From a virus: a stretch of 57,515 nt of DNA. Both the position numbers and the translations under genes were made by a program. Location of the stretch: the IMG/VR virus record IMGVR_UViG_3300042549_001260, positions 1 through 57,515 of that record, one strand, 5' to 3'. Each line of letters starts with the position of its first letter. Position 1 is the first letter of the stretch. Shown in pieces: positions 1-57,515 of this stretch. The notes under the pieces are model-generated. The model was not told the DNA's origin, made no database searches, and saw only the letters and a list, made by a program, of their open reading frames with translations.

Positions 1-485
1 ATATTACGGACGACGAGAACTATTTTGATCTGTTGGAGAGGACTGCTGTACCTACTCAGCAAAAACCTCTTATCAACCCTGAGATATACTACATCCCTGA
101 CCCCAAAGTCCTTGAAGAAGGGCGTACGCAGGTTATCAACAAAGTTCTTGAGTATGCGCTGGAAAGATTGAGTGTACTCAACAAAGACGAGACCAGAACA
201 GACTTCAGTGTTCTTGAGGGTAAGCTTAAGAATTTTGTGAAGGTGGGAAGCCCTGAACGTGTGGAGATCATCAAGACGTTTGGTCCTGCAGCTTTGGCAG
301 ACCTGATGGCTACAGATAACCCCTACATCCAAGACTTGTTAAATACACCAGAGTTTGCAAGCCTAGTGGAACCCGCTAAGAATGTTGCCGGATTGAGAGC
401 AGTTGCTAATGATCCTAGAAGGTCTGAAGAAGAAAGAGAAGAAGCTAGACAACTTCTGCTAACGGACTTTGGAGTGTCGAGGTAA
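1..485 (+). CDS. 3' part of a virion-module protein gene that begins at the right end of the window
   Basis: This is the C-terminal part of a protein of unknown function. The reading frame is open from the first base. Placing base 1 on base 57383 puts it in the same frame as the gene that starts at 56911, for a total of 318 aa. An ATG at base 33 is internal to that frame and is not the likely start. The visible part is acidic and helical with no domain I recognise. Its stop overlaps the next gene's ATG (TAATG), so the two are translationally coupled. It sits between a 180-aa protein and a giant virion protein and is probably a structural or assembly protein of the late operon. Confidence 0.8.
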   Translation, partial: ITDDENYFDLLERTAVPTQQKPLINPEIYYIPDPKVLEEGRTQVINKVLEYALERLSVLNKDETRTDFSVLEGKLKNFVKVGSPERVEIIKTFGPAALADLMATDNPYIQDLLNTPEFASLVEPAKNVAGLRAVANDPRRSEEEREEARQLLLTDFGVSR

Positions 486-3400
486 TGGAAGAAGAAGATT
501 TTCTGACGAGCTACAAGAGAAAGCGTGAAGCCACACTTGAGACACTTCCGCAAACATCCCTACCTCCCGAAGAGACTGAAGAGGAAGACTTTCTAGAGGC
601 ATACAAGCAGAAGAGGCCCACTCAGCCAGAGCCTACTTTCGCACCTGTTGCAGTGACAGAAGAACCTGTTCCTTCAGACTTTATTAATCTAGAGAACAAG
701 GTTTATTCTGAGAACAGCCTGCTTGAGGAGGAGTTCTACCGTCCTATTGAAGGCTATATGGTTGACAGGTTTGGGGATCATATCAGAGACCTTGATCGTG
801 AAGATGTCGTCAATATGTACGCCAACAACATGCGTGGCTTCTCGGGTGGTAACTCTGTCCGTACAGTCAATGAGATTTCTTACCTCAATGAAATCAACGA
901 CGACGAAGAGAAGATGGCACGGGCTGGTCAAGCATACGAGATTTTTAATGGTATGCAGACGGTGTTTGGGGAAACCTCTTGGAGCGAAAAGGCTGAGATC
1001 GTACTGGACTACACTCGTTCCGCAGTGCTTGATCCTGTAAACGTCTTGTCGTTGGGTGCAGGTAAGGTTGCTACGGGTGGGGGCTTTAAACTTGGTTCCC
1101 AGATGGCTCTTATCTCTGCCAAGCAAGCATACAAAAAAGCTATCAACAAAGGCCTATCTATTTCGGATGCGACAGAGCTAGGTGCTAAGACCCTTCGGGT
1201 TGCAACTAAGATTGCCAAGAGAAAAGCTACCCGAGAGGCTACTAAACGTCAAGCTATCGAAGCTGCTGCTACCACTACCCTACAAAGAATGACGACGAGG
1301 ACTGCACTCAAGGAAGCTGCTGTTGTTGGCACCATTGAGTCTGCTATTGCCGCTGGTACAGACTACCTATATCAAGATGCCATGCTTCGCACTGCCGTTC
1401 AAGAGGAGTATAATGTCTATCAAACAGGTCTTTCTGCTGTAGTAGGTCTTGTGGCTGGTGGTCTCTCAGGTGCTGCGAGTAACGTAGGCACTGGGGCTTC
1501 AAGGACTGTTGCTCCAGAAAAGCTCAAAACATCTACTTTTGGGTCTAAGTCTCTTAGTAAGGTAGTCAACCAGACGCCATCAAGTGCTGCTACTCCTAGC
1601 TCTGCCCCCTATGTCCCCGGTGCTTCAAACTGGCTTAAGGACGTTGCTAAGGGTAAAGAGCTTGCAGATCAAGACTCTAAGTTTTTCTATACGATGCTCC
1701 TTGGGGATAGTGATAAGGGTCTGAAAGGTCTTGCCCACACCCTCCTCGAAGATGGTTACGTCTGGACACCCAGAACTGTAGACGACAAGGTGTCGAATTG
1801 GGTTGGGGATATTATCAAATACGCTGACCCTCAGGACGCTAAGAAGTTCATTGATGACTTCACTAAGGCCACTGGCATTGAAATGGCAGAAGGGAAGCAA
1901 CTCACTCTTGAGGCTTTTGCTGACACTTTCAAGAGGAAGATGAGTGACAGTGGCTATGTGATGAGTGCTGCGAGTCAGGTTGCAAGGCTCTTGGGCAGAG
2001 AAGCTAAGGACATTACTCTGGATGACTACGCCTCTGTAATCCTTGGGGGTGTCGGTTCTAAGACCTCAAAGGCCTCTGCAAAGGTGAAGACTCTGGGGGC
2101 GAAACTTGGTGATATTGTCGTAAGGGACATTCCAGATTTCCAGAACAACCTTATTAGACTTATGGTATCTAACCTCTCTACAACAGCACTGAACGTCACA
2201 GGCTACGCTGCAGCAAGCTCCCTCAACTCTGCGGCAGATGTTGCACGTGCTGTTTTGCTTGGTGGAAAAGCTGGCTTGGAGCTACTTACGAAACCTGCCA
2301 ATGCAAGAGAGACTGCCAGCAATGCTCTAGGGATTCTCGCTAACCAGAAGCAGAAGGCTCTCTTTACCCTTGACCCTAACACCACATACGACACCTTCTT
2401 AAGGTACTCTGAGTTGCGTCCTAAGTCAATGTCACAGTTGACACAAGTGCTTCCCGGTGGCGTAGAGTCTCTCGAAAAGCTTGGTAAAGGGTTTGACCCA
2501 GACAAACCTCTGCTGACCCTTGCCTCTAACCAAGCAGTTGACTTTATTGCGAGACTTAACTTTGTGTCTGCTCAGGATGGCTACACTAAGTCTATTGAGT
2601 TCTTGACACAAATGGATAAACTTCTTCGTCGCCCAGAGAAAGAGGGTGGCTTTGGTATGTCTTGGAACCAGTTCTTCTCTGCACCTGACCAGCACAAGAA
2701 GATGTTGTCTGAACGGTTTGTAACACTCGAAGCCAAGGCTGTGAACGACACGCTGGAGACAGTGTTCTCTAAGTCCTATAAGGGTGAAGACTTCATCGGA
2801 GAGGTTGCAGGGGTTATTGAGGATGCCCGTAACATTCCCGGTATCGGTATGCTTGTACCTTTTGGTCGCTTCTTCAATAACACTATTGGGGCTGCTTACG
2901 ATGCCACTGGAATACTACCATTTATCTCTAAAGTCTTTGGGGGAGAGCAAGACAAATTCTACTCTGAGATTTTTGCCAAGGGTGTAGTTTCATTGTCGCT
3001 ACTCAGCATACTTGCAAAGCGTGAGGAAGGCTTCATTGACTTGGGTCTTGGCTGGAGCGAAGAGATTGATGCAGAGACAGGGGAGATTATTGATGAGCGT
3101 TATGAATTCCCCTACGGTGCTTACAAGGCTGCAGCAAGAATTGTAGCGATGCAAAACAAGGGTCAAGAAGTCCCTAAAGAATTGGTTGCTCAGATTGGGG
3201 ACCAGTTCTTGGGACAGCTTACAAGACAGCTAGGAGAGGCTGGGGAAGGTCTTGGCAACATCTTTACCATCTTGTTCTCGGATGAAGGTCCAGATTTCTC
3301 GGAGGTTCTTTCCGGGATTTCCGGGACGATTGGCTCTCAGGTTGTTTCTGCAGCTACCCGTCCTTTGGAACCCCTCAACGTGCTTGCTGGTTTGAGCAGA

Positions 3401-4027
3401 GACGAAGAGTACTACACCCCTGATAGGAACCAAGGGGAGAAGGCAGTAAACAACTCTATGCGTTACCTAGATCAGATTATTGCCCTGTTCCGTGGTAATG
3501 AGAATGTATCTCCACCTGCGTTCAGTGCAGCAGAGGGCAAGCCTCGTACTACCCCTTCGCGTCTGATCTCTACGACTAGGGCGACAAAGCTAACTAACGT
3601 TGAAAGGGTGATGAACTCTATCGGTAAAGATACTTGGACTGCCAGTATGTCATCTCTCTCTGATGCTGCAGACAGTAGGTACAATGATATCTTCAACACT
3701 ATGGTTGAGAGGGGGGCACTGGACCTGTGGAACTCTAAGTCTTTCCGAGAAGGTGATTTAGAGTTGAAAAGAAACAAGGTTGCTACTCTCCTTAATAGTG
3801 CTAAGGAGTCTACTTTGTCATTCATGGAGAGTGGTGCTGCAAGGGGTGGGGATACGCAGTCTGCTCAGAGGATCAGGATTTCAAGGGGTGGTAAGTCTAA
3901 AGAGGCTATCCGTAGGACTATGGAGAAAATTGGCCTCGACAAAGAGTTTGAGGAGTTGTCCCCACAAGAGTTGGATGTCTTAGAGGCTACCCTTAAGTAC
4001 ACAGATGAATTCCTTAAGAACAAATAA
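485..4027 (+). CDS. large internal virion / ejection-type protein (1180 aa)
   Basis: Last gene of the late operon. The N-terminus carries two copies of an acidic motif (EEEDFLTSYKRKR and EEEDFLEAYKQKR, near residues 2-15 and 32-45). A long helical body with Ala-rich, partly hydrophobic stretches follows near residues 180-330 and 560-620. Size, position after the transglycosylase and late expression suggest an internal core or DNA-ejection protein comparable in role to T7 gp15/gp16. I see no catalytic motif. Start chosen at the ATG that overlaps the previous stop by one base. A strong hairpin terminator follows directly. Function is inferred from context. Confidence 0.8.
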   Translation: MEEEDFLTSYKRKREATLETLPQTSLPPEETEEEDFLEAYKQKRPTQPEPTFAPVAVTEEPVPSDFINLENKVYSENSLLEEEFYRPIEGYMVDRFGDHIRDLDREDVVNMYANNMRGFSGGNSVRTVNEISYLNEINDDEEKMARAGQAYEIFNGMQTVFGETSWSEKAEIVLDYTRSAVLDPVNVLSLGAGKVATGGGFKLGSQMALISAKQAYKKAINKGLSISDATELGAKTLRVATKIAKRKATREATKRQAIEAAATTTLQRMTTRTALKEAAVVGTIESAIAAGTDYLYQDAMLRTAVQEEYNVYQTGLSAVVGLVAGGLSGAASNVGTGASRTVAPEKLKTSTFGSKSLSKVVNQTPSSAATPSSAPYVPGASNWLKDVAKGKELADQDSKFFYTMLLGDSDKGLKGLAHTLLEDGYVWTPRTVDDKVSNWVGDIIKYADPQDAKKFIDDFTKATGIEMAEGKQLTLEAFADTFKRKMSDSGYVMSAASQVARLLGREAKDITLDDYASVILGGVGSKTSKASAKVKTLGAKLGDIVVRDIPDFQNNLIRLMVSNLSTTALNVTGYAAASSLNSAADVARAVLLGGKAGLELLTKPANARETASNALGILANQKQKALFTLDPNTTYDTFLRYSELRPKSMSQLTQVLPGGVESLEKLGKGFDPDKPLLTLASNQAVDFIARLNFVSAQDGYTKSIEFLTQMDKLLRRPEKEGGFGMSWNQFFSAPDQHKKMLSERFVTLEAKAVNDTLETVFSKSYKGEDFIGEVAGVIEDARNIPGIGMLVPFGRFFNNTIGAAYDATGILPFISKVFGGEQDKFYSEIFAKGVVSLSLLSILAKREEGFIDLGLGWSEEIDAETGEIIDERYEFPYGAYKAAARIVAMQNKGQEVPKELVAQIGDQFLGQLTRQLGEAGEGLGNIFTILFSDEGPDFSEVLSGISGTIGSQVVSAATRPLEPLNVLAGLSRDEEYYTPDRNQGEKAVNNSMRYLDQIIALFRGNENVSPPAFSAAEGKPRTTPSRLISTTRATKLTNVERVMNSIGKDTWTASMSSLSDAADSRYNDIFNTMVERGALDLWNSKSFREGDLELKRNKVATLLNSAKESTLSFMESGAARGGDTQSAQRIRISRGGKSKEAIRRTMEKIGLDKEFEELSPQELDVLEATLKYTDEFLKNK

Positions 4028-4030
4028 AAA

Positions 4031-4055
4031 GAGAGGGGGTCTGCGGCCCCCTTTT
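4031..4055. terminator. bidirectional hairpin terminator between the converging arms
   Basis: A GGGGG/CCCCC stem with a 7-nt loop is flanked by an A-run on its left and TTTTC on its right, so it reads as a rho-independent terminator on both strands. It lies in the 36-bp gap between the last rightward late gene and the last leftward early gene, exactly where both transcripts must stop. Confidence 0.85.
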
Positions 4056-4063
4056 CATTAAGT

Positions 4064-4258
4064 TCAATCTTCAAGCATATAGTCAGCCCACTCTTCGGCT
4101 TCCCTCTTGATCTCTTCCCTTCTTACGAGGCCAGTAGACCTTGAGAGGAGTGCATTCATGGCCATTCCCATTAGATAGATTTTGGAGGTCATGGGCTTAG
4201 GGGGTGCACTATACCTCTTCTTTGCTCTGAACTCCTTGGCCTCTTCTTCGATTTTCAT
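4064..4258 (-). CDS. small hypothetical protein (64 aa)
   Basis: Last gene of the leftward arm. Basic N-terminal half, acidic helical C-terminus. The frame is open further upstream, but that extension runs through the neighbouring gene. I chose the ATG that gives MKIEEEAKEF, which leaves a 50-bp overlap with the upstream gene. No recognised domain. Expression is probably coupled to the upstream gene. Confidence 0.55.
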   Translation of the reverse strand: MKIEEEAKEFRAKKRYSAPPKPMTSKIYLMGMAMNALLSRSTGLVRREEIKREAEEWADYMLED

Positions 4259-4400
4259 TGTCTCTGACCCATTCCAAGTTTCGGGAATAGGCTTTGTTGA
4301 ATCCAAACTCCCAATCTCTGTACTTTGTTGTGTCTTCGTGGTACGGGTTTGTGGTCTGCCCTTTGCCAAAATCTTTGTATCCTTGTTCAAATGCGTTCAT
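4209..4400 (-). CDS. small protein resembling the ribosome modulation factor fold (63 aa)
   Basis: The sequence begins MNAFEQGYKDFGKG and later has WEFGFNKAY. This G-Y-x-x-G followed by N-P-Y and W-x-x-G-x pattern is seen in RMF-like small phage proteins. A GGAGAAG Shine-Dalgarno lies just upstream, and its start overlaps the stop of a 22-aa membrane peptide (TGATG). If RMF-like, it might act on host ribosomes, but the resemblance is short and the function is a guess. Confidence 0.65.
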   Translation of the reverse strand: MNAFEQGYKDFGKGQTTNPYHEDTTKYRDWEFGFNKAYSRNLEWVRDNENRRRGQGVQSKEEV

Positions 4401-4468
4401 CAGTCTTCTCCACTGAGCGCCCAGATTGTAAATATCACGAAAGCTAAGATTATTAGACTGGTAGTCAT
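4400..4468 (-). CDS. 22-residue single-pass membrane peptide
   Basis: A 22-codon frame whose residues 4-18 (SLIILAFVIFTIWAL) form one hydrophobic segment. It is locked between its neighbours: its ATG overlaps the upstream stop (ATGA) and its stop overlaps the downstream start (TGATG). A GGGGAGA Shine-Dalgarno precedes it at normal spacing. This tight packing supports real translation. No homologue is recognised; a role in membrane modification or lysis timing is possible but unproven. Confidence 0.6.
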   Translation of the reverse strand: MTTSLIILAFVIFTIWALSGED

Positions 4469-4662
4469 GCAGGGTCTCCCCAGTTGTGGCAAGTGTATAT
4501 CACTGTGTGGTCTGGTATCTCACCCCTTGCAGCAGCTTCCTGATTAAGTACAATCATGCTCTGCGCTGTTGTGGTACACCCCTCTACACTAAGGAATACC
4601 TCTGGTGGAGAGATGGTCCTACACTCATTCATGGTGCAGATGAGGAATACAAGAGAGATCAT
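4465..4662 (-). CDS. small exported or membrane-anchored hypothetical protein (65 aa)
   Basis: The N-terminus MISLVFLICTMNEC is short and hydrophobic with cysteines near residues 9 and 14, resembling a lipoprotein-like signal. The remainder is soluble with two more cysteines. Start chosen at the ATG that overlaps the DUF3310 gene stop by four bases, preceded by GGAGAAG. Could be an outer-membrane lipoprotein or spanin-like element, but it lies in the early arm away from the lysis genes. Confidence 0.6.
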   Translation of the reverse strand: MISLVFLICTMNECRTISPPEVFLSVEGCTTTAQSMIVLNQEAAARGEIPDHTVIYTCHNWGDPA

Positions 4663-4913
4663 CCTAGCTTCTCCATGAAAGCTATGAGTCGCTTGTGGTA
4701 CCACTCTGCCTTACGCAAGTCTTCCAAACCATTCTTGTAACGCCAGCGATGATTGTACTTAGCGATGTTCCCACGCAGGTAACCGATGTACTCATCAGGG
4801 CTGAGAAAGTCTTCAATGTAGTCGATACACTCAATCTTTCCTTTGCCGTAGTGTGCAGGGCTGTTTACCATGTCTGCTGTCGTTTGACTTGCTGTCGTCT
4901 GACTGTCTGTCAT
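4659..4913 (-). CDS. DUF3310-family protein (84 aa)
   Basis: After a Thr/Ser-rich leader (TDSQTTASQTTAD) the protein matches the DUF3310 pattern: VNSPAHY, then IECIDYIED, then YLRGNIAKY and NGLEDLRKAEWYHKRL. This small helical family is common in phages, often near nucleotide-metabolism genes; its biochemical role is not established. It is coupled to phoH by an ATGA overlap. Confidence 0.9.
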   Translation of the reverse strand: MTDSQTTASQTTADMVNSPAHYGKGKIECIDYIEDFLSPDEYIGYLRGNIAKYNHRWRYKNGLEDLRKAEWYHKRLIAFMEKLG

Positions 4914-5614
4914 AGCTTCTCATCCTCGAATGCCACGATCCACTGCTTACAGATGTCACTGCGAACAATGTCATCCACTCCGAACTCAACGATAGGCACA
5001 GGCAGATTGTGCTTCTTAACAAGATGGATGATCGTTGCTAGGCCCGACTTACCACCAATATCTGACTGCTTTATGTCACCGTTGATTACAACTTTACAGT
5101 CTTTTCCAATTCGAGTCAAGAACATTTTAATCTCAGCAATGGAAGTGTTCTGTGCTTCGTCTAAGATAATGAAAGCATTCTTGAACGACCGTCCCCGCAT
5201 AGTAGATAGGGGTGCCATTTCGATATTGCCGTTCTTGATCCCAGTCTCTACCGTACCCTTGCCCAATTGTTCATTGAGAACATCCAGCACAGGTGCAGCC
5301 CAAGGGGCAAACTTCTCTTCAAGAGTGCCGGGGAAGTACCCTAAGTCCTTACCTACAGACACATTAGGACGAGTCAGAATAATCTTGCTGATCTCTCTGT
5401 TGGCGTACATGTTGGCTGCATAGGTGGCTGCAAGGAAGGTCTTGCCTGTGCCAGAGAACCCGCAGACAATCACTTGATCTGAACTGCCCAGATGTTTGAG
5501 ATAGAGTGCTTGATTGTCGTTGAGTGGCTTAATAGCAACAGTACGCATTGCACCTTCTTGTTCAGAATTCTTGTATCGTGACACCCGTTTGCCTTTAGGT
5601 TTCTCCAGAGTCAT
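4910..5614 (-). CDS. phoH: PhoH-like P-loop ATPase
   Basis: PhoH family member of 234 aa. Walker A is GFSGTGKT (residues 52-59) and Walker B is FIILDEAQN (about 148-156). Phage PhoH proteins are common in marine phages; the bacterial family includes RNA-associated ATPases, and the phage role is unknown. I chose the ATG with GGAGG six bases upstream; a TTG two codons earlier is an alternative. It overlaps the upstream membrane-protein gene by about 20 bp and the DUF3310 gene by four. Confidence 0.92.
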   Translation of the reverse strand: MTLEKPKGKRVSRYKNSEQEGAMRTVAIKPLNDNQALYLKHLGSSDQVIVCGFSGTGKTFLAATYAANMYANREISKIILTRPNVSVGKDLGYFPGTLEEKFAPWAAPVLDVLNEQLGKGTVETGIKNGNIEMAPLSTMRGRSFKNAFIILDEAQNTSIAEIKMFLTRIGKDCKVVINGDIKQSDIGGKSGLATIIHLVKKHNLPVPIVEFGVDDIVRSDICKQWIVAFEDEKL

Positions 5615-5777
5615 CTTCAACCTCCACGTTTAAGATACCTTGTTCACCCAGATCAAGGAGCATCTGCACCACAACCTGTTCTATTTCATCTAAGTCCCTC
5701 TTAATCCACCAAGAGAGTAAGACGTTCACTACGAGTCCAACTAGGATAGCTATTTCAATGACCACTGTATGCTCCAC
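5595..5777 (-). CDS. small single-pass membrane protein (60 aa)
   Basis: Residues 5-24 form a hydrophobic helix (VVIEIAILVGLVVNVLLSWW), followed by a charged amphipathic tail rich in Asp and Glu. It overlaps the phoH start by about 20 bp, which suggests coupled translation. No family recognised; the topology would place the tail in the cytoplasm or periplasm next to the membrane. Confidence 0.7.
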   Translation of the reverse strand: MEHTVVIEIAILVGLVVNVLLSWWIKRDLDEIEQVVVQMLLDLGEQGILNVEVEDDSGET

Positions 5778-5828
5778 AAAGGTTGTGTTGTGAGCAGTTT
5801 ATCATCATGCTCAGGATGTGGCAAGGTT

Positions 5829-7565
5829 TTAGATACTATCGCAACTACGCATACCAGTCTCAGGGTCGATATAGCAGGCACCACCCTCTACTACGGTTTC
5901 GTCGTTCTCTTCCTTAGATTCGATGACATCCTCTGATGCAGATGAGTTAAGGATGCCACCACGCTTTCCAGAAGCTCGGAACGTAGTGCAACCCTTAGCC
6001 CCACCCTGCCAAGCCTGCATATAGACGTTCTTGAACTCCTCCCAAGTCACATCCGCACCTACGTTACAAGTCTTGGAGCAAGCACTATCTACCCACTTCT
6101 GTGCAGCAGTAAGCATGTTTACATGGTCTTGGACAGAAATCTGACTTGCGGTGATGCACTCTACGCCCCACTCACGGAAAGCGTAGTCTTCAACCTTCTC
6201 GTACATGGGGCCATCAGCCGTTTGGATAGTCCTAGTGTACGACAAAGAAAAGACTGGTTCAAGACCCGAGGAGATATTGTTAGCAGTAAGACTGATGGTC
6301 CCAGTAGGTGCAATAGAAGTAAGGTGCGAGTTACGGATACCAAACTTCTTAATCTTTAACTGCACCTCATAGTCCAGATTCTCTACGAACTTAGACTTCA
6401 AGTACTTTTCTTCGTCATAGGCAGGGAACGGACCTTTCTCAGCAGCGATAGTGGCGGATGCAGAGTAACACCAGTTTGCAAGGTGCTCCAAGACCTTCTC
6501 AGTAAAGTTCGTCGCCTCTTTAGAGCCATATCGAAACCCGAGAGCGCCAAGAGCATTACCAAGACCAGTTACCCCCAGACCCATACGGCGCTTACTCTTA
6601 GCTTCTGCTTCTTGTTGGGGCAGAGGGTAGATAGTCTCGTCGATCACGTTATCCATGGCACGAACAACATAAGGGACATCGTGCTGCAGTAGTGACCAGT
6701 TGAAAGCAAAACCTTCCTCAGTACGATAGACATACTTGGTAAGATTAAAACTGCCCAACAAGCAAGCCCCATAAGGAGGAAGAGGTTGTTCACCACAGGG
6801 GTTAGTCGCAGAAATGTCTTCCATGTAGTATAGGTTGTTCATTTCATTGACACGATCAATAAAGATCACACCCGGCTCTGCCCAGTCCCAGTTCACTCGG
6901 AGCATTGCATCCCACAAGTTACGTGCACGGACAGTATCAAAAATACGTTCCTCAAACACAAGGTCAAAAGGCTCGTCGTTTTTTACAGCTTCCATGAACT
7001 TGTCAGTGACCAAGACTGAGATGTTGAACTGGGTTAGGCTGCTGCTGTTAGCCTTGGCTGTGATGAACTCCATGATGTCAGGGTGATCGACACGAAGACA
7101 GCCCATCTGAGCACCACGACGATGCCCTGCCGAAGCAATAGTCTTACAGATAGCATCCATGATACCCATGAACGACACAGGGCCTGAGGCTTGGCTACCC
7201 AGAGACTTGATACGAGCACCCTTGGGGCGGATACTAGAGAAGTCGTAGCCTACACCACCACCCATCTGCATCGTCTTAGCGGCTTCCGTTGCAACCTCCA
7301 TGATGCCCATAAGGTTGTCAGGAACCTTCTGCATAACAAAACAGTTAAAGGCAGTGACCTTACGGTAAGAGCCTGCGGCACTCTGCACACGTCCACCGGG
7401 TAGGAAGCGTTGCTCTTTCAGGATTTCATTGAACTTGGCGTAGTGGTTTTTGTCGTCGGTCAGGGCTTCTGCCACACGAGCACATTTCTGCCCATAGGTT
7501 TCACCCTCTTGACGGTACTTAACTTCGTCAGCCCAGATTGCAATCGGGATAGTCGGTCCAGTCAT
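5829..7565 (-). CDS. nrdJ: adenosylcobalamin-dependent (class II) ribonucleotide reductase
   Basis: Reduces ribonucleotides to deoxyribonucleotides for phage DNA synthesis. 578 aa. The catalytic loop NPCGEQ is at residues 255-260, with a partner cysteine in AFNCF near residue 75. LTSIAPTGTIS (about 415) and the GGAKGCTTFR segment (about 521-530) fit the class II/NrdJ fold. The redox-relay cysteines lie at the C-terminus (residues 564 and 575). No small radical subunit gene is present, consistent with a B12-dependent enzyme. A GAGAAG Shine-Dalgarno precedes the ATG. Dependence on cobalamin is inferred from the class. Confidence 0.93.
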   Translation of the reverse strand: MTGPTIPIAIWADEVKYRQEGETYGQKCARVAEALTDDKNHYAKFNEILKEQRFLPGGRVQSAAGSYRKVTAFNCFVMQKVPDNLMGIMEVATEAAKTMQMGGGVGYDFSSIRPKGARIKSLGSQASGPVSFMGIMDAICKTIASAGHRRGAQMGCLRVDHPDIMEFITAKANSSSLTQFNISVLVTDKFMEAVKNDEPFDLVFEERIFDTVRARNLWDAMLRVNWDWAEPGVIFIDRVNEMNNLYYMEDISATNPCGEQPLPPYGACLLGSFNLTKYVYRTEEGFAFNWSLLQHDVPYVVRAMDNVIDETIYPLPQQEAEAKSKRRMGLGVTGLGNALGALGFRYGSKEATNFTEKVLEHLANWCYSASATIAAEKGPFPAYDEEKYLKSKFVENLDYEVQLKIKKFGIRNSHLTSIAPTGTISLTANNISSGLEPVFSLSYTRTIQTADGPMYEKVEDYAFREWGVECITASQISVQDHVNMLTAAQKWVDSACSKTCNVGADVTWEEFKNVYMQAWQGGAKGCTTFRASGKRGGILNSSASEDVIESKEENDETVVEGGACYIDPETGMRSCDSI

Positions 7566-7628
7566 TGTTTCTTCTCTTTCAGGTTTTTAAGTTTCGTAGC
7601 AGAATCTTTTTGCAGGACTCTAGCATGG

Positions 7629-7793
7629 CTAATCCACTATGATTGCAACACGGTGGGCTTGCACAATGATGCGGTTTGTGGTGAGGTCATGCTTGGCTGT
7701 CACAGGGTTCTGGGAGGACCAGTCAACTAGCACAACTGGAACCCCCTTGTCTTGCACTTTATATAGTTTGTCGATAAGCTCTTGCACTGTCAT
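7629..7793 (-). CDS. small hypothetical protein (54 aa)
   Basis: A compact protein starting MTVQELIDKLYKVQDKG, with a beta-rich core containing VPVVLVDW and RIIVQAHRVAIIV. An AAGGAA Shine-Dalgarno precedes this ATG; the longer open frame upstream belongs to the overlapping membrane-protein gene. The start overlaps that gene's stop (ATGA). Function unknown. Confidence 0.75.
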   Translation of the reverse strand: MTVQELIDKLYKVQDKGVPVVLVDWSSQNPVTAKHDLTTNRIIVQAHRVAIIVD

Positions 7794-7954
7794 TCTAGTT
7801 TCCTTACAGCAAGTGCTGCCAAAAAGGCGATGAGGATAATAATGGATATACCAACCCAAAAAGGACTGAAAACCCACCACCAAGACCATGTGATCGAACC
7901 GACTAGTTTTAGTCCGATGAAGAGCGTTGTCAAGAGGTAGATGAAAATCCCCAT
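7790..7954 (-). CDS. two-segment membrane protein (54 aa)
   Basis: Two hydrophobic segments (about residues 3-20 and 24-48) flank a Trp-rich motif, SITWSWWWVFSPFW. Short proteins with a Trp-rich turn and two helices are common in phage early operons; their function is unknown. Start and stop both overlap their neighbours (TGATG and ATGA), which supports it as a coding gene. Confidence 0.75.
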   Translation of the reverse strand: MGIFIYLLTTLFIGLKLVGSITWSWWWVFSPFWVGISIIILIAFLAALAVRKLE

Positions 7955-8340
7955 CAGATTAAATCCTCCAATTCGACTGCAGGATAGTCAGGGTTCTTCA
8001 TGATCTTCCCGTCTTCTCTTCGCTTTACGGTTCCGTCTGGCTGTACACAACGACCGATATTGTTGTCATGCACACGCTCTACAGCCTCATCCAGATTGTA
8101 CCCAGCAGCAAGAGCATACCCGTAGATCACATACACAAGGTCTGCAAGCTCCTTCAAGTCCTTCACGGTGTGTGGCGACTCTTTGCACCACTCCTCGTAT
8201 TCCTCGCAGATCAATCTCTGATATAGTGCCACATCAGGTTTTTGATCCAGAACTTTAGAGAACTCCCTCACCAGTACGGACGGGGTGTATTGCTTCTCTT
8301 GTTCAAAGTAGCCTAGTCCTGTGTCGTCCCACTTAGCCAT
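7954..8340 (-). CDS. MazG-like / PRA-PH-type NTP pyrophosphohydrolase
   Basis: 128-aa all-alpha NTP pyrophosphohydrolase family protein. The metal-binding signature is visible as CEEYEEW (Glu 46, 47, 49 and 50) and KELADLVYV (Glu64 and Asp67), followed by the helix pair AAGYNLDEAVERVHDNN. Such enzymes hydrolyse nucleoside triphosphates to monophosphates and in phages may trim non-canonical nucleotides or alter alarmone levels. Its place near the RNR fits nucleotide-pool control; the substrate cannot be told from sequence. Confidence 0.85.
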   Translation of the reverse strand: MAKWDDTGLGYFEQEKQYTPSVLVREFSKVLDQKPDVALYQRLICEEYEEWCKESPHTVKDLKELADLVYVIYGYALAAGYNLDEAVERVHDNNIGRCVQPDGTVKRREDGKIMKNPDYPAVELEDLI

Positions 8341-8497
8341 TTTCTACCTCCAGTACTTCCAGTGTGTGTAGTGTCAGATCATCGGTGTCAAACACTGCGG
8401 ATTCAATTAGACTGTAGACATTCTCTATCTCATCGTCAGTGCCAGCAAAGGCTGCTTCGGGATGGACGCCAACAAGGATTGTTACTTCATAGTTCAT
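8333..8497 (-). CDS. small acidic hypothetical protein (54 aa)
   Basis: Begins MNYEVTILVGVHPEAAF and is rich in Asp and Glu with predicted alternating strands and helices. It fills the gap between the phosphoesterase and the MazG-like gene, overlapping both (ATGA upstream, eight bases downstream). This packing is the main evidence that it is translated. No family recognised. Confidence 0.7.
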   Translation of the reverse strand: MNYEVTILVGVHPEAAFAGTDDEIENVYSLIESAVFDTDDLTLHTLEVLEVENG

Positions 8498-9273
8498 TCT
8501 GCATACTCTCGCATAATTTGCTTGAGGGAGACAAACTCAGGTTCATACAAACCATTCTCCAACTCGCGTTTCACCACAACACCGTGCCACCACTGTCTGT
8601 TTGCTTGACCTGCCCAGTGTTCCTCTCCACCCTTGTAGCAGCCCACCACGAGGCCAATGTTGCCATGGGGTAGCCCACCATCCTTGAAGTACATGTCACG
8701 CTTGTGAGAGTGCCCACAGGTGGCAGAGCAGCCAAGGTTATTTACCATACTATAAGCATGATGGATGCCGCTAGTAGCAGTAGAAGAATTACCAGAAGTG
8801 AAGTAGTGCGCGTAGGCCACCTTGTCGTAGAGGGCAATGGCTGGTCCACTGTTTTCGTACTCGTGGTATTCGTCGAAGTAGTGGTCTGTTTGAAGATGGC
8901 TAAAGGAAACCCCGTACTTTTCTCCCTCATTCCTTGGGTTAACGGCGAGGTACTTTTTAATTCGGTTCTCGTGGTTTCCTTCGAATCCCACCCAAAAAGG
9001 TCGCTTCTTCCGATGGTGTCTGAATGGGTGTCGGAGGAGTTCTTGGGATAAGTTATAGGACTCAATATCCTTTTCATAACTTTGTGAAGCCAGTGCTTTA
9101 GGGTATCTTTCATCATAGCTGTTGAGAGACCTCATGTCTGCTCCATCACCCAAATCCAATACCATATCTGGCTTGAGATCATAGAGGAAATTTCCTAGTG
9201 CTTTGAATCGCAGGCTGCTTGTTGTAGAGTCGGCATGTGCACACGAGTATACTACGACTGTTTTAGTAGCCAT
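8494..9273 (-). CDS. calcineurin-like metallophosphoesterase
   Basis: 259 aa with the ordered metal-binding motifs of the family: SCAHAD near residue 10 (in place of the usual D-x-H), DLGDGADM near 40, GNHEN near 100, AHYF near 155, and GHSHKRD near 188. The active site binds two metal ions and hydrolyses phosphomono- or diesters. The phage role (DNA processing, nucleotide or cyclic-nucleotide hydrolysis) is not known. It lies in the replication/nuclease block, next to endonuclease I. Confidence 0.9.
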   Translation of the reverse strand: MATKTVVVYSCAHADSTTSSLRFKALGNFLYDLKPDMVLDLGDGADMRSLNSYDERYPKALASQSYEKDIESYNLSQELLRHPFRHHRKKRPFWVGFEGNHENRIKKYLAVNPRNEGEKYGVSFSHLQTDHYFDEYHEYENSGPAIALYDKVAYAHYFTSGNSSTATSGIHHAYSMVNNLGCSATCGHSHKRDMYFKDGGLPHGNIGLVVGCYKGGEEHWAGQANRQWWHGVVVKRELENGLYEPEFVSLKQIMREYAE

Positions 9274-9274
9274 A

Positions 9275-9547
9275 TTAAGGCTCCTTGTTATTGAGAACGA
9301 TTGGGTTCAGGCTGGTACGGAAGTGGTTTACCAAGACATACGCCTCGTCGAGATTATCAAACCAGAATTCTGCATCAAACACATCTTTACCACGGGAAAC
9401 TTTCAGAACCAGCATCGTCGATTCAGGTGGGAAACCACAGTCTGGGAGGTCTTCTGCAGAAAATGGCCCCTCAATGATACCCCAGAGTAGTGTCTGTTCA
9501 GGTTCTTCCTCTTTTCTTGAGAACTTCTTTCGTAACCAGTTTAGCAT
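9275..9547 (-). CDS. hypothetical protein (90 aa)
   Basis: A basic N-terminus (MLNWLRKKFSRK) is followed by an acidic, mixed alpha/beta body containing VFDAEFWFDNLDEAYVLV. I chose the ATG rather than the GTG three codons upstream because its spacing from AAAGG is better. It overlaps the endonuclease I gene by about 50 bp. No family recognised. Confidence 0.65.
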   Translation of the reverse strand: MLNWLRKKFSRKEEEPEQTLLWGIIEGPFSAEDLPDCGFPPESTMLVLKVSRGKDVFDAEFWFDNLDEAYVLVNHFRTSLNPIVLNNKEP

Positions 9548-9947
9548 TCTTGTCACCTTTCTCTAAAATCCAAGATTCTGGGATGAGTTTGTCTGCAAAG
9601 ATAAAGCTGTGCTTGTTACACCAGTCAGCATAAGAGGTAGATGACCCCTTGTTAATCTTGGCGGAACTGTTGGAGAACACAAACCTAATATCTAACTCTG
9701 GCCTCTGGGATTGCAAGAGTAGATGCTTCTTTCTGTCTGCAAGTACGAACCTCCCCTTGGTTTCAACGATGATACCATTGGGAAGCTTGAAATCAGGTGA
9801 GTACTTGTGGGAGCTTTCAGGGATGACATAGGGGATTTTGTAGGTTTCATACTCTACTTTGATCCCCAGTGCCTCCAGTTGTTGTGCAACTCTGCCCTCC
9901 AAGCCTGACCTGTAACCCCTAGCCTCTGGGGATACCTTCTTTCTCAC
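9498..9947 (-). CDS. T7 endonuclease I-like Holliday-junction resolvase
   Basis: 149 aa, the size of T7 gp3. The catalytic set is conserved with the same spacing: Glu17 (RSGLEGR), Asp52 (YSPDFKLP), Glu62 and Lys64 (IVETKGRF), matching T7 Glu20/Asp55/Glu65/Lys67. It resolves branched DNA during replication and packaging and can degrade host DNA. It overlaps the Cas4-like nuclease gene by four bases, forming a nuclease pair. Confidence 0.95.
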   Translation of the reverse strand: MRKKVSPEARGYRSGLEGRVAQQLEALGIKVEYETYKIPYVIPESSHKYSPDFKLPNGIIVETKGRFVLADRKKHLLLQSQRPELDIRFVFSNSSAKINKGSSTSYADWCNKHSFIFADKLIPESWILEKGDKNAKLVTKEVLKKRGRT

Positions 9948-10798
9948 TCAATCAACTCCATAACACGAGGTTCATTGACAACATCAACCATGAATACTGG
10001 TCCGGTAGAATATAGAAAAGTTCTGGCTTCTGGCCAACATACCTTACTAAAGTCGCAGTATCCACAAGTAGTAGAAAGTACCGTATTCTCAGAAGTCTTA
10101 GACTGAGGGACAGGTGGAATACGATCCTCTGGGATTGACCCAGCAACCAGCTTCTTGACTCTCTCAATCTCTTCTTCCTTCTTGGCAATCTCTTCTGTGA
10201 AGTCATAGCGATCCAAGCAGAGTTTGAACCTGTCCTTCTGAACGACAAGGAAAGCACCCTCGGTCTTGTTCTTCACCAGAGGGTCATCCTTTCCTGCAAA
10301 GACATACGAACTCAACTGGCTGATGTACCCGAAGGGATCGTCTTCTCGCAGGTTGTGTTTACGGAACTTCTCAAACCCATACTTGGATGTAGACTTAACA
10401 TCGACTGTCACCCCATCAATCACAGCGTCACGAGAGCCGGAGATACCGAAGACACTAACTCTGTCCTGCATACCCTCGACACTGTGCCCTGCTGCCTTTG
10501 TCAGTGACAGCACGAGGGCTTCGAGTAAGTCTCCGTAGAAGAAGGTTCCAAGAGCCTCGGCAGTGAGTGGCTCTGAGGATTCGGTTTGGTTGATCTTGTA
10601 CCACAGTCTACGGTCACAGGGTGAGCCTATGCCAGAGAGACTGAGGTAATCTCGGGGGATTTGCTCCTGAGAAAACCTAGCCTCTGCGATACTAGAAAGG
10701 GAGGACGAGAAGAACTCTGTGACAGTTGCATCCCACCCTCCCTTCCCTTCGACAACCCTGTAGATGTCCTCTACGATGGTGTCTAATTTTTTACTCAA
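9944..10798 (-). CDS. Cas4/RecB-like PD-(D/E)XK exonuclease with a probable Fe-S cluster
   Basis: 284 aa. GSPCDRRLWY near residue 58 supplies the first cysteine. FFYGDLLEALVL (about 86-97), SRDAVIDGVTVDVKS (about 122-136, with the D...D-x-K core) and QLSSYVF (about 160) form the nuclease site. CGYCDFSKVCW near residue 245 gives three more cysteines. Four cysteines in this arrangement are typical of Cas4-type Fe-S nucleases. It probably processes DNA ends in recombination-dependent replication. No cas genes or CRISPR array accompany it. Confidence 0.88.
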   Translation of the reverse strand: MSKKLDTIVEDIYRVVEGKGGWDATVTEFFSSSLSSIAEARFSQEQIPRDYLSLSGIGSPCDRRLWYKINQTESSEPLTAEALGTFFYGDLLEALVLSLTKAAGHSVEGMQDRVSVFGISGSRDAVIDGVTVDVKSTSKYGFEKFRKHNLREDDPFGYISQLSSYVFAGKDDPLVKNKTEGAFLVVQKDRFKLCLDRYDFTEEIAKKEEEIERVKKLVAGSIPEDRIPPVPQSKTSENTVLSTTCGYCDFSKVCWPEARTFLYSTGPVFMVDVVNEPRVMELIE

Positions 10799-11322
10799 AA
10801 CGGAATCTCATCCTCAAGTTCCATCTTGACGGCGGGCATACCGGCCTTGACTGCAGGCTTCACCTCTTCTTCCACCTCGTCGTCACCATCAGGGTTGTAG
10901 GCTTTGTGTTCCAGAACCTTAACCTTGTCGAGACGAGTACCTACGATAGTCTTGCGTGAAGTGTCGTAGACAGAGAGAGTAACTTCAACGGTTGAACCAT
11001 TGCCAATCGGACCATCCTCATCATAGTCCCACTTGGTACCATCATCCTTGACCACAGTAGGCTCACCCCCACCATATTCTTCGGTCCACTTGCGAGTGAA
11101 GCGCACTCGGGTCATACCATCGTTTTCTTTGCTAGGCGTACCACGCTTCATGGACTTAGACCGGATGAGCTTATCCATCTGCTCAGCGTCGAGGTCCATG
11201 TCAATGCAGGTCTGACCACCAATCTCAACCAGTGCGTTCTCGAAGCCAGTCTTATCGCGGTTATCTTCAAACACCTTGGCCCAGTATGCGTAGCCAGTCA
11301 GTTTTACTCTACGAGTTCCCAT
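10795..11322 (-). CDS. ssb: single-stranded DNA-binding protein (T7 gp2.5-like)
   Basis: 175 aa with a beta-rich OB-type core (for example VRFTRKW and STVEVTLSVYD) and a flexible acidic C-terminus ending EDEIPF. That tail is the hallmark of SSBs that dock polymerase and helicase. It sits immediately between the nuclease and polymerase genes, as in T7-like replication modules. AAGGAG Shine-Dalgarno upstream. Confidence 0.85.
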   Translation of the reverse strand: MGTRRVKLTGYAYWAKVFEDNRDKTGFENALVEIGGQTCIDMDLDAEQMDKLIRSKSMKRGTPSKENDGMTRVRFTRKWTEEYGGGEPTVVKDDGTKWDYDEDGPIGNGSTVEVTLSVYDTSRKTIVGTRLDKVKVLEHKAYNPDGDDEVEEEVKPAVKAGMPAVKMELEDEIPF

Positions 11323-11334
11323 ATGTTTAGCTCC

Positions 11335-11562
11335 TTATTGCTTTGTTACTGCTTTGACTGCCCACATGGCAGCATCTTCGATGTGAGTCATAGCCAAAGC
11401 CTTGAGTCTTTTCTTCTCGTTACCCCAGATTGGATTCGTTGAACTGTCTTCAATGCTATCCACTGCGTCGATCAGTGCTGCGGCCATATTCTTAATCTTA
11501 GTAACTTCATCGTTAGCAGAGGGGTTGAAGTTGATACCAACCCTGTATTCACCTAGAGTCAT
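11335..11562 (-). CDS. candidate Acb2/Tad1-hairpin family protein (cyclic-nucleotide sponge)
   Basis: A 75-aa two-helix protein: a short leader RVGINFNPSAND, helix 1 VTKIKNMAAALIDAVDSI, a linker, then helix 2 KKRLKALAMTHIEDAAMWA ending KAVTKQ. This layout, with the R-x-x-x-A-x-T-x-x-E-x-A-x-x-x-A-V-K pattern in the last helix, matches my knowledge of the small phage proteins grouped with Acb2 and the Tad1/Acb2 hairpin domain. Known members bind cyclic di-/trinucleotides and block CBASS or Thoeris signalling. It has its own AAAGGAG site and lies next to ssb. The assignment rests on pattern recognition, not a search. Confidence 0.7.
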   Translation of the reverse strand: MTLGEYRVGINFNPSANDEVTKIKNMAAALIDAVDSIEDSSTNPIWGNEKKRLKALAMTHIEDAAMWAVKAVTKQ

Positions 11563-11619
11563 GTTTAGCTCCTTTGTTATTCGTGTATAGTAACAGATTC
11601 TTCAAAGTGGTGGCAAGAA

Positions 11620-11754
11620 CTATTTCTCACTGGCCAACTTATATTTGCGTTGTTTGCTGTTGTCCCTCTCGTACTCCTTGCCACCCTTGGCCAGACGAAC
11701 TGGGATGCTGTATGGTTTCGTGAGTTGCTTGAGACCCTTGGGTTTCTTTTCCAT
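11620..11754 (-). CDS. small basic hypothetical protein (44 aa)
   Basis: A Lys/Arg-rich peptide (MEKKPKGLKQLTKPYSIPV, later RDNSKQRKYKLAS) with a good AAGGAG Shine-Dalgarno, filling the gap between the DNA polymerase and the sponge-like gene. Possibly nucleic-acid binding from its charge. No family recognised. Confidence 0.65.
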   Translation of the reverse strand: MEKKPKGLKQLTKPYSIPVRLAKGGKEYERDNSKQRKYKLASEK

Positions 11755-11766
11755 CTGTCTTACTCC

Positions 11767-13641
11767 TTAGTGAATTAGTGAGTAGTTGATACCAAACTGA
11801 ACGTCAATGTCCAGCTTGATGTTGAGTTTCAGCTTCTCGTTGACCTTGTTGATTGCCCAACGAAGAACCGATTCGTGTTCCTTCTCTTCACCCTTCTTGA
11901 CCCTGTTGATGGATTCGTCGTGGAACTGTCCAACAATGTTTGGTCGTTTGGTCAGGTAGTGTGCAACCCACTGATCGAAGCAGTATGCACCTGTGCCTTG
12001 GTTGAGGGTTGAGAAGATGTCTTTCTCGTAGCGCAGGGTGTACCAGAAACCATTCACAGGGTTCTTGACCCACATCTGCCCGTTTACAGTCTTGACCTGC
12101 TGTTCCTTAGCGAACTGTCTCACAGCCCAATTACGTTCCCAGTATGCTTCCAGAAGAACTTTGGCTTCTGCAGGGGACATACCAGTGGTACGAGACAGCT
12201 TAGGAACACCAACACCATAGACTGCAGAATAGTTGACGGGCTTGAACTTCTTGCGGGTCTTCTTGATCTTCTTGAAGCGATCCTTGTCGTTGACCGTATC
12301 TTCATCTGCCCGTGTGTAGAAGTCATAGTCGTCACTGTTGATGTAGCCTGCACGAACAGCAAGGTCCAAGTGTTCATCGAAGCCGGGGACAGACATTTCT
12401 GTAACATACTCTGGGTCGTAAGGAAAGATGAAGTGACGCTTGGTGGTAGCCTCAAGAGACACCATGTCAGCACCGCATAGTACCGTACCCTCATCAGCAA
12501 TCAGAGAACCCCTGATTTCTTTACCCCAAGGCTTATCAACACCGGGGAGATTGACCAGAGGCTTCTTGTGCTTGAAGCGCAGTGTGTTGGTCAGGCCAGC
12601 AATCTCAGCCTTCACATAGCCACCCACCTCAGACTCAAGCATACCCTCGAAGATGGACTTGCGGTGTTGGATCACAGTCAACCCATCAAGCAATCCCACT
12701 CCGGGGTTCTTCTCAATCAAGAGTTTGACTGAGGGTGCAAGCTCTCCATCCTTACGGACCTGAGGGATCATACGCTCGGTGCCATCCTCGTTCTTCTTGT
12801 AGTCATGAGTGCAGGGTTTCCAGCCCATAGAGTATAGCCAATCCTTGACCTGATCGGATGAGTTGGGGTTGGGAGGTTCAACACTCTTAACGACACGCAC
12901 AGGGTCTTCGTGGAAGAGGGGCAAGTCATGTTCTTCCAGAAGATTGAACCAGTCAATAGCAGCCTTGCTGTGTGTGCCATCTTTTTTGGTCATCTTCTCT
13001 GGTTTGGTCTTCTCGGTATACTTAGTCACAGGGGGCATGACCTGACGCAGTTCCTCAACCTTCTCTCCCTGAGCCTTCTCCAAGGTTGCCAGAGATTGCT
13101 CTACAAGCTCCTTGTTGATGCGCCAGCCAGCCTGTTCAGCCATAGCAGCAGACTTCATCTTGAAGGTCAGGTACTGGAAGAACTTGTCCATAGACTGTTT
13201 GTCGTCCTTGTAGACCATCTTGAACCGCTTGATGAGGTCTTTCCAGAGGAGCCAGTTGATCTTCACATCCTCTTGGCAACGGTGTTTGTACTGCTCGTAG
13301 GTCAGACCTTCCCAGTCAGTAATCTCAGGCTTAGGCACCCCGAAGTCTTCCCCGAAGGACTCAAGCCCGTGGAGTTGACGGTGGGGATACATAACCCAAG
13401 ACATAGGCAGCGTGTCGTACAGCTTGGCCTTGATACTGATGCCAAGGATTTTTTCCAAGACAAGAATATCAAATCTGCAGATATTGTGACCAATCAGGAT
13501 CGTCTCCTCCTCAAGAAGGTCACGCATGTCTTTGTAGGAACAGGTAGAGTTGAAGACCTTACCGTCACGTGTCCAAGACAGAACGTGGACTTTAGTAGCC
13601 TTGTCAAGGAACCCATCAGTCTCCACGTCAAACACGATCAT
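11767..13641 (-). CDS. family A DNA polymerase with 3'-5' exonuclease (T7 gp5-like)
   Basis: 624 aa, somewhat shorter than T7 gp5 (704). Exonuclease motifs: DVETDG (4-9), LIGHNICRFD (about 50) and HRCQEDVKIN (about 130). Polymerase motifs: motif A around DMVSLEATT, motif B with KKFKPVNYSAVYGVG, and motif C QFHDES near the C-terminus. It replicates the phage genome with the adjacent helicase-primase and SSB. Coupled to the upstream primase-helicase by a TAATG overlap. Confidence 0.96.
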   Translation of the reverse strand: MIVFDVETDGFLDKATKVHVLSWTRDGKVFNSTCSYKDMRDLLEEETILIGHNICRFDILVLEKILGISIKAKLYDTLPMSWVMYPHRQLHGLESFGEDFGVPKPEITDWEGLTYEQYKHRCQEDVKINWLLWKDLIKRFKMVYKDDKQSMDKFFQYLTFKMKSAAMAEQAGWRINKELVEQSLATLEKAQGEKVEELRQVMPPVTKYTEKTKPEKMTKKDGTHSKAAIDWFNLLEEHDLPLFHEDPVRVVKSVEPPNPNSSDQVKDWLYSMGWKPCTHDYKKNEDGTERMIPQVRKDGELAPSVKLLIEKNPGVGLLDGLTVIQHRKSIFEGMLESEVGGYVKAEIAGLTNTLRFKHKKPLVNLPGVDKPWGKEIRGSLIADEGTVLCGADMVSLEATTKRHFIFPYDPEYVTEMSVPGFDEHLDLAVRAGYINSDDYDFYTRADEDTVNDKDRFKKIKKTRKKFKPVNYSAVYGVGVPKLSRTTGMSPAEAKVLLEAYWERNWAVRQFAKEQQVKTVNGQMWVKNPVNGFWYTLRYEKDIFSTLNQGTGAYCFDQWVAHYLTKRPNIVGQFHDESINRVKKGEEKEHESVLRWAINKVNEKLKLNIKLDIDVQFGINYSLIH

Positions 13642-15212
13642 TAGAAGCCCTCTCGAAGAAGTGTGGTATCCGAGTCCCAGAAGAGGGAACCTGCTGCGCC
13701 AAGTTTAGCAAACGGCCTGTTCTTGTCAACGTGGAAGTAGGTAGTGTTCTGCTCCACTTCATCCTCATTCTCTACGTCACGCTCAATCTTTATGCAGATG
13801 ATAGCCTCTTCTTCCAAGGCTGCAGCATACTTGGTCCGACCATCCTCGTTCACCTGTGAGATAAAGATCACACCAATGTTCAGTTCCTTGGCAAGCTGTG
13901 CCATCTGAGAACCAAGAGCGGTCAGCAGGGAAGTTGCACCATCAACACCAGCACTAGACAAGTATGCCAGACGCTGAACGTGGTCGATGAAGACGAAGCC
14001 TGCACCATAGACTGAGGCAGCAAGACGCACATACTCCAACAGCTTCATAGGATCATCATGGAGACGCATTTCGAAGATGATGGTACGCTCCCCCTTGGTG
14101 GCCTTGATTGCAGCCTCAATGACCTCCTTCTCGTCCACAGCGTTAATCTTGGCATCGTCCTTAGTACGAACATTAACACCCAACTCGTAGGTGGCCATGG
14201 CACGGTAAGTAGTGGACTTCATCTCTTCCATGTGCAGCAGTGCAATGCGTTCATCAGGGTCACGCAGCATGGCAGTCTCGAAGTATCGGATCACTTCTGT
14301 CTTACCAGTACCACGAGGGGCTTTAATGAATGTAATACCGCCCTTGATTAGACCTCTGCACTTCTCGTCGATCCCAGTGTGTCCTGTGGGAACATACTCG
14401 TAGGGGTTCTCGGTGAGGATTGCCCTTTCCACATCCAACGACGAGCAGAAGAAGTTGTCTGGGGTGTAGCGTTGGGGTTTGATTGCAGCCCACTTGAGTG
14501 CGTCACCAGCACCAGCCATCAGGAACTCATTGGCGTCCTTGTGCTGAGACATAGGTACATACCAGAACTTCTGGGGGAAGGCACCATACAGAACCTCTGC
14601 GGCTCTCTTGCCTGCATCATCCAACTCACCAGCGTAGATAACCTCTTGGAAAGTAGAGAGGTACTTATAGTTCTTCTTGACGAACTTTTCACCTATGCTG
14701 GCACTAGGGAGCGACACCACTGGGTATGTCTTGCCAAGGATTTGGTAGAGGGATGCTGCATCAAACTCACCCTCGGTGATAAAGATTTTCTTGGAAGTAC
14801 CAGCATTGAACTCAGGTCCAAACAAGTCCTCGAAAGGTTTGCCCTTCTCCTTGGTCCAGAACACTTTCTCGTCGTAACCACGATACTTCACATTGTCTGT
14901 GTGCTTGAAGGCATAACGCACAGGCTTGTCATTGTCGTCAAGGTGAAGCTGAATACCGTACAGCTTGCACACATCAGGGTCCAGCCCACGGATATTGTCG
15001 TAGCTAACCTTGGAGACTGGCAGGCTTCTCACATCGACTTGTTGCTTCACAGGGTAGGTCTCCTTTGCCCAATCTTTCAGTCCCTTCATACCCTTAGAGG
15101 GGTAACTCTGTCCACAAGATTTACACTGTCCATACCCGTTGTCGTTCCAAGAAAATGCGTTAGAGCTTTTGCAATTCTCAAAGGGGCAGGGTTTATGTGG
15201 GTGCTCCGTCAT
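13641..15212 (-). CDS. primase-helicase (T7 gp4-like)
   Basis: 523 aa fusion. The N-terminal zinc finger has Cys9, Cys14, Cys30 and Cys33 (CPFENC and CKSCG). A TOPRIM primase core follows with IFITEGEFDAASL near residue 145. The C-terminal RecA-like helicase has a Walker A-like APRGTGKTE (about 298) and a Walker B-like FVFIDHVQRL (about 410). It unwinds the fork and makes primers. Gene order primase-helicase, polymerase, SSB, nucleases is typical of T7-like replication modules. Confidence 0.95.
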   Translation of the reverse strand: MTEHPHKPCPFENCKSSNAFSWNDNGYGQCKSCGQSYPSKGMKGLKDWAKETYPVKQQVDVRSLPVSKVSYDNIRGLDPDVCKLYGIQLHLDDNDKPVRYAFKHTDNVKYRGYDEKVFWTKEKGKPFEDLFGPEFNAGTSKKIFITEGEFDAASLYQILGKTYPVVSLPSASIGEKFVKKNYKYLSTFQEVIYAGELDDAGKRAAEVLYGAFPQKFWYVPMSQHKDANEFLMAGAGDALKWAAIKPQRYTPDNFFCSSLDVERAILTENPYEYVPTGHTGIDEKCRGLIKGGITFIKAPRGTGKTEVIRYFETAMLRDPDERIALLHMEEMKSTTYRAMATYELGVNVRTKDDAKINAVDEKEVIEAAIKATKGERTIIFEMRLHDDPMKLLEYVRLAASVYGAGFVFIDHVQRLAYLSSAGVDGATSLLTALGSQMAQLAKELNIGVIFISQVNEDGRTKYAAALEEEAIICIKIERDVENEDEVEQNTTYFHVDKNRPFAKLGAAGSLFWDSDTTLLREGF

Positions 15213-15426
15213 TGTTGTCTTCCTCTTTCTTTTCTAAGGTTGCAATGTTATCTAAAGCATCTTGGATGTCAACCCCGTAGGCTGCACAACGGATAATAAG
15301 TTCTAAACCATGCTGAGCTATAGCTTGTGTAGCTTTGTGGTTCATCTCGAATGTGTAAGTGGCTCCACCATCTTCATGCTCTGCTACTTTGTCTACGATG
15401 ATGTGGAAGGGTACATCTTCAAGCAT
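15193..15426 (-). CDS. hypothetical protein (77 aa)
   Basis: Begins MLEDVPFHIIVDKVAEHEDGG, then TYTFEMNHKATQAIAQHGLELIIRCAAYG, ending in an acidic tail. It overlaps the primase start by about 20 bp. Its first 20 residues resemble a truncated copy about 250 bp upstream. Function unknown; the tight packing ahead of the replication genes suggests coordinated expression. Confidence 0.7.
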   Translation of the reverse strand: MLEDVPFHIIVDKVAEHEDGGATYTFEMNHKATQAIAQHGLELIIRCAAYGVDIQDALDNIATLEKKEEDNNDGAPT

Positions 15427-15439
15427 TTGATTTTCTCCT

Positions 15440-15514
15440 TTAAGGGCTTATGACTGCGATTAAAAACACCCAACCTACTACTACGGCACAGGTAGCGACT
15501 ACATTATTCAACAT
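15440..15514 (-). CDS. 24-residue membrane peptide
   Basis: Residues 4-22 (NVVATCAVVVGWVFLIAVI) form a single hydrophobic helix. An AGGAAG site lies at suitable spacing and the start overlaps the end of the upstream gene by seven bases. Short, but consistent with the other membrane microproteins of this arm. No function known. Confidence 0.5.
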   Translation of the reverse strand: MLNNVVATCAVVVGWVFLIAVISP

Positions 15515-15678
15515 TCGTCTTCCTCATTCATCTTTTTGGCCAAGGATTTAGCTTCATCCTCTGTCAGATCAAAGGTTACAGCACATCCCCACCAACCCAT
15601 ATCCTCGTCAATGATGCACCATTCCCAAGGTCTCTCCCCAAAATCCCCTCCCCTGTGCTCTGCCGTGAACCTAGCCAT
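15508..15678 (-). CDS. small acidic hypothetical protein (56 aa)
   Basis: Contains WEWCIIDEDMGWWGCAVTF and then a helix DEAKSLAKKMNE. I chose the second ATG (MARFTAEHRGG) because GGAG is seven bases upstream of it; an ATG two codons earlier is too close to that site. It overlaps the truncated repeat upstream and the 24-aa membrane peptide downstream. No family recognised. Confidence 0.6.
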   Translation of the reverse strand: MARFTAEHRGGDFGERPWEWCIIDEDMGWWGCAVTFDLTEDEAKSLAKKMNEEDEC

Positions 15679-15736
15679 CGTCATGCTCCACCAATTTATC
15701 TACGATGATGCGGAAGGGGTCATTGGGGTTCCCCAT
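15671..15736 (-). pseudogene. truncated copy of the 77-aa gene's N-terminus (21 codons)
   Basis: The frame reads ...NDPFRIIVDKLVEHDDG and stops. This aligns with VPFHIIVDKVAEHEDG of the 77-aa protein encoded at 15193-15426. A strong GGAGG Shine-Dalgarno remains, so the stub is probably still translated, perhaps only to couple its neighbours. It looks like the remnant of a gene duplication cut off by the next gene. Confidence 0.55.
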
Positions 15737-15737
15737 G

Positions 15738-15902
15738 TCACACCTCCATTTTGAAATAGCACGTGTACAAGACACTGCCATTGTGCTTCTCTCGAAGGAT
15801 AGTCACAAGTTCCCAACCTGCCTTACCCATCTTATCTAGTAATGGGTGACTCGGCATACTCCATGTATCCTCTACATGGTAGTAGAACTTCTTATTACTC
15901 AT
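15738..15902 (-). CDS. small hypothetical protein (54 aa), DUF4177-like
   Basis: Pattern KFYYHVEDTW ... LLDKMGKAGWELVTIL ... VLYTCYFKMEV. The GWELV turn between a helix and strands is typical of small DUF4177-type proteins, whose function is unknown. Its start overlaps the upstream gene's stop (ATGA) and its own stop is two bases from the next ATG. Confidence 0.65.
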   Translation of the reverse strand: MSNKKFYYHVEDTWSMPSHPLLDKMGKAGWELVTILREKHNGSVLYTCYFKMEV

Positions 15903-16072
15903 TTGTCTTCCTCCTTGTGTATGTAGTAATTACACTCGTCCCCGCTTGGTGTAGGGTGAAAGATTGTCTGGTAAGTTGGATGCCCCGGTGTCTTACGCAT
16001 ACACGTTTCCTCTAGGGGGCAACCCTGTGTATAGCATCTTGAGTAGTCGTATGGTAGAACTTTCCACCTCAT
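15899..16072 (-). CDS. small cysteine-rich protein (57 aa)
   Basis: Four cysteines: CYTQGC (13 and 18), ETCMRK (24) and GDECNYY (47). Their spacing could hold a metal ion, so a small zinc-binding fold is likely. ATGA overlaps on both sides show tight operon packing. No family recognised. Confidence 0.65.
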   Translation of the reverse strand: MRWKVLPYDYSRCYTQGCPLEETCMRKTPGHPTYQTIFHPTPSGDECNYYIHKEEDK

Positions 16073-16338
16073 GTCTTATTTCTCCAAAACTTTACAAGTG
16101 TTTTCAGTTTCTCTTTCTCAGGGTGATGATGAACCCACGACCCAGTGTTGGGGTCAAACTCTTCACGGAAGAACTTATCCATCGTGTCGTTACCTGTAAG
16201 TATCTCAGGGTCAATTGCCAAAGACAACCTATCAAACTCTTCGTCGGATATGATAGGGTCATCTTCAAACTCGTAGGCGTAGGCAGCTACAGCAACCTTA
16301 ATACGAAGTCTTGTCTGTTCCCACACCACGTCAGTCAC
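16069..16338 (-). CDS. hypothetical protein with a DNA-ligase-Ia-like helical motif (89 aa)
   Basis: Residues 17-42 (VAAYAYEFEDDPIISDEEFD...) recall the helical NMN-binding domain Ia of NAD-dependent DNA ligases, which carries a P-x-I-S-D-x-E-Y-D motif. The catalytic adenylation domain is absent, so this is not a ligase. It may be a domain recruited for another role. Overlaps its neighbours by four bases on both sides. Confidence 0.6.
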   Translation of the reverse strand: MTDVVWEQTRLRIKVAVAAYAYEFEDDPIISDEEFDRLSLAIDPEILTGNDTMDKFFREEFDPNTGSWVHHHPEKEKLKTLVKFWRNKT

Positions 16339-16622
16339 CCCTTCTCTCCTAACAGTTCTGCGAGGGTTTCAGCATCAAAGTCATTCATAGCCCAAGTATC
16401 ACAATGTTTACGCAATAGTTGTATAGCCATTGCCAGATTTACCTCATAACGACCCCACTGTTCCTCTGCGTGTCCTGCACGTCTCCATGCTTCGTCCCGC
16501 TCGGCGGTCAGGGCTTCGATATGTTCTTTTGCCAACGTCACGGTGTTAGCTTTTACATAGTACCCGTCTTCTTCAAGCATAGCCCAAAGGTTATCTAGTC
16601 GCTTCACCAGATCGTAAGTCAT
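16335..16622 (-). CDS. coiled-coil hypothetical protein (95 aa)
   Basis: Begins MTYDLVKRLDNLWAMLEEDG, followed by a long helix AKEHIEALTAERDEAWRRAG. The D-L-V-K-R-L start recurs in a larger coiled-coil protein at 23592-24218, and similar leaders occur in many lambdoid accessory proteins. Function unknown. Confidence 0.65.
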   Translation of the reverse strand: MTYDLVKRLDNLWAMLEEDGYYVKANTVTLAKEHIEALTAERDEAWRRAGHAEEQWGRYEVNLAMAIQLLRKHCDTWAMNDFDAETLAELLGEKG

Positions 16623-16792
16623 ATCCCTTTTCCTTTCCCGACAAAGTATGCAGCATAGAGCCAGTCAAGTAGCATCTTGGTATGTACACCCCTGAGGGCC
16701 AACCTCTCAAACCTGTCGTTGAAATCCCCTGTACCTTCTACCCAAGCGATAAACTCAGGGGATAGTCCCTCAAGATCAGTTCTGTTTAGCAT
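16619..16792 (-). CDS. small hypothetical protein (57 aa)
   Basis: Begins MLNRTDLEGLSPEFIAWVEG and continues with RLALRGVHTKMLLDWLYAAYFVG. Helical. Its stop overlaps the next gene's start (ATGA). The start lies inside the thyX-tail remnant upstream. No family recognised. Confidence 0.6.
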   Translation of the reverse strand: MLNRTDLEGLSPEFIAWVEGTGDFNDRFERLALRGVHTKMLLDWLYAAYFVGKGKGI

Positions 16793-16835
16793 CTACCAAA
16801 GCCTTCCATGATACAGGGAATAAGTCTTTGTTCAT
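16776..16835 (-). pseudogene. remnant of a duplicated thyX 3' end (19 codons)
   Basis: The frame reads MNKDLFPVSWKALVDAKQN and matches the C-terminus of the ThyX encoded about 500 bp upstream (EDLFPVSWTALMEGEKG). It keeps a GGAG ribosome-binding site and may be translated as a 19-aa peptide. It is most simply the scar of a partial duplication. Confidence 0.5.
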
Positions 16836-16860
16836 TTGTCGTTATCCTCCATGTAAGACA

Positions 16861-17064
16861 TTAGATTAACTTATCCTCATCGTCAAGTTTAGCTAGGGCA
16901 ATGAGAAACTTCTCTTGAAGTAAACACTGTTGAACACCCCTAGTAACTTCCTTCCAAGAGATATGACCCAATTCCTGCATTGCAAGACCGTTGTCTAGTT
17001 CTTCAACTAACCAGATGCCAAGCTCGTCAGTCTGTAGAGTAATGTTACCCACGCTTACCTCCAT
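16861..17064 (-). CDS. hypothetical protein (67 aa)
   Basis: Strand-rich start MEVSVGNITLQTDELGIWLVEE followed by helices (KEVTRGVQQCLLQEKFLIAL). Overlaps the upstream gene by about 20 bp. No family recognised. Confidence 0.65.
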   Translation of the reverse strand: MEVSVGNITLQTDELGIWLVEELDNGLAMQELGHISWKEVTRGVQQCLLQEKFLIALAKLDDEDKLI

Positions 17065-17293
17065 TCTTTGTCAACGTCCAGCTTCTAAAGTCTTGAGGGG
17101 GCATGTAGTCCGATAGGAGACGTTCTATAGCCCAGATCAAGTCCTCGTCGTTTTCATCGCAAATCTCGTAGTAACGCATCAAGGATACGACAACAACCTC
17201 ATCCTCATATTCGTCCTGTAGGTTCTTTAGCATAGTGGAAAAGCGAGAGGTGATCTTACCTGCTGCATCACGGGTCTGTTTGTAGTCACTCAT
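17045..17293 (-). CDS. helical hypothetical protein (82 aa)
   Basis: Begins MSDYKQTRDAAGKITSRF, followed by an acidic helix pair with VVVVSLMRYYEI and DEDLIWAIERLLSDY. I chose the ATG that overlaps the thyX stop (ATGA) rather than an upstream in-frame codon inside thyX. No family recognised. Confidence 0.65.
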   Translation of the reverse strand: MSDYKQTRDAAGKITSRFSTMLKNLQDEYEDEVVVVSLMRYYEICDENDEDLIWAIERLLSDYMPPQDFRSWTLTKNGGKRG

Positions 17294-17973
17294 CCCTTCT
17301 CTCCTTCCATCAGTGCAGTCCACGACACAGGGAATAGGTCTTCCATTATCGCACTGATCTGATCCGCAACTAGACGTGTCTCGTATTGGGTATCATCCTT
17401 GCAGCGTAGACGACACATGTCCGCAAAAGCATCAAGGCTCCCCGACCAGTACCACTCAGTCATTGTCGATTGAGGGAGAACCATACGGGCTTGCTCAGGG
17501 GCTACACCAAAATCAAGCATATCTTTATACTGGAACATGCAGGTGTCTAGGTAATCCGTCAGAACCCCGTAGTCTGCTTCGCCATCACTCCCCTGCTTCT
17601 TGTCCTTGCTGCGCCCACGCCACACCTCAGGGACATAGAACTCAGGTTCATCATCCACGTAACGACGAGAGATTTCATTCCAACGAAGGAACTTATGCTT
17701 CACAAGCTGCCGTGCTACGAAGATGGGTGCCTTGACGTGGAAGGATGCGAAGGCATGACCGAAGGGGGACATGTGCTTGTGCTTGGCAAGGTAGTGGATC
17801 AGCTTGGCGTCTTTGTCTTTAAGATAAATTCCCCCCTCCCACTTTACTGTATCACTGGCTTCCCAATTATATGGCTTTTCTTCCCACTCACTCTTCTTAC
17901 CAAAACTAACCCGTGCTGCATTAACGATAGACAAATCTGTACCCATGTGGTCGATGTAGGTAGCCTTAATCAT
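17290..17973 (-). CDS. thyX: flavin-dependent thymidylate synthase
   Basis: Makes dTMP from dUMP using FAD/NADPH and methylene-tetrahydrofolate. 227 aa. The ThyX signature RHRxxSxNExSxRY appears as KHKFLRWNEISRRY (residues 92-105), with Lys at both usual Arg positions of the first triplet. HKHMSPFGHAFASFH (65-79) and the C-terminal QYETRLVADQI segment also fit the family. With the RNR and MazG-like enzyme it feeds dNTP supply. Its 3' end seems duplicated downstream. Confidence 0.95.
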   Translation of the reverse strand: MIKATYIDHMGTDLSIVNAARVSFGKKSEWEEKPYNWEASDTVKWEGGIYLKDKDAKLIHYLAKHKHMSPFGHAFASFHVKAPIFVARQLVKHKFLRWNEISRRYVDDEPEFYVPEVWRGRSKDKKQGSDGEADYGVLTDYLDTCMFQYKDMLDFGVAPEQARMVLPQSTMTEWYWSGSLDAFADMCRLRCKDDTQYETRLVADQISAIMEDLFPVSWTALMEGEKG

Positions 17974-17974
17974 C

Positions 17975-18382
17975 TTACTCTCCTGTGCTCAGTAGTTCAC
18001 CAACGTCACCACGGAAGTCTACATCAGGTAGGATCGACTGGGGCTTGAATACAACACGATAGTGATACACACTCACATCAGCAGTCTCAAGCTGTTCAAC
18101 GAAGTACGTCACGTTGTCAGAGATACCAAGGAAGTGCTTCTTGTACTGGTTAGGGCCAACCTTACAGGTGACTTCGAGTTGCACATCAGCACCATCCTTT
18201 TCGATAGAACAGCGCCCCTCAATGGTCAGCATGTAGGTGTCTGTGATGCCGTTGTAGAAGACCACACGACGATCAATCTCGAACATGTCAGCGGCCTTGG
18301 ACAAGTTTTGAGAGGCGATCTGTGCATCAGGTACGCAGGCTATCAGTGCGATTACAGGTACAGCAAGGAGAAGTTTTTTCAT
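17975..18382 (-). CDS. exported lipoprotein, beta-sandwich type (135 aa)
   Basis: The signal peptide MKKLLLAVPVIALIAC ends in a lipobox (LIAC, Cys16), followed by a strand-rich domain with ITDTYMLTIEGRC and LEVTCKVG. It is predicted to be lipidated and anchored in the cell envelope. Small early-expressed phage lipoproteins sometimes cause superinfection exclusion; that role is an inference. Its ATG overlaps the upstream stop (TGATG). Confidence 0.82.
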   Translation of the reverse strand: MKKLLLAVPVIALIACVPDAQIASQNLSKAADMFEIDRRVVFYNGITDTYMLTIEGRCSIEKDGADVQLEVTCKVGPNQYKKHFLGISDNVTYFVEQLETADVSVYHYRVVFKPQSILPDVDFRGDVGELLSTGE

Positions 18383-18675
18383 CAGTAAAGCTCCTCAATC
18401 TTGAGTGAGTATTCATTAGCACGAACCTGTTCTTCGGTGTAGTCGTTCACAGAGAAGTACCGAAGAACCTTGATGCAAGAGTGAACATACTGCAAGCAAT
18501 CAGCGTAGTCCTGCCAGTGGTGAGCCTCAAGGTACTTTCTTTGAGACAGCTTCTCCAACTCCTCGAAGTTGGTCTCCAAGGAACTCTCCAGCACTGCCAA
18601 GACAATCTCGTCCATAGCGCCATTGTTGATGAGCTTCTCTACGATAGAAGCCACTGCGTCTTTCTCTCTGGTCAT
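18382..18675 (-). CDS. helical hypothetical protein (97 aa)
   Basis: All-helical, acidic protein: MTREKDAVASIVEKLINNG ... LEELEKLSQRKYLEAHHW. Coupled to the lipoprotein gene by TGATG. No family recognised. Confidence 0.7.
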   Translation of the reverse strand: MTREKDAVASIVEKLINNGAMDEIVLAVLESSLETNFEELEKLSQRKYLEAHHWQDYADCLQYVHSCIKVLRYFSVNDYTEEQVRANEYSLKIEELY

Positions 18676-18685
18676 GTCTATCTCC

Positions 18686-18874
18686 TCAGAAGTTTGGGTA
18701 GAAGTTGCTGCCTGTGTGGCTGTGATACTCAGATACCGTCTTGTATTCTTGCTTCAGATGTTCGCAGGGTTTCCCATCCCACTCAGCCTGTTCCACCTGT
18801 TGCCCCAGTTTCTTTAGTAGGGTGTGGATGCTGACGAGGGATGAGTCCTTGTTGCGGTCATACTTGTTATGCTC
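18686..18874 (-). CDS. hypothetical protein (62 aa)
   Basis: Begins MEHNKYDRNKDSSLVSIHTL, helical in the middle (KKLGQQVEQAEWDG) and ending HTGSNFYPNF. I chose the ATG that overlaps the integrase stop by eight bases; a more upstream in-frame start would lie deep inside the integrase gene. No family recognised. Confidence 0.6.
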   Translation of the reverse strand, partial: EHNKYDRNKDSSLVSIHTLLKKLGQQVEQAEWDGKPCEHLKQEYKTVSEYHSHTGSNFYPNF

Positions 18875-19952
18875 CATCCTTGTAACCCTTTCTGACGTTC
18901 TGTGCTGTCTTAGCACCCTCGTATGTGTGCCTCATGTACGGGTTGAGGCTGGCGATGTTCTTGTGTCCTGTTACCTGCATGATGCCTGTGCTGTCAACTC
19001 CTGCTGCTACAAACTCTGTGATGGCAGTCTTTCTCAGGTGTCCAATCTTCAACTCTTCTGGCAAGCCACATGCCTGCTTTATCTGGCGAAGTATAGGCCC
19101 AAACGATTCAGGTTTCAAGGGGACATAGGCATTATCGCTGGCCCTGTGGTGTGGCACCACGTACTTCTGGAAGCCCCAATCATCCTTCTGTTCCTTGAGC
19201 ATGGTCAGCAGGGGTTCCTCAATGGGCATCTCCACCTCTGCACCCCTCTTGGATTGTGTAACCTTCATCCTTGCATTTTCGAGATCAAGATTGTGCCAAT
19301 TGAGGTGGCATATGTCTGTAGGTCTTTGCGCCCACTCATAACACATCATCACCAGCAGACCTACGTTTCTCCACTCGAACTTGGTGAAGGCAGTATCAAG
19401 AAATACTTCAACCTGATCCCTCGTCCAGATCGGTGTCTTGGGTTCGTGCCTCAGCTTCTTCACCTTGGACATAGGGTTGTCGTTGATAAGATCGAGAGAT
19501 CGGGCGAAGTTGAGTACGATGGAGAGTATCCTTGCCCTCTCATTGGCCCTTGCAACTGAGTGTGCTTGAACCCAACCCTCGTAGGCTTCCTTGCATATCT
19601 TCGCAGTCAATTTGTTAATTGGGATTAGGCCAAGGTCTGAACGAGAAACACTCTTTAAGTCTGCCTCGTACTTGATCTGAGACCTGTTAGCGAGAGAGGC
19701 AAACTGCTTGGACGACAGGTAGTAGTTGATGACATGGATGATCTTGGAGCTTGGTCCTACGTTCCCTTCCTTGATCTCTCCCCTTCGGTAAGCATCAACC
19801 TTTTCTATCAAACGGGGGACTTCGTAGCGTGCAGCCCTACCGTCCTTGAAGGTCTGAGACTTAACAACACCAGCCTTAGAAACCTCTGTCGGGGGGACGA
19901 ACCTGTGAACGACAGTCCCATCTGTTAGCTTAACCTTCTTGGTATATTTCAT
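18867..19952 (-). CDS. int: tyrosine-family site-specific integrase
   Basis: 361 aa. A core-binding helical domain (about 60-165) is followed by the catalytic domain with Arg210 (WAQRPTDICHL), Lys235 (TQSKRG), His305/Arg307 (GHLRKTAI), His330 (TGHKN) and Tyr339 (LNPYMRH). It should recombine a phage attP with a bacterial site. I chose the ATG with GAGG five bases upstream; an in-frame codon 13 codons earlier is less likely. The leader carries the palindrome TACCTTAAGGTA. No excisionase or CI-type repressor is recognisable, so lysogeny is possible but not shown. Confidence 0.92.
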   Translation of the reverse strand: MKYTKKVKLTDGTVVHRFVPPTEVSKAGVVKSQTFKDGRAARYEVPRLIEKVDAYRRGEIKEGNVGPSSKIIHVINYYLSSKQFASLANRSQIKYEADLKSVSRSDLGLIPINKLTAKICKEAYEGWVQAHSVARANERARILSIVLNFARSLDLINDNPMSKVKKLRHEPKTPIWTRDQVEVFLDTAFTKFEWRNVGLLVMMCYEWAQRPTDICHLNWHNLDLENARMKVTQSKRGAEVEMPIEEPLLTMLKEQKDDWGFQKYVVPHHRASDNAYVPLKPESFGPILRQIKQACGLPEELKIGHLRKTAITEFVAAGVDSTGIMQVTGHKNIASLNPYMRHTYEGAKTAQNVRKGYKDGA

Positions 19953-19981
19953 GTCGTCCTCTAGCCCAAAGAAAATAGTTG

Positions 19982-20084
19982 AAGGTAGCACTTGCCATGA
20001 AGAAAGACCTGTGCTACCCTCTATCTCTTTATGTATACCTTAAGGTACTTTTACTTCTTAAAGAAGTAATAATACTTAAAGGTA
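19982..20084. promoter_or_regulatory. integrase leader with TACCTT/AAGGTA sites and a 12-bp palindrome
   Basis: An AT-rich gap between the integrase and the upstream 71-aa gene. The palindrome TACCTTAAGGTA is at 20036-20047, with further AAGGTA hexamers at 19982-19987 and 20079-20084 and an AAGAAGTAATAATACTT-type dyad between them. The same palindrome and hexamer recur in the divergent control region near 29.6-29.85 kb. Candidate operator for int, or part of an attachment site. Confidence 0.5.
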
Positions 20085-20291
20085 TTCTTTATGGTTCTCT
20101 TCAAGGATGTACGTAGAGAGAACTTTATCTAGGTCCAGAATCTTCCCTGTAGCATCTTGAACTGAGTCATGGATGATGATACGATTCCCTTTCTGTCCCA
20201 AAGACCTGCCGTAAGCCACTGCATCAGCCAACCCCTCTTGGAGAGAACTTGCAATGACCCTTCCGTTGTCGCTCACCCTCACGTGGTACAT
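20076..20291 (-). CDS. hypothetical protein (71 aa)
   Basis: Begins MYHVRVSDNGRVIASSLQEG, a beta-hairpin-like start, then a helix and RIIIHDSVQDATG. Its 3' end runs into the AT-rich integrase leader. No family recognised. Confidence 0.65.
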   Translation of the reverse strand: MYHVRVSDNGRVIASSLQEGLADAVAYGRSLGQKGNRIIIHDSVQDATGKILDLDKVLSTYILEENHKEYL

Positions 20292-20294
20292 GTT

Positions 20295-20357
20295 CTATAC
20301 CACGATGCTGTACACGAACAACGAGGCAACAGCGATAGCTAAGATGGTGTGCAACAT
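20295..20357 (-). CDS. possible 20-residue membrane peptide
   Basis: A short frame MLHTILAIAVASLFVYSIVV, almost entirely hydrophobic, between the rIIB-like gene and the 71-aa gene. The ribosome-binding site is weak, so it may be fortuitous. It fits the pattern of tiny membrane peptides in this arm. Confidence 0.35.
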   Translation of the reverse strand: MLHTILAIAVASLFVYSIVV

Positions 20358-20358
20358 C

Positions 20359-21138
20359 TTAAACCCAATCATCCAGTTCTTCTCTTACATCAAAGTCGTA
20401 CACCTGCTCAGAAAGAATGTCAAGGATTTCCTTGGGTTCAATCTCCGCAAGAACCTTGTACTCGCACACTCGCATCTTCGAGAAGTTGTAGTCGTAGGGG
20501 ACAGCAACCACGTTGGCAGGGTTAACCTCAACCACCAGAGTGCGGTTGTCTGGGCCAGTGGCGTAGCCCTTGAGGTACTCATCAGCACAGACATGCAGGC
20601 CAGACGAACAGGTGCGCCGGGGATCATCATCAACCTTGCTGCGATCCATATTCACAGTGGTGCCAAGGCTGTTGTCCATTTTGCCAGTGTGCAGGTCTTT
20701 CCAGTTGGAACCAACACGCTTGAAGGCGATGAAGTTACCCTCTGGGGTGATCGGGGCGCTGAACTTGTCGAGGAACCCATAGAGGCAGTTGCGAGAGCGG
20801 TACGAAGGGTTGTCCATCAGCTTCTCAAGGAACTTGATCCAAGGGGTAGCATCGAAGCCATCGTCCAGCAGGTTCAGCAGCTTGTTGGTCAGAGCGTTGT
20901 GAAGCTCTTCGCCCTTGTAGTAGACCGTGCCGTTGATAACCTCAACAGAGGTGCCAGCAGACTGACGGATAGTCTCTTCACGATCAGACAGGGCGAGGAT
21001 GGTGGCAGCGTCATGCTTAGGTCCACGAAGGTGCTCACGCAGCTTCTCAAAGCTCTTGTTGCCAGAGAGGACGGTACGCATCTTGCCGCTAACAAATACG
21101 GTGATGCTTTCGTTAGAGAGGGTGTAGGATACACGCAT
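20359..21138 (-). CDS. rIIB-like protein
   Basis: 259 aa. An N-terminal region (MRVSYTLSNESITVFVSG) is followed by a helix and a conserved C-terminal domain with NCLYGFLDK, ITPEGNFIAFKRV and SGLHVCADEY, the pattern I associate with phage T4 rIIB-type proteins. In T4, rIIA and rIIB form a pair that overcomes RexAB exclusion. Here it directly follows the rIIA-like ATPase gene with a four-base gap, which supports a functional pair. Confidence 0.85.
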   Translation of the reverse strand: MRVSYTLSNESITVFVSGKMRTVLSGNKSFEKLREHLRGPKHDAATILALSDREETIRQSAGTSVEVINGTVYYKGEELHNALTNKLLNLLDDGFDATPWIKFLEKLMDNPSYRSRNCLYGFLDKFSAPITPEGNFIAFKRVGSNWKDLHTGKMDNSLGTTVNMDRSKVDDDPRRTCSSGLHVCADEYLKGYATGPDNRTLVVEVNPANVVAVPYDYNFSKMRVCEYKVLAEIEPKEILDILSEQVYDFDVREELDDWV

Positions 21139-21142
21139 GGGG

Positions 21143-23083
21143 TTACTCCTTTGCTGCGTTGTCGATCAGTTGGATGTATTGCAGGAAGTTCTCGGTATTG
21201 TCACCCCTGCATAGGGTAAGCAGTGGATACTTGTCAAGGATTTTCTTATACTTGGCCTCAGAACCTTTGCTGGAGAAGGCAGGCAAATTGTAGTGGTTCA
21301 GTAAGTCCCCCCATTGGGTAGAGCCAAGATCAAGGTATTGCTTTGGCTTAGGTTCCTTAATCTTCTTTGAGAACTCTCCGACAATGCCGCCTGCTTCCTC
21401 AAGATTTCTGAGGTGGTTGAAGGGGTAAGCGTCGTAAACATTCCCAAAGATTTCATTTACGTTTTTTACCTCCCCCTTCACAAGATGTTCCAAAGCAACT
21501 TCTGCATCAAGCCAGTTTGCCTGTCCCTCAAACTTACTCCAGAGGGTCTTAGGCACCAACACTAGCTCCTTCCCAAACTTGCTTAAGAAGACTGCATATG
21601 CCCTGCGTATCTGGTGCGGCACTTCGTTGTTCGACATCTTACAGTAGTAGCCACCCCCACTAAACTCTGTGGCATCCATATCATGTTTGACTAGGTGTCC
21701 ACTTCTCAGGTGGGACAACATAACTTTACTGCGAGTGCCAGACTGTTTGGAGCCATCATCCGGCAAGTCCTTCACGTACAGCACAGGGAAGTCAAGCTCT
21801 GCAATCAGAGTATCAACCTCAGCCTTCTGTTCTTTGTCTGTCAGATCAGCCTTGACCCAGATGTAGTACTTGTAGCTGCCTATAGCACTGCAGATACGGG
21901 TTGCAGCACGAGCACAGCCATTCTTGTCAGAAATGTCCTGAATGAAGATGGTGTGGTCCTCAGTCACACTCAGGTCTTTATCTATGCCAAACCCCACATT
22001 CTTCTGACGGTAGCCCTTGTAACCACAGTGCAGAGAAACCTTCTGGTACTTCGCAAGGTTCCACACCTTCGGGATTTGCAGACCCTTCCACTTGAACTCG
22101 CCACTACGGATGAACTTACGTAGTTTGGGTGCCAGCTTTGCTGCAAGGAACATCTTGGGCTGTGCTTCAACCTCAGCCTGTAGTGCATCAAACAGTTGCT
22201 GTTCAACTGCCTCAGTCTTGGCCCTGATGCTGGCAGCAGTAGGATCATTGGGACCGAAGGAGAGGGCTTCACGTGATGCAGTGACCTCCAGATCACCAAT
22301 GTCAAACTTGTAGACGATGCAGCGATTGGGCCACGAGCTTTTTGGAAGGTACTCAAAAGGAATGGGGTAGAGAACACAGCCCATCTGAGCAAAGGGACCA
22401 AGCAGAGTTTCGTGTTCGTACAGGCAGTAGTCCTTGCCCTCGTACAACTTCTTGAGGGGGCTGAAAGACTTCTCCTTGGAGTTGGTTACAACAGGGGGAA
22501 CATCGAAGCCGACAGAGATAACATTGGCTGCGTTCTGGAACTGTTGAATGTCCTGACGCTTCACAGGGAAGGATACCTCAAGGCCATCTGGGTCGGTGGT
22601 GGGCTGAGGCTCAGCGAGGACATGGAGTTGTGGCGATCCGTCAGGACCGAGTTGAACCGCATAGTAGCTGACCATGCCCTTGTGACGGGAAACGACAGAG
22701 AAAGTATCTGTGTAAGACATGGGCGACATACGACCTACGCCCCACTTGCCTACAGCCTTGTTGGTATCCTCCTTGGTGGAGTGACCCAGCACAGTGTAGA
22801 ATCCCTCCATGTCCTCATGTGCAATCCCCGGCCCGAAGTCACGGCAGGTGAAGGTGGGTGTAATGGAAGTGGGGAAAGTCACCTCGAAAGGGACAGCCTC
22901 CTTGCCCACCATAGCGTGTGCATCAAAAGCGTTGGACCAGATTTCACGTGTGATGGACTTAGGCTTGTCTGAGTAGAGGCCAGAGATCACCATGTGGAAC
23001 ATCTTGCCTGATGCTTGGATGGTGAAGTCTTTGGTCGTCTGGCTGTTGGTCTCTACGACACGCAGTGTGCTATTGCTCTTCAT
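21143..23083 (-). CDS. rIIA-like GHKL ATPase
   Basis: 646 aa. The GHKL ATP-binding fold is clear: N box EIWSNAFDAH (Glu47, Asn51 and Asp54), G1 box RDFGPGI (81-87) and G2 box GKWGVGRMSPMSY (112-124). The family includes MutL, Hsp90 and T4 rIIA. With the rIIB-like partner it is best read as an rIIA homologue, a membrane-associated protein in T4 that protects against host exclusion. The gene is first after the tRNA and has about 100 bp of upstream non-coding sequence. Confidence 0.88.
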   Translation of the reverse strand: MKSNSTLRVVETNSQTTKDFTIQASGKMFHMVISGLYSDKPKSITREIWSNAFDAHAMVGKEAVPFEVTFPTSITPTFTCRDFGPGIAHEDMEGFYTVLGHSTKEDTNKAVGKWGVGRMSPMSYTDTFSVVSRHKGMVSYYAVQLGPDGSPQLHVLAEPQPTTDPDGLEVSFPVKRQDIQQFQNAANVISVGFDVPPVVTNSKEKSFSPLKKLYEGKDYCLYEHETLLGPFAQMGCVLYPIPFEYLPKSSWPNRCIVYKFDIGDLEVTASREALSFGPNDPTAASIRAKTEAVEQQLFDALQAEVEAQPKMFLAAKLAPKLRKFIRSGEFKWKGLQIPKVWNLAKYQKVSLHCGYKGYRQKNVGFGIDKDLSVTEDHTIFIQDISDKNGCARAATRICSAIGSYKYYIWVKADLTDKEQKAEVDTLIAELDFPVLYVKDLPDDGSKQSGTRSKVMLSHLRSGHLVKHDMDATEFSGGGYYCKMSNNEVPHQIRRAYAVFLSKFGKELVLVPKTLWSKFEGQANWLDAEVALEHLVKGEVKNVNEIFGNVYDAYPFNHLRNLEEAGGIVGEFSKKIKEPKPKQYLDLGSTQWGDLLNHYNLPAFSSKGSEAKYKKILDKYPLLTLCRGDNTENFLQYIQLIDNAAKE

Positions 23084-23183
23084 AGTTGACTATCTCCCAT
23101 AGTCTGATGGTTCTTAAAGAATTGGCCTGCCCGTCAGGTTAGATATTGACATTCTATCCTGCATAGGTATGACTTTGTAGATT

Positions 23184-23258
23184 TGGTGGTCCTACTTGGA
23201 TTCGAACCAAGATCAGCCGTTTAGAAGACGGATATGTTATCCCTTACACCATAGGACC
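23184..23258 (-). tRNA. tRNA-Arg (anticodon UCU)
   Basis: A complete cloverleaf on the minus strand. The acceptor stem GGTCCTA/TAGGACC is perfect. The D arm is GTGT/ACAT, the anticodon loop CTTCTAA gives UCU, and the T arm CTTGG/CCAAG has loop TTCGAAT. The anticodon stem has one mismatch at its outer pair. The 3' CCA is encoded. It reads AGA (and possibly AGG), codons used often in the phage's late genes. It sits between the accessory block and the rII pair. Confidence 0.93.
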
Positions 23259-23262
23259 GAAG

Positions 23263-23356
23263 ATGCCGTATAAAGATAGGCAAGACCTATACAAGAATCA
23301 AGTAAAAAGGTGGATCAAGATCAAAGAGAAAGCGATAATCTACAAGGGTGGCTGTA
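23263..23356 (+). pseudogene. possible remnant of an HNH-type endonuclease N-terminus
   Basis: On the plus strand, against the direction of this arm, a frame begins MPYKDRQDLYKNQVKRWIK and continues KEKAIIYKGGCSK. A start of M-P-Y-K-D-x-x-x-x followed by K-x-x-x-Y-x-G-G-x-C is typical of small phage HNH endonucleases. It then runs into a 41-bp repeat shared with 28.57 kb, and the rest of the frame is merely antisense to another gene. A truncated endonuclease is my best reading, with low certainty. Confidence 0.3.
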
Positions 23357-23595
23357 GTAAGGAAAGCGAAGTGATGGCGACATTGCCTAGCATCTTTGTT
23401 ATGCCCCACCAGAGCCTCCACATCCTCCTTGTGGAAGGTGATGTAATAGTGGTGGTCCTTCCCGATCCCAAGCAGAACCTCATACTCGTGCATGGTGCGG
23501 CTGGTTGGTGCTTCTACGATCCCGTTGCGCCGGATCAACTCTCGCAGCAAGTCCTCGTCGGTCAGCAGGCCATACGGCACTCGGTTTTTGGTCAT
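23287..23595 (-). CDS. accessory protein with a chimeric 3' end (102 aa)
   Basis: The N-terminus TKNRVPYGLLTDEDLLREL closely matches that of the 154-aa protein at 24595-25059, also at DNA level (35 identical bases). Residues after about 70 are encoded by the 41-bp repeat and the HNH-like remnant read backwards, so the natural C-terminus seems replaced. Coupled upstream by an ATGA overlap. Function unknown. Confidence 0.5.
   Translation of the reverse strand: MTKNRVPYGLLTDEDLLRELIRRNGIVEAPTSRTMHEYEVLLGIGKDHHYYITFHKEDVEALVGHNKDARQCRHHFAFLTTATLVDYRFLFDLDPPFYLILV
23356..23396. repeat. 41-bp perfect inverted repeat, left arm
   Basis: These 41 bases occur as an exact reverse complement at 28565-28605, about 5.2 kb away. 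The repeat marks a sequence junction inside the 3' end of the 102-aa gene. Recombination between the two arms would invert the accessory block between them. Confidence 0.9.
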
Positions 23596-24218
23596 GTCTG
23601 TTCTCCCTCAATCTCGGCAATGATGGCGTAGGCATCACGCCAAGCATCTGCAAATTCTACTTGCGGGTGGTCGCGCTCTACAAGGCAAGCGGTGTCTACT
23701 TTGGACATAAACCCCCGCAGCCCCTCCACCGCCTTACCAAGTCGTGCTTCGCACTCTGCCAGCTTGGCTTCCAGAAGGGCGTTCCGCTCTAAGCACTCTG
23801 ACAGCACATCCACCGCCCTCGACAGTTTGGCTTCAACATCCAGTGTGAGATTGATCTGCTCCATTGTAGCGTTGGCGTTGTCGCGGGCTACCTTCTCCAG
23901 CGTCTCAACGGTCTGCGCGTTGGCATAACCCGGAGCATCCTCACCGCCGCAGATGGCAAGGGCCAGACGCTCCCGCTCCTTCTCCAACTCCTCCGCATAA
24001 GCCTCTGCCTCTTTGGCGTCAGCACGGGCGGCTTCATTAATCGCAACAAGTTGCTCGAGTTGCTCTGCAAGCCGATCAGAAACAGACGACTGCTCTTTGA
24101 GGGCTTGTTCAAGTTTCTCGATGCGGTCGGCGGCTTCTTCGCAGGTGTCATCAATGTTATGCCAGCCACCCTGATCCTTGGCATAGCTTCGCAGCCGCTT
24201 CACCAGATCGTCACTCAT
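23592..24218 (-). CDS. coiled-coil accessory protein (208 aa)
   Basis: Begins MSDDLVKRLRSYAK, then nearly continuous heptads rich in Ala, Glu and Leu (for example KLEQALKEQSS and EAEAYAEELEKERERLALA). It ends AYAIIAEIEGEQT. This style resembles lambdoid Ea22-type accessory proteins. Its G+C content is clearly higher than the rest of the phage, suggesting recent transfer. Both ends couple to neighbours through ATGA. Function unknown. Confidence 0.75.
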   Translation of the reverse strand: MSDDLVKRLRSYAKDQGGWHNIDDTCEEAADRIEKLEQALKEQSSVSDRLAEQLEQLVAINEAARADAKEAEAYAEELEKERERLALAICGGEDAPGYANAQTVETLEKVARDNANATMEQINLTLDVEAKLSRAVDVLSECLERNALLEAKLAECEARLGKAVEGLRGFMSKVDTACLVERDHPQVEFADAWRDAYAIIAEIEGEQT

Positions 24219-24230
24219 GGCTGTTCTCCC

Positions 24231-24602
24231 TCAATCTCGGCGATGATGGCGCGGGCTGTTGAGCAACCGCGCGGCCAGCTCCATCAGCCACAGCGCCTCC
24301 ATCGCCTTCGCCAGCTTGGCTGTCAGGTTCCGCACCAATGGCAAATGCTTCATGCAGACATCGGTCGGACTGTCATAGCCGCAGGCACAAGGCACATCCG
24401 CAAGGAGGTCCGAGACCTGCTGTTCAAGGGCTTCGATCTGGTCGGCCTGCGATGACGCTAGATGCACAAGGTTTCGTACATCATAAAACGTCCCATCAAT
24501 GACGCATCCAGCATTGGGCGGGATGTTTTGGCGGGCGATGACTTCGGGGTCCGTGTAGTCAATCGAAACGCGCGCCTGTTTCACCAGTTCTTCGTCAGTC
24601 AT
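24231..24602 (-). CDS. coiled-coil accessory protein with a frameshifted end (123 aa)
   Basis: Starts MTDEELVKQARVSIDY with GGAGG five bases upstream. A Cys pair lies in PCACGYDS, followed by a helical tail. The frame ends in LLNSPRHHRRD. In a neighbouring frame the same DNA reads RAIIAEIEGEQP and stops exactly at an ATGA overlap with the next gene, matching the C-terminus of the 208-aa protein. A one-base frameshift near 24260 is therefore likely. Confidence 0.6.
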   Translation of the reverse strand: MTDEELVKQARVSIDYTDPEVIARQNIPPNAGCVIDGTFYDVRNLVHLASSQADQIEALEQQVSDLLADVPCACGYDSPTDVCMKHLPLVRNLTAKLAKAMEALWLMELAARLLNSPRHHRRD

Positions 24603-25059
24603 TTCGGCCTCCATCTCTTACCTGCGGACGACGCTGCTTGCTCTCAGTCCAATCACACGTCCCGATCTCAAGCACGATGCCGGGGAAGTCGTCGATGCGG
24701 CGGTAGCATCCATTGTCTGTCAGCCACTCGTCGTTTTTCCCTTGAAGATATGGATCGTTGTTGTCATAGGCGTGAATTTCTTCACTCTCGTCCCGCGCCA
24801 CCCACTCAACCCAATCAGGCAGTCGATCCCATGCGATCACGTCTTGGGTCTTGGGTAGGGGGACAGTGCGGTAGGTGCCGGAAGGAATCGGCGATGCCGG
24901 GGCGCGCGAAGGGGCGGCGATCCTGCTGTCGAGCCAGAAATCACCCGTCAAGGTATACAGAAACCTCCCACCCGCCTTCTCATGCTCATGCAGCACAGCC
25001 TTTTCCTCGTCGGTCAGCAGGCCATACGGCACTCGGTTGTTGGTCATGTCTATGGTCAT
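24595..25059 (-). CDS. hypothetical accessory protein (154 aa)
   Basis: N-terminus TNNRVPYGLLTDEEKAVLH is shared with the 102-aa protein downstream. The body is Trp-rich (FWLDSRIAAPSR, WDRLPDWVEWVARD) and ends with YRRIDDFPGIVLEI. High G+C like its neighbours. A GGAGA site precedes the chosen ATG. Proteins with the R-V-P-Y-G-L-L-T-D-E-E leader are known as phage accessory proteins of unknown function. Confidence 0.7.
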   Translation of the reverse strand: MTIDMTNNRVPYGLLTDEEKAVLHEHEKAGGRFLYTLTGDFWLDSRIAAPSRAPASPIPSGTYRTVPLPKTQDVIAWDRLPDWVEWVARDESEEIHAYDNNDPYLQGKNDEWLTDNGCYRRIDDFPGIVLEIGTCDWTESKQRRPQVRDGGRND

Positions 25060-25094
25060 TTGTCAGTCTCCATCATCCGCATAGTAGCTGTTTG

Positions 25095-25301
25095 CTAGTT
25101 TTCTAAGGATATACACAGGTCAAGATCGAAGTCATCCAGATCATAGAAACCTGTGTTGATTAACCTGCCACCGGGTGTAGACATGTAGATAGGTGCTGTA
25201 TCCCCGTAGGTAGGATGTTCCCAGAGTTTGTAACCCTCAATCTCCATGAACAGGTAAGGATCACGTGCTAAGAACCGATCCAGATTAGTTACTTCATTCA
25301 T
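25095..25301 (-). CDS. hypothetical protein (68 aa)
   Basis: Begins MNEVTNLDRFLARDPYLF, then a strand-rich part (GYKLWEHPTYGD, GGRLINTGFYDL) and an acidic tail. I chose the ATG overlapping the end of the upstream 49-aa gene. No family recognised. Confidence 0.6.
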   Translation of the reverse strand: MNEVTNLDRFLARDPYLFMEIEGYKLWEHPTYGDTAPIYMSTPGGRLINTGFYDLDDFDLDLCISLEN

Positions 25302-25443
25302 CCCACACCCCCAGAATTTCCATTGTCTCCATGTATGCCACCTCTTCCAAGGCTTTGAAGTTACCATAGGCATCAGGCATCATCCAGCTTGCGCCCTGCA
25401 TCACGATCCACATGATGATTGCGAAGTCTCTTGCATTAGCCAT
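25294..25443 (-). CDS. small hypothetical protein (49 aa)
   Basis: Hydrophobic, Met-rich N-terminal half (DFAIIMWIVMQGASWMM) and an acidic helix (EEVAYMETMEILGVWDE). A GGAGG site precedes the ATG and both ends abut or overlap neighbours. Possibly membrane-associated. No family recognised. Confidence 0.55.
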   Translation of the reverse strand: MANARDFAIIMWIVMQGASWMMPDAYGNFKALEEVAYMETMEILGVWDE

Positions 25444-25447
25444 GTTC

Positions 25448-25666
25448 TCAACCCTCCATGGCTTCGTGAATGTCCCTCAGGATGTCAATCAATTCCCTGA
25501 CACCTTCTCTGCTAAGACTACAGGTATTTCGATTTCCGTAATAAGTGCCAATGACCAGATTAATGCGGCCTTCATCCGGCAAGACCGACATAACAATGTA
25601 TTCCGGCCCATCCCCGTTGAGAACTTCGTTGATAACCTTCTTAGTGGTGACGAACTGATTAGACAT
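25448..25666 (-). CDS. hypothetical protein (72 aa)
   Basis: Start chosen at MSNQFVTTKKVINEVLNG with AAAGGA upstream. A strand pair EYIVMSVLPDE and RINLVIGTYYGN is followed by a helix REGVRELIDILRDI. No family recognised. Confidence 0.65.
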   Translation of the reverse strand: MSNQFVTTKKVINEVLNGDGPEYIVMSVLPDEGRINLVIGTYYGNRNTCSLSREGVRELIDILRDIHEAMEG

Positions 25667-25710
25667 GATTTTTTTCCTTTCTTTAAGAGTTTTGCTCACT
25701 ACGTTGCGCC

Positions 25711-26061
25711 TTAATCCAAATGTGAGCCAGCGTAGGCATCAAAGCCATGATCCCGCAACACACTGGCCGCTGCCACTGCACCTGCATACTTAGAGTCTAC
25801 GTTCTGCACCCCAAGCTCAGACGGATTCCAATACTGAAACTCCTTGCCCGTCCAATCGGGACTGAACCCCATCTCCCTAAGGATAACACGTTCAGCCTTC
25901 CCTTCCTTTGTGTTACCCTTGTGCTTAGGCTTGATGTTGACCCAAGCAAAGCCACAAGCCCCTGCATCCTTTCCGTCGTACCATTCATACAGGCGGGCTG
26001 TCGCCTCCTTCTTGGCTGCATCTAATGCCTTAACCATTACGTGTAGGTGCATCTTTTCCAT
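25711..26061 (-). CDS. hypothetical protein (116 aa)
   Basis: Basic alpha/beta protein: MVKALDAAKKEATARLYEW, then GACGFAWVNIKPKHKG, RVILREMGF, FQYWNPSELG and a helix to the end. AAAGGAT Shine-Dalgarno upstream. It looks like a compact, conserved phage protein, but I cannot name a family. Confidence 0.7.
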   Translation of the reverse strand: MEKMHLHVMVKALDAAKKEATARLYEWYDGKDAGACGFAWVNIKPKHKGNTKEGKAERVILREMGFSPDWTGKEFQYWNPSELGVQNVDSKYAGAVAAASVLRDHGFDAYAGSHLD

Positions 26062-26113
26062 TGCCTTATCCTTTCCTATTGCCCTATCGGGCTATGCTCG
26101 CTGCGCTGCGCGT

Positions 26114-26281
26114 TCAGTCACAGCTTGAATAACGTGACATGCTACAGGTCCACGATCCATAGGTTTCTGAGAACCATACGGCATACGTAGCGCCATACCC
26201 ATAGCCCCAGCCATCTACAAAGTCTGCACCACGCTTGTGCGCCTCTAACTCAGTGGCAAAGTGTTCTGTATTGCGGATCAT
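26114..26281 (-). CDS. small aromatic-rich protein, paralogue 1 (55 aa)
   Basis: Begins MIRNTEHFATELEAHKRG, then FVDGWGYGYGATYAVWFSE and WTCSMSRYSSCD. A near-identical paralogue is encoded at 26650-26817; the first 30 and last 12 residues are almost unchanged while the middle varies. Conserved ends and two cysteines argue for a folded protein. Function unknown. Confidence 0.65.
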   Translation of the reverse strand: MIRNTEHFATELEAHKRGADFVDGWGYGYGATYAVWFSETYGSWTCSMSRYSSCD

Positions 26282-26292
26282 CGTCTTTCTCC

Positions 26293-26401
26293 TTATATTG
26301 CGAAGTAGTCACTGATATAGGCAAGGCACACACTGTATTCCTTGTTGTCGTATGACTTGCAGGCCATCGTCAGTGCCTCATTGCGCTTGGTCCTTGCTCA
26401 T
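26293..26401 (-). pseudogene. frameshifted minigene (about 35 codons if intact)
   Basis: An ideal ribosome-binding site (GGAGGGTATCTT) and ATG open a frame MSKDQAQ that stops at once. One frame over, the same DNA continues NEALTMACKSYDNKEYSV and on to ...ISDYFAI. Removing one C in the run near 26391 would join them as MSKDKRNEALTMACK. Either a natural frameshift or a sequence error. The downstream half alone could be a 24-aa peptide from an internal ATG. Confidence 0.45.
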
Positions 26402-26429
26402 AAGATACCCTCCTTAACACCAATAGTTT

Positions 26430-26633
26430 CTATACAGCCATTTCAACGTAGCATTTCTTGGTCTTCGGGGCCGCCAGTTTCAGCACTACCGTGAAGTGTT
26501 CGGTAAACTTTCCACGATACGGCATCACCTCAAATATCTTGGCTTTATGTTGCCCACCGGGTCTTTTATCGTAAGTTTCCCACCAAACAGGGTATTCGTC
26601 ACCCACATTGAACGTCAGTTCTTCATTAATCAT
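26430..26633 (-). CDS. hypothetical protein (67 aa)
   Basis: Start chosen at MINEELTFNVGDEYPVWW, with AGAAGGGA upstream; the longer frame would be antiparallel overlap into the paralogue gene. Strand-rich: KAKIFEVMPYRGKF, EHFTVVLKLAAPKTKK, CYVEMAV. Small SH3-like barrel possible. No family recognised. Confidence 0.65.
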   Translation of the reverse strand: MINEELTFNVGDEYPVWWETYDKRPGGQHKAKIFEVMPYRGKFTEHFTVVLKLAAPKTKKCYVEMAV

Positions 26634-26649
26634 TTTGTATTCCCTTCTT

Positions 26650-26817
26650 TCAGTCACAGCTTGAATAACGTGACATGCTACAGGTCCACTTACCGTAGGT
26701 TTCTGAATACCACACAGAGTAGGTTGCCCCATACCCGTAGCCCCAGCCATCTACAAAGTCTGCGCCTCGCTTGTGCGCCTCTAACTCAGTGGCAAAGTGT
26801 TCAGTTGTGCGGATCAT
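26650..26817 (-). CDS. small aromatic-rich protein, paralogue 2 (55 aa)
   Basis: Begins MIRTTEHFATELEAHKRG and contains GWGYGYGATYSVWYSE and WTCSMSRYSSCD. It is the second copy of the gene at 26114-26281, in the same orientation, with the divergence concentrated in the middle third. Tandem duplication with divergence is the simplest explanation. Confidence 0.65.
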   Translation of the reverse strand: MIRTTEHFATELEAHKRGADFVDGWGYGYGATYSVWYSETYGKWTCSMSRYSSCD

Positions 26818-26829
26818 CGTCTTTCCCCC

Positions 26830-27048
26830 TTATCCAGCAAAGTGTTGGAGTTTCCGCATAGTAGTCTGGCGCTCAGTGTAGAGGCTCAGCTTGCCCATGT
26901 GAACGGCGGTCATGCAATCATCCTGCACGATACGATAGCCGTTATGCTTACGCTTACGGAGACGCACCAGACCCTTCTTGCCCAGCACGTTGAAGCGGAA
27001 ACCTTTTGTCCCATCATTCAGGGATTTGGTTGCGAAGATGATAAACAT
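26830..27048 (-). CDS. small basic hypothetical protein (72 aa)
   Basis: MFIIFATKSLNDGTKGFRF, then GKKGLVRLRKRKHNG, a strongly basic loop, and LYTERQTTMRKLQHFAG. AAAGGAC Shine-Dalgarno. The charge suggests nucleic-acid contact, but no family is recognised. Confidence 0.65.
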   Translation of the reverse strand: MFIIFATKSLNDGTKGFRFNVLGKKGLVRLRKRKHNGYRIVQDDCMTAVHMGKLSLYTERQTTMRKLQHFAG

Positions 27049-27093
27049 GTCTTGTCCTTTCTCAGTTTACAGACAAAGCCGGATTAATCTTGT

Positions 27094-27684
27094 TCAGATG
27101 TTGTGTATACGCTTCCAGACCACCCATGTGACAGCCTGCAACTCATACACCCTGATGCCCACACGCTTAGCAGCACGATAGTATGCCGCCTGCATGTCTT
27201 TGTAGACAGCCTTACCCATGGTGGTTTCTACATCTGTCAGGGTCACACGCTTGCCCCTAGCGATGTTGTAAGCGTGGCCATCAATGGTGCAATTGTCATG
27301 GCCCATGATGTTATTAAAGAATGACACAATCTTTTGACCATTCAAGATTTCAAGAACACCCGCCTCACCCTCAGGGATTTGTTCAAGGATAGACCATGCC
27401 TTGTCACGCATCTTTGTATAGGTGCAGGGCTTGCACACATCGACAGGATCGCCCCTCAGAAAGATTGCAATCATGTTGCTCGCATCCTTGATATTTCTTT
27501 CCCACCTATTATTAGGGGAGAGAGCGGCGACCACACCAACCACAATATGCAGTGGCACATCATGCAAGTTAGCAATGGCCTGTGCATCTGTCTTGGCCTT
27601 AGCATACCACACACCGCCCTGAGCCTGTTCCTGTGGTGTCGCCATACGATACACCCTGAGGATGTTTCTCACTTCAGCAGACAT
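27094..27684 (-). CDS. DUF7178-like helical protein (196 aa)
   Basis: Conserved-looking helical protein with PLHIVVGVVAALSPNNRWE, KAWSILE, GQKIVSFFNNIMG and CTIDGHAYNIARG. The arrangement, with an aspartate in T-I-D-G-H, recalls helix-hairpin-helix DNA glycosylases; I recall this as a phage DUF7178-type family. A DNA-repair or nuclease role is possible. Start chosen at the ATG that overlaps the upstream stop. Confidence 0.65.
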   Translation of the reverse strand: MSAEVRNILRVYRMATPQEQAQGGVWYAKAKTDAQAIANLHDVPLHIVVGVVAALSPNNRWERNIKDASNMIAIFLRGDPVDVCKPCTYTKMRDKAWSILEQIPEGEAGVLEILNGQKIVSFFNNIMGHDNCTIDGHAYNIARGKRVTLTDVETTMGKAVYKDMQAAYYRAAKRVGIRVYELQAVTWVVWKRIHNI

Positions 27685-28045
27685 AATAGCCCCCATCATG
27701 GTAGGTCCAAGCATCGTGCATCATTGCTTCTTTACTGTCAACCTTACGCATTGCAGATAGGGGCACTCGTTCACCACTACCCAAGAATTCCAACACACAA
27801 GGCTGACGCACATCACCGGGAACCCGCAAGATACTTTCCTGCCCCGTCACATAATCTTGCACATGCTGGAAGTCCTTGGCAAGCACCATATAACTGCGTT
27901 CCATCACCCCATTATAAGAACCCATACAGAGAGAAACAGGTGACATATTGCCCAAGGCCCTCTGAGTATCAACATGACGCAGGAACTTGGCATTCACGTG
28001 CGGGTCACTGTCACTGTCTATTGCAAAGATGATACGTTCAAGCAT
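27674..28045 (-). CDS. first gene of the leftward operon, hypothetical (123 aa)
   Basis: Starts MLERIIFAIDSDSDPHVN; later SLCMGSYNGVMERSYMVLA, QPCVLEFLGSGERVPLSA and DAWTYHDGGYYVC. GAGGGAGA lies upstream of this ATG. A start 14 codons earlier also has a purine-rich site and cannot be excluded. As the promoter-proximal gene it may be an early host-takeover protein. No family recognised. Confidence 0.65.
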   Translation of the reverse strand: MLERIIFAIDSDSDPHVNAKFLRHVDTQRALGNMSPVSLCMGSYNGVMERSYMVLAKDFQHVQDYVTGQESILRVPGDVRQPCVLEFLGSGERVPLSAMRKVDSKEAMMHDAWTYHDGGYYVC

Positions 28046-28191
28046 ACCAATTCTCCCTCTATCTGTTATCGCGTTGGCTTGATCCATGAAAAGATACCCT
28101 TCGTCTGTCTGACATAAGATACCCTTGCAAGGATCAGGTAGAGAGTGCGCTTGTTAGAGATTTACTGTATCCCGTCGCACCCTCCTTCACC

Positions 28192-28223
28192 TATATATTT
28201 GGTCTGTCTTCGGCACTTGTCAA
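28192..28223 (-). promoter_or_regulatory. leftward sigma70-like early promoter
   Basis: On the minus strand a consensus -35 box TTGACA (28218-28223) is followed 18-20 bases later by an AATATATA -10 region. It lies about 150 bp upstream of the first leftward gene and points into the whole early arm. Confidence 0.65.
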
Positions 28224-28431
28224 GCACCCTTTTATTTTAACGTCGGGAACCTAATCCGACCATGCTCTTTTCATATCCCCGCAAGGCAGCATTACCTTTG
28301 CTTTTCATCACTCCACATGATCGGCTTGCACCTAGTGAAACGGGGTCTTATTGCAATGTCAAAGAGCACGGGCCAAACACAGGTGGCCTTACTTCCTGTC
28401 GCTTATCTTGTGCAGCACTCATTGCCGCTTG

Positions 28432-28476
28432 TCCTTACTCTGGCATTTACTCGAAACCGTGTCAACTGTCTTTTTT
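28432..28476. repeat. 45-bp duplicated element, copy 1
   Basis: Thirty-eight of 45 bases are identical to the copy at 28598-28642; only a 7-bp central spacer differs. On the minus strand the element contains GACAGTTGACAC (a -35-like box) and AGTAAATGCCAGAGTAAGGA. No convincing -10 box is in place, so promoter function is uncertain. Confidence 0.85.
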
Positions 28477-28564
28477 GATGGATTGTTAAGGCCCATCTCC
28501 ACGTTGTCGAATGCGGTCATACGCTTGCACATCTCAACTATAGCTAGGCCATAGTCCCGTATCC

Positions 28565-28605
28565 AAGATGCTAGGCAATGTCGCCATCACTTCGCTTTCC
28601 TTACT
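28565..28605. repeat. 41-bp perfect inverted repeat, right arm
   Basis: Exact reverse complement of 23356-23396. It overlaps the left edge of the second 45-bp element, so two repeat families are joined here. Confidence 0.9.
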
Positions 28606-28642
28606 CTGGCATTTACTTTTTATTGTGTCAACTGTCTTTTTT
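28598..28642. repeat. 45-bp duplicated element, copy 2
   Basis: Partner of the element at 28432-28476, 166 bp away in the same orientation, identical except for a 7-bp AT-rich spacer. Confidence 0.85.
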
Positions 28643-28867
28643 CTTCTCGTCGCTTGCTAGGGCTTGCTTCCACTTAGCTAGGTCTTATCGGATGAAAGAT
28701 TTCTTGGGGCTTGCTATTCACTTGCTTATCCAGATCGTCGTTTCATTCCGTCTTTCGATGTATTCACTAGACGCTATCCCGAAAAAGATTGCAAGCGGAA
28801 AAATGCAAGGTAATGTCGAATTCTATTTCTTGAATGTGATGACCTGATCTTGGATATAGGAACACGC

Positions 28868-28980
28868 GCACATCACGCGCAGGCACAGGCGAGCACATCA
28901 CGCGCAGGCACAGGCGAGCACATCACGCGCAGGCACAGGCGAGCACATCACGCGCAGGCACAGGCGAGCACATCACGCGC
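28868..28980. repeat. 25-bp tandem repeat (four full copies plus 13 bp)
   Basis: Four identical 25-bp units beginning GCACATCACGCGCAGG, followed by a partial fifth copy. The units are GC-rich in an AT-rich setting and invariant, which suggests recent expansion or function. Such iterons can be protein-binding sites at replication origins; that role is an inference. Confidence 0.95.
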
Positions 28981-29581
28981 GCGTATACGTGGGGGAATTG
29001 TTTTGAGCTTAAAAGATTTGAATATGTGGTGCATCCTTCTGTCTATCTAGTGATAGGTCAGCAATACTGACTGATTTCTTCCCGTCCTAGTCGAATTAAG
29101 AAAGTTACATTCTATAAGAATCTGAATGTTATCAGCATGTTAGCATATACTAGGCCAAGTCTTTTTAATAATATAAGTGACCTAGTAGGATTGCAGGCAT
29201 AGAGGGGCGGGCATGGGCCATGGCGGGGGTGCCTGATAGCGTATACCCACAATGCCAGCGGGGAGATTTTTGTAGTTCTGTTAACCAGAAAAAGGCCCAG
29301 TGGTTAACACTATGTATTTCTTTACCAGTTGGTCAAAAATGGGAGATAGTTGTAGAGGCTCTAGAAAGGCCCTCACAGAGCGATCTCTTGTCTTGGCTAT
29401 GGTGACCTAGAAAAGGTGGAGGTGCATATCTGGCGGCTTTCTTTGGGGCTGTTTTGCTTATCTTTGAGTGTTACCACAGACGGCGGGGGATTACGTAGGG
29501 TTGGAGCTTGGGTCGAACTCCTTGACCGGACAATTTGCTATAGGAAGAGTAAATATTTATAGAAAAAGGTGAGGAGACCTC

Positions 29582-29609
29582 TTGACAAACGACAGAAAAG
29601 CGGTATATT
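29582..29609 (+). promoter_or_regulatory. rightward sigma70-like promoter
   Basis: TTGACA (29582-29587), a 16-bp spacer and TATATT (29604-29609). It points into the lysis and late genes that start at 29961. The -10 box abuts the inner inverted repeat, so a protein bound there would block or modulate this promoter. Confidence 0.7.
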
Positions 29610-29863
29610 ACATTAAGAGATACATAATGTATACCTTCAAGAAGCTTGATGTATCTCATAATGAAGCCTGATGAGATAGCTTCAAGAGTACCTTAGAGTA
29701 TACTTAAGTACTTATTACCTTTAAGTAATTATATAATAATAAGGAATTCATAAAGGATACCTTATGAAGCTTAAGGTAGGAACATTATGTATCTCTTAAT
29801 GTATATACGTAGGTAGGACAAACAAGATTTCAAGTACCTTAAGGTAATTTATTTTCTGTCGTT
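29588..29863. repeat. nested inverted repeats with TACCTT/AAGGTA hexamers
   Basis: Outer arms of 12 bp (AACGACAGAAAA at 29588-29599 and its complement at 29852-29863) enclose inner arms of 20 bp (29611-29630 and 29782-29801), both perfect. Within the region TACCTT occurs at 29632, 29689, 29716, 29758 and 29835, and AAGGTA at 29773 and 29841. The pair at 29835-29846 forms the palindrome TACCTTAAGGTA. The architecture suggests a multi-site protein-binding region: operator, origin or attachment site. Confidence 0.85.
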
Positions 29864-29887
29864 CATCTGTCGTTCACCTAACGTTCA
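29855..29887. repeat. 11-bp direct repeat, three copies
   Basis: TCTGTCGTTCA twice and CCTAACGTTCA once, head to tail, just downstream of the palindrome and about 75 bp before the first rightward gene. The first copy overlaps the outer inverted-repeat arm. Probable additional protein-binding sites. Confidence 0.8.
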
Positions 29888-29960
29888 TCTAACCCCAACT
29901 TTCTCCCTGAAAAACCAAGATAAGGCTTGACTCCAAGAAGCCTAAGGATATAACTAGCAA

Positions 29961-30203
29961 ATGAAATACTTCGCAGACGATGATGTACTCACTAACTTCT
30001 ACAATGCTCTTGCAGACAAGGATGAGGGCAGGCTAAGACGTGTACACATTCCCCGATCCGATGTGTTCTATGTTCGTGAAGCTATCTTCCAAAGGTCTGG
30101 CGAAAGGTACTCCTTAGACAGGGTGGAGAGGGCAATGTATCTTGAAGGGCACCTCAAAAAGAAGGATGTCTTTGAACCAGAGAGAAAGAGAGATTGGGAA
30201 TGA
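29961..30203 (+). CDS. first gene of the rightward operon, hypothetical (80 aa)
   Basis: Charged helical protein: MKYFADDDVLTNFYNALAD ... RRVHIPRSDVFYVREAIF ... RYSLDRVERAMYLEGHLKK. Its stop overlaps the endolysin ATG (ATGA). As the first rightward gene, its role may be regulatory, but no family is recognised. Confidence 0.75.
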   Translation: MKYFADDDVLTNFYNALADKDEGRLRRVHIPRSDVFYVREAIFQRSGERYSLDRVERAMYLEGHLKKKDVFEPERKRDWE

Positions 30204-30631
30204 CAGACTTCAGCCTTGGACCTAAGTCTCGACAAAAGCTGGAAGGGATTCACTCAGACCTTGTGGCTGTCGTTGAGAGAGCAATCAAGATCACTGAGAG
30301 AGACTTTACGGTGATTGAGGGTCTCAGGACAAAGGAGCGTCAGGCTCAACTTTTTGCTGCTAAGAAGTCCAAGACGATGAACTCAAGGCACCTGACTGGT
30401 CATGCTGTTGACCTCGGACCTTGGCCTCTGAATGGTGATTTCGATGAAGATGGTATTTTGAATATTGCTGATTGGGATGAGTATTACCCTATTGCTGATG
30501 CAATGAAACAAGCTGCTTCTGACCTTGGTGTAAAGATTGTTTGGGGTGGTGACTGGAAAGGTTTTCCAGATGGCCCTCATTTTGAACTTGATCGTAAGGT
30601 CTACTCAGCGCTCTCCTCTGGAGTAGCATGA
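30200..30631 (+). CDS. endolysin, M15-family peptidase
   Basis: 143-aa VanY/M15-type peptidase predicted to cleave peptidoglycan cross-bridges (L-alanyl-D-glutamate endopeptidase type). The zinc site is visible: SRHLTGHAVDL with His64 and Asp71, and GFPDGPHFEL with Asp124 and His127. No signal peptide, so it needs the holin. I chose the ATG overlapping the previous stop. It heads a lysis cassette with a coiled-coil membrane protein, holin and spanin-like gene. Confidence 0.92.
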   Translation: MTDFSLGPKSRQKLEGIHSDLVAVVERAIKITERDFTVIEGLRTKERQAQLFAAKKSKTMNSRHLTGHAVDLGPWPLNGDFDEDGILNIADWDEYYPIADAMKQAASDLGVKIVWGGDWKGFPDGPHFELDRKVYSALSSGVA

Positions 30632-30897
30632 GCATGAGCAACGAAGAGTCATGGCACTTGTCCAAATCAATTCCTCTTACCCTTGTATTCGCCATCTTCT
30701 GTCAGACGGTTGCTCTGATCTGGTTTGTTGCTAGTCTACGTAATGATATTGACTACGCTCAAAAAGAACTTGTACGGCAGGATACCAGAATCAATACACT
30801 GGAAGAGACTGTCCAGAATCAGGCTGTCACCATGGGTCGCATTGATGAGAATATCAAAGCAATCAGGGGTGCAGTAGAGGCCATGGCTGTAAAATGA
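30628..30897 (+). CDS. single-pass membrane protein with coiled coil (89 aa), lysis cassette
   Basis: Residues 15-36 (IPLTLVFAIFCQTVALIWFVA...) form one transmembrane helix; the rest is a coiled coil with LVRQDTRINTLEETVQNQ and RIDENIKAIRGAVEAM. This topology fits an inner-membrane spanin or a holin accessory protein. ATGA overlaps on both sides. Confidence 0.8.
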   Translation: MSMSNEESWHLSKSIPLTLVFAIFCQTVALIWFVASLRNDIDYAQKELVRQDTRINTLEETVQNQAVTMGRIDENIKAIRGAVEAMAVK

Positions 30898-31181
30898 AAA
30901 CCTACAAACGAGAGCTTGCTATAGTCCTCTTGGTCTGGCTGGCTTACGTTGTAGAGGTGAAGGAAACTAGCCTTGTTGAAATCCTTGTCTGGCCTGTCTT
31001 CACCTTCGCTGCTCTTTCTTTTGGGTTGGATTGGTTTGGTAAGTCTCCTTCCGGGATGCAGCAATTTACCAATGAAACTACTGACCGGGGGGGGGCCCAA
31101 CGTAGCGGCAAACGTACAAGCAGGGAAGACAAACTCCCAAACGCTAGGGACTACGAGGATCACGGAGCAGAAGACAAATAA
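30894..31181 (+). CDS. holin-like protein with two membrane segments (95 aa)
   Basis: Two hydrophobic helices, ELAIVLLVWLAYVVE (about 7-21) and LVEILVWPVFTFAALSFGL (about 27-45). The part after about residue 60 is polar and basic and lies in the region overlapped by the next gene, across a run of nine G. The N-terminal half alone has the look of a holin. A true stop just after the second helix in relatives, or slippage at the G run, could explain the odd tail. Confidence 0.7.
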   Translation: MKTYKRELAIVLLVWLAYVVEVKETSLVEILVWPVFTFAALSFGLDWFGKSPSGMQQFTNETTDRGGAQRSGKRTSREDKLPNARDYEDHGAEDK

Positions 31182-31359
31182 TGGTGACATCAAGTCTGTA
31201 GAGTCTAAGGTTTCAGCGGAGCAAGTTGAGAAAGTTGTTGTCAATGAGGTTCAGCCGTGGGTTATTCTACTCCTGATTCTAGGGTGGTTACTCCCCTCAC
31301 CGAATGAAATTGGCAGATGGATCACAAATCTCTTTAAGAGGAAGAAAGATGCCCAGTGA
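31072..31359 (+). CDS. spanin-like lysis membrane protein (95 aa)
   Basis: From an ATG giving MKLLTGGGPNVAANVQAGK, through a polar middle with ITEQKTNNGDIKS, to a C-terminal membrane helix in PWVILLLILGWLLPSP and a basic end. The frame is open upstream to a TTG at 30973, which would add a lipoprotein-like signal (LLGWIGLVSLLPGC), nested out of frame in the holin gene as Rz1 is in Rz. Which start is used is unclear. Position after endolysin and holin supports a lysis role. Confidence 0.7.
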   Translation: MKLLTGGGPNVAANVQAGKTNSQTLGTTRITEQKTNNGDIKSVESKVSAEQVEKVVVNEVQPWVILLLILGWLLPSPNEIGRWITNLFKRKKDAQ

Positions 31360-31639
31360 AAAAGACCCCAGACTAGCCAGAGCAGGTGTTGCGGGCTTCA
31401 ATAAGCCTAAAAGAACCCCCGATCACCCCAAGAAGTCCCACATTGTGGTGGCAAAAGAGGGTGATAAGGTCAAAACTATCAGGTTTGGTGAGCAGGGTGC
31501 TAGTACTGCGGGTGCTCCCAAGGCTGGTGAGGCTGACAAGATGAAGAAAAAGAGAGCCTCCTTCAAGGCTAGGCACTCAAAGAACATCGCAAAGGGCAAA
31601 ATGTCTGCTGCGTTCTGGGCTGATAAAGAAAAATGGTAG
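31349..31639 (+). CDS. small Lys-rich protein (96 aa), DUF5872-like
   Basis: Begins MPSEKDPRLARAGVAGFNKP and ends RASFKARHSKNIAKGKMSAA, then FWADKEKW. The S-F-(K/R)-A-R-H...W motif recurs in small basic proteins of marine phages, whose function is unknown. GAGGAAG site upstream of the chosen ATG. Confidence 0.8.
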   Translation: MPSEKDPRLARAGVAGFNKPKRTPDHPKKSHIVVAKEGDKVKTIRFGEQGASTAGAPKAGEADKMKKKRASFKARHSKNIAKGKMSAAFWADKEKW

Positions 31640-31899
31640 ATAAAACAAGAAATTACAAGTCAGAGTACGCTAATTATCACGCGAAGCCCGAACAGCGGGA
31701 GCGTAACAATGCTCGTAAACGTGCTCGTTATGACTTAGAGAAGAAGGGTACAGTGTCCAAGGGGGATGGTAAAGACATCGACCACAAAGATGGTAACCCC
31801 AAGAACGGAAAACCTAAAAACCTTCGTGTAGTCACCAAGACTGCCAATCGGTCTTTTCCTAGAACAAAGACTGCAGCCAAGAAAAACCCAAAGGACTAA
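31633..31899 (+). CDS. small basic HNH-like protein (88 aa)
   Basis: RNYKSEYANYHAKPEQRERNN, then KGDGKDIDHKDGNPKNGKPK and NLRVVTKTANRSF. The D-H-K-D-G-N-P-x-N and N-L-R-V-V pattern matches the core of HNH-type nucleases in a minimal form seen in many marine phages near terminase. It might assist packaging or DNA cutting; activity is uncertain. Confidence 0.75.
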   Translation: MVDKTRNYKSEYANYHAKPEQRERNNARKRARYDLEKKGTVSKGDGKDIDHKDGNPKNGKPKNLRVVTKTANRSFPRTKTAAKKNPKD

Positions 31900-31901
31900 T
31901 C

Positions 31902-32072
31902 ATGCCTCTTACCTCTAAGGGTAAAAAGATCAAGGCTGCTATGCAGAAAGAATATGGTAAGAAGGCCGGAGAAAAAGTCTTCTACGCCACCGCACAGCGC
32001 AGCGAGCAAGGCTCTTTAGAAAACAAGGGCACCATTAAGGGTGTCACCAAACCCCGGAGAAAAGACAAATGA
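31902..32072 (+). CDS. small basic protein (56 aa)
   Basis: MPLTSKGKKIKAAMQKEYG, then KAGEKVFYATAQRSEQG. This G-K-K-I-x-x-x-M-x-x-x-Y-G-x-x-x-G-x-x-V-F-Y-A pattern is frequent in small proteins near phage terminases. Function unknown. Overlaps the next ATG by four bases. Confidence 0.75.
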   Translation: MPLTSKGKKIKAAMQKEYGKKAGEKVFYATAQRSEQGSLENKGTIKGVTKPRRKDK

Positions 32073-32299
32073 TGTACGGTAAACCAAAAGCTGCTAAGCC
32101 TAAGAAACCTGCACCCAAAAAAGGTATGGCTATGGGTGGTATGGCCATGGTCAATAAAGATGGCAAGAAGGTTCCTGCATTTGCTGCAGATGGCATTGGT
32201 AAAATGGCTTACGGCGGTATGACTAAGAAGGGCTACAATAAGGGCGGCATGGCTAACTGTGGCGCTTCGATGAAACCCGCTCAAGGTAAAGGCAAATAA
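32069..32299 (+). CDS. Gly/Met/Lys-rich protein (76 aa)
   Basis: Low-complexity protein with KKGMAMGGMAMVNKDGKK and KMAYGGMTKKGYNKGGM. Similar Gly-Met-rich proteins occur in marine podoviruses; the same style of segment appears in the 1343-aa virion protein here. Possibly a flexible virion component. Confidence 0.7.
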   Translation: MMYGKPKAAKPKKPAPKKGMAMGGMAMVNKDGKKVPAFAADGIGKMAYGGMTKKGYNKGGMANCGASMKPAQGKGK

Positions 32300-32301
32300 T
32301 C

Positions 32302-32406
32302 ATGGCTAAGAAACCTACACCCAAATTCACTCCCTGCAAGTCTTGCCCTGCACCAGCCAAGTGTAAGGCAATGGGTTCCTGCATGGCTAAAAAAGGTAAG
32401 AAGTAG
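32302..32406 (+). CDS. tiny zinc-ribbon-like protein (34 aa)
   Basis: Four cysteines in 34 residues: PCKSCPAPAKCKAMGSC, bounded by Lys-rich ends. The CxxC...C...C spacing fits a small zinc-binding knot. It starts MAKK, like the next gene, and is directly followed by it. Function unknown. Confidence 0.65.
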   Translation: MAKKPTPKFTPCKSCPAPAKCKAMGSCMAKKGKK

Positions 32407-32408
32407 TC

Positions 32409-33017
32409 ATGGCTAAGAAGCTTAAAGATGTCAATAAAGATGGCAAGGTAAACTTTAAGGACACTTGGCTTGGTGAGCGCCTGTCTACCAAAGGTAAACT
32501 TAAAGGGCCTAACCTTGCGGAGTCTCTTAAGGGTGCTCGTCGTGAAGTTCCCGGTGAAGAAAAGAAATCGACTACCTCCACTAAGCCTTCTGCCTCCATT
32601 AAGCCTGAGTCCTCTCAAAAGAAAAATAAAGTTACGGCCACTGCCAAGGCTTCTGGTTCTGTTGTGCCAACAGGTACGGCTTCAGCAAAAGCCACAGTTA
32701 AGGTTCCCTCTAAGCCTAAAAGTAAATCTACAACTGGTGAACCTCTACGCACTGCATTGAAAAGTGTAGGCCCAGTTGGAGGTAGGGTATCTTTTCCCGG
32801 ATCAAGTCTATCTAATGAGCGGACGGATAGAAGAATAACCAAGGACACCGCGAGACCGTCTTTTGATGTCAATTACGATCAGTGGCTAAAGATGACACCA
32901 GCAAAGCGAAAAGAACTTGGTCTCCCTGCAACTTATGGGCTTGTGCAACGAATGCTTGGTACTAAGATGAATACCCAAACAAAGAACAGATTTAAGTTCT
33001 ACAATAAAGAAGACTAA
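32409..33017 (+). CDS. Lys/Ser/Thr-rich protein with an EF-hand-like loop (202 aa)
   Basis: The N-terminus KLKDVNKDGKVNFKDTWLGE fits a calcium-binding D-x-N-x-D-G-x-x-x-x-x-D loop of the dockerin/EF-hand type. A long low-complexity Lys/Ser/Thr/Pro segment (about 40-115) follows, then a C-terminal domain with YDQWLKMTPAKRKELGLP. Possibly a virion or packaging accessory protein. Confidence 0.7.
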   Translation: MAKKLKDVNKDGKVNFKDTWLGERLSTKGKLKGPNLAESLKGARREVPGEEKKSTTSTKPSASIKPESSQKKNKVTATAKASGSVVPTGTASAKATVKVPSKPKSKSTTGEPLRTALKSVGPVGGRVSFPGSSLSNERTDRRITKDTARPSFDVNYDQWLKMTPAKRKELGLPATYGLVQRMLGTKMNTQTKNRFKFYNKED

Positions 33018-33020
33018 GTA

Positions 33021-33374
33021 ATGGCAGAAGTTAGGGCAATCTCTCACGTAATTGCGTGTACAACTGCAGCGACTCATGTCCTGTATAGATGTCCGCTCAA
33101 TTGCAGGTCAAAGATTCCCCTAGTTTTCTTTACCAATGCTGGTGGAAACAATACAGTCTCACTGAAGTGGTACAGAAAAGCTGACAATGCTACCTACTAT
33201 ATCATTGGTGGTAAGAATATGAGCACAGGGGAGTTTATACAACTCTCTCAGAGCTACATTGTACTGGACCCTGAAGATCGTCTAGAGATTGTCTTGGGGT
33301 CTAGTGGAACTGTGGATGCACTCTGCACTGCAGAAGAACTCTTTACTGCCAATACGACAAGGCCACAGTCATGA
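33021..33374 (+). CDS. beta-rich virion-type protein (117 aa)
   Basis: Strand-rich: VLYRCPLNCRSKIPLVFF, TVSLKWYRKADNATYYIIG, QLSQSYIVLDPEDRLEIVL. This pattern resembles small receptor- or head-decoration proteins of phages. Overlaps the next gene by ATGA. Function inferred only from fold-like pattern and location. Confidence 0.65.
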   Translation: MAEVRAISHVIACTTAATHVLYRCPLNCRSKIPLVFFTNAGGNNTVSLKWYRKADNATYYIIGGKNMSTGEFIQLSQSYIVLDPEDRLEIVLGSSGTVDALCTAEELFTANTTRPQS

Positions 33375-33544
33375 CATCTAAAGTTAATCAAGCAGGCAAT
33401 TACACTAAACCCACCATGCGTAAGCAACTCTTCAATACTATTAAGGCTGGGAGTAAGGGCGGCGCTCCGGGTCAGTGGTCTGCAAGAAAAGCGCAGATGT
33501 TGGCTAAGCAGTATAAAGCCAAGGGCGGAGGGTACAAAGATTGA
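33371..33544 (+). CDS. small basic conserved phage protein (57 aa)
   Basis: NYTKPTMRKQLFNTIKAGSKG and GQWSARKAQMLAKQYKAKG. The G-x-W-S-A-R-K-A-Q-x-L-A-x-x-Y pattern recurs in terminase-proximal genes of marine phages; the function is unknown. Coupled by ATGA upstream. Confidence 0.8.
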   Translation: MTSKVNQAGNYTKPTMRKQLFNTIKAGSKGGAPGQWSARKAQMLAKQYKAKGGGYKD

Positions 33545-33789
33545 GCGACCCTCAAAAAAGCCTCAGGAAGTGGACAAAAGAAGAGTGGGGAACCAAAAGC
33601 GGTAAGCCCTCTACTCAAGGTCCAAAAGCTACTGGGGAACGGTATCTGCCCAAGAAGGCCAGAGAAGTTCTTTCTAAAGAAGAGTATGCCCGTACCAGTG
33701 CGAAGAAAAGAGAAGACACCAAGAAAGGGAAGCAGTTCTCCAAGCAGCCCGAAAGTGTTGCAAAGAAAACAGCGAGGTTCCGCAAATGA
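33541..33789 (+). CDS. small basic protein, TTG start (82 aa)
   Basis: SDPQKSLRKWTKEEWGTKSG, then GERYLPKKAREVLSKEEYAR and a Lys-rich end. The conserved-looking start after TTG, with GGAGG about ten bases upstream, argues for a TTG start overlapping the previous stop by four bases. A K-W-T-x-x-x-W-x-T-x-S-G-K-P-S protein is common near terminase genes. Confidence 0.75.
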   Translation: MSDPQKSLRKWTKEEWGTKSGKPSTQGPKATGERYLPKKAREVLSKEEYARTSAKKREDTKKGKQFSKQPESVAKKTARFRK

Positions 33790-34148
33790 CTAAACAGCTT
33801 ACCGAGATGCAACAGAAGTTCCTTGATGTCCTCTTCGAAGAGGCTCGGGGTGACTACGTTAAGGCCAAGAAGCTGGCTGGCTACAGCGACACATACTCCA
33901 CCAAGCACATCGTTGAGTCCATTGAGGATGAGATTGCAGAACTCACCAAGAAGTTCATCACTCGTGTTGGTGTTAAGGCTGCATACAGCATGTACGAAGT
34001 GATTGTTGACCCTACTGCACTCGGCAACAAAGAGAAGATGGCTGCAGCTAAGGATTTGCTTGATCGTGGTGGCTTCAAGGCTAGGGATGAAGTTAAGATC
34101 GAGTCTGATATTCCACTCTTTATTCTCCCTTCCAAGAAAAGCGATTGA
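33786..34148 (+). CDS. terminase small subunit-like protein
   Basis: 120 aa. The N-terminal helix-turn-helix begins LTEMQQKFLDVLFEEARGD and continues YVKAKKLAGYSDTYS, the usual start of small terminases. An acidic oligomerisation helix and a C-terminal tail follow. It should recognise phage DNA for packaging, with TerL encoded two genes downstream. The order small subunit, DNA-binding protein, large subunit supports the call. Confidence 0.8.
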   Translation: MTKQLTEMQQKFLDVLFEEARGDYVKAKKLAGYSDTYSTKHIVESIEDEIAELTKKFITRVGVKAAYSMYEVIVDPTALGNKEKMAAAKDLLDRGGFKARDEVKIESDIPLFILPSKKSD

Positions 34149-34179
34149 CAGCTTGTGTCGTTAGTAGTATAAGTATCTC

Positions 34180-34641
34180 ATGCCAAAAATCAAAACAGAA
34201 TGGAAGCTACCAAAACCTATCGACCATGGTGACCACTTCGAGTGGAAGCCTGTTGTCAGAAGCGGTAGAATTATGCCCTTCGGGTACAGAGAAGACCCTA
34301 AAGACCCGGATGTACTACTCCCTATTCCAAAAGAGCTGGAACTTCTTGAGCAAGCAAAAAGGCACCTCAAGAAGTACTCTTATAGAGCAGTTGCAGCTTG
34401 GTTGAGTGAGCAGAGTGGTAGACCCATTTCCCACGTAGGTCTGTATAAGAGGATTAAGCTTGAGTACAAACGTAAGACAGACGCTGCAAACCAACGCTAT
34501 TTTGCCGAAAAGTACAAAACGGCCCTCGAAAAAGCCGAAAGACTTGAAGCAAAAATTGGTGGAAGTGCAATCAGAACCAGTACCAGTACCAGCACCAGCG
34601 GAGAACAAGACCTACGCGCAGGCGATCCCACCGAAGTTTGA
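34180..34641 (+). CDS. DNA-binding-type protein overlapping terL (153 aa)
   Basis: KELELLEQAKRHLKKYSYRA, then AAWLSEQSGRPISHVGLYKRI looks like a helix-turn-helix, followed by a coiled coil KTALEKAERLEAKIGG and a Ser/Thr repeat TSTSTSTSG. Its last 182 bp overlap the open N-terminus of the terminase gene in another frame. It may be a packaging-specific DNA-binding protein. Confidence 0.75.
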   Translation: MPKIKTEWKLPKPIDHGDHFEWKPVVRSGRIMPFGYREDPKDPDVLLPIPKELELLEQAKRHLKKYSYRAVAAWLSEQSGRPISHVGLYKRIKLEYKRKTDAANQRYFAEKYKTALEKAERLEAKIGGSAIRTSTSTSTSGEQDLRAGDPTEV

Positions 34642-36046
34642 TGTTGAGAAGGCTAGGGAAGTTATCTTCCAACCCAACCCCGGACCTCAGACAGAGTTCT
34701 TGTCTGCAGATGAGCAAGAGGTTCTCTATGGTGGTGCAGCAGGTGGTGGTAAATCCTACGCCATGTTGGCAGACCCAGTACGTTATCTAAACAATGAACA
34801 CGCCAAGATGCTTTTGGTGCGTAAGTCTACAGAAGAACTTAGAGAACTAATTTCTGTTTCGAAGATGCTGTATCCCAGAGCTATTCCGGGGATTAAGTTT
34901 TTAGAGAGAGACAAGACTTGGGTAGCACCTTCTGGAGCAACACTCTGGATGAGCTACCTAGACTCAGATGATGACGTTACTCGCTATCAAGGTCAGGCAT
35001 ACAACTGGATTGGTTTCGACGAACTTACCCAGTGGTCTAGTCCCTACGCTTGGAACTATATGCGTTCTCGTCTCAGGACAACTCGTGATAGCGGCCTCAA
35101 GCTGTACCAGAGAGCTACAACCAACCCCGGAGGGGCAGGACACCACTGGGTTAAGAAAGCCTTCATTGATCCCTCACCTCCCGGTAAAGTATTCTGGGCT
35201 ATCGACCCGGAGACAGGTGAAACTCTGCAGTGGCCCAAAGGTCATTCCCGAGGGGGAGAGCCACTCTTTCAAAGACGATTTATTCCTGCAACCCTCTTCG
35301 ATAACCCCTACTTGGCCGATGATGGTATGTACGAAGCCAACCTCTTGTCTCTCCCTGAGCACCAGAGAAAACAGCTTCTGGAGGGTAATTGGGATACTGC
35401 AGAGGGTGCTGCTTTCCCGGAGTTTAATCGTAGATTGCATGTCATTGACCCGTTTGAAATCCCTACTAGCTGGCCAAGATTTCGTGCTGCTGACTACGGG
35501 TATAGTTCTTATACTGGTGTTCTCTGGTTTGCTGTAGCCCCCGATGAGCAACTGGTTGTGTACCGTGAGTTGTACGTCTCGAAGGTTCTTGCAGAAGATT
35601 TGGCAGACAGGATTCTGGGAGAAGAGTCTGGGGAAAAGATGCGTTATGGTGTTCTTGACTCCTCCCTCTGGCACAAGCGTGGGGATACTGGGCCTAGCAT
35701 TGCTGAACGTATGATCTTAAAGGGATGCCGCTGGCGTCCTTCAGACAGAAGTAAGGGTTCTCGTATCGCAGGTAAGAACGAAATCCACAGGCGTTTGCAA
35801 CATGATGCTTACACAGATGCACCCAGAATGGTTATCTTCAATACTTGTAAGAACCTGATCTCTCAACTGCCATCTCTTCCCCTAGATAAAACTAACCCAG
35901 AAGATGTAGACACCAAGGCAGAAGATCACCTGTACGATGCCCTGAGATACGGGGTTATGACTCGCCCGAGAAGTGGTCTATTTGATCTCGACCCTAACTC
36001 TGGCAGAACTGGCTTTCAGATCGCTGACAGTACTTTCGGCTACTAA
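34460..36046 (+). CDS. terL: terminase large subunit
   Basis: 528 aa packaging motor. ATPase: Walker A GGAAGGGKS (residues 91-99), Walker B NWIGFDELTQ (about 178). RNase H-like nuclease: RAADYGYSSYTG, YGVLDSSLWH and EDHLYDALRYG supply the acidic metal ligands. The listed start is a TTG preceded by GAGGA, which gives a long overlap with the upstream gene. A GTG at about 34565 is an alternative that would shorten the overlap. Confidence 0.93.
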   Translation: MSTNVRQTLQTNAILPKSTKRPSKKPKDLKQKLVEVQSEPVPVPAPAENKTYAQAIPPKFDVEKAREVIFQPNPGPQTEFLSADEQEVLYGGAAGGGKSYAMLADPVRYLNNEHAKMLLVRKSTEELRELISVSKMLYPRAIPGIKFLERDKTWVAPSGATLWMSYLDSDDDVTRYQGQAYNWIGFDELTQWSSPYAWNYMRSRLRTTRDSGLKLYQRATTNPGGAGHHWVKKAFIDPSPPGKVFWAIDPETGETLQWPKGHSRGGEPLFQRRFIPATLFDNPYLADDGMYEANLLSLPEHQRKQLLEGNWDTAEGAAFPEFNRRLHVIDPFEIPTSWPRFRAADYGYSSYTGVLWFAVAPDEQLVVYRELYVSKVLAEDLADRILGEESGEKMRYGVLDSSLWHKRGDTGPSIAERMILKGCRWRPSDRSKGSRIAGKNEIHRRLQHDAYTDAPRMVIFNTCKNLISQLPSLPLDKTNPEDVDTKAEDHLYDALRYGVMTRPRSGLFDLDPNSGRTGFQIADSTFGY

Positions 36047-36064
36047 CACAAATTGGAAATGAGA

Positions 36065-38152
36065 ATGGAAGAAGACAACATCTCCCCCGACAGCATTAAG
36101 ATGCTTGCAGTCGAGGATACTTCTGGCGACACGAACACTGATAAAAAAGCAGGTACGATTGTCTCCTATGTGGAAGAGCGTTTCTCTAAGGCTGAGACTG
36201 CGAGAGAGACGGAGGAGTATCGTTGGATTACGGCCTATCGCAATTATCGCGGTCTGTACGGACCTGATGTCAAATTTACTGATACTGAAAAATCTCAGGT
36301 ATTTGTCAAAGTTACTAAGACTAAAGTACTTGCTGCTTTCGGGCAGATGACCGAGGTGCTCTTCGGTGGTAATAAGTTTCCTATCACTATTGACCCTACT
36401 ACGCTCCCTGAGGGTGTAGTAGATACAGCCCATATTGAGACTAACGACGAAGTGAAGAAGGCAGAAAAGTCTGCTGGTGTTAAACCTCTGCTTCCCGGCG
36501 AGACCATGCAGGACTATCGTGAGCGCCTTGGTGGACTCAAGAAAGAGCTTGAGCCTGTCGAAGAAGTTCGTCCCGGCCCCGGCATGACTCCCTCTCAGAT
36601 CACCTTCGAACCTGCCATGATTGCAGCCAAGAAGATGGAAAAGAAAATCCACGACCAACTTGAAGAGTCTCATGCCTCCAAGCACCTGCGGTCTACTGCC
36701 TTTGAGTGCGCCCTGTTTGGGACTGGCGTTATGAAGGGTCCGTTTGCAGTCGATAAAGAATATCCTCGTTGGGATGATAAGGGTGCTTATGACCCAGTAA
36801 TTAAGACTGTCCCCATGGTCTCTAATGTATCTATCTGGAACTTCTACCCGGACCCAGATGCCAACAATATGGAAGAGTCTGAGTTTGCTATTGAGCGTCA
36901 CAAGATGTCTCGCAGTGATCTCCGTAAGCTTGCTACCCGACCTTATTTCCGTAAGAATGAGATTGAAACTGCAATCAAGTTTGGCCCCAACTACATCAAA
37001 GAGTGGTGGGAACAGGTTATGGAGGATGATGCTCAACAACCCAGCACAGAGCGATATGAAGTTCTGGAGTTCTGGGGTAATGTGGACAAAGAAATTCTAG
37101 AGAACCACAATGTTACCATCCCTGCTGCACTCAAGAATAAACTTGAAGTGTCAGTCAATATCTGGGTCTGCAATGGCAGAGTTCTTCGCCTTGTGATGAA
37201 CCCCTTCACACCCACGATCATCCCCTTCTATGTTGTCCCCTATGAGATTAATCCCTATTCGATATGGGGTGTTGGTGTTGCAGAGAATATGGACGACACT
37301 CAGACCCTGATGAACGGGTTTATGCGTATGGCAGTGGACAACGCTGCTCTGAGTGGCAACCTGTTGATTGAAGTGGACGAGACAAACCTTGTTCCCGGTC
37401 AAGACTTGAGTGTGTACCCCGGTAAAGTTTTCCGGCGTCAGGGTGGCGCTCCGGGTCAAGCTATCTTCGGCACAAAGTTCCCCAACGTCTCCAACGAAAA
37501 TATGCAGATGTTTGATAAAGCCAGAGTATTGGCCGATGAATCTACTGGGTTCCCGTCGTTTGCCCATGGCCAGACTGGTGTGAGTGGTGTTGGTCGTACA
37601 GCCTCGGGCATCTCTATGCTGATGTCTGCTGCTAATGGTTCTATCCGCACTGTGGTCAAGAACATCGACGACTACCTGCTTGCCCCTCTTGGTAAGGCCC
37701 TATTCAGCTTCAATATGCAGTTTGACTTTGACCCTGAGATTAAGGGTGACTTAGAAGTTAAAGCTGCTGGCACTGAATCCTTGATGGCCAACGAAGTTCG
37801 TTCGCAGCGTCTGATGCAGTTCCTTGGTGTTGTCCAGAACCCTGTTCTAGCTCCGTTTGCTCGTATGGATTACATTGTTCGTGAGATTGCTAAGTCCATG
37901 GACCTTGACCCTGATAAGGTTGCAAACTCTATGCAACGTGCAGCCATTCAAGCCGAAATCCTCAAGAGCTTCCAAGCAACTCAGCCTCCCGCTCCTGAGC
38001 AAGGGCAACAACCCGGACAGCCTCCTGCCGCTCCTGCAGGTGTTCAGGCTCAGGATACGACAGGCTCTGGTGGTGGCAACATAGGTACTGGTTCTGTCCC
38101 CACTCCGGGTGAGCAAGGATTTTCAGCCAATACTGGTGAGGGTCAACAGTGA
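36065..38152 (+). CDS. portal protein
   Basis: 695 aa, directly after terL. Acidic start, then SYVEERFSKAETARETEEYRW and VKVTKTKVLAAFGQMTE, the helical portal wing; VSIWNFYPDPDANNMEES; and the crown region ends in a Gln/Pro-rich tail (PPAPEQGQQPGQPPAAP). It forms the dodecameric DNA gate at one vertex. Start chosen at the ATG with GGA about seven bases upstream; an ATG two codons earlier is possible. Confidence 0.9.
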   Translation: MEEDNISPDSIKMLAVEDTSGDTNTDKKAGTIVSYVEERFSKAETARETEEYRWITAYRNYRGLYGPDVKFTDTEKSQVFVKVTKTKVLAAFGQMTEVLFGGNKFPITIDPTTLPEGVVDTAHIETNDEVKKAEKSAGVKPLLPGETMQDYRERLGGLKKELEPVEEVRPGPGMTPSQITFEPAMIAAKKMEKKIHDQLEESHASKHLRSTAFECALFGTGVMKGPFAVDKEYPRWDDKGAYDPVIKTVPMVSNVSIWNFYPDPDANNMEESEFAIERHKMSRSDLRKLATRPYFRKNEIETAIKFGPNYIKEWWEQVMEDDAQQPSTERYEVLEFWGNVDKEILENHNVTIPAALKNKLEVSVNIWVCNGRVLRLVMNPFTPTIIPFYVVPYEINPYSIWGVGVAENMDDTQTLMNGFMRMAVDNAALSGNLLIEVDETNLVPGQDLSVYPGKVFRRQGGAPGQAIFGTKFPNVSNENMQMFDKARVLADESTGFPSFAHGQTGVSGVGRTASGISMLMSAANGSIRTVVKNIDDYLLAPLGKALFSFNMQFDFDPEIKGDLEVKAAGTESLMANEVRSQRLMQFLGVVQNPVLAPFARMDYIVREIAKSMDLDPDKVANSMQRAAIQAEILKSFQATQPPAPEQGQQPGQPPAAPAGVQAQDTTGSGGGNIGTGSVPTPGEQGFSANTGEGQQ

Positions 38153-38340
38153 ACCTAAAGCCTTTCGTCAACAATAAAGAACTCTGGACAGACTTCCAGC
38201 AAGAGTTGGGTAACAGAATCCAAGCCTGCTATAAGAAGCTTGAACAGGTTACAGACACTGTGGATATTTACCGGACTCAAGGGGAGATTCAAGCCTTGAA
38301 GAACCTGATGAAACTCCGTGACAAGGTGAATGCAGAATGA
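38149..38340 (+). CDS. small helical head protein (63 aa), GTG start
   Basis: NLKPFVNNKELWTDFQQELG, then YRTQGEIQALKNLMKLRDK. The GTG overlaps the portal stop by four bases and its own stop overlaps the next ATG. Short helical proteins with an E-I-x-A-L-x-x-L-x-x-L-R-D end are common behind portals and may be assembly factors. Confidence 0.75.
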   Translation: MNLKPFVNNKELWTDFQQELGNRIQACYKKLEQVTDTVDIYRTQGEIQALKNLMKLRDKVNAE

Positions 38341-41300
38341 GACTCAAGGACCAAACAGAAGAAGCTTTTTCTGCCCCAAATCGTAAGTCTGCTTACCTAA
38401 AAGCCAGAGCAGAAACTCCAGAGCAAAAAGGGCTTTCTTACACAGACCTTCTTGTAGACAATATCATTGGCCTTGATAACGACTATGAATCCTTTGGGGA
38501 AGCTTTTGGTAAAGCTTTCAACGAGGACGAAATTGGTACTCTAAAGAACATGGCTGTCAGTGCCTACGAGGGTGCCAAGGAGTTTGTCACAAGCCCTATT
38601 GAGACGACAAAAGATGTTGCTACAGAGATTTCCGATAGCGTTTCCAGACTTGGTGCAGAAAGCCTTGATGGCAGAATCAAGCGGATGTATGGTGTAGGTT
38701 ATCAAGAAGCCACTGACGAACAGGTTACTAAAGCACGAGAGGCTGTCATTGGTGATGCAATCACTGCTTCCTCTCTGGTCCCTGCTGCCAAGGGTGCAAC
38801 GACAGTAGCTAAGGCTGCTATCCCCGGCAAGATTCAGGCTGATGTTGTGGGCCAAATGCGTTCTTTGCTTGACGGTGATAAAGAGTTCAGAACTGAATCC
38901 AAGAAACCCGCACAAGGCTTGAGTGCTCAGGCTGTTGAAAGTGCAACTAATGAGGGCCAAGACAACCTTAGAGGTGTCACAGCTAAACCGAGTACTTTTT
39001 CTGCAAGAAAAAACAGAACAGACCTTCCCCCAGTAGAAAAATATCTTCCGAAAAAAGGGGAGGTTACCCCAGACTTCCAAAGTGCTTTGAGCAGTGTTAA
39101 AAAAGACTATGCAGAGCAACTTGAGGCTGCTAAAAAGAGGGGTGGCGGTGCAAGTCAAATGTTTTACGCTAGAAGTCTTTCTTTGCTAGAAAATGCAGAT
39201 GAGAACTTGGTAAGAGACATTGCTGATGCAGCCTACTCTGAAGACCCTAGAGACTCCGCAAGGAGGCTTTTGTACAAATATGATGAGTCAGTAATCCCAG
39301 ACGATGTTACGATCAGTGATCTACAGGAACTTGGTATCCGGCTTGGACAATCTTTCTCAGGCAAACTAGGTCCAAAAGAAGCCCCAAGCACACAGTTTAG
39401 GTCTGCTACGGAAGAAGCAACTCAAGCTATGGAAGTTGGGAAGAAGGGTCTTCTTGGCGCACGTTTCTTAAAGCAACTAAAGAAAAACCCTGACGTGCGC
39501 GACACTGAATGGACTGCACTCAACCTTGAGATTGACCCAAACAAACTTTACTCTAAGGAAGAGCTTGTTGATATCGTGGGCAATAAAACCTATGATGTTT
39601 CTGTTAAGAATACTAAAGAGTTTGGAGTTTTTCAAAGGCAGAAAGCTTTGGGTCTGGGGGGTGATGAGAAGGATTACTTTGAGCTTGTTATTGAAGCAAA
39701 AGCTAAGGATGGGACGACCTTTAAGCCAAAAGACAATCACTACTCAGAGGACACTATTGCGCATACCAGAGCTTCTGTAAAAGGTCCGTTGGAGGGTGTT
39801 TCTGATAAAGACTTTATCTTGGCAGAAGAGTTCCAGTCCGACTTATTGCAAAAAGGGTTTTTACCTGCAGGTAAAGGAAGCACTGCAAGCATTGACGAAA
39901 ACTTGACGAAAGTTGACACTGAATTTGGCACTCAACTTACGCAAGCTATTGAAGACGGTTATCAAGATTTTGTATGGGATGATGACACAGCAGAGCTTAA
40001 GATCGTTGAGATTACACCAGAAAACAACCCACAAGTACAGCTTCTACAACGCTGGAACGAGTTAGACGAAGGGGAAAAAAGGAATATTGTCTCCTTGGCA
40101 ACTCTTCCAGAAGGTGCAGATAGGTACCAACAAACTAGGCAGGCAGTTCAAAAAGCCTTCAATAAAACCACCTCCGATACTTACAACATAGATCGTGTTA
40201 TTGAGACTATCTTGAGGTCTGCAAAACCCTCAGAAGTCGCTGTTAGAAAACCTCCTATTGAAAAGATTGGAGAATCTGTAAGTTTGGCCATAGACTCTCT
40301 TCTGGCAGAAGGGCAGAGACGTGGCATTACAACACTTGTTATTCCACCTTTTGAAAAGATAGTTGAAGCTAGGCACCCTAAGGGCAGTAAGCTCTATCTG
40401 GATGCAGTCTCTAAAAAAAGCGGTTTTTACCAAACATACATAACGGCAGTAGATAAAAAGCTGAAAGAGCTTAAAGCTATTGGTGGAGTCAATGTTGAAA
40501 AAATTGACATGACGTACCCCAAGTCCTATGAGGGTAGTGTCACAGACGTACTCGTAAATTTGTCGGATGAAGACCTTGATAGAGTTTTTACAAGGATTTA
40601 TGGGGATGAATATACTTCTGGTGACCTTGGGAGCAGGGACAGATTGTTCCAAAATGAACTACAAGAGTTTGCGATAAATAGTGATTTGGAAGACTATTAC
40701 AGTCAAACTCTAAGGGAGACAAATCTTTTGCCTGCCGTAGTGGATCAGAAACTTAAGGGTACAAAGATTGAGTTTAGTGGGCTTGCAGGAGACAGGGACT
40801 TGACCCGCCCAAGATTTGCCCAAGGTGGCATGGTAGAGGATGAACAAATGAATAGACTGATGCAAGAAGGTGGTATGGCTGATGACGGAATGAACCGTGA
40901 GCCTGTCACTGGTAACGAAATCCCTCCGGGTTCCTTGGCTTCGGAAGTGCGAGATGACATTCCTGCCCAACTCTCTGAGGGTGAGTATGTTGTACCTGCA
41001 GATGTGTTGCGCTACTACGGTGTAAGATTCTTCGAAGACCTTCGTGCTCAGGCTAAGCAGGGCATGATGGAGATGGAGTCTGACGGTCGTATCGGTGGTA
41101 CCCCCGTAAACGCTCAGGGAGTGCCCATGGAGAGCCAAGATGAAGAGCTTACCCCTGAGGAAGAGCAGATGCTGGTTGAGGCTCTAGGAGGCTCTGGGGC
41201 TGCGCCTGTGGGGGGTGCTCGGACTGCGCCTGTGCGGATGGCCTATGGTGGCATGGTTGAGCAGCCTGCTCCTACTCCTTACCAAGACCAAGCTACCATG

Positions 41301-42368
41301 TACCAGATGCCTGAAGGTATGGGTGGCCCCATGGGTATGCAAGAGGGTGGTCTTACAAGAGACAGCACTTCTACTTTTGATCGTACTCAATTCACTATCC
41401 CAGAATCTTCAGATGCTTTTGAAGCTCGTAAATATATTAATCCCACAACTGGCGAAGAAAAAACAGTTCAATTCCTTAACGGCCTGCCAATGGGTTTTGT
41501 GCCTGAAGGTTTTGTTCCGTGGACCCCTGCCCTTGCAGAACAGTCTCAGAGTGGTACTCAGGCCCCAAGAATCCAAACCCCCAGTGTAAAACCTGTAGAG
41601 GTTGAACGTGGTGGAAGAGATATGGATCAAACTCCCACGACTGGTGAAGGTTCTGTTGGGATGAACTATCAAGGTTGGGCCGAAAAAAATTCTGATGCGA
41701 TTAAGTCTGACCCCTTTGCTTTTGGTATGAATGCACTTAAAGGTGCAGAAAATACGATGGGATTTTTTGGTAAAACTCCTATTGGAGGTCTAATCAGCGA
41801 CGTTAATAAGCTGAGTGCACTTTCAAATGCACAGTTTGCCCTATCTCAGCCTATGTCTAAAGAGCAAAAAAATACCCTCGAAGCTGCAATTAAATCCATG
41901 GAAAACAGTTTGAGTACGCCTGTTGCAACTATTGCAGTAAAAACTGACCTTGCTGCCCAAGGCACTCAGAAAAAGAACGCGTGGGAAGCTTATACCAGTA
42001 AGGCTACTGACACAGCCCCCAGCACAGGTCTGGCAGGTAAACCTTCTGATGCCACTGCGTCTACGGCAGGTGCTGGACGTAATATCCCCGGTGATACTGA
42101 TCCTAGCGGTGGCGTAACCAGATCAGGGGGAAGAGACCAACAAGGCACTTCAGGTACTCCAGTAGGAACATCTAAAGATAAGGCTGCTGTGGGTAATCTT
42201 GCTGCAGACAAAGCACTCGCAGATAAGGCCGCTGCTCAGACAGATAAAGAAAAAGCTGACAAAGAGGCTGTATCAAGAGCACAAGGTGATATTACTAGAA
42301 GGGCAGAGGGTGGTTTGATTAGTAAGCCCCAAAAAACTGTTCGTAGTAGAAAAGGTCTTGCCTCCTAA
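38337..42368 (+). CDS. giant virion protein with a polyvalent-protein-like segment (1343 aa)
   Basis: Structural-module protein. The N-terminal 300 residues are helical. Near residues 465-500, NHYSEDTIAHTRAS and ILAEEFQSDLLQKG match a segment seen in phage large polyvalent proteins, and about 650-670 (DSLLAEGQRRGITTLVIPP) fits the next part. From about residue 825 a Gly/Met/Glu-rich stretch (FAQGGMVEDEQMNRLMQEGG) leads to PGSLASEVRDDIPAQLSEGE and YVVPADVLRYYGVRFFEDLR, a module found in marine podovirus virion proteins. The rest is low-complexity. Likely injected or internal. Confidence 0.75.
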   Translation: MRLKDQTEEAFSAPNRKSAYLKARAETPEQKGLSYTDLLVDNIIGLDNDYESFGEAFGKAFNEDEIGTLKNMAVSAYEGAKEFVTSPIETTKDVATEISDSVSRLGAESLDGRIKRMYGVGYQEATDEQVTKAREAVIGDAITASSLVPAAKGATTVAKAAIPGKIQADVVGQMRSLLDGDKEFRTESKKPAQGLSAQAVESATNEGQDNLRGVTAKPSTFSARKNRTDLPPVEKYLPKKGEVTPDFQSALSSVKKDYAEQLEAAKKRGGGASQMFYARSLSLLENADENLVRDIADAAYSEDPRDSARRLLYKYDESVIPDDVTISDLQELGIRLGQSFSGKLGPKEAPSTQFRSATEEATQAMEVGKKGLLGARFLKQLKKNPDVRDTEWTALNLEIDPNKLYSKEELVDIVGNKTYDVSVKNTKEFGVFQRQKALGLGGDEKDYFELVIEAKAKDGTTFKPKDNHYSEDTIAHTRASVKGPLEGVSDKDFILAEEFQSDLLQKGFLPAGKGSTASIDENLTKVDTEFGTQLTQAIEDGYQDFVWDDDTAELKIVEITPENNPQVQLLQRWNELDEGEKRNIVSLATLPEGADRYQQTRQAVQKAFNKTTSDTYNIDRVIETILRSAKPSEVAVRKPPIEKIGESVSLAIDSLLAEGQRRGITTLVIPPFEKIVEARHPKGSKLYLDAVSKKSGFYQTYITAVDKKLKELKAIGGVNVEKIDMTYPKSYEGSVTDVLVNLSDEDLDRVFTRIYGDEYTSGDLGSRDRLFQNELQEFAINSDLEDYYSQTLRETNLLPAVVDQKLKGTKIEFSGLAGDRDLTRPRFAQGGMVEDEQMNRLMQEGGMADDGMNREPVTGNEIPPGSLASEVRDDIPAQLSEGEYVVPADVLRYYGVRFFEDLRAQAKQGMMEMESDGRIGGTPVNAQGVPMESQDEELTPEEEQMLVEALGGSGAAPVGGARTAPVRMAYGGMVEQPAPTPYQDQATMYQMPEGMGGPMGMQEGGLTRDSTSTFDRTQFTIPESSDAFEARKYINPTTGEEKTVQFLNGLPMGFVPEGFVPWTPALAEQSQSGTQAPRIQTPSVKPVEVERGGRDMDQTPTTGEGSVGMNYQGWAEKNSDAIKSDPFAFGMNALKGAENTMGFFGKTPIGGLISDVNKLSALSNAQFALSQPMSKEQKNTLEAAIKSMENSLSTPVATIAVKTDLAAQGTQKKNAWEAYTSKATDTAPSTGLAGKPSDATASTAGAGRNIPGDTDPSGGVTRSGGRDQQGTSGTPVGTSKDKAAVGNLAADKALADKAAAQTDKEKADKEAVSRAQGDITRRAEGGLISKPQKTVRSRKGLAS

Positions 42369-42435
42369 CCAAGACTGTGCTATACAAACAATAAGGCTAC
42401 CCAGCCAAGGCTGGCCCCAACATAAAGGATAAAGA

Positions 42436-43287
42436 ATGTCTGTAACTAAAGTCTACGTTGATTCCTCTTTCAGCAGTCGTAATCGTAAGCGTATTGAGGA
42501 TGAGGAAAAAGAACTTGAAGAGCTAATTAATAATACAAAGGCTCCAGAAAAAGAACCTAAGGAAGAGGTTAAGACCCAAGAGGTTGAGCCTGAACCTAAC
42601 GACCCGGAAGAGAAGTCTTTTAAGAAACGCTATGGTGATCTACGTAGACACCTTTCCGAGAAAGAAAAAGAGTGGGAGACGAAGTTTGAGGAGTTGAAGA
42701 ACTCTGTGTCACCCAGTGCACGTATTTTGCCCCCTAAGTCTGATGAAGATATTGCAGCTTGGGCCAGTAAGTATCCTGATGTTGCATCCATTGTTGAGAC
42801 TATTGCAAATAAGAAAGCAGAAGAAAAGCTCTCAAAGTACAAGAACAAGTTTGATGAGTATGAAAAGTTGTCTGTTGAGGCGGTACGGAATAAAGCTCTT
42901 GATGCTATCCGAGTGTCTCACTCTGACTTTGATAACCTCCGTAAGTCTGACGAATTCCATAATTGGGTAGAAGAACAACCCAAGTGGGTTCAGGATGCTC
43001 TCTACGAGAACGAAGAAGATGCCCATGCAGTAATCCGTGTCCTTGACCTATACAAAGTCGATAAGGGTCTCACCCCCTCGGCCCTAAAGGCAAAGAGCAA
43101 AGATGCTGCCTCTCTCATCCAAACCAAAACCAAGGCCAACGTGGACTTCGATAAGGACGGTGAGAAGATTTACGAATCCCGTGTTGCCAAAATGAACATG
43201 GATGAATACGCCAAGAACGAGGGCAAAATCATGGAATCTATCCGTAAGGGTACTTTTGTGTATGATCTCTCCGGTGGCGCAAGATAG
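42436..43287 (+). CDS. head scaffolding protein
   Basis: 283 aa, highly charged and helical, with EEKELEELINNTK and KSFKKRYGDLRRHLSEKEKEW as coiled coil and a C-terminal MDEYAKNEGKIMESIRKG segment. Directly upstream of the capsid gene, as usual for scaffolds, which guide capsid assembly and leave before maturation. A perfect CCAGCC/GGCTGG mini-hairpin lies just upstream. Confidence 0.85.
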   Translation: MSVTKVYVDSSFSSRNRKRIEDEEKELEELINNTKAPEKEPKEEVKTQEVEPEPNDPEEKSFKKRYGDLRRHLSEKEKEWETKFEELKNSVSPSARILPPKSDEDIAAWASKYPDVASIVETIANKKAEEKLSKYKNKFDEYEKLSVEAVRNKALDAIRVSHSDFDNLRKSDEFHNWVEEQPKWVQDALYENEEDAHAVIRVLDLYKVDKGLTPSALKAKSKDAASLIQTKTKANVDFDKDGEKIYESRVAKMNMDEYAKNEGKIMESIRKGTFVYDLSGGAR

Positions 43288-43290
43288 TGC

Positions 43291-43318
43291 TTGACAACTA
43301 AGGACTTCTTCATATAAC
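43291..43318 (+). promoter_or_regulatory. sigma70-like promoter before the capsid gene
   Basis: TTGACA (43291-43296), 16-bp spacer, TATAAC (43313-43318). It lies in the 250-bp gap between scaffold and capsid genes and would boost capsid expression. The predicted start of transcription falls at the foot of a long hairpin. Confidence 0.65.
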
Positions 43319-43322
43319 TACC

Positions 43323-43367
43323 ACAAATAGCTGTGGCCTCTTAGTGACACCCATGGCTATTTGTTTT
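43323..43367 (+). terminator. long hairpin with T-run in the capsid leader
   Basis: ACAAATAGC pairs with GCTATTTGT and the stem extends by five more pairs (two G-U), with a 14-nt loop and TTTT after it. It could terminate transcription from the scaffold operon, act as an attenuator, or protect the 5' end of capsid mRNA made from the promoter just upstream. The remaining 170 bp to the capsid ATG hold an AGGAGG ribosome-binding site and no other clear signal. Confidence 0.65.
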
Positions 43368-43538
43368 CCCTTAAAGCTTAACCATCAAGTAAGACTTACC
43401 TGACTAAGTACAGGCCTATGATCTTCTCATCATAACTGATCCTTATGAAACCCAGACCATACACCCTAGAATCCCGTCAGCCTCTTATAGAAATGTTTTG
43501 CTTCTAATCAAAGCCAAATATCATAGGAGGATTTTCTC

Positions 43539-44615
43539 ATGGCTTTCCAAACTGCTGCTGGCTGGTCGAACCTGCCCAATGGAAATTTTTCTTCGGTCAT
43601 CTACTCGAAGAAAGTTCAACTCGCTCTCCGTAAAGCAACTGTGGTTGGTGACATCACTAACTCGGATTACTTCGGTGAAATCTCGGCTCAGGGTGATACC
43701 GTTCGTATCATCAAAGAACCGGAAATCTCGGTCTCGAACTACGCACGTGGTACCCAGATTCAAGCTCAAGACCTCGACGATGAAGACTTCTCGCTGGTTA
43801 TCGACAAGGCTAACTACTTTGCCTTCAAAGTTGATGACATCGAAGAAGCCCACTCGCACGTCAACTTCATGGACCTTGCTACCAACCGTGCAGCCTACCG
43901 TTTGGCTGACAACCATGACCAAGAAGTTCTGGGCTATCTGTCGGGCTACAAGCAGACCGCTCTCCATGCTAACGCTGGTACAGTGAATGACGTTGTGAAT
44001 GGCACCAAAGCTATCACCACGGCTGGTTCGGATGAACTGCTGTCTTCGATGAAGCTCTCGCGTCCTTCGTTTGGCAACATCACCACGGCTGGTAGCGCTG
44101 GGGACTCTATCCCGGTTGCTGCTCGTCTTCCGGGTGCTAGTGCTCTCCCTACCACTCATGTCTCGCCTGTCATGCTGATTAACCGCATGGGCCGTCTGCT
44201 CGACCAGCAGAACGTGGACAAAGCTGGCCGTTGGTTGGTGATTGACCCCGTGATGATGGAAGTCCTGATGGACGAAGATTCGCGCTTCCTGAATGCAGAT
44301 CAGGGTGAGTCGGGTGCTCTGCGTAACGGTCTGGTTTTGACGAACTGGAACGGCTTCCGCGTCTACGTGTCGAACAACCTGCCGCAAGTCGGTACTGGTT
44401 CGTCCTTCGTGGGTAACTCCAGCGCACAGTCCACGAACTACGGTGTGATCGTTGCTGGTCATGACTCGGCTGTGGCTACCGCTGAGCAGATCAACAAGAC
44501 CGAGACCTACCGTGACCCGGACTCGTTCGCTGACATCGTGCGTGGTATGCACCTGTACGGTCGTAAGATTCTGCGCCCGGAAGCTCTGACGGTTGCTCGT
44601 TACAACCTCGCCTAA
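43539..44615 (+). CDS. major capsid protein
   Basis: 358 aa. Starts FQTAAGWSNLPNGNFSSVIY, with the capsid-like RKATVVGDITNSDYFGEI and later GRWLVIDPVMMEVLMDE. Location after scaffold, very strong AGGAGG ribosome-binding site, and a distinct codon choice (serine almost always TCG) all fit a highly expressed capsid gene. Followed by a hairpin. Confidence 0.92.
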   Translation: MAFQTAAGWSNLPNGNFSSVIYSKKVQLALRKATVVGDITNSDYFGEISAQGDTVRIIKEPEISVSNYARGTQIQAQDLDDEDFSLVIDKANYFAFKVDDIEEAHSHVNFMDLATNRAAYRLADNHDQEVLGYLSGYKQTALHANAGTVNDVVNGTKAITTAGSDELLSSMKLSRPSFGNITTAGSAGDSIPVAARLPGASALPTTHVSPVMLINRMGRLLDQQNVDKAGRWLVIDPVMMEVLMDEDSRFLNADQGESGALRNGLVLTNWNGFRVYVSNNLPQVGTGSSFVGNSSAQSTNYGVIVAGHDSAVATAEQINKTETYRDPDSFADIVRGMHLYGRKILRPEALTVARYNLA

Positions 44616-44625
44616 TATAGACCCT

Positions 44626-44653
44626 AAGGTATCCCTCTGTGGGGTACCCTTAA
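44626..44653 (+). terminator. hairpin after the capsid gene
   Basis: TAAGG...CCC and GGG...CCTTA form an interrupted stem with a short loop. There is no T-run, so RNA processing or stabilisation is as likely as termination. Confidence 0.5.
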
Positions 44654-44676
44654 CCGCCATAGGAAAGGACACTTAA

Positions 44677-45165
44677 ATGGCTACTGTTACCACTCTCGCG
44701 GGCGGGTCTGTTGATGGCTTCACCGCTGGGCGTATGCCCTACTTCAAAGAAGTCTTGGTTGACTTCGCCGCTGCTGCTACTGCCAAGGGTTCGGCTCTGG
44801 CTGCTGCTGACGTGATCGAAGCTATCTCGGTCCCCACCAATACCATGATCCTGAATGCTGGCTTCGAGGTTATCACCGCTGCTGGTGGTGAGTCGAATGA
44901 CAACACTCTGGACCTCGGCACTGGTGCGGATGCTGACGTTTTTGTTGACGGTTTCGACTTTGACGCTGCTGCTGCTGGCGCTTACGCTCAGAACGCTGCT
45001 GCCTTCCAGCCCCTCGTGGTTGGTGGTACTGCTGACACCATTGACCTGACGATTGCCACCGCTACGACTGCCCCGACCTCGGGTGTTGTTCGTGTGTGGG
45101 CTGTTCTGATTGACATTGATGCACGTAAGACCGCTGCAGAAGTTGACCGCGACACTCTCGCCTAA
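44677..45165 (+). CDS. capsid decoration / minor head protein
   Basis: 162 aa, Ala/Thr/Asp-rich and beta-type (LADV-like repeats, for example DTIDLTIATATTAPTSG). Directly after the capsid gene, flanked by hairpins, and sharing the capsid's TCG-rich codon use, which suggests high copy number. Decoration protein is the best guess. Confidence 0.75.
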   Translation: MATVTTLAGGSVDGFTAGRMPYFKEVLVDFAAAATAKGSALAAADVIEAISVPTNTMILNAGFEVITAAGGESNDNTLDLGTGADADVFVDGFDFDAAAAGAYAQNAAAFQPLVVGGTADTIDLTIATATTAPTSGVVRVWAVLIDIDARKTAAEVDRDTLA

Positions 45166-45175
45166 TTAAAACATT

Positions 45176-45207
45176 AGGGTGTCCTCTAGGGGGCACCCTT
45201 CACTTTT
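45176..45207 (+). terminator. terminator after the head-protein gene
   Basis: AGGGTG/CACCCT stem with inner CC/GG pairs, followed by TTTT. It should end most capsid-module transcription before the tail genes, lowering their expression. Confidence 0.7.
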
Positions 45208-45227
45208 ATCTGTGAAGGATAGGCAAC

Positions 45228-45950
45228 GTGTCAGCTTACAATTTTCTTGGCCTTGTGAATGATGTAAATCGTAGGCTCAATGAAGTAGAGTTGACATCCA
45301 GCAACTTTGCTTCTGCTGTTGGCTTCTATTCTTCTGCTAAAGACTCCATTAACTCTGCCATTCAGTACATTGGTCAGAGTCAGTTCGAGTGGCCCTTCAA
45401 CCACGTGTTGCAAGAGGAAACCCTGACTCCCGGTACAATCAGATACTCATACCCCAACGATGCAAAGACGATTGATTTTGACACGTTTAGAATTAAGCGT
45501 AACGACACTTTTAACAACACTACTCAGAAACTCCGTATTATCTCTTACGAAGACTACCTAGAAAACTATATAGACGATGAGTACAATACTGCAAATACTT
45601 CCATCAGGAGCCTTCCCCAGAGGGTGTTTAGAACCCCAAATCAAGGTTATGGAGTGCATCCCGCACCGAACTACGAGTATGAGTTGGCTTACGAATACTA
45701 CAGGCTTCCTATTGATTTGGTGAATGCTACAGACGTACCTTCTTTGTCAGAGCAGTTTCGTTCTGTCATTGTTGATGGTGCTATGTACTACGCATACACT
45801 TTCCGTGGTAACACTCAGGATGCTACCCTGCACCTGCAGAAGTTTGATGAAGGTATTAAGGACATGAGAACCCTCTACATCAATCGTTATGATTATGTCA
45901 GAGACACCCGTGTTATGAGAAACATTTCTAACAACGCGCGGGTTGGGTGA
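45228..45950 (+). CDS. tail tubular protein A-like (T7 gp11-like)
   Basis: 240 aa, GTG start with GAAGGAT upstream. SAYNFLGLVNDVNRRLNEVE and a helical C-terminal end with RVMRNISN. Aromatic-rich (YEYELAYEYYRLP). Size, position after head genes and before a 657-aa beta-rich protein match the podoviral gatekeeper/tubular tail A protein. Confidence 0.85.
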   Translation: MSAYNFLGLVNDVNRRLNEVELTSSNFASAVGFYSSAKDSINSAIQYIGQSQFEWPFNHVLQEETLTPGTIRYSYPNDAKTIDFDTFRIKRNDTFNNTTQKLRIISYEDYLENYIDDEYNTANTSIRSLPQRVFRTPNQGYGVHPAPNYEYELAYEYYRLPIDLVNATDVPSLSEQFRSVIVDGAMYYAYTFRGNTQDATLHLQKFDEGIKDMRTLYINRYDYVRDTRVMRNISNNARVG

Positions 45951-45951
45951 G

Positions 45952-47925
45952 ATGCCGACAGCATGGGAAACTTTCCCTATTGAGATTAAGGGGGGTCTTG
46001 TTACAAACATCTCTCCTCTCCAGCAGGGTTTGACTGCACCGGGAACAGCCAGACGTTTAACTAACTTTGAGCCGTCCATTGAGGGTGGCTATAAACGTAT
46101 TCTGGGTTACACTAAATTCGATAGCGCCTTTGTCCCACCCTATGGTGAACCTGTCGTACAGGGCAGTGGTCAGACAGGCACAACCCTCATTATTGCAAAC
46201 ATCTTTGAAACCCCAGCCATTGGGAATACCCTTACTGTTGCAGGTGTGACTGGAACTTACACTATTGTTGAAGTTACTTTTAACAGTACCTCTAAGAATG
46301 CCACCCTGACGCTTAGTGCTTCTTTGGCATCCTCCCCTGCAGATAAAGCAGCAGTAACTTTCTCTAATACTCAGAGCCTGATAGAGGGACTCATCTATTA
46401 CCATCAGAGAGCTTTGGTGTCTCGTGGTGGGAATATCTGGGAGTCCGACGGCACTGGTTGGATTAGGATCAATAAACCTGCTTACGGCACTGTGCTCGTG
46501 AATGGTGGGAGCCAGACAGGTACAAGTCTCATCATTGATGGTCTTACTGGAATCCCTCAGATTGGTGACACCTTTACTATAGCGAGCATTGAAAAAGTCT
46601 ACACCATTACAAGCAGTGTCACAGTGACATCTGGTGGGGCAACTCTCACCATTACACCCACACTGGCTTCTTCCCCAGCAAACAACGCTGCAATCACTTT
46701 TCTGAGTACAGACAGGTCTCTCGGTGGTAAGATGCGGTTTGAGCGTTACTCCTTCACCGGGACTTCTACTATTGCTGGTGTCGATGGAACTAATTACCCA
46801 TTCAAGTACGATGGAACTACCTTTACGGCAATGACTGGTGCGCCGTCAGACATCCTTGGTGCCACTCATGTTGCTGAGTTCAAGAATCAACTCTTCTTTG
46901 CAAAAGACAACGCTCTTGTATTCACTGCACCCTACACAGACACTGAATTCTCTGTCGCTCTAGGTTCAGGTGTTATCACTACACCCCACGTAATCACGGG
47001 TCTGATTGTTTTTAGAGAGCAATTGATTATTTTTAGTACTAACCAGATACACAGACTGGTTGGCAACACTATTGGGGACTTTCAACTCCAACCTATTTCA
47101 CTGGACATTGGGTGTGTAAGAACAGACACCATTCAGGAAGTTGGTGGGGACATTGCCTTCCTCGGCCCTGATGGTGTGAGACTACTGAGTGCTACAGATC
47201 GTATCGGTGACTTTGGTCTTGCTGTGTCTTCCCGTCCTATCCAGTCTGAAGTAGAATCTCTCGTTTCAGGAAATACCAGCTTTACTTCTTGCGTGATACG
47301 TGGTAAAAATCAGTACAGAATGTTTGGGTATGCTGCAAGCAAAACATCTGAGACTTCTCTTGGAGTTCTTGCCACTCAGTTTGCAGACCAGACTGCACAG
47401 GGCATGGCTTGGGCCGAAGTGAATGGTATCTTGGCCTACGTTGCAGACAGTATCTACTCCGCTGCAGATGGTTCTGAAACAGTTTTGTTTGCGAATAGAG
47501 ATGGATACACTTACCGAATGGAGTCTGGCAACAGCTTTGATGGTGAGGTTATCCGTGCTCAGTACTTTACCCCACACCTGCCACTCACTGATCCCAGAGT
47601 AAGAAAGACTTTCTACAAACTGACAACATACCTCAACCCAGAAGGTTCTATCTCTGGCACAGTGGCTCCAAGACTAAACTTCGACCAGTCTGGCACAATC
47701 CAACCTCCAACCATTGACCTAGAAAATACGGCAGACAATCCCTTCTTTTATGGTGCTGCTATCTTTGGAACCGCTCAGTATGGTGGAAGACTCACTTACT
47801 CCTTCTCTGCTCAGATGATTGGCTCTGGGCTTACTATCAGTCTCCAGTATGCTTTCGAAAGCATTACACCACCCTTCTCTTTGGATGCTATTACCATAGA
47901 GTACCTTAACAACGACAGGCAGTAA
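45952..47925 (+). CDS. tail tubular protein B / nozzle-like (T7 gp12-like)
   Basis: 657 aa beta-rich protein: FPIEIKGGLVTNISPLQQGL at the start, several Gly/Thr-rich repeats such as GSQTGTSLIIDGLTGIP, and a propeller-like middle with VAEFKNQLFFAKDN. Matches podoviral nozzle proteins in size and place. I chose the ATG just after the previous stop instead of an upstream TTG. It contains two similar inserted Ig-like or jelly-roll repeats near residues 60-130 and 185-260. Confidence 0.85.
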   Translation: MPTAWETFPIEIKGGLVTNISPLQQGLTAPGTARRLTNFEPSIEGGYKRILGYTKFDSAFVPPYGEPVVQGSGQTGTTLIIANIFETPAIGNTLTVAGVTGTYTIVEVTFNSTSKNATLTLSASLASSPADKAAVTFSNTQSLIEGLIYYHQRALVSRGGNIWESDGTGWIRINKPAYGTVLVNGGSQTGTSLIIDGLTGIPQIGDTFTIASIEKVYTITSSVTVTSGGATLTITPTLASSPANNAAITFLSTDRSLGGKMRFERYSFTGTSTIAGVDGTNYPFKYDGTTFTAMTGAPSDILGATHVAEFKNQLFFAKDNALVFTAPYTDTEFSVALGSGVITTPHVITGLIVFREQLIIFSTNQIHRLVGNTIGDFQLQPISLDIGCVRTDTIQEVGGDIAFLGPDGVRLLSATDRIGDFGLAVSSRPIQSEVESLVSGNTSFTSCVIRGKNQYRMFGYAASKTSETSLGVLATQFADQTAQGMAWAEVNGILAYVADSIYSAADGSETVLFANRDGYTYRMESGNSFDGEVIRAQYFTPHLPLTDPRVRKTFYKLTTYLNPEGSISGTVAPRLNFDQSGTIQPPTIDLENTADNPFFYGAAIFGTAQYGGRLTYSFSAQMIGSGLTISLQYAFESITPPFSLDAITIEYLNNDRQ

Positions 47926-47926
47926 A

Positions 47927-50440
47927 ATGGCAACAGGCTATATCCGCAACGACACTACAAACAACATTGCCAATGGTAATATTATCAATGCTGCCGATTT
48001 GGATGGTGAGTTCGATGCTATTCAAGCAGCCTACGATGTTACTACTGGTCATGACCATGATGGTACGGTTGGTGGTGGTGCACCCATCAAGGCACTTGGA
48101 CCTGCTCAGGATGTTGTCATCACAACCTCAGTGGTTCGCCCCAAGACTGACAATACGGTTGACTTGGGCACCTCTACGTTGGAGTTCAAAGACCTCTATC
48201 TGGATGGCACTGCCAAAGTAGACACACTGACTGTTGACGAGAATGCCTCTGTCACTGGCACTCTGAATGTCACTGGCACAACAACCCTCGGTACCGTAAA
48301 CGTCACTACTATTGATACTACAAACCTTGAAGTCACTAACCTGAAAGCTAAAGATGGTACTGCTGCAGGCTCCATTGCTGACTCAACAGGTGTGGTCACT
48401 CTGGCTTCTTCAGTTCTGACTACCGCAGACATTAATGGTGGTACTGTTGATGGTGCTGTTATTGGTGGGGCATCTGCTGCTGCTGGTACCTTCACCACTG
48501 CTACAGCCACTACGGGCAACATTACGACCGTCAATGCTACTACCGTTGACACTACTAATATTGAAGTCACTAATATCAAAGCCAAGGATGGCACAGCATC
48601 AGCCACTATTGCTGACACTACTGGTGTTATGACTGTTGCTTCTCTTGTTGCTACCACTGCAGACATCAATGGGGGTACGGTTGATAACGCTACCATTGCT
48701 ACCTCTGACATCACTGTAGGGGCAGGCAAAACACTCAATGTGTCTGCAGGAACCCTGACCCTTGCTGATAATCAGATCAGTGGTGATAAGGTTGAGGGTG
48801 GCACAATTAATGCTATCACCATCAACACCCTTGGTTCTACTACAGGCAACATCACTACGGTGAATGCTACTACCGTTGATACGACCAACATCGAAGTAAC
48901 TAACATCAAGGCCAAGGATGGCACCGCAGCAGGCTCCATTGCAGACAGCACGGGCGTAGTTACGCTGGCCTCTTCTGTGTTGACCACAACGGACATCAAC
49001 GGTGGTACGATTGATGGTACTACGATTGGTGGTTCTTCTGCTGGCGCTGGCACCTTTACTACCGCTACCGCCACTACGGGCAACATCACCACAGTCAACG
49101 CCACGACCGTGGACACCACCAACATTGAAGTCACCACCATCAAGGCTAAGGATGGCACCTCTGCGGGTTCGATTGCGGACTCGACGGGCGTAGTCACTCT
49201 GGCTTCTTCTGTGTTGACAACGACTGACATCAACGGCGGCACTGTTGATGGTGCTGTTATTGGTGGGGCATCTGCTGCTGCTGGTACCTTCACCACGGTG
49301 ACTGCTTCTGGCGATTTGACCATCCCCGACAAGATCGTCCATTCCGGAGACACCAACACCGCCATTCGCTTCCCTGCGGCTGATACCGTGACGATTGAGA
49401 CGAGTGGCACCGAGCGCATGAGGATTACCTCTGCGGGTAACGTAGGTATCGGAACTACCTCCCCCTCCAATCTGCTTACGGTAAAGTCCGCCACCACGTC
49501 AGCGGCGGCGTGGTTTCAGACTACAGGGGCGTCCGACCAGACAATAACCCTCGGTGATCCAGATATTATTGCCAACGATTGCGGCGTATACGGAAGAACG
49601 ACCGGGAGCTTCGTGTTTCAGAACTCTGGTGGGGCGTTTGTCTGGAAGTACGCAAGCGGCACTGAGCGCATGCGGATCGACACATCAGGCAACGTGGGGA
49701 TTGGAACGAGTTCTCCTACAACTGCGCTTGACGTGAACGGTAACGTAACGATCACGGATAAGATCATCCATTCCGGAGACACCAACACTGCGATCCGTTT
49801 CCCTGCGGCTGATACCGTGACGGTGGAGACGGATGGGGCTGAGCGGCTTCGGGTCACTAGCACGGGCAACGTAGGGATTGGGACGACGACCCCTGCCGGA
49901 CTCCTTGAGGTCTTTGACGTTCTCACCGTCCCCGCCAGAAACACCACGACCATTGCCAGCAAGCGCGGCCTGTCTATCTACAACAACCAGTCCGCTGGCT
50001 CTGTGGATACCACCCTTGTCTACGGCAATACGGCGGCCGCTTACCTTGCCATCGGCAACCACAACGGGACCAGCTACGCTGAGCGCATGAGGATCACCCC
50101 TGCGGGCAACGTGCTAATCGGTGGAACCGCAACCCCTGCATCCGCTACGGCATCCTTGGCGATCTTCAACGGGACTGCACCGACCGGATCGGTCACAAAT
50201 GGTGTCGTTCTTTATGCCGAGGACGTGTCGTCTAGCAGCGAACTGAAGGTCCGAGATGAAGCGGGCAACGTTACCACCCTGTCGCCCCACAACTTCGACC
50301 TAATCCCGGAAGGCCCGTCTGAAGATATGGCGTGGTCTTACTACTCAGAGCGTGACGGCAAGCGCATCAACGTGGATATGCTCAAGGCGATCCGCTTGCT
50401 GGAAAGCATCACTGGTGAGAAACTGGTGCATATCGTTTAA
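47927..50440 (+). CDS. tail fibre / spike protein
   Basis: 837 aa. The N-terminal attachment region (ATGYIRNDTTNNIANGNIIN, DHDGTVGGGAPIK) is followed by three to four repeats built on TTVNATTVDTTNIEVTNIKA, ADSTGVVTLASSVLTT and INGGTVDGAVIGG. Two repeats of DKIVHSGDTNTAIRFPAADT with SAGNVGIGTTSP follow, then a compact end DMAWSYYSERDGKRINVD. It should bind the host receptor. The last third is richer in G+C, a sign of mosaic exchange. Confidence 0.88.
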   Translation: MATGYIRNDTTNNIANGNIINAADLDGEFDAIQAAYDVTTGHDHDGTVGGGAPIKALGPAQDVVITTSVVRPKTDNTVDLGTSTLEFKDLYLDGTAKVDTLTVDENASVTGTLNVTGTTTLGTVNVTTIDTTNLEVTNLKAKDGTAAGSIADSTGVVTLASSVLTTADINGGTVDGAVIGGASAAAGTFTTATATTGNITTVNATTVDTTNIEVTNIKAKDGTASATIADTTGVMTVASLVATTADINGGTVDNATIATSDITVGAGKTLNVSAGTLTLADNQISGDKVEGGTINAITINTLGSTTGNITTVNATTVDTTNIEVTNIKAKDGTAAGSIADSTGVVTLASSVLTTTDINGGTIDGTTIGGSSAGAGTFTTATATTGNITTVNATTVDTTNIEVTTIKAKDGTSAGSIADSTGVVTLASSVLTTTDINGGTVDGAVIGGASAAAGTFTTVTASGDLTIPDKIVHSGDTNTAIRFPAADTVTIETSGTERMRITSAGNVGIGTTSPSNLLTVKSATTSAAAWFQTTGASDQTITLGDPDIIANDCGVYGRTTGSFVFQNSGGAFVWKYASGTERMRIDTSGNVGIGTSSPTTALDVNGNVTITDKIIHSGDTNTAIRFPAADTVTVETDGAERLRVTSTGNVGIGTTTPAGLLEVFDVLTVPARNTTTIASKRGLSIYNNQSAGSVDTTLVYGNTAAAYLAIGNHNGTSYAERMRITPAGNVLIGGTATPASATASLAIFNGTAPTGSVTNGVVLYAEDVSSSSELKVRDEAGNVTTLSPHNFDLIPEGPSEDMAWSYYSERDGKRINVDMLKAIRLLESITGEKLVHIV
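48443..48498 (+). repeat. 56-bp direct repeat in the fibre gene, copy 1
   Basis: Fifty-six bases identical to 49241-49296, 798 bp apart and in the same frame. Recombination between them would remove 266 codons without breaking the frame. Confidence 0.95.
49241..49296 (+). repeat. 56-bp direct repeat in the fibre gene, copy 2
   Basis: Perfect partner of the repeat at 48443-48498; it marks the end of the repetitive part of the fibre shaft and the start of the GC-richer tip-coding part. Confidence 0.95.
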
Positions 50441-50466
50441 CCCCCAACCCCGAAAGGAGGATCAAG

Positions 50467-50679
50467 ATGGCCGAGAAAAAACCATTCGTCATCACGATCG
50501 ACAACAAAGACTACACTGAGGACCAACTGAACGATCAGCAGAAGGTTCTCATCAACCACATTGCTGATCTGGACCGCAAGATGGGTTCTGCTCAGTTCAA
50601 CCTAGACCAACTGCGTGTGGGCCGTGATGCCTTCGTCAATATGCTTACCGCCTCGCTGGCACAAGGAGAAACCGAATGA
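50467..50679 (+). CDS. DUF6447-like small protein (70 aa)
   Basis: FVITIDNKDYTEDQLNDQQK and LINHIADLDRKMGSAQFNLD, then QLRVGRDAFVNML. A short strand pair followed by two helices, found next to tail-fibre genes of marine phages; possible fibre assembly role. AAAGGAGGA ribosome-binding site. Confidence 0.8.
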   Translation: MAEKKPFVITIDNKDYTEDQLNDQQKVLINHIADLDRKMGSAQFNLDQLRVGRDAFVNMLTASLAQGETE

Positions 50680-50978
50680 CCGCCACTATCACTTGGGCCA
50701 TCGCCCAGCTTGACCGCAATGCCACGGATGGTGGTGTGACGGTTGCCCACTGGACTGTTTCTGCCGTTGATGGGGACCACAGTGCCTCGTCCTATGGCAC
50801 CGCAGGCTTCACTCCTGACGCCACCGCACCGGGCTTCAAGCCCTATGACCAACTCACCGAAGCTGATGTTCTGGCATGGGTCTGGGGATCAGTGGACAAG
50901 GCTGAGACGGAAGCTGCCCTGCAGAGCCAGATTGATGCTCAGAAAGCTCCTACCACCCTGACAGGGACACCTTGGTAA
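50676..50978 (+). CDS. fibre-associated protein (100 aa), DUF7936-like
   Basis: ATITWAIAQLDRNATDGGVT, AHWTVSAVDGDHSASSYGT and QLTEADVLAWVWGSVDKAET. This pattern (I-x-W-x-I-x-x-L-x-R...V-x-x-x-H-W and V-x-x-W-V) occurs behind phage fibre genes. It may be a fibre chaperone or tip protein. ATGA overlap with the upstream gene. Confidence 0.8.
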   Translation: MTATITWAIAQLDRNATDGGVTVAHWTVSAVDGDHSASSYGTAGFTPDATAPGFKPYDQLTEADVLAWVWGSVDKAETEAALQSQIDAQKAPTTLTGTPW

Positions 50979-50983
50979 AGTAC

Positions 50984-51012
50984 TTGTAATAGGTTACGAT
51001 TTATAGTACAAT
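50984..51012 (+). promoter_or_regulatory. sigma70-like promoter before the 1511-aa gene
   Basis: TTGTAA (50984-50989), 17-bp spacer, TACAAT (51007-51012), in the 58-bp gap before a GTG-started giant gene. It would supply the internal virion protein genes with their own transcription. Confidence 0.6.
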
Positions 51013-51036
51013 AGAAGAATAAACTGGAGAGCCTCT

Positions 51037-54000
51037 GTGGATTTCGATACCAATCAAAAATATAGCCTACTCTCTAAGATGGGTTACAATGGTCCTGCAG
51101 AAGGTCCAGCCATGGAGGCTTTCATCCAATCCAGTCCGGGTGTAGCTGCTCGTATGGGCAAGTTCTCTCGTGCTCTCCAGAAGCGTACTAGCACAACTAC
51201 TGGCGGCATGGCTGCGGGTGGTCAGGTCTCTGGGTATGCTGCTGGTGGATTTGTCGTTAAGGGGCCTGTTGGGAAGGATGGTCAATATCAAGTCCTAGAT
51301 TCAAGTGGTAAAGTTGTGGCAACACACCCCAACAAAGCTACGGCTGATGCAGATGTTAAAAAAAGAAATACTCCCACTACACCTGCAGTTAAGCCTGTAG
51401 CTACTGCTGCCCCTGCAACTACTGCTAAACCTACTACATCTAGTTTTCTATCCAGCCTTCTATCTAAACCTGTAGCTACCCCTACTGCTACCCCTACTGC
51501 TGCCTCTGTAGCTAAACCTGTGGCTGCTCCTGCAGTAACTCCTACTGCTGCTCCTGTAGCTAAACCTGTGGCTGCTCCTGTAGCTAAACCTGTGGCTGCT
51601 CCTGTAGCTAAACCTGCTGCTGCTAAGCCTACGGAGATTGTGGTCGGTTTTAGAGAGGTAGACAAAGGTTTTATTCCCATTCTGCAGAATACTACTACCG
51701 GAGTAAAGAGCGAAGGGCCTCGTCAGGGCACCCAACCCATTGTAACTGCAGCACCCACTACTCCTGCTACTTCCACCGCTGCCCCTGCAGTTAAGCCTGT
51801 AACTACCCCTACTACACCTGCAGTTAAACCCCCCACAACCCCACCTGTAGTAACTCCTAACCCTGCTGCTGTAGTTAAACCTGTGACTGCTGCCCCTGCA
51901 AAGAGTGGTGGGACAGTCCTATCAGAAGCTTTGATTAAAGACCCTACCTCTCTCACCACTGAGGCTGACGTAGCAAAGATTGCAGTAACTCCTGAAACCC
52001 TGATTGCTCCGGGTGCGGGTCAAGTCACGGATCAAACGACAGCCACTACTACTGCTGCTCCTGCGGCTGCACAGGCTGCTACTGTCACGCCAACTCCCGC
52101 CTCAATCATGCAGGCTACTCAGGTTGGGGCTGCAGTTAAAAAAGTTGCAGAAGGGACCGATGCTGCTACCGGAAAAGTCTCTGACGAAGTGACTGCACAG
52201 ACAATGGATGCTAAACAACTGGCTTCCCTTGGCCTCTCTGCACCCCAGATTAACCAGATTCGTCAGGTGCTAGATACTGGCGACATGAAAGTGACTCCTG
52301 ACCAGTTAGCTCAGGCTGCTACTCTCGCAAGTCAGGGTATGTCCCTCCCCGAGGCTATTGCTCAGGTTACTGGTCAGGCTAGGGATGTTGTTGCAGCAAA
52401 GTTCTCTGCTAAGACCCCCACTGCTCAGGCTGTCACTGACTACCAGATGGGTCAGATTGGTGTTGCCGAGGGTAAAGTTGCACAAGAAGAACTTGCCAAG
52501 GTTGCTGGTAAGGATCAGACTGCTGCTCAGGCCGTTGCTCAACAAACCCTTTTTACTGCAAAAGAAGCCTTCTCCAAGGGTCAGATCACTGCAGACCAGC
52601 TTGCCAAGGCTCAGACCGAGTATGATAAAATCACTACCCAGATTGCAGAGGGTCAAGTAGGGTCGAAAGAACTTGTTGCTGCAAAAGGTCTCGGCCTCAG
52701 TGCAGAGCAGGCTGCTAGTGTACAAGCTGACTATGCAGGAACTCTTGAGGCTGCTCAGGGTAAGGTTGAGGCTGGCGAACTGATTGATGCTAAGACTTCT
52801 TACAACCTTCCCCCGACTCAGGCTGCTACTCTCAACGAGACTGTGGTCCAAGATGCGGCAAAGGCTGGAGAGTTCCCAACTGCTGAGGCTGCTAAGAGTT
52901 CCTTCCAGCAAACCCTGCAGGCTGCTCAGGGCAAGGTTGGTGCTACCGAACTGGTGAATGCCAAGGATATTGTTCAGGCTGAACAGGCTGTGCAAGCAGT
53001 GGCTGCTACCATGACTGCACTCAACTCTGCTTCTGTCGCTGTAGCCCAGACGGGTACACTCTCTCAGGCTGCTCTGGCTAAGGCTGAACTGGGCACTGTC
53101 CCTCCCTCTGCTACTGTATCCGGTCAGATGTCCAAGCTGATGGAACAGTTCAACAACGGCACCCCTGCGTGGGCTGCTGGTGCTATCCGTGCGGCTAATG
53201 CTGCTATGGCTGCTCGTGGTATCGGTGGTAGCTCTATGGCTGGTGCTGCTATTGTTCAGGCTGCTATGGAGGCTGCAACCCCTATCGCCGCTCAGGATGC
53301 TCAGGCATTCATGCAGATGGAGATGTCTAACGTAGACAGGCGTCAACAGGTCTCTCTGGCCAATGCTGCTGCACAACAGGGTATGGAACTCACCAACCTG
53401 AATAACCGTCAACAGGCTGCTCTGCAGAATAGCACTAACTCCTTTGCTCTTCAGTCCCAGAACCTGTCCAACCAGCAGTCTGTGGTCCTAGCCAATGCTC
53501 AGATGAAGGCTGCTCTTCAGGGTCAGGCTTTGGGTATTGTTGCTCAGTCAGCAATCACAAATGCTGCACGTTATGCAGAAGTCAACAACATCAACTTGAA
53601 TAATGAACAGCAGGTTCTTCTGCAGCGTAGTGCTCAGGCTCTCCAAGTTGAACTGACTAACCTTGATGCTACCCAACAGACTGCCCTTGCCAACCTTCAG
53701 GTTCAGGCTGCACTCCGTGGCCAAGAGTTGACTGGTGAACAGCAGGTTGCAATGCTTAAGTCCACTCAGGCCTTCCAGTCTGCAGAGTTTGGTGCCAATG
53801 CTAAGCAACAAGCATTCCTGCAGGATGCTGCTGCACGTCTTGCCCTTGAGGGTAAGGTGATGGACATCACTCAGCAGACGGCCATGTTTAACGCAAGTCG
53901 TATTGCCTCTGTCAACGATGTAAACTTGACAAATGAACAACAGGTTCTTCTACAGAGAAGCTCAGAAAATCTGCAGGTTGACTTGGCCAACTTGTCCTCC

Positions 54001-55572
54001 TCACAGCAAACTGCCTTGGCTAACGCTCAGTTGAGAGCTACTCTGCAGGGTCAAATCCTGACGAATGAACAGCAGGCTGCGGTACTCAATGCTGCTCGTT
54101 ATGCTGAGTCTAATAACTTGAACCTGTCAAACCGTCAGCAGGCCTTCATTCAGGACGCTAACATTCGGGCATCTCTAACAGGTCAAGTATTGTCTAACCA
54201 ACAGCAGGCAGCACTGTACAATGTCTCTCGCATTGCTGAGGTGCAGGACATCAACATCACCAATGAGCAGCAAGCTCTGATCCTGAAGTCTACACAGTCT
54301 TTGGAAGTAGACTTGACCAACGTCAATAACCGTCAGCAGTCTGCACTGGCTAACGCTCAACTTCGTGCATCCTTGCAGGGACAAGTTCTTGGTAATGAGC
54401 AGCAGGTTGCCATCCTCAATGCAGAGCGTTATGCAGAGGTCAATAATATTAACTTGAACAACAAGCAGCAGGCCTTCGTTCAAGACTTTGTTGCACGGAC
54501 GACGATGGAAGGTAAGGTGTTGGATAATCGTCAGCAGACTGCCATCTTCAACGTAGCTAATCAAATCCAAGAGCGTGGTGTTGAGCTTGATAATGAGCAG
54601 CAGACTCGCCTCTTCAACATGTCAAATACCGTTAATGTCGATCTGGCTAACCTGAGCAATCGTCAACAGACTGCTCTTGCTAATGCTCAGATTGAGGCTG
54701 CTATCCGTGGTCAGGAGTTGACAAATGCTCAGCAGACTGGTACACTGAATGCTGCCCGTATCGGTGAGATTGCTAACCTTAACTTTACTGCAGACCAGCA
54801 GAGAGCTATGGAGAATGCAAGGCTGGCACAGACTGTTGATATTGAGAACCTGAACTCTCGCTCTGCTAAGGTTCTTGCCGATGCTGCTGCTATGGCCAAT
54901 GTTGACATCACTAACTTGAATAACCGTCAGCAGGCTCAGGTCCAGAACGCTCAGAACTTCTTGCAGATGGACCTCGCTAATCTCGATAATGAACAACAGA
55001 CTGCAATCTTTACGAGCCAGTCAGTCATCAACGGGATGCTTTCGGATCAGGCTGCTGTCAATGCTGCTGCACAGTTCAATGCTGCCAGTAAGAACCAGAC
55101 TGACCAGTTCTTTGCTGATATGTCGTCCAATATCTCTAGATTCAATACTGAACAGAAGAACGCAATCAACCAGTTCAATGCTGGTGAGACCAACGCTACT
55201 TCCCGTTTCAATGCTCAGATCGAAGCTGCTAGGGACCAGTTCAATGCCAACAACTCTCTGGTGATTGCTCAGGCCAATGCTGTCTGGAGACAGAATGTTT
55301 CTACTGTGGACACTTCTGCACAGAATGAAGCCAACATGGAAGCCGCCCGTACTGAGAATGCTTTGACAGCCAAGGCCCTTGACCAGATTTGGCAGAAGGA
55401 GAGGGATGTTCTTGCGTATGCCTTTACTGCTCTTGAGTCTGAGAAGGATCGTGCGGTTGAACTCCTGCTTGGGGACAAGAGGGAAGAACTCACTAAGTGG
55501 GAAGCATCTCAGGCTGAGAAGGGTGCAAAAGCAGAACTACTTGTACGTGCCATCTTTGGAGGCTGGGGATAA
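51037..55572 (+). CDS. giant repetitive internal virion protein (1511 aa), GTG start
   Basis: Three parts. The first 75 residues include MGYNGPAEGPAMEAFIQSSP and a Gly-rich GGQVSGYAAGGFV. A Pro/Ala/Thr-rich region (about 110-300) has APVAKPVAAPVAKP repeats encoded by a 24-bp tandem unit. From about 770 to 1340 a long Gln/Asn-rich array repeats L-x-N-x-Q-Q-x-x-L-x-N-A-Q (for example NNRQQAALQNSTNS, SSQQTALANAQLRA). The end is charged and helical. Probably an internal core protein spanning the envelope during ejection; no enzyme motif seen. Confidence 0.8.
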   Translation: MDFDTNQKYSLLSKMGYNGPAEGPAMEAFIQSSPGVAARMGKFSRALQKRTSTTTGGMAAGGQVSGYAAGGFVVKGPVGKDGQYQVLDSSGKVVATHPNKATADADVKKRNTPTTPAVKPVATAAPATTAKPTTSSFLSSLLSKPVATPTATPTAASVAKPVAAPAVTPTAAPVAKPVAAPVAKPVAAPVAKPAAAKPTEIVVGFREVDKGFIPILQNTTTGVKSEGPRQGTQPIVTAAPTTPATSTAAPAVKPVTTPTTPAVKPPTTPPVVTPNPAAVVKPVTAAPAKSGGTVLSEALIKDPTSLTTEADVAKIAVTPETLIAPGAGQVTDQTTATTTAAPAAAQAATVTPTPASIMQATQVGAAVKKVAEGTDAATGKVSDEVTAQTMDAKQLASLGLSAPQINQIRQVLDTGDMKVTPDQLAQAATLASQGMSLPEAIAQVTGQARDVVAAKFSAKTPTAQAVTDYQMGQIGVAEGKVAQEELAKVAGKDQTAAQAVAQQTLFTAKEAFSKGQITADQLAKAQTEYDKITTQIAEGQVGSKELVAAKGLGLSAEQAASVQADYAGTLEAAQGKVEAGELIDAKTSYNLPPTQAATLNETVVQDAAKAGEFPTAEAAKSSFQQTLQAAQGKVGATELVNAKDIVQAEQAVQAVAATMTALNSASVAVAQTGTLSQAALAKAELGTVPPSATVSGQMSKLMEQFNNGTPAWAAGAIRAANAAMAARGIGGSSMAGAAIVQAAMEAATPIAAQDAQAFMQMEMSNVDRRQQVSLANAAAQQGMELTNLNNRQQAALQNSTNSFALQSQNLSNQQSVVLANAQMKAALQGQALGIVAQSAITNAARYAEVNNINLNNEQQVLLQRSAQALQVELTNLDATQQTALANLQVQAALRGQELTGEQQVAMLKSTQAFQSAEFGANAKQQAFLQDAAARLALEGKVMDITQQTAMFNASRIASVNDVNLTNEQQVLLQRSSENLQVDLANLSSSQQTALANAQLRATLQGQILTNEQQAAVLNAARYAESNNLNLSNRQQAFIQDANIRASLTGQVLSNQQQAALYNVSRIAEVQDINITNEQQALILKSTQSLEVDLTNVNNRQQSALANAQLRASLQGQVLGNEQQVAILNAERYAEVNNINLNNKQQAFVQDFVARTTMEGKVLDNRQQTAIFNVANQIQERGVELDNEQQTRLFNMSNTVNVDLANLSNRQQTALANAQIEAAIRGQELTNAQQTGTLNAARIGEIANLNFTADQQRAMENARLAQTVDIENLNSRSAKVLADAAAMANVDITNLNNRQQAQVQNAQNFLQMDLANLDNEQQTAIFTSQSVINGMLSDQAAVNAAAQFNAASKNQTDQFFADMSSNISRFNTEQKNAINQFNAGETNATSRFNAQIEAARDQFNANNSLVIAQANAVWRQNVSTVDTSAQNEANMEAARTENALTAKALDQIWQKERDVLAYAFTALESEKDRAVELLLGDKREELTKWEASQAEKGAKAELLVRAIFGGWG

Positions 55573-56354
55573 TGAAGTACGCTAAGAACTACCTTAATAC
55601 TGCAAGTCTTGCAGACCGTATCAGCGAGTCAGTTTCAGAAGGTAAGTCCCTGAAAGCTGCTGGCGGTCTTGGTGCACGTGAAGAAAGAAAGAAGGCCCGT
55701 CTTGAGGGTGATGCAGACTTCGAGACCATTCGTGCTGGCTACTTCAACGACATCAGAAATATGTTCTCAGATGTAATCCCTGTTGCAGAAAAAGAAAAGC
55801 TCCCGCCTGTTGAGGCCATCTCCTCAGACGAGTCTATGAGGTTTCCGGGGGAGGGGGACTACGTAGGTTACCAGAGGTCGTATTCTGCTTATGCTTCTGA
55901 AGATGCTGATCGTATCAAAGGTAAACTGGTCGCAAGAGGTATGCCAGAGCATGTCGCAGAAGGCTTTGTGATGAACTTTGCTGATGAGAGTAATCTAGAC
56001 CCCCTTATCAATGAAGAGAACCCTACCGTCAAAGGCTCTCGTGGTGGTTTTGGTCTGTACCAACTGACTGGTCCCCGTAGAGTTGCGTATGAGGAGTTTG
56101 CTGAGCGTCAGGGTATCGACCCCACTAACCCAATGGAACAAGAGGATGCCCAGCTTAGCTTTCTGTATCAAGAAATCCAAGGTAAAGAAAAAGAAGCTTG
56201 GAACACCATTCAGACTGCAAACAATGCTGGAACTGCTGCGGCATACGTTGCAAAGTACTTCCTGAGACCTGCAGAAGAGCACCTGAACGCTCGAATTAAA
56301 AAATACACAGGGCGTCCTGTAGACTACACGATTAAACCTAAGTCACGTCCGTAA
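55572..56354 (+). CDS. virion-associated lysozyme / transglycosylase
   Basis: 260 aa. The C-terminal half has VMNFADESNLDPLINEEN and GSRGGFGLYQLTGPRR, the tail-lysozyme pattern with the likely catalytic Glu in DESNLDP, then a helical bundle ending AYVAKYFLRP. It should open peptidoglycan locally during DNA entry. TAATG overlap with the giant gene supports co-assembly of the two products. Confidence 0.85.
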   Translation: MKYAKNYLNTASLADRISESVSEGKSLKAAGGLGAREERKKARLEGDADFETIRAGYFNDIRNMFSDVIPVAEKEKLPPVEAISSDESMRFPGEGDYVGYQRSYSAYASEDADRIKGKLVARGMPEHVAEGFVMNFADESNLDPLINEENPTVKGSRGGFGLYQLTGPRRVAYEEFAERQGIDPTNPMEQEDAQLSFLYQEIQGKEKEAWNTIQTANNAGTAAAYVAKYFLRPAEEHLNARIKKYTGRPVDYTIKPKSRP

Positions 56355-56368
56355 AGAGAAGCACGATA

Positions 56369-56911
56369 ATGAAACAGTTTAGTGGCCCTATTCCCGGTCA
56401 GTCCTTGACCAACCCCCCTAAGAACTACGCTTGGGAAAGACCCCCGGAGATCAATGATCCCGAAGAAGCAATCCAGATGCACCTCACCAGATTGTCTGAG
56501 CCTGAGATGCTTGGGGGTGTTCTTGACCTGCTTGAATTGGAAGACTTGGACATCCAGACCCTCGTAGTTGGTATCATGCGGGGTGCTGTGGCCAGTGGGA
56601 TACACTCTGTAGACGTAGGTCTTATTGTTGCTCCTGTCGTCCACGAATACATCAAGCAGGCTGCTAAAGCCACTGGCATTGAGGCTGAGGATGGCTTCGA
56701 GGACAAGGCTGCTAAAGAGAGACAGCGGCAGTACACTGTTTCTAAGAGAGCCAGAAAGATGTTGGCTGACATGGGTGTGAAGCCTAAAGAAGATGTAAAA
56801 GAAATCTCAATGGAAGAGCCTGCAGAGGCAGAGGGTATGGGAGCTATGGGAGAGATGCCCATGGAAGCTCCTGTTGAATCTAAAGGTCTTATGGCTCGGG
56901 GGGCAATGTAA
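56369..56911 (+). CDS. virion-module hypothetical protein (180 aa)
   Basis: SEPEMLGGVLDLLELEDLDI, VVGIMRGAVASGIHSVDVGL and HEYIKQAAKATGIEAEDG; the C-terminus is Met/Glu-rich. The helical middle recalls small virion proteins between lysozyme and core genes. Its stop overlaps the next ATG (TAATG). Function unknown. Confidence 0.75.
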   Translation: MKQFSGPIPGQSLTNPPKNYAWERPPEINDPEEAIQMHLTRLSEPEMLGGVLDLLELEDLDIQTLVVGIMRGAVASGIHSVDVGLIVAPVVHEYIKQAAKATGIEAEDGFEDKAAKERQRQYTVSKRARKMLADMGVKPKEDVKEISMEEPAEAEGMGAMGEMPMEAPVESKGLMARGAM

Positions 56912-57515
56912 TGGGTTTCTGGCAGGGTATTAACAGAGGCTTCGCTGCAGTGCAGGAAGAGAAGATTCGCAAGGGAGAGCGTCAAGAAGAGGTTGACCTG
57001 CGTAAAGCTGAACGTGATGAGGAACGAGCTTTCACCAGAGAAATGTACGACCTTAAGGTCAAAGAAGGTCGTCTGAACATCCTGCAAGAGCGAGAGCTTG
57101 AAAGACGTGCTGCAGTGAAAGAATCTGAAAAGGTTACTGAAGCTACCATTGCATTCCAAAAGAGACTTACGGGTGTTGACCCAGAGGTAGTAAAACTCTA
57201 TATGAGCAATCCGATGTACGCTGCAGAGGCTGAGTTTGCAATTCAGGAGGTTGAGAAGATACGCTTCGGAAAAGGTAACAAAGGTCCAATGATAGCGGGC
57301 AACCTGTTGGTTGAGATGGTCCCTCCACCCTCTTCTAGAGTCCCTTCTCCCACCATTGACATCTCAGACTTTGAAAACCTTGATGTTATGGACGACGAGA
57401 ACTATTTTGATCTGTTGGAGAGGACTGCTGTACCTACTCAGCAAAAACCTCTTATCAACCCTGAGATATACTACATCCCTGACCCCAAAGTCCTTGAAGA
57501 AGGGCGTACGCAGGT
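56911..57515 (+). CDS. 5' part of the gene that continues at the left end of the window
   Basis: Starts GFWQGINRGFAAVQEEKIRK, followed by a strongly charged coiled coil (KAERDEERAFTREMYDLKV). The frame is open to the last base and continues, after removal of the terminal repeat, into the frame ending at 485, for 318 aa in total. A coiled-coil virion or core protein is likely. Confidence 0.85.
   Translation, partial: MGFWQGINRGFAAVQEEKIRKGERQEEVDLRKAERDEERAFTREMYDLKVKEGRLNILQERELERRAAVKESEKVTEATIAFQKRLTGVDPEVVKLYMSNPMYAAEAEFAIQEVEKIRFGKGNKGPMIAGNLLVEMVPPPSSRVPSPTIDISDFENLDVMDDENYFDLLERTAVPTQQKPLINPEIYYIPDPKVLEEGRTQ
57383..57515. repeat. terminal redundancy matching bases 1-133
   Basis: The last 133 bases match the first 133 with two mismatches (bases 3 and 7); 126 bases are identical. 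One gene reads through the joint in frame. This is what a circular or circularly permuted genome gives after assembly, so the unique length is about 57,382 bp. Confidence 0.95.

Follow-up and report, generated by a model that had tools for sequence, protein, structure and literature searches.

The DNA that follows the late promoter of an HMO-2011-type marine phage is an array of near-palindromic 10-12-mers, and we consider it probable, going by sequence comparison, that this array is the tandem operator of a putative phage regulator of the late and integrase promoters. The array is conserved among relatives, occurs in the window at the late promoter (P1) and upstream of the integrase gene only, and is gained and lost unit by unit; that a protein binds it, and that the effect at P1 is repression, we infer. 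The window, by which we mean the whole stretch of DNA analysed, is the IMG/VR virus record IMGVR_UViG_3300042549_001260, of 57,515 bases.

The window is a marine phage whose packaging and virion genes are of the HMO-2011 type. HMO-2011 and the roseophages CRP-2, CRP-3 and CRP-9 match its head, portal and terminase proteins; its primase-helicase has a match in CRP-9 (65%) and none in HMO-2011. From position 29961 the rightward genes run in the order 80-aa gene, endolysin, a weakly spanin-like gene, large terminase, portal and major head protein. The leftward genes begin with a SAM-lyase-like gene and continue with rIIA/rIIB-like genes, tyrosine integrase, thymidylate synthase, primase-helicase, DNA polymerase and ribonucleotide reductase. 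The first of these (27674-28087) matches the SAM lyase family; S-adenosylmethionine lyase has an early anti-restriction function in T3. Noncoding DNA to the left of P1 contains a GC-rich 25-bp tandem repeat in 4.5 perfect copies (28868-28980), and a perfect 41-bp inverted repeat (23356-23396 and 28565-28605) brackets a 5.2-kb segment that could be invertible or recently duplicated. The promoters around the start of the rightward operon, and its first gene, are as follows.

29582..29609, + strand: P1, a sigma-70-type promoter, TTGACA-16-TATATT, heading the rightward lysis, packaging and virion operon
29802..29833, - strand: P3, a possible promoter facing P1, TTGAAA-20-TATATA and weak in the window, TTGAAA-16-TATATA in several other lineages
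29927..29954, + strand: P2, a promoter, TTGACT-16-TATAAC, directly 5' of the start codon of the first gene
29961..30203, + strand: first gene of the operon, 80 aa, of no known family, encoding a candidate array-binding, autoregulatory protein

The consensus promoter that the original prediction had placed directly upstream of the region enclosed by the repeats is present, matching 11 of 12 consensus positions, and since it heads the lysis, packaging and virion genes it is best called a late promoter. Six bases separate the end of the P2 -10 box from the ATG (29927-29961), an arrangement shared by close relatives, and an mRNA of the first gene made from P2 is predicted to be leaderless or nearly so. 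The repeats and array units in and beyond P1 are listed here.

29588..29599: left arm of the outer inverted repeat, 12 bp and perfect, AACGACAGAAAA, inside the P1 spacer and lineage-specific
29609..29848: array of near-palindromic 10-12-mers, the proposed tandem operator
29609..29630: left arm of the inner inverted repeat, 22 bp and perfect, TACATTAAGAGATACATAATGT, covering the last base of the -10 box and the expected P1 start site
29620-29632: palindrome ATACATAATGTAT within the region of the left inner arm
29621-29631: array unit TACATAATGTA
29689-29700: array unit TACCTTAGAGTA
29701-29710: array unit TACTTAAGTA
29716-29727: array unit TACCTTTAAGTA
29782..29803: right arm of the inner inverted repeat, the reverse complement of TACATTAAGAGATACATAATGT
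29835-29846: array unit TACCTTAAGGTA
29852..29863: right arm of the outer inverted repeat, TTTTCTGTCGTT, of which the TGTCGTT part alone is conserved in relatives
29855..29890, + strand: 11-bp repeat CTGTCGTTCA in three tandem copies after a T-rich run, where relatives usually have one TGTCGT(T)

Perfect nested inverted repeats of 12 and 20 bp had been described here, the inner one abutting the -10 box, together with seven TACCTT/AAGGTA hexamers. Both repeats are real and perfect, and the outer is present at its 12 bp (29588-29599 and 29852-29863), but the inner is 22 bp long rather than 20, and its left arm, which does lie at the -10 box, includes the last base of the box. All seven hexamers were located in 29588-29863 (starts at 29632, 29689, 29716, 29758, 29773, 29835 and 29841), a number reached in none of 2000 shuffles of this 276-bp segment. 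Dinucleotide-preserving shuffling of the segment, repeated 1000 times, gave inverted repeats of at most 12 bp, a length reached in eight of the shuffles, against the 22 bp observed. Among perfect inverted repeats whose arms are separated by less than 5 kb, the window has none longer than this 22-bp pair. The nesting itself was not borne out as a meaningful geometry because the outer repeat is lineage-specific: its left arm is P1 spacer, which differs in other lineages, and on the right TGTCGTT is retained. For the same reason, its left arm lying in a freely changing spacer, we rejected the outer repeat as a second operator. An intrinsic terminator at the T-rich run before TGTCGTT was also considered and set aside, as inspection by eye gave no consistent adjoining hairpin.

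With the 80-aa gene as query we recovered 80 IMG/VR loci, which after removal of duplicates and DNA-poor loci left 58 upstream regions. These have a common layout, in which a P1-like promoter (TTGACN-16/18-TANNNW, 150-480 nt before the first gene) is followed by an AT-rich stretch of near-palindromes and then by the same 80-aa first gene; isolates carrying that gene likewise have a promoter similar to P1 at the corresponding place. In the window the array starts right at the P1 -10 box, in the relatives there or within a few bases of it, and most of the 58 regions also have TGTCGT(T) after a T-rich run and a second promoter like P2, which ends a few bases before the start codon or slightly further up. 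The 10-12-mers share the core ACTTAAGT, and the words in which it is realized vary by lineage (TACCTTAAGGTA and GATACATAATG in the window, TACTTAAGTA and ACTTTAAGTA/ACTTAGAGTA among others, and CACTTAAGTG in HMO-2011). ACTTAA/TTAAGT is found in all 18 independent array clusters, with unit spacings that peak at 10, 11 and 12; a scan for strict TAC..GTA palindromes proved too coarse and did not detect the arrays. As to the conservation in related phages by which the repeats were to be judged, the inner repeat and the hexamers are kept in the form of the array, but the outer 12-bp repeat is not.

When self-similarity was compared with that of shuffles over 21 clusters (18 loci together with HMO-2011, CRP-603 and CRP-9), the mean z was 5.6 for direct and 5.5 for inverted matches, and signals of equal strength are what is expected of an array of palindromic units. 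In L006, a near-identical relative of the window, the inverted signal is the stronger (z of 11.4 vs 6.7 for direct) because of the 22-bp pair. Comparison of close relatives yields 33 distinct array indels of at least 4 nt, of which six are 10 nt and six 12 nt long and none is 9, 11 or 13 nt; those of at least 9 nt peak at 10 and 12, with a remainder that includes 20, 22 and 48. One relative (L038) has an additional 48 bp of a 12-bp unit in one arm only. The arrays therefore gain and lose whole 10- or 12-bp units.

A second array lies beside the integrase gene.

18867..19991, - strand: tyrosine integrase gene, which the putative regulator may control as well
20013..20095: second array, adjoining the integrase gene on its upstream side, with TACCTTAAGGTA (20036-20047), CTTCTTAAAGAAG (20054-20066) and flanking units

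On the - strand of this array TATACATAAAGAGATA resembles the P1 start region and the right inner arm. We scanned the whole window with a 6-mer word model trained only on the arrays of relatives, and clear peaks were obtained at just two places in the 57.5 kb: the P1 array, with a score of 181, and positions 20013-20092 upstream of the integrase gene, with 128. The next score, 34, overlaps P1, and elsewhere the score is 0.3. Eight of nine integrase-bearing relatives also have the integrase-side array, their integrases ranging from 97% down to about 50% identity, and in two of these the array comes close after TTGACA in a layout like that of P1. By eye, L097 has a tRNA-like sequence between the integrase-side array and the integrase gene, which is possibly an attP. 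The presence of the same array at P1 and at the integrase gene links it to the regulation of two genes, and this is our main reason for preferring an operator that acts as DNA.

Among the options offered by the original prediction, an operator for an unrecognised switch is thus the one favoured by conserved arrays at P1 and upstream of the integrase gene and nowhere else in the window. What is found is what an operator array would present: repeated palindromic units at helical spacing, an overlap with the promoter start, and the same sites at a second promoter. We propose that a phage-encoded regulator, probably a dimer, would bind the array as DNA, its copies lying side by side along the helix; bound from the -10 box onward, it would lie over the start site and repress P1. 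The shorter array upstream of the integrase gene would place that gene under the same protein, and through the regulator bound there integration and late-gene control would be coupled. In this view the 22-bp repeat is no separate device but the strongest matching pair of units, at the two ends of the array. P2 lies about 80 bp past the last unit and could transcribe the first gene on its own.

An alternative explanation is that the P1 transcript folds into a giant hairpin, serving as a leader that regulates or stabilises, or as a small RNA, much as the lambda late promoter makes a short RNA. Folding of the + strand from 29610 onward gives -78.9 kcal/mol (z of -5.9), the hairpin would start near the expected P1 start site, and in the closest relatives the changes in pairs are mostly of the A-U/G-U type. 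A selected RNA hairpin should, however, show more G-U than A-C mismatches in its arms, and across 21 lineages, with the two penalised equally, we counted 8 G-U vs 28 A-C; there being no excess of G-U, a hairpin of the sense-strand RNA is not supported family-wide. In seven close relatives, which are not independent of one another, not one of the 69 predicted pairs carried a double compensatory change. The two strands differ little in how well they fold, an arm may grow without its partner (as in L038), the inverted match extends into the untranscribed -10 region, and the same words occur upstream of the integrase gene. Rfam searches at gathering and loose thresholds gave no family here, weak chance hits aside, and the sole real match was a tRNA elsewhere. 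A leader of this kind is therefore unlikely as the general explanation, although RNA structure has a possible role within the window's own close lineage.

The remaining alternatives concern the DNA itself. P1 could be opposed by the possible leftward promoter P3, where the array ends on the right, with operators picking the winner in the manner of P2 and 186. The - strand TTGAAA and TATATA-like box are indeed conserved in that half of the family to which the window belongs, in many cases spaced by 16 bp, and are so placed that P1 and P3 would each have one arm of the 22-bp repeat as their start region; yet the spacing to TATATA is 20 bp in the window, lineages with short arrays do not have P3, and the nearest leftward gene is met only at 28087, all of which makes this arrangement very improbable. 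Scarcely less improbable is a replication origin, one of the options originally raised, in which transcription from P1 would open or prime an AT-rich stretch as in the promoter-plus-AT-rich origins of T7 and T4. Here a strong promoter is followed by DNA of about 30% GC, and near 29 kb the cumulative GC skew reaches its lowest point. The skew turn is confounded by gene direction, however, and beyond it and AT-richness the origin has no positive support; it also leaves the conserved palindromic words and the second array at the integrase gene unexplained, and a separate, more widely conserved G-rich block lies about 380 bp upstream of P1. This block (29206-29290; GGGGCGGGCATGGGCCATGGCGGGGGTG...CGTATA...GTTAACC) is found in most HMO-2011-type relatives, including CRP-1, -2, -9, -13, -345 and -603, with a similar one in CRP-207; it is possibly a replication or packaging site, for which it is the likelier place than the array, and a quadruplex is also possible. 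The other option, an attP with integrase arm sites, could appeal to the presence of a tyrosine integrase and of an array adjoining its gene, but we give it almost no credence. Integration of CRP-3 has been shown experimentally and its junctions mapped with primers (PMC6918029). Those primers, at 2829 and 3642, put the attP within 2829-3642, at least 1.3 kb past the integrase gene and away from the late promoter, and the 6-mer scan gives CRP-3 no array peak. CRP-9, conversely, has the array; no integrase is annotated in it, and the window's integrase has no homologue there. An attP should be found wherever the integrase works and be dispensable otherwise; with an attP elsewhere and no array in CRP-3, and an array without an annotated integrase in CRP-9, the array is not an attP.

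If the array is an operator, its regulator may be encoded by the gene next to it. We tested 71 ORFs of the window for homologues that are present in the array-bearing CRP-9, HMO-2011 and CRP-2 but missing from the array-less CRP-3, and only two qualified: the 80-aa gene and one for a phage endonuclease I (9498-9947). The comparison covers few isolates and a single array-less complete genome (CRP-3). CRP-1, -13, -207, -345 and -603 also have the 80-aa gene, and their best array score falls in the P1 leader, some of these scores being weak (the arrays of CRP-13, CRP-345 and CRP-603 are weak by inverted-repeat score); HTVC115P has a single AT-rich peak scoring 77. In CRP-212 and CRP-738 we saw no array by eye at the start of the late operon and did not find the 80-aa gene either, and the more distant Manatee Spring phage has the gene with no clear array. 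With its presence tracking that of the array, the 80-aa product appears to be the best candidate for the regulator.

The 80-aa protein is highly conserved, with the core HIPRSDVFYVR. Searches of Pfam, PHROGs, NCBIfam and PDB sequences gave no match for it, nor does the Arc model PF03869 match anything in the window. Its structure is predicted with middling confidence (pLDDT 68), and structure searches returned nothing significant; the model has a strand-like LRRVHIP followed by helices at 32-46 and 52-61, compatible with a ribbon-helix-helix fold, although to assign the protein to that class is a guess. A Foldseek search and a second look listed no ribbon-helix-helix chain, which at pLDDT 68 is uninformative. 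We advance only tentatively, and regard as doubtful, the broader idea that the HIPRSDVFYVR protein belongs to a new family of phage regulators, of which it would be the first to be recognised, and that by coating the arrays at its own and the integrase promoters it decides between lysis and lysogeny throughout the HMO-2011-type marine phages; if this were true, one protein would make that decision in an abundant group of ocean phages.

HMO-2011-type phages have been described as dominant and broadly distributed in the ocean (PMC9038755). Some of them integrate, and an operator array common to the late and integrase promoters would offer a handle on a possible decision between lysis and lysogeny. 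A literature search found no paper describing these repeats, and the word 'promoter' has no occurrences in the two genome papers searched for it. Together, the array and the 80-aa candidate narrow the question to one candidate regulator gene, so that it can be tested with one small protein and two DNA fragments.

Several known systems offer partial parallels. Like lambda pR', P1 is a promoter with a noncoding leader ahead of lysis genes and then terminase and virion genes; unlike it, the leader is an array of palindromes with no family-wide RNA signature, and no Q-like gene was identified. As in the P2/186 switch, there would be operators between promoters, control of both integrase and lytic genes, and possibly a facing promoter, but the window has no recognisable CI, Cox or Apl gene, its rightward promoter drives lysis and virion genes, and the facing promoter is weak. 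The met boxes of MetJ, the omega heptads and the sites of Arc of P22 are tandem operators of small dimeric repressors, and the array resembles them in its short, repeated, often palindromic units at promoter starts and in the service of more than one promoter by one regulator; such regulators often autoregulate a gene adjoining the operator, as the 80-aa protein may do. The array differs from these in having units of 10-12 bp and many more of them, with a regulator that is as yet a candidate. Many sites for one phage regulator, here a putative one, are also a feature of the 'stoperators' of mycobacteriophage L5, but those sites are asymmetric and scattered over the genome, whereas the sites in the window are palindromic and packed at two promoters.
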